Shown piece after piece: positions 1-7,498 of a stretch of DNA of 7,498 nucleotides (the first letter of the stretch is position 1; the number at the start of each line of letters is the position of its first letter). The DNA is from Candidatus Rifleibacteriota bacterium. GTDB lineage: Bacteria; UBP17; UBA6191; JACPRK01. The notes below the pieces were generated by a model. It made no database searches. It was not told the origin of the DNA and was given only the letters and a program-made list of their open reading frames with translations. Where the stretch lies: assembly GCA_016213865.1 (NCBI GenBank), contig JACQZL010000056.1, forward strand, positions 1 through 7,498, written 5' to 3'. A program made the position numbers and the translations under genes.

Positions 1-2385
1 GAGCAGCTTCTTGATGGCCGCCGCTTCCTCGTCGATCTGCCTCTGGACCTCGGCGAGCTTGGTGCCGTACTTGGCCCGGGAGGCCGCCCGACACTGCGCC
101 GCGATGGTGAGGCTCGGCTTCACGCAGTGCATCTCGGTCCACAGACTCAACACGCGCGGCCGCCCGTCGTCCTCCAGGACCCGGGCATACGCCTGGTAGT
201 TGGGCAGGTTCACCAGGTCCGCCGGGTCGACGTCATTGCCGAACTGCCGGGCCACCGTGACGGCGTCCTCGTTTCCCACCCTGAACGCGAGGATCGTCCC
301 CACGTTCCCGAAAATACCGTCCACCAGCCGGTTCCCCATCCTGCCCGTGTCCCGCAACTGGCTCAGGTACTGGTTGGCCAGCACCAGGGACACGCCGAAC
401 TTGCGCCCCTCGGCCAGCAGAATTGGAAACGAGTCCGTCAGGAAGTTCTGGAACTCGTCGGCATAGACGACGAACAGCTTGCGGTCAGCCTGCGCCAGCC
501 TCGCCCGTCCCAGGATGGAATCCTGGATCTTCGTCATCAGCAGGAACCCGAGGAATCGGACGGTCATCTCCCCCAGGAGCCCTGACGGCAGCCGGATCAG
601 GAGGATCTTCCCTTGCTCGATCACCTGGCCCAGGTCGAGCTTGCAGGTGCGCTGCCCGAACAGCCCGCGAGCGGCCATGCGATTGAGGCAGACGTCGAAC
701 TTCGACAGGAAGTACGTCATCGAACCATCCGACCGCGAGGACTTCACGTCCTTGAGCCACTCGTCGATGAACTCCGCCAGGGTCGGATCCGTGATCACGT
801 CCCGCGTCCGCTCGAGCAGTCGCTGATTGCGCAGGAAGGTCGGAAAGGCCAGGAGTGTCACGGGACGCGGAATCAGCCCCTGGTTGGCCAGTCTCATCAT
901 GATGAGCAGGAGGCTCCTGACCGTGTACTGGAAGACGGGGCCGACGAAGTCGGCCGGCCACATCCGCCAGAACAGCGTCAGGATCTCCTCGCAGACACGG
1001 TCCTGCTCCTCCCGGTCCTTGCAGTCCAGCGGATTGACTCCGACGGGGCAGGCTCCGTCCGTTGGGTCGATCAGCACCACGTCGTCCAGCCGGCTCCGCG
1101 GCATCGTCGCCATCACCCGCTCGGCCAGGTCGCCATGCGGATCGATGACGGCCACCCCGAGCCCGGCTTCGAGGTCCTGCATGATGCAGGAGTGCAGGAA
1201 CATCGACTTGCCGGCGCCCGTCTGCCCGAGGACGTAGAGATGGCGGCAACGGGCCTGGTCGGCAACCGCAACTCGCCGCGCTTCGTCCCGGCGCCCGTTC
1301 CTGCCGAGCTTCAACCCCACGGCCGGTACGAGCGGAGAAGCCATCAAGAACCGGCTCGTCCGACAAGGCAGCCCGTGCAGCGGTCCGGCGAGGATCGGCA
1401 AGCGAAAGGCCTTCGCTGCTTGCCGGACCGTGAACAGTCGCCGGAGTCGCGAGGGTTCCTCCGCGGCCCCGGGCGACGGCTCCGTGGGCTCCCCGGACAG
1501 CAGTGGCCGCAGACTCCCGGCCTCGGGCAATCGCACCAGCTCGTAAGCACCGTCGAGCGTCGGGCCCGGACGTCCACCGCCTCCCCCCGCGTCTGCGACC
1601 TCCCGGACCAGGGCGGCCACGACCCCAGCCGGCAGGGGCCCCTCCGAGTCGATGCAGAGCCGCATCGACACGAGTTGATCTCGGGAGCGGAGCAGGGACG
1701 CCGCCAGCTCGACCGCGCCGCTGAGAGGCATCACCCAGGCGGGCGGGACCGTTCCCCCGCCGGCCTGAGCAAGCCCCAGCAGCGGCAGCAGCTCGGATTC
1801 CTCCCACGGGAAGAGCCTGGCCGGTCTGACAGCGAGTCTCACCCGCGCCCGGGACTCGGCACTCATCAGCGAGCGAGGCAGGGCGGCGAATTCGGTCGTC
1901 CCTCCTCTGAAGGGCAGCACCCAGTCCTGGCCGCAAGCACCGTCGGGAACGGTGCGGCGCAGCATCTCCAGCCGGCAGCCGATGGTGAAAGGTGCCCACA
2001 GAGCCTCCAGCTCCTTTGCGTCCACGATGCCGTCCGACTCCTGAAGCCTGGACGTGCCTCGGAGCCCGCAGCAGACAGCCTCGTGCAACTTCACCGCGCG
2101 AGCCCTGGCCTCCAGGGCCGTCTCGGCGCGGACCCCGGCGAAGAGGGCGAGCCGAACGCGCGAGCGCCAAGGCTCGTCGCGATCCGGCAGCCCGACATAG
2201 TGCAGCTCCAACCACCGATCGTCCAGAGGCAGCGCAAGCTGGGCGAGCAGTTCTTCCTGCAGGACGTTCAACCGCTCCGCATCCTCCCCGGACGCGAACC
2301 CCAGCCCCCGGACCTCGAAACCCGTGAGGGCGTCGAACCCGCCGTTCGACTGCGGGACAACCAGGACCGCCGCCCTCGTTCTCAT
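1..2385 (-). CDS. HerA/TraD-type DNA-translocating ATPase, C-terminus beyond the window
   Basis: The ATG at 2385 opens a frame of 795 codons that is still open at base 1, so the C-terminus is missing. Seen: Walker A GQTGAGKS at residues 387-394, the strand motif VIDPHGDL around D415, Walker B as YADEFQNF with D643 and E644, a sensor-like LANQYLSQL just after it, and FRVGNEDA with R702 as a likely arginine finger. This order is typical of HerA, VirB4 and TraD/TraG-type hexameric ATPases, which pump DNA using ATP. The first 370 or so residues are a separate domain with no nucleotide-binding motif, recalling the N-terminal regions of VirB4-like proteins. No membrane segment is evident, so a soluble cytoplasmic motor is more likely than a membrane-bound coupling protein. 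The visible end (AEVQRQIDEEAAAIKKLL) looks like a coiled coil. The start overlaps the preceding stop as ATGA, with GGGAGG 8 bases upstream, so the two genes are probably translationally coupled. Confidence 0.9.
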   Translation of the reverse strand, partial: MRTRAAVLVVPQSNGGFDALTGFEVRGLGFASGEDAERLNVLQEELLAQLALPLDDRWLELHYVGLPDRDEPWRSRVRLALFAGVRAETALEARARAVKLHEAVCCGLRGTSRLQESDGIVDAKELEALWAPFTIGCRLEMLRRTVPDGACGQDWVLPFRGGTTEFAALPRSLMSAESRARVRLAVRPARLFPWEESELLPLLGLAQAGGGTVPPAWVMPLSGAVELAASLLRSRDQLVSMRLCIDSEGPLPAGVVAALVREVADAGGGGGRPGPTLDGAYELVRLPEAGSLRPLLSGEPTEPSPGAAEEPSRLRRLFTVRQAAKAFRLPILAGPLHGLPCRTSRFLMASPLVPAVGLKLGRNGRRDEARRVAVADQARCRHLYVLGQTGAGKSMFLHSCIMQDLEAGLGVAVIDPHGDLAERVMATMPRSRLDDVVLIDPTDGACPVGVNPLDCKDREEQDRVCEEILTLFWRMWPADFVGPVFQYTVRSLLLIMMRLANQGLIPRPVTLLAFPTFLRNQRLLERTRDVITDPTLAEFIDEWLKDVKSSRSDGSMTYFLSKFDVCLNRMAARGLFGQRTCKLDLGQVIEQGKILLIRLPSGLLGEMTVRFLGFLLMTKIQDSILGRARLAQADRKLFVVYADEFQNFLTDSFPILLAEGRKFGVSLVLANQYLSQLRDTGRMGNRLVDGIFGNVGTILAFRVGNEDAVTVARQFGNDVDPADLVNLPNYQAYARVLEDDGRPRVLSLWTEMHCVKPSLTIAAQCRAASRAKYGTKLAEVQRQIDEEAAAIKKLL

Positions 2386-4403
2386 GCGTCCGGCCTCCCG
2401 TCGGGTCTCCGCGGGGCCTCGCACGTCCGGCCCCCGGCGCCGGCGGCTCGTGCCCCCGCCTGTCCCGGGACATCGCCGGGCTCCGACACTGCACCGCCGG
2501 TGCTCGTGGGAGCCGCCGACCCGCTCCGGTCGGGCCCGCGGAAGGGCACGACGTGGAGCTTCCTGGCCAGGCGAGGGTTCTCCGGGAAGAGCCGTCTGGC
2601 GGTCTGGTCCGTCCCCGGCGCGGAACGGCACTCCTTCAGAAAGCCCACCGTCGTAGACCCAATCGGGGCATTGACTCCCAGGATGAGGATGGCCCGTCTC
2701 GCATCCGGTCCGGCGTCCTCTCCGTCGAGCCGGCCACGTTCCAGCAACTGGTCCAGGCGGGCCAGCAGCGCCGGCTGGGCGCGGTCCGCGTTCTCGAGGC
2801 AGACCACCGAGAAGGGCTGTCTGGCGAGGTGCTTCGTCAACAGTCCACCTCTCTTGGCGGCACCCAGCAAGGACTCCGCGTCGACCAGGCCCGGGCCCAG
2901 ATCCGCCGAGAAGAAGTGCCCCTCGCCGTACCTCGCATCCGCAAGCGCCCGGGCCATCGCGGACTTCGAGCTATTCTCGGCGCCCACGAAGAGGAGGGCC
3001 GCTGCCGTCGTCCCGGGCTCCCCAGGCCTGTCCTCCAGAGCGTGTTCGGCAACTGCGGCCGCGACTGCGCGACAAGCCTCCTCCTGACCGGGAACCCGCG
3101 CGACCAACAGGGTCGTCAGGCTCCCGGAGTCGCTTCCGGTCACGGCCAGCTTCTCCACGGGCAACCGCGCCCAGTCGGCGCCGGCAAGGCGAAGGCTCTC
3201 CACCTCCAGTCTCACGCGTTTGCCGGCGCGGGGCGTGCGGCGTCTCGCGCGCTCCATCAAGTCCAACGCCGACTCCGGCAGTGCTCGCCCGACGGCACAC
3301 CGGGCCGCGAGCCGAACCGTTTCGTCCAGGGCCTCTTCGTCCAGTTCAGCGCCGAGCCAGGTCTCGAGCCGGCCGCGGTCCTGGCGCAGGGCCTCGCGGG
3401 CTTCCTCCGGGGTTCTCCCGCCGACCGAAACCTCGGCGAGACAGTCCGCCAGCGCCGGGGCCGAGGAGAGCAGACGCTCGTACTCGTCCCGGCGGGCCAG
3501 GGCAACAATCCTGCCCGAGGCCAGCCAGTTTCTTGCCGGGTCCACCCGGGCGCCCTCTAACGACTCCACCAGGTCCCGCACGAACAGGACATGACCCGAA
3601 GCGCAGGACCCCCGAAACCGGATGGCCGCCTCGCGTCCCCCGCCGTTCATCCGCTCTCCGAGAGTCCCCCGCGATTCCCAGGCGGTGCAGCCGGGATGGA
3701 CGCCATCCCAAGCCCGGACCAGTACGGGCACGGCGCCTTCCCAGACCGCCGCCGGGTCGACGCCGGATTCCGCCACCATCACGCTCACCTGGCCCCCGCG
3801 GCCTTCCATCGACCTGACGACGGCCGCAAGCTCCTCGTCGCGACCCACACACGGCCGCCGAGGCTCCCCCCGCACCTCCTCGAGCCGCAACCGTGCCGAC
3901 AAGTTGCTTGCTCCGAGCTGCCGAAAGAAGCTGGAGTCATTGCCACGGCGCTCCAGGGCAGGCACTTTCGTCGCGCGGATGGCGATCGCCTCCACCCGAG
4001 CAGCAGTCTCCTGCCCCAGCAAGTCGCCCACCTCCGGCCACCAGCTTGCATCCAACCCGCCGCTGGCCGCGGACACCCCGTGCGTCACGAAGTCCGAAAG
4101 AACGCTGCCCAAATTGGCCAACCGGTGGCCGGGATCGAGCCGCAGAGCGTCGAGGAAATGGCGCCGGGCCTCCTGCACGCTGCCGTGACCCATGAGCAGC
4201 CGAAACCCCAGCAGCGCGACCGGCTCCGGATCTTCCGGGCGTCTCCGCGCAGCCTCACGGTACGTCCTCTCGAGGTCCCGAGCGTTCGGCGCAACCGGGT
4301 CTGCGGATTCGCGCGCGACCCGCCCGGCAGAGCTGGGCCTGCTCTCTCCCAACTCGAAGTCGGGCGGCTCTGCGTTCCCCCAATCGGACCGGCAAGTAGT
4401 CAT
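2382..4403 (-). CDS. Degenerate ClpA/ClpC-like tandem AAA+ protein with TPR-like N-terminus (probable pseudo-ATPase)
   Basis: A 673-residue protein. Residues 44-105 look like TPR helices (LERTYREAARRRPEDPEPVA, then HFLDALRLDPGHRLANLG). D1 begins at VGRDEEL (186-192). Its Walker A position reads AESGVDPAAVWEG (211-223), with DPA in place of GKT. Its Walker B reads LFVRD (273-277) instead of FIDE, and the usual RRF arginine-finger site is DCL (320-322). DEYERLL and LPESALDLMERA match conserved Clp segments. D2 begins near LPVEKL (414-419). Its Walker A is GAENSSKS (474-481), which keeps K480 but has S479 for glycine. Walker B is LEN (536-538) instead of LDE; N578 keeps the sensor-1 Asn. The C-terminal sensor-2 domain is replaced by about 50 Ala/Gly/Pro/Arg-rich residues, and there is no ClpB-type M domain. 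The fold is therefore Clp-like, but hydrolysis is doubtful. I chose the ATG at 4403 because it has GGAGAG 8 bases upstream; the in-frame TTG at 4508 adds 35 Pro-rich residues and lacks a good site. Confidence 0.85.
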   Translation of the reverse strand: MTTCRSDWGNAEPPDFELGESRPSSAGRVARESADPVAPNARDLERTYREAARRRPEDPEPVALLGFRLLMGHGSVQEARRHFLDALRLDPGHRLANLGSVLSDFVTHGVSAASGGLDASWWPEVGDLLGQETAARVEAIAIRATKVPALERRGNDSSFFRQLGASNLSARLRLEEVRGEPRRPCVGRDEELAAVVRSMEGRGGQVSVMVAESGVDPAAVWEGAVPVLVRAWDGVHPGCTAWESRGTLGERMNGGGREAAIRFRGSCASGHVLFVRDLVESLEGARVDPARNWLASGRIVALARRDEYERLLSSAPALADCLAEVSVGGRTPEEAREALRQDRGRLETWLGAELDEEALDETVRLAARCAVGRALPESALDLMERARRRTPRAGKRVRLEVESLRLAGADWARLPVEKLAVTGSDSGSLTTLLVARVPGQEEACRAVAAAVAEHALEDRPGEPGTTAAALLFVGAENSSKSAMARALADARYGEGHFFSADLGPGLVDAESLLGAAKRGGLLTKHLARQPFSVVCLENADRAQPALLARLDQLLERGRLDGEDAGPDARRAILILGVNAPIGSTTVGFLKECRSAPGTDQTARRLFPENPRLARKLHVVPFRGPDRSGSAAPTSTGGAVSEPGDVPGQAGARAAGAGGRTCEAPRRPDGRPDA
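2394..2399 (-). promoter_or_regulatory. Ribosome binding site of the HerA-like gene
   Basis: GGGAGG lies 8 bases before the ATG at 2385 and inside the last codons of the Clp-like gene. Together with the ATGA stop/start overlap it supports coupled or re-initiated translation of the two genes. Confidence 0.75.
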
Positions 4404-4411
4404 GAATCGAG

Positions 4412-4417
4412 CTCTCC
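4412..4417 (-). promoter_or_regulatory. Ribosome binding site that sets the start of the Clp-like gene
   Basis: GGAGAG lies 8 bases before the ATG at 4403. This favours that start over the longer in-frame TTG at 4508. I found no convincing -35/-10 pair for the operon within the 200 bases upstream. Confidence 0.65.
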
Positions 4418-4654
4418 AGGGCGCCGCGCCACCGCAGGCCGACGGCCAGGTCAGGGGTGCGGGAAGCGGCCGACCGAAGAGAGGCGCGGGAGGCTCGCCA
4501 GGTTTCAACCGCTGCGGACGGTGAGGGAGGCAGCGCCGGGGAGCAAACGCGCAGGAACCTCGCGGCTCGGGCCTCGCCCAATTGCATTAGATCGTGGTGG
4601 TTCCCATCCCCTGCCATGGGTTTGCCGGCGAGGCCGCAACGATGGCCACGCCGC

Positions 4655-4750
4655 AAGGTAGAAGCGGCTTCCAGCCGCTTTCTGGGCGCCCGGTCACGCG
4701 ACGGCGACTTGCCTGGACCTGTGGAAGCGGCAGGATGCCGCCTCTACCTT
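4655..4750. repeat. REP/BIME-like paired hairpin element
   Basis: The outer ends AAGGTAGAAGCGGC (4655-4668) and GCCGCCTCTACCTT (4737-4750) are inverted repeats with one mismatch in 14. Each end also forms its own hairpin. AAGCGGC-TTCCA-GCCGCTT at 4662-4680 is a perfect 7-bp stem. GCGGCA-GGA-TGCCGC at 4727-4741 is a perfect 6-bp stem. Two head-to-head hairpins of this kind are the hallmark of BIME elements mobilised by RAYT (TnpA-REP) transposases. No RAYT gene is in the window. Confidence 0.65.
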
Positions 4751-4759
4751 TCCGACGCC

Positions 4760-4778
4760 CGTCAGGCCTTTCCTGACG
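4760..4778. repeat. Perfect 7-bp hairpin, function unknown
   Basis: CGTCAGG-CCTTT-CCTGACG has a perfect 7-bp stem and a 5-base loop. It lies about 200 bases downstream of the mini-array in the minus direction, so it could help end an array transcript. No T-run follows on either strand, so it is not a canonical intrinsic terminator. It may belong to the surrounding inverted-repeat element. Confidence 0.35.
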
Positions 4779-4980
4779 CTGGATTTAATGCCATTGGGCC
4801 TCGCCCCTCGAGCGATAGCGCGCTGCCACCTCTCGGTCCCGCAGGCACCGGGGCACCGAGGGACACGAGTCGCCGCAAACAGGCCAGCACGCGACACCAG
4901 CATCTCCTGAACCTATACAAGGGGACCCGCGCCACGGCGCCTTGCTGGGCAACGCAACCAAGTGCCTTGCCATTTCCGTC

Positions 4981-5089
4981 CATCGCCCCCTCTGAAGCGA
5001 CGAAGAGGGGCGGAAGCTGCGATGAGCATGCCCCGCTCGCAGACCATCGTTGCGTTTCAATCCTCTGAAGCGAGGAAGAGGGGTGGAAC
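4981..5089 (-). CRISPR. Minimal CRISPR array: one repeat, one spacer, one degenerate terminal repeat
   Basis: Read on the minus strand, the first repeat is 5089-5054 (36 bp). It starts GTTCCACCCC and ends GAGGATTGAAAC. ATTGAAAC is the usual 8-base crRNA 5' handle of many type I and III systems. The second copy at 5016-4981 is also 36 bp. It keeps the core almost unchanged (plus-strand TCTGAAGCGA, one mismatch, then GAAGAGGGG) but has lost the ATTGAAAC end, as expected for the repeat furthest from the leader. The 37 bp between them (5053-5017) is a normal spacer length. An internal CCTCT/AGAGG pairing is conserved in both copies. The orientation puts the leader and cas1 upstream. With only two copies, exact repeat ends are uncertain by a base or two. 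An array worn down to one spacer, or a newly founded one, would both look like this. Confidence 0.65.
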
Positions 5090-5330
5090 AACACCCCCGG
5101 CGTTTGGCTCTGGGAGCGGGCTGTACGAGCGGAATGTGCGAACCTCCCGCGACCTCCGGAAAAACGACCCTGATACAACGACATTGCCGAAGCCGAGAGC
5201 CCGCCCGTGATGCCCTGTTTCGCGATCACCCCCCTCCGTCGAGCTAGTCGTGATGCGGGTTCTGGATCCGCCGACCCCCGAAAATCCTCGATCTTCCCTG
5301 TCTGGGAGCGAATGTGCGAGATCGAACGAA
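5090..5330 (-). promoter_or_regulatory. Putative CRISPR leader with duplicated 10-base motifs
   Basis: This lies directly upstream of the first repeat on the minus strand. TCGCACATTC occurs exactly twice (5319-5310 and 5141-5132), as does CGCTCCCAGA (5310-5301 and 5118-5109). In the far copy the two words overlap by one base; in the near copy they are 13 bases apart. A looser shared segment is TTTTTCCGGAGGTCG near 5170-5153, compared with ATTTTCGGGGGTCGG near 5284-5269. Leaders hold array promoters and adaptation-protein binding sites, so the repeated words could be such sites or traces of a duplicated leader. I see no convincing promoter immediately before the repeat and no protein-coding signal here. 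Confidence 0.45.
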
Positions 5331-5388
5331 GTCAAGCCATTCTCGAGGGGTACCTGGAGGTCCGCGCGAGGGGTTTTCAGAGCCTCCT

Positions 5389-5538
5389 TTAGCATGAAAC
5401 TGGGTTTTCCTGGCTTCCGATCGACGCGCAGTAGCATCCATGCCGACAAACCACTTTGCCGTTCTCGAAAGGCCGCACCAGTACGGCATGGTCGGAGAGC
5501 AGCGGAGGCTGAAGCCCGATCCAGGGCGACAAGTGCAC
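5389..5538 (-). CDS. Doubtful 49-residue cysteine-containing ORF between cas1 and the array
   Basis: A GTG at 5538 opens 49 codons ending in TAA. The product includes LSDHAVLVRPFENGKVVCRHG followed by CYCAS, so four cysteines in all with the last residue. Residue composition is protein-like and roughly two thirds of codons end in G or C. Against it, GGAAGG abuts the GTG with no spacing, no other start is available before an upstream stop, and I do not recognise the sequence. It occupies the place where cas2 often sits but has none of the Cas2 features. It lies about 70 bases downstream of a promoter-like sequence. It could be a small accessory protein, a remnant of a lost gene, or chance. Confidence 0.2.
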   Translation of the reverse strand: MHLSPWIGLQPPLLSDHAVLVRPFENGKVVCRHGCYCASIGSQENPVSC

Positions 5539-5616
5539 CCTTCCCGTCGCGCCGGGGGGTCTGGACTCTCTTGCTCGACCGCTCCATCATCTGCGCCTCG
5601 CCTTGCCGTCTTCTGG

Positions 5617-5644
5617 AGTGTAGCACGATTGCCGCGGTCGTCAA
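5617..5644 (-). promoter_or_regulatory. Sigma70-like promoter just after cas1
   Basis: TTGACG (5644-5639), a 16-base spacer, then TACACT (5622-5617), read on the minus strand and starting five bases after the cas1 stop. The -35 matches 5 of 6 consensus bases and the -10 matches 4 of 6. It points towards the leader and array. A transcript starting near 5610 would run about 520 bases before reaching the first repeat, so it may serve the small ORF or a long leader RNA instead. Confidence 0.35.
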
Positions 5645-5648
5645 GGTC

Positions 5649-6650
5649 TCACCTCCACTCCATCGGAACATACTCCCCCTCCCCGCGGACCCAGCTCCGG
5701 TAGCTCAACGCTTGCAGCCGGGCGAACTCCCGATAGTCCACCGTTCGGCCGCTCGGACCGTGAAAGGAGGTCTCCGCCATCCGCTCGTGGTACAGCTTCA
5801 CGTACCTGGCCAACCCCACCTCCGTCATCCGGGTCCCGGCCTCGCCCCCGTCGACGAAGTCCCTGGCCGTCAGCTCGAAGCGGTTGATGACCGCAAGGAC
5901 CAGGCTGTCGACCACGCAGCGCATCTCTTCCATCAGGTCCAGCGCCAGCGAGGGACGCCCGTTCTTGAGCTCGTGCAGGTTGCTCAGGTACGGGTCCAGT
6001 GCCGCCACCTGGATGGCCGACAGCACTTGCCCGAAGAGCAGCGTGTAGCCAAAGGAGAGCAGCGCGTTCACCGGGTCCTTGGGCGGTCGCCGGTTCCTTC
6101 CCTCGAAGCCCAGCTCCTGCTTCAGGTTCCTTCGCAGCCCCGCGAAGTACTCCCGGGCGGCCGTCCCCTCGAGGCCCATCAGGCTTTCGACACTCGAGGC
6201 AGTCAGCGCCTCGTCCGCCAGCAGCTTGAGCCGCGCGCGCGTCTTCGCGTCCTGCTCTCCGGTTCCATCGCTCCGGCGTCGCAGCACGACTCTCGAGTTG
6301 CCGATCTTCGCCGCCACCAGCTTGCGGGCCAGTTCCAGCTTGCGCTTCTCGTCCAGGGCCAGTTTGTACTGGGCAAAGCGCGTCTCGGTCGCCAGCACGC
6401 CCAGGGGACAGCCGCGGGCCAGGAACCGGCCCTGCTTGGTCAGGTAGACCAGGTCGATCCCCTCGCGCGCCAGGTGTACGAAGGCCGAGCTGGTCACCTC
6501 CACGCTGCCGAAGAGCAGCACCCGCTCCAGCCGGAAGAGCGGCACGTCCTGCAGGACGGCGCCCCGCGAATCCCGCACCAGCAGACGGCCCGCCACCCGG
6601 TGGACGTGGGCCCCCTGCTCCACCACGTAGAGTGACGTCGGGCTGTCCAC
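5649..6650 (-). CDS. cas1: CRISPR-associated endonuclease/integrase Cas1
   Basis: A full-length Cas1 of 333 residues. Cas1 is the metal-dependent integrase that inserts new spacers into the leader-proximal end of an array, normally as a Cas1-Cas2 complex. The N-terminal beta domain is recognisable (SLYVVEQGAHVHR, then LLFGSVEVTSSAFVHLAREG). The catalytic alpha domain has LMGLEGTAAREYF with E161, DPVNALLSFGYTLLFGQV (192-209), LHELKNGRPSLALDLMEEMR with H226, and the acidic cluster D238/E241/E242. All expected metal ligands are therefore present and it should be active. The start is GTG at 6650, supported by AGGAGGTGA ending 7 bases upstream. The style resembles Cas1 proteins of type III and related type I loci, but I cannot assign the subtype. 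No cas2 follows; the nearest upstream gene ends 21 bases away, suggesting one operon. Confidence 0.95.
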   Translation of the reverse strand: MDSPTSLYVVEQGAHVHRVAGRLLVRDSRGAVLQDVPLFRLERVLLFGSVEVTSSAFVHLAREGIDLVYLTKQGRFLARGCPLGVLATETRFAQYKLALDEKRKLELARKLVAAKIGNSRVVLRRRSDGTGEQDAKTRARLKLLADEALTASSVESLMGLEGTAAREYFAGLRRNLKQELGFEGRNRRPPKDPVNALLSFGYTLLFGQVLSAIQVAALDPYLSNLHELKNGRPSLALDLMEEMRCVVDSLVLAVINRFELTARDFVDGGEAGTRMTEVGLARYVKLYHERMAETSFHGPSGRTVDYREFARLQALSYRSWVRGEGEYVPMEWR

Positions 6651-6657
6651 GGGCCGC

Positions 6658-6666
6658 TCACCTCCT
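6658..6666 (-). promoter_or_regulatory. Ribosome binding site of cas1
   Basis: AGGAGGTGA matches the anti-Shine-Dalgarno over nine bases and ends 7 bases before the GTG at 6650, which fixes that non-ATG start. The TGA inside it would also be the stop of the upstream gene if that gene's alternative reading frame were used. Confidence 0.7.
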
Positions 6667-6671
6667 GCCCG

Positions 6672-7262
6672 CTACCGCGGGTCTGGCCGCCTCCGGCTGC
6701 TCCGGCTCCTCGCCGAGCCCCTCGAGCTGCACGGTGACTTCGCCTGACGGCTCAGATAGCCGTACTCGCGCCCATCTCCGTCCAGATCCGGCGGCGGATT
6801 CCTCGGCTCGCAGAGCTTGCCGCCGGCCTTGGGAAAGAGGTCCAGGTGGACCAGCGGGGCGGGGTACGTGCCGGCCGGCAAGCGAAAGACACAGCGGCAC
6901 AGGTCCGTCACCCCGTCTTCGAGCAGCATCCGCCGCACCTTGCGGCAGCCGATGGGGGTCGGCGGCACCGCGCGGAGGGCGCGGTTGACCTCGTCGGGAT
7001 CGTAGCCAGGCTGGGCAGCCAGGGCCTGGTGGACGAAGCGGCGGCCGTCCTCTCCCAGGTGCGTGAAGATCTGGATCAGGGCGTGGGTCTCGCCGGGGCC
7101 GAGGGGCTCTCGAAGACGGGCGCGCGCCAGGAGGTGGCCCGCGGCGGGGCAGCGGGCCGACAGCAGCTCGATCTGTTCGGGCAACCTCTCCGGAAGCAAC
7201 GGACGGGCAGTCTCGCCCGCGTTCGCCCGGGGGCATGGCTCCTGCTGACTGCGAGAGAACAT
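6672..7262 (-). CDS. Small protein resembling the Fe-S C-terminal domain of primase large subunit, upstream of cas1
   Basis: 196 residues. The core runs LSARCPAAGHLL (C38), FTHLGEDGRRFVHQAL (66-81), PTPIGCRKVR (C106), LCRCVF (C122, C124), YPAPLVH (133-139) and GGKLCEP (C151). In PriL proteins four cysteines bind a [4Fe-4S] cluster: one before helices, one in an FSCLKI-like segment, one in a GCPF-like segment about 17 residues later, and one further on. C38, C106, C122 or C124, and C151 follow that order with similar early spacing. A similar domain, as I recall, ends some CRISPR-associated primase-polymerases. Here no catalytic primase domain is attached. The ATG at 7262 has GGAGG 6 bases upstream, better than the in-frame ATG at 7286. 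The last 26 residues are Ser/Arg-rich and unlike the rest; another frame gives a smoother tail ending at 6658, so a frameshift is possible. It probably shares an operon with cas1. The assignment comes from motif memory, not a search. Confidence 0.6.
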   Translation of the reverse strand: MFSRSQQEPCPRANAGETARPLLPERLPEQIELLSARCPAAGHLLARARLREPLGPGETHALIQIFTHLGEDGRRFVHQALAAQPGYDPDEVNRALRAVPPTPIGCRKVRRMLLEDGVTDLCRCVFRLPAGTYPAPLVHLDLFPKAGGKLCEPRNPPPDLDGDGREYGYLSRQAKSPCSSRGSARSRSSRRRPDPR

Positions 7263-7445
7263 GGTCGGCCTCCGTGGGCTGGTCATCCGACGACCGGGTC
7301 GGGGTAGGTCATGAGCTGGGGACTTGCGTCAGGTTCTGGGTTGGTTTCACGGCCCGGGGACTGTCCGACGATCCGCCGACAGGGTTCGAAGTCTCGGCAC
7401 CGACCATTCTGGCCGCAATTCTCCGCACACTTGGCTCCAGGGGAT
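7263..7445. other. Intergenic stretch upstream of the primase-like gene
   Basis: No ORF with coding character and no convincing promoter was seen on either strand. It contains the primase-like gene's ribosome binding site (GGAGG, 7273-7269 on the minus strand). The transcription start of the adaptation operon is probably here or further right. Confidence 0.5.
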
Positions 7446-7498
7446 GTAGGGGCGGGGCTCGTCCCCGCCCGCTCTGGGCCAGGCTTTCGGGCGGGGAC
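7446..7498. repeat. GC-rich inverted-repeat unit cut by the window edge
   Basis: GGGCGGGG-CTCGT-CCCCGCCC at 7450-7470 is a perfect 8-bp stem with a 5-base loop, preceded by GTAG. At 7489-7498 GGGCGGGGAC repeats the right arm in inverted orientation, so a second, head-to-head hairpin probably continues past the window. This is the same paired-hairpin layout as 4655-4750 but with a different core. Confidence 0.6.

Follow-up and report, generated by a model that had tools for sequence, protein, structure and literature searches.

Gene content of the window

The analyzed window, a stretch of 7,498 nucleotides from a Candidatus Rifleibacteriota genome, is GC-rich (0.63 to 0.72 per 1-kb window), and all genes identified in it lie on the minus strand. 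Read along that strand, the order is a CRISPR-associated primase-polymerase piece, cas1, a CRISPR remnant, the gene of a Clp-like protein (P0001), and the gene of a DNA-pumping motor (P0002) (Table 1).

Table 1. Features of the window and domains of the two paired proteins (nt, window positions; aa, residues of the protein)
Feature	Position	Strand	Remarks
P0002 (motor)	1..2385 nt	minus	Starts with ATG at 2385; no stop before base 1; 795 aa visible
P0002 N-terminal alpha/beta domain	~1-310 aa
P0002 motor domain	~316-795 aa
Stop/start overlap ATGA	2382..2385 nt	minus	End of P0001 and start of P0002
Ribosome-site-like GGGAGG ahead of P0002 start	2394..2399 nt	minus	Position counted by hand; inside the P0001 gene
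P0001 (pseudo-Clp)	2382..4403 nt	minus	673 aa, frame intact
P0001 weakly TPR-like N-terminus	~40-100 aa
P0001 D1	~181-390 aa
P0001 D2	~410-620 aa
P0001 tail			Poorly predicted
Ribosome-site-like GGAGAG ahead of P0001 start	4412..4417 nt	minus	Position counted by hand
Two-repeat CRISPR remnant	4981..5089 nt	minus	Neighbor of the pair, downstream of cas1
CRISPR repeat	5089-5054 nt	minus	36 bases
CRISPR spacer	5053-5017 nt	minus	37 bases
CRISPR end repeat	5016-4981 nt	minus	Degenerate
cas1	5649..6650 nt	minus	333 aa, GTG start; PF01867, E 7.7e-85
CRISPR-associated primase-polymerase piece	6672..7286 nt	minus	Matches only 365-477 of the 515 model positions, with 64.4 bits (cut-off of the family, 200)

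The genes encoding P0001 and P0002 share an ATGA overlap, and a run resembling a ribosome-binding site lies ahead of each start. With this arrangement, translation of the two genes is expected to be coupled. Neither frame is likely to be a chance product, since runs of 674 and 795 codons without a stop have probabilities of 1.5e-6 and 1.3e-7, respectively, at the base composition of the window, and homologs of both proteins were found by sequence. GC content at third codon positions was 0.82 for P0001 and 0.87 for P0002. The visible part of P0002 probably represents a nearly complete protein, because its nearest relative (P0029) has 803 aa. The existence of the overlapping pair is confirmed, in one example and with unusual details.

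The Cas1 gene, the primase-polymerase piece, and the CRISPR repeat pair, located upstream of the pair on the same strand, were absent from a preliminary description of this DNA. The two repeats are 73 bases apart, and their 27-base core gave two matches with at most three mismatches, compared to 0.00 expected in the window. The first repeat ends in ATTGAAAC, as CRISPR repeats often do. Since the primase-polymerase match is confined to a limited part of the model, the matching frame lacks the catalytic primase part. Another frame (7236-6658), with no Pfam match, overlaps this piece and extends past its end, and inspection by eye indicated that the end of the piece may be frame-shifted. As far as the available text of the source goes, CRISPR primase-polymerases share operons with Cas1 and Cas2, to which they bind, and have a proposed role in spacer acquisition (PMC8211822). 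The Pfam scan of 14 window frames, which covered the short frames in part, revealed no Cas2. Together, cas1, the primase-polymerase piece, and the repeats are an adaptation module or its remains, in a fragmentary state; the repeats lie ~0.6 kb and cas1 ~1.2 kb from the pair. A Cas1 search of 199 genomes from a single phylum, that of a locus titled Acidobacterium (L059), gave matches in 66; identities were 35-41% for the best ones, 45% for one partial match, and as low as 26% for weaker ones, and no lineage was assigned from them.

Ten additional frames, on both strands of the window, gave no Pfam match. At ~4660-4690 and 7445-7498, inspection by eye picked out short intergenic stretches that are palindromic or repeat-like, a kind scattered in some GC-rich genomes.

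The Clp-like protein and the DNA-pumping motor

P0001 has two AAA+ domains that match those of the Clp/Hsp100 proteins (ClpA, ClpC, and ClpB) in order and fold. The Pfam family AAA_lid_9 scored above its cut-off (25 vs 22.8) and AAA_2 slightly under it (26.5 vs 27). Unlike Clp/Hsp100 proteins, P0001 had no match up to E 1 to ClpN (PF02861) or to the D2 small domain (PF10431), and its N-terminus is TPR-like, with a weak match under the cut-off (PF07719, E 0.0087). Beyond residue ~620, the sequence did not align to Clp relatives. The predicted structure was of moderate quality (pLDDT 68.3), with the first 180 residues mostly unreliable.

Comparison with 26 Clp relatives showed that most catalytic positions of P0001 are degenerate. 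Most positions of the Walker A and Walker B motifs and of the arginine fingers are replaced, with D277, K480, S481, and N578 retained, and the D2 pore loop is present without its aromatic residue (GLVD, where the relatives shown have GYVG or close variants). Arginine fingers and pore loops have known roles in Clp proteins. Judging from its sequence, P0001 keeps the AAA+ scaffold and can probably neither hydrolyze ATP nor thread protein; D2 may still bind ATP, since K480, S481, and N578 are kept.

A reading of P0001 as one of the unusual ClpA-like proteins grouped with P0013 (1148 aa) was considered and dropped. Both proteins deviate from the Clp consensus in the D1 Walker B motif; Walker A is kept in P0013, and P0001 scores higher against a ClpC (73 vs 61 bits). 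By eye, and among the matches listed, sites of P0013-like proteins and of the motor were not adjacent in five genomes (G480, G514, G538, G578, and G594). Eight loci (L099-L106) from the phylum of a locus titled Caldilineales (L066) encoded nonstandard relatives of P0013, again ClpA-like; seven of the eight were ~1,000 aa long.

P0002 is predicted to translocate DNA, as an ATPase of the VirD4/VirB4/HerA superfamily. Its Walker A (GQTGAGKS) and Walker B (...YADE) motifs are intact, and G392, K393, D643, and E644 are invariant across 51 aligned proteins. Pfam matches were obtained to TrwB_AAD_bind, to TraG-D_C, and to the HerA central domain DUF87 (26.4 bits, cut-off 23.2), and none to CagE/TrbE/VirB4 or to the HAS-barrel. 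The conjugative coupling protein TrwB was the best structural match, and a TrwB-like motor fold is present. P0002 thus resembles the VirD4/TrwB coupling ATPases in its motor core and differs from them in lacking a membrane helix and in carrying a large N-terminal alpha/beta domain, which was modeled with good confidence. Coupling proteins are usually anchored in the membrane; P0002 has no long hydrophobic stretch, and its best 19-residue mean hydropathy was 1.28. The full-length overlay of P0002 on VirB4/TrwK was loose, too loose to establish a common N-terminal domain. Compared to the SIR2-HerA and DUF4297-HerA complexes, P0002 is nearer to TrwB and VirB4 by Z score, and P0001 is neither an NADase nor a nuclease.

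Fold matches of P0002 within the superfamily do not separate defense from transfer. The model of Mad8, from the MADS defense system, matched the motor only (E 3.7e-14), and other mad genes had no match among the four proteins scanned (for Cas1, among 25 of 32 matches listed). P0001 had no PADLOC match at E ≤ 0.1. In the Pfam scan of 14 window frames, Cas1 was the only nuclease; genes for relaxases, integrases, replication initiators, or other secretion components were not identified, nor was a NurA or SIR2 partner for the motor.

These results agree with much of the preliminary description, which had reported the ATGA overlap, the ribosome sites, and two long intact frames, and had recognized an intact HerA/TraD-like motor with no evident membrane anchor next to a degenerate Clp-like AAA+ relative. 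It had placed the pair at 1..4403; the end at 4403 is correct, and the start at 1 is the edge of the window, not the end of a gene.

Search for a second pair

Relatives were sought in a database of 5.8 billion proteins, with scoring limited to the candidates sharing the most words. P0001 retrieved itself and 26 Clp-type proteins at E ≤ 0.001 (7,993 candidates scored), and its residues 1-330 retrieved nothing but P0001 itself up to E 1 (7,990 candidates scored). A diverged partner could be missed, since only candidates sharing most words were scored.

Loci encoding related motors were gathered from named genomes (71 loci), from viral contigs (14 loci on 12 distinct contigs), and from samples of three phyla, in which 8 of 194, 28 of 247, and 71 of 251 genomes had a motor match. 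Twenty longer regions were taken from the best matches of the last two samples. The resulting 140 loci, which include duplicates and Clp-only loci, held 130 motor genes scoring above 150 bits, reduced to 111 distinct motors, at least one of which (L046) was counted twice. At least 2 kb of upstream DNA was available for 89 of the 111. On the viral contigs, no relative was found with P0002; the distant loci came from the motor alignment (at least nine) and from P0029 (five). Plasmid matches covered at most 61% of P0002 among the 20 of 113 records listed, and those of P0001 were annotated as Clp proteins wherever annotated, among the 20 of 33 records listed.

None of the 111 distinct related motors had a Clp-like gene directly upstream. 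A Clp-like gene was located within 8 kb of two of them, downstream in both cases: a 900-aa Clp 3.7 kb from the motor at L025 and, at L001, a 251-aa Clp-like frame (16.5 bits), cut by the contig end, as the second gene after the motor. Genes adjoining the motor, defined as lying on the same strand within 40 bp, were present upstream of 37 and downstream of 23 of the 111 motors. Coupling of a P0001-like gene to related motors was rejected, since none of these adjoining genes resembles P0001: the best blastp hit had an E of 0.45, and phmmer gave no hit at E ≤ 10. The loci and databases examined contained no second copy of the pair, so conservation offers no argument that the two proteins touch or work together. 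The new two-component system proposed in the preliminary description is therefore not supported so far, and co-occurrence of the two families went against it. This does not amount to a final refutation, because the motor relatives examined are mostly 25-37% identical to P0002, and hence test the family and not the nearest kin, and because P0029, the closest relative (46% identical), is known here from its protein alone.

Of 116 small-genome species sampled (G004 and G697-G811), probably Patescibacteria, 113 had a match to the motor, and many of these had two or more. With this distribution, the motor looks cellular rather than mobile. Its frequent neighbors in the small-genome loci were smpB and other cellular genes.

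Several features of the motor family were noted in passing. A solitary VirD4/HerA-like motor is a near-core gene in the small-genome species, and no known function for it was encountered. At L113:1648-5444, a 356-aa gene unlike P0001, with no Pfam match, precedes a motor relative with a 4-base overlap. In eight alphaproteobacterial loci (L034, L035, L041, L043, L044, L045, L049, and L055), a two-motor arrangement recurs, with the gene of a short motor (~380-475 aa) and, after it on that strand, one for a more weakly HerA-like protein of ~690-900 aa; Pfam was run on the L035 protein only. A TPR fusion suspected in the motor relative P0030, whose C-terminus appeared helical by eye, was discarded; no TPR family matched up to E 1.

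Possible roles of the pair

Our preferred reading, to which we assign a probability of roughly 40%, is that P0001 serves as a dedicated non-catalytic adaptor or gate for a P0002 ring. The motor would assemble as a hexamer, and the pseudo-Clp, possibly itself a ring, would dock on it and control it. The helical N-terminus of P0001 would then bring a partner to the pump, or keep the partner off until wanted; candidates are a DNA-bound protein, a nuclease, or a membrane component. Several results speak against an adaptor: the pair was seen once, the P0001 model is only moderate, D2 of P0001 may still bind ATP, and in some relatives the motor overlaps or adjoins a replication-relaxation gene and not a Clp gene. 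If the two proteins do cooperate, a protein-unfolding machine has lost its catalysis and come to serve a DNA motor as an adaptor, which would connect two large ATPase superfamilies usually investigated separately. The pair would also offer a simple two-protein complex in which to study how soluble VirD4-like pumps are loaded and regulated.

It is possible, if somewhat unlikely, that P0002 is instead the DNA-transfer pump of a mobile element, exporting or mobilizing element DNA like solitary VirD4-like proteins, with P0001 as an element-specific accessory that could, for example, dock a DNA-bound initiator or relaxase. The neighbors of related motors are consistent with such a role. Within 8 kb of motor relatives, a replication-relaxation cluster was found in 20 loci and a phage-integrase cluster in 41, many of them from Patescibacteria (both counts include duplicates, and Pfam was run on one representative per cluster). 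Two motors, of 842 aa (L115) and 950 aa (L117), adjoin Replic_Relax genes, that of L115 overlapping the motor gene by 4 bases, and TrwB as the best fold match of P0002 points the same way. XerC/D proteins are cellular recombinases, and the integrases at the Patescibacteria loci may be of this type. The broad presence of the motor in small-genome species, its missing membrane helix, and the lack of relaxase, integrase, initiator, and secretion genes among the 14 window frames all argue against a transfer pump. Since the neighbors include cellular, replication-relaxation, and integrase genes, the motor family is not shown to be specific to defense, nor is it confined to conjugation clusters.

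An anti-invader role comparable to that of the HerA/FtsK capture systems is an unlikely explanation. Here, the motor would reel in foreign DNA, the inactive ATPase would recognize or load it, and a nuclease encoded outside the window would cut it. In the available text of PMC10853773, the motors of capture systems come with nucleases and are linked either to inactive ATPase domains or to AAA+ proteins of the Orc/Cdc6 type, and the available part of PMC12839542 extends the idea. The pair from the window resembles these systems in combining a DNA pump with an inactive ATPase, the inactivity of P0001 being read from sequence only. It differs in the class of the partner, which in the capture systems, as far as these sources are available, is of the Orc/Cdc6 or D5 type and in P0001 is of the Clp class. 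In the parts of the literature accessible to us, we found no paper in which a HerA or VirD4 motor is partnered with a Clp-like pseudo-ATPase, which is no proof of absence. A Clp-derived partner was not met in the published capture systems to the extent that they were available; the general kind of pairing, a motor with an inactive ATPase, is already known from the work on capture systems (PMC10853773), which the preliminary description did not mention. Several results argue against capture. The window has no nuclease but Cas1 among the 14 frames scanned, its CRISPR module is fragmentary and set apart from the pair, P0001 has no PADLOC match, and the superfamily fold matches do not tell defense from transfer. 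A more far-reaching proposal, which we consider quite unlikely, is a new HerA/FtsK-type anti-invader or DNA-handling branch in which a former Clp unfoldase forms a dead, TPR-tipped ring that sits on and controls a soluble VirD4/VirB4-like DNA pump, beside a CRISPR adaptation module.

Finally, P0001 might be a solitary clp copy, diverging fast and placed ahead of the motor by accident, with no joint function, as its singleton status, its N-terminus without a relative found, and the lack of upstream Clp-like genes at related motors would suggest, but this is very doubtful given the ATGA overlap, the ribosome-site-like run inside the upstream gene, and a P0001 frame that has stayed long and intact despite the loss of most catalytic residues.
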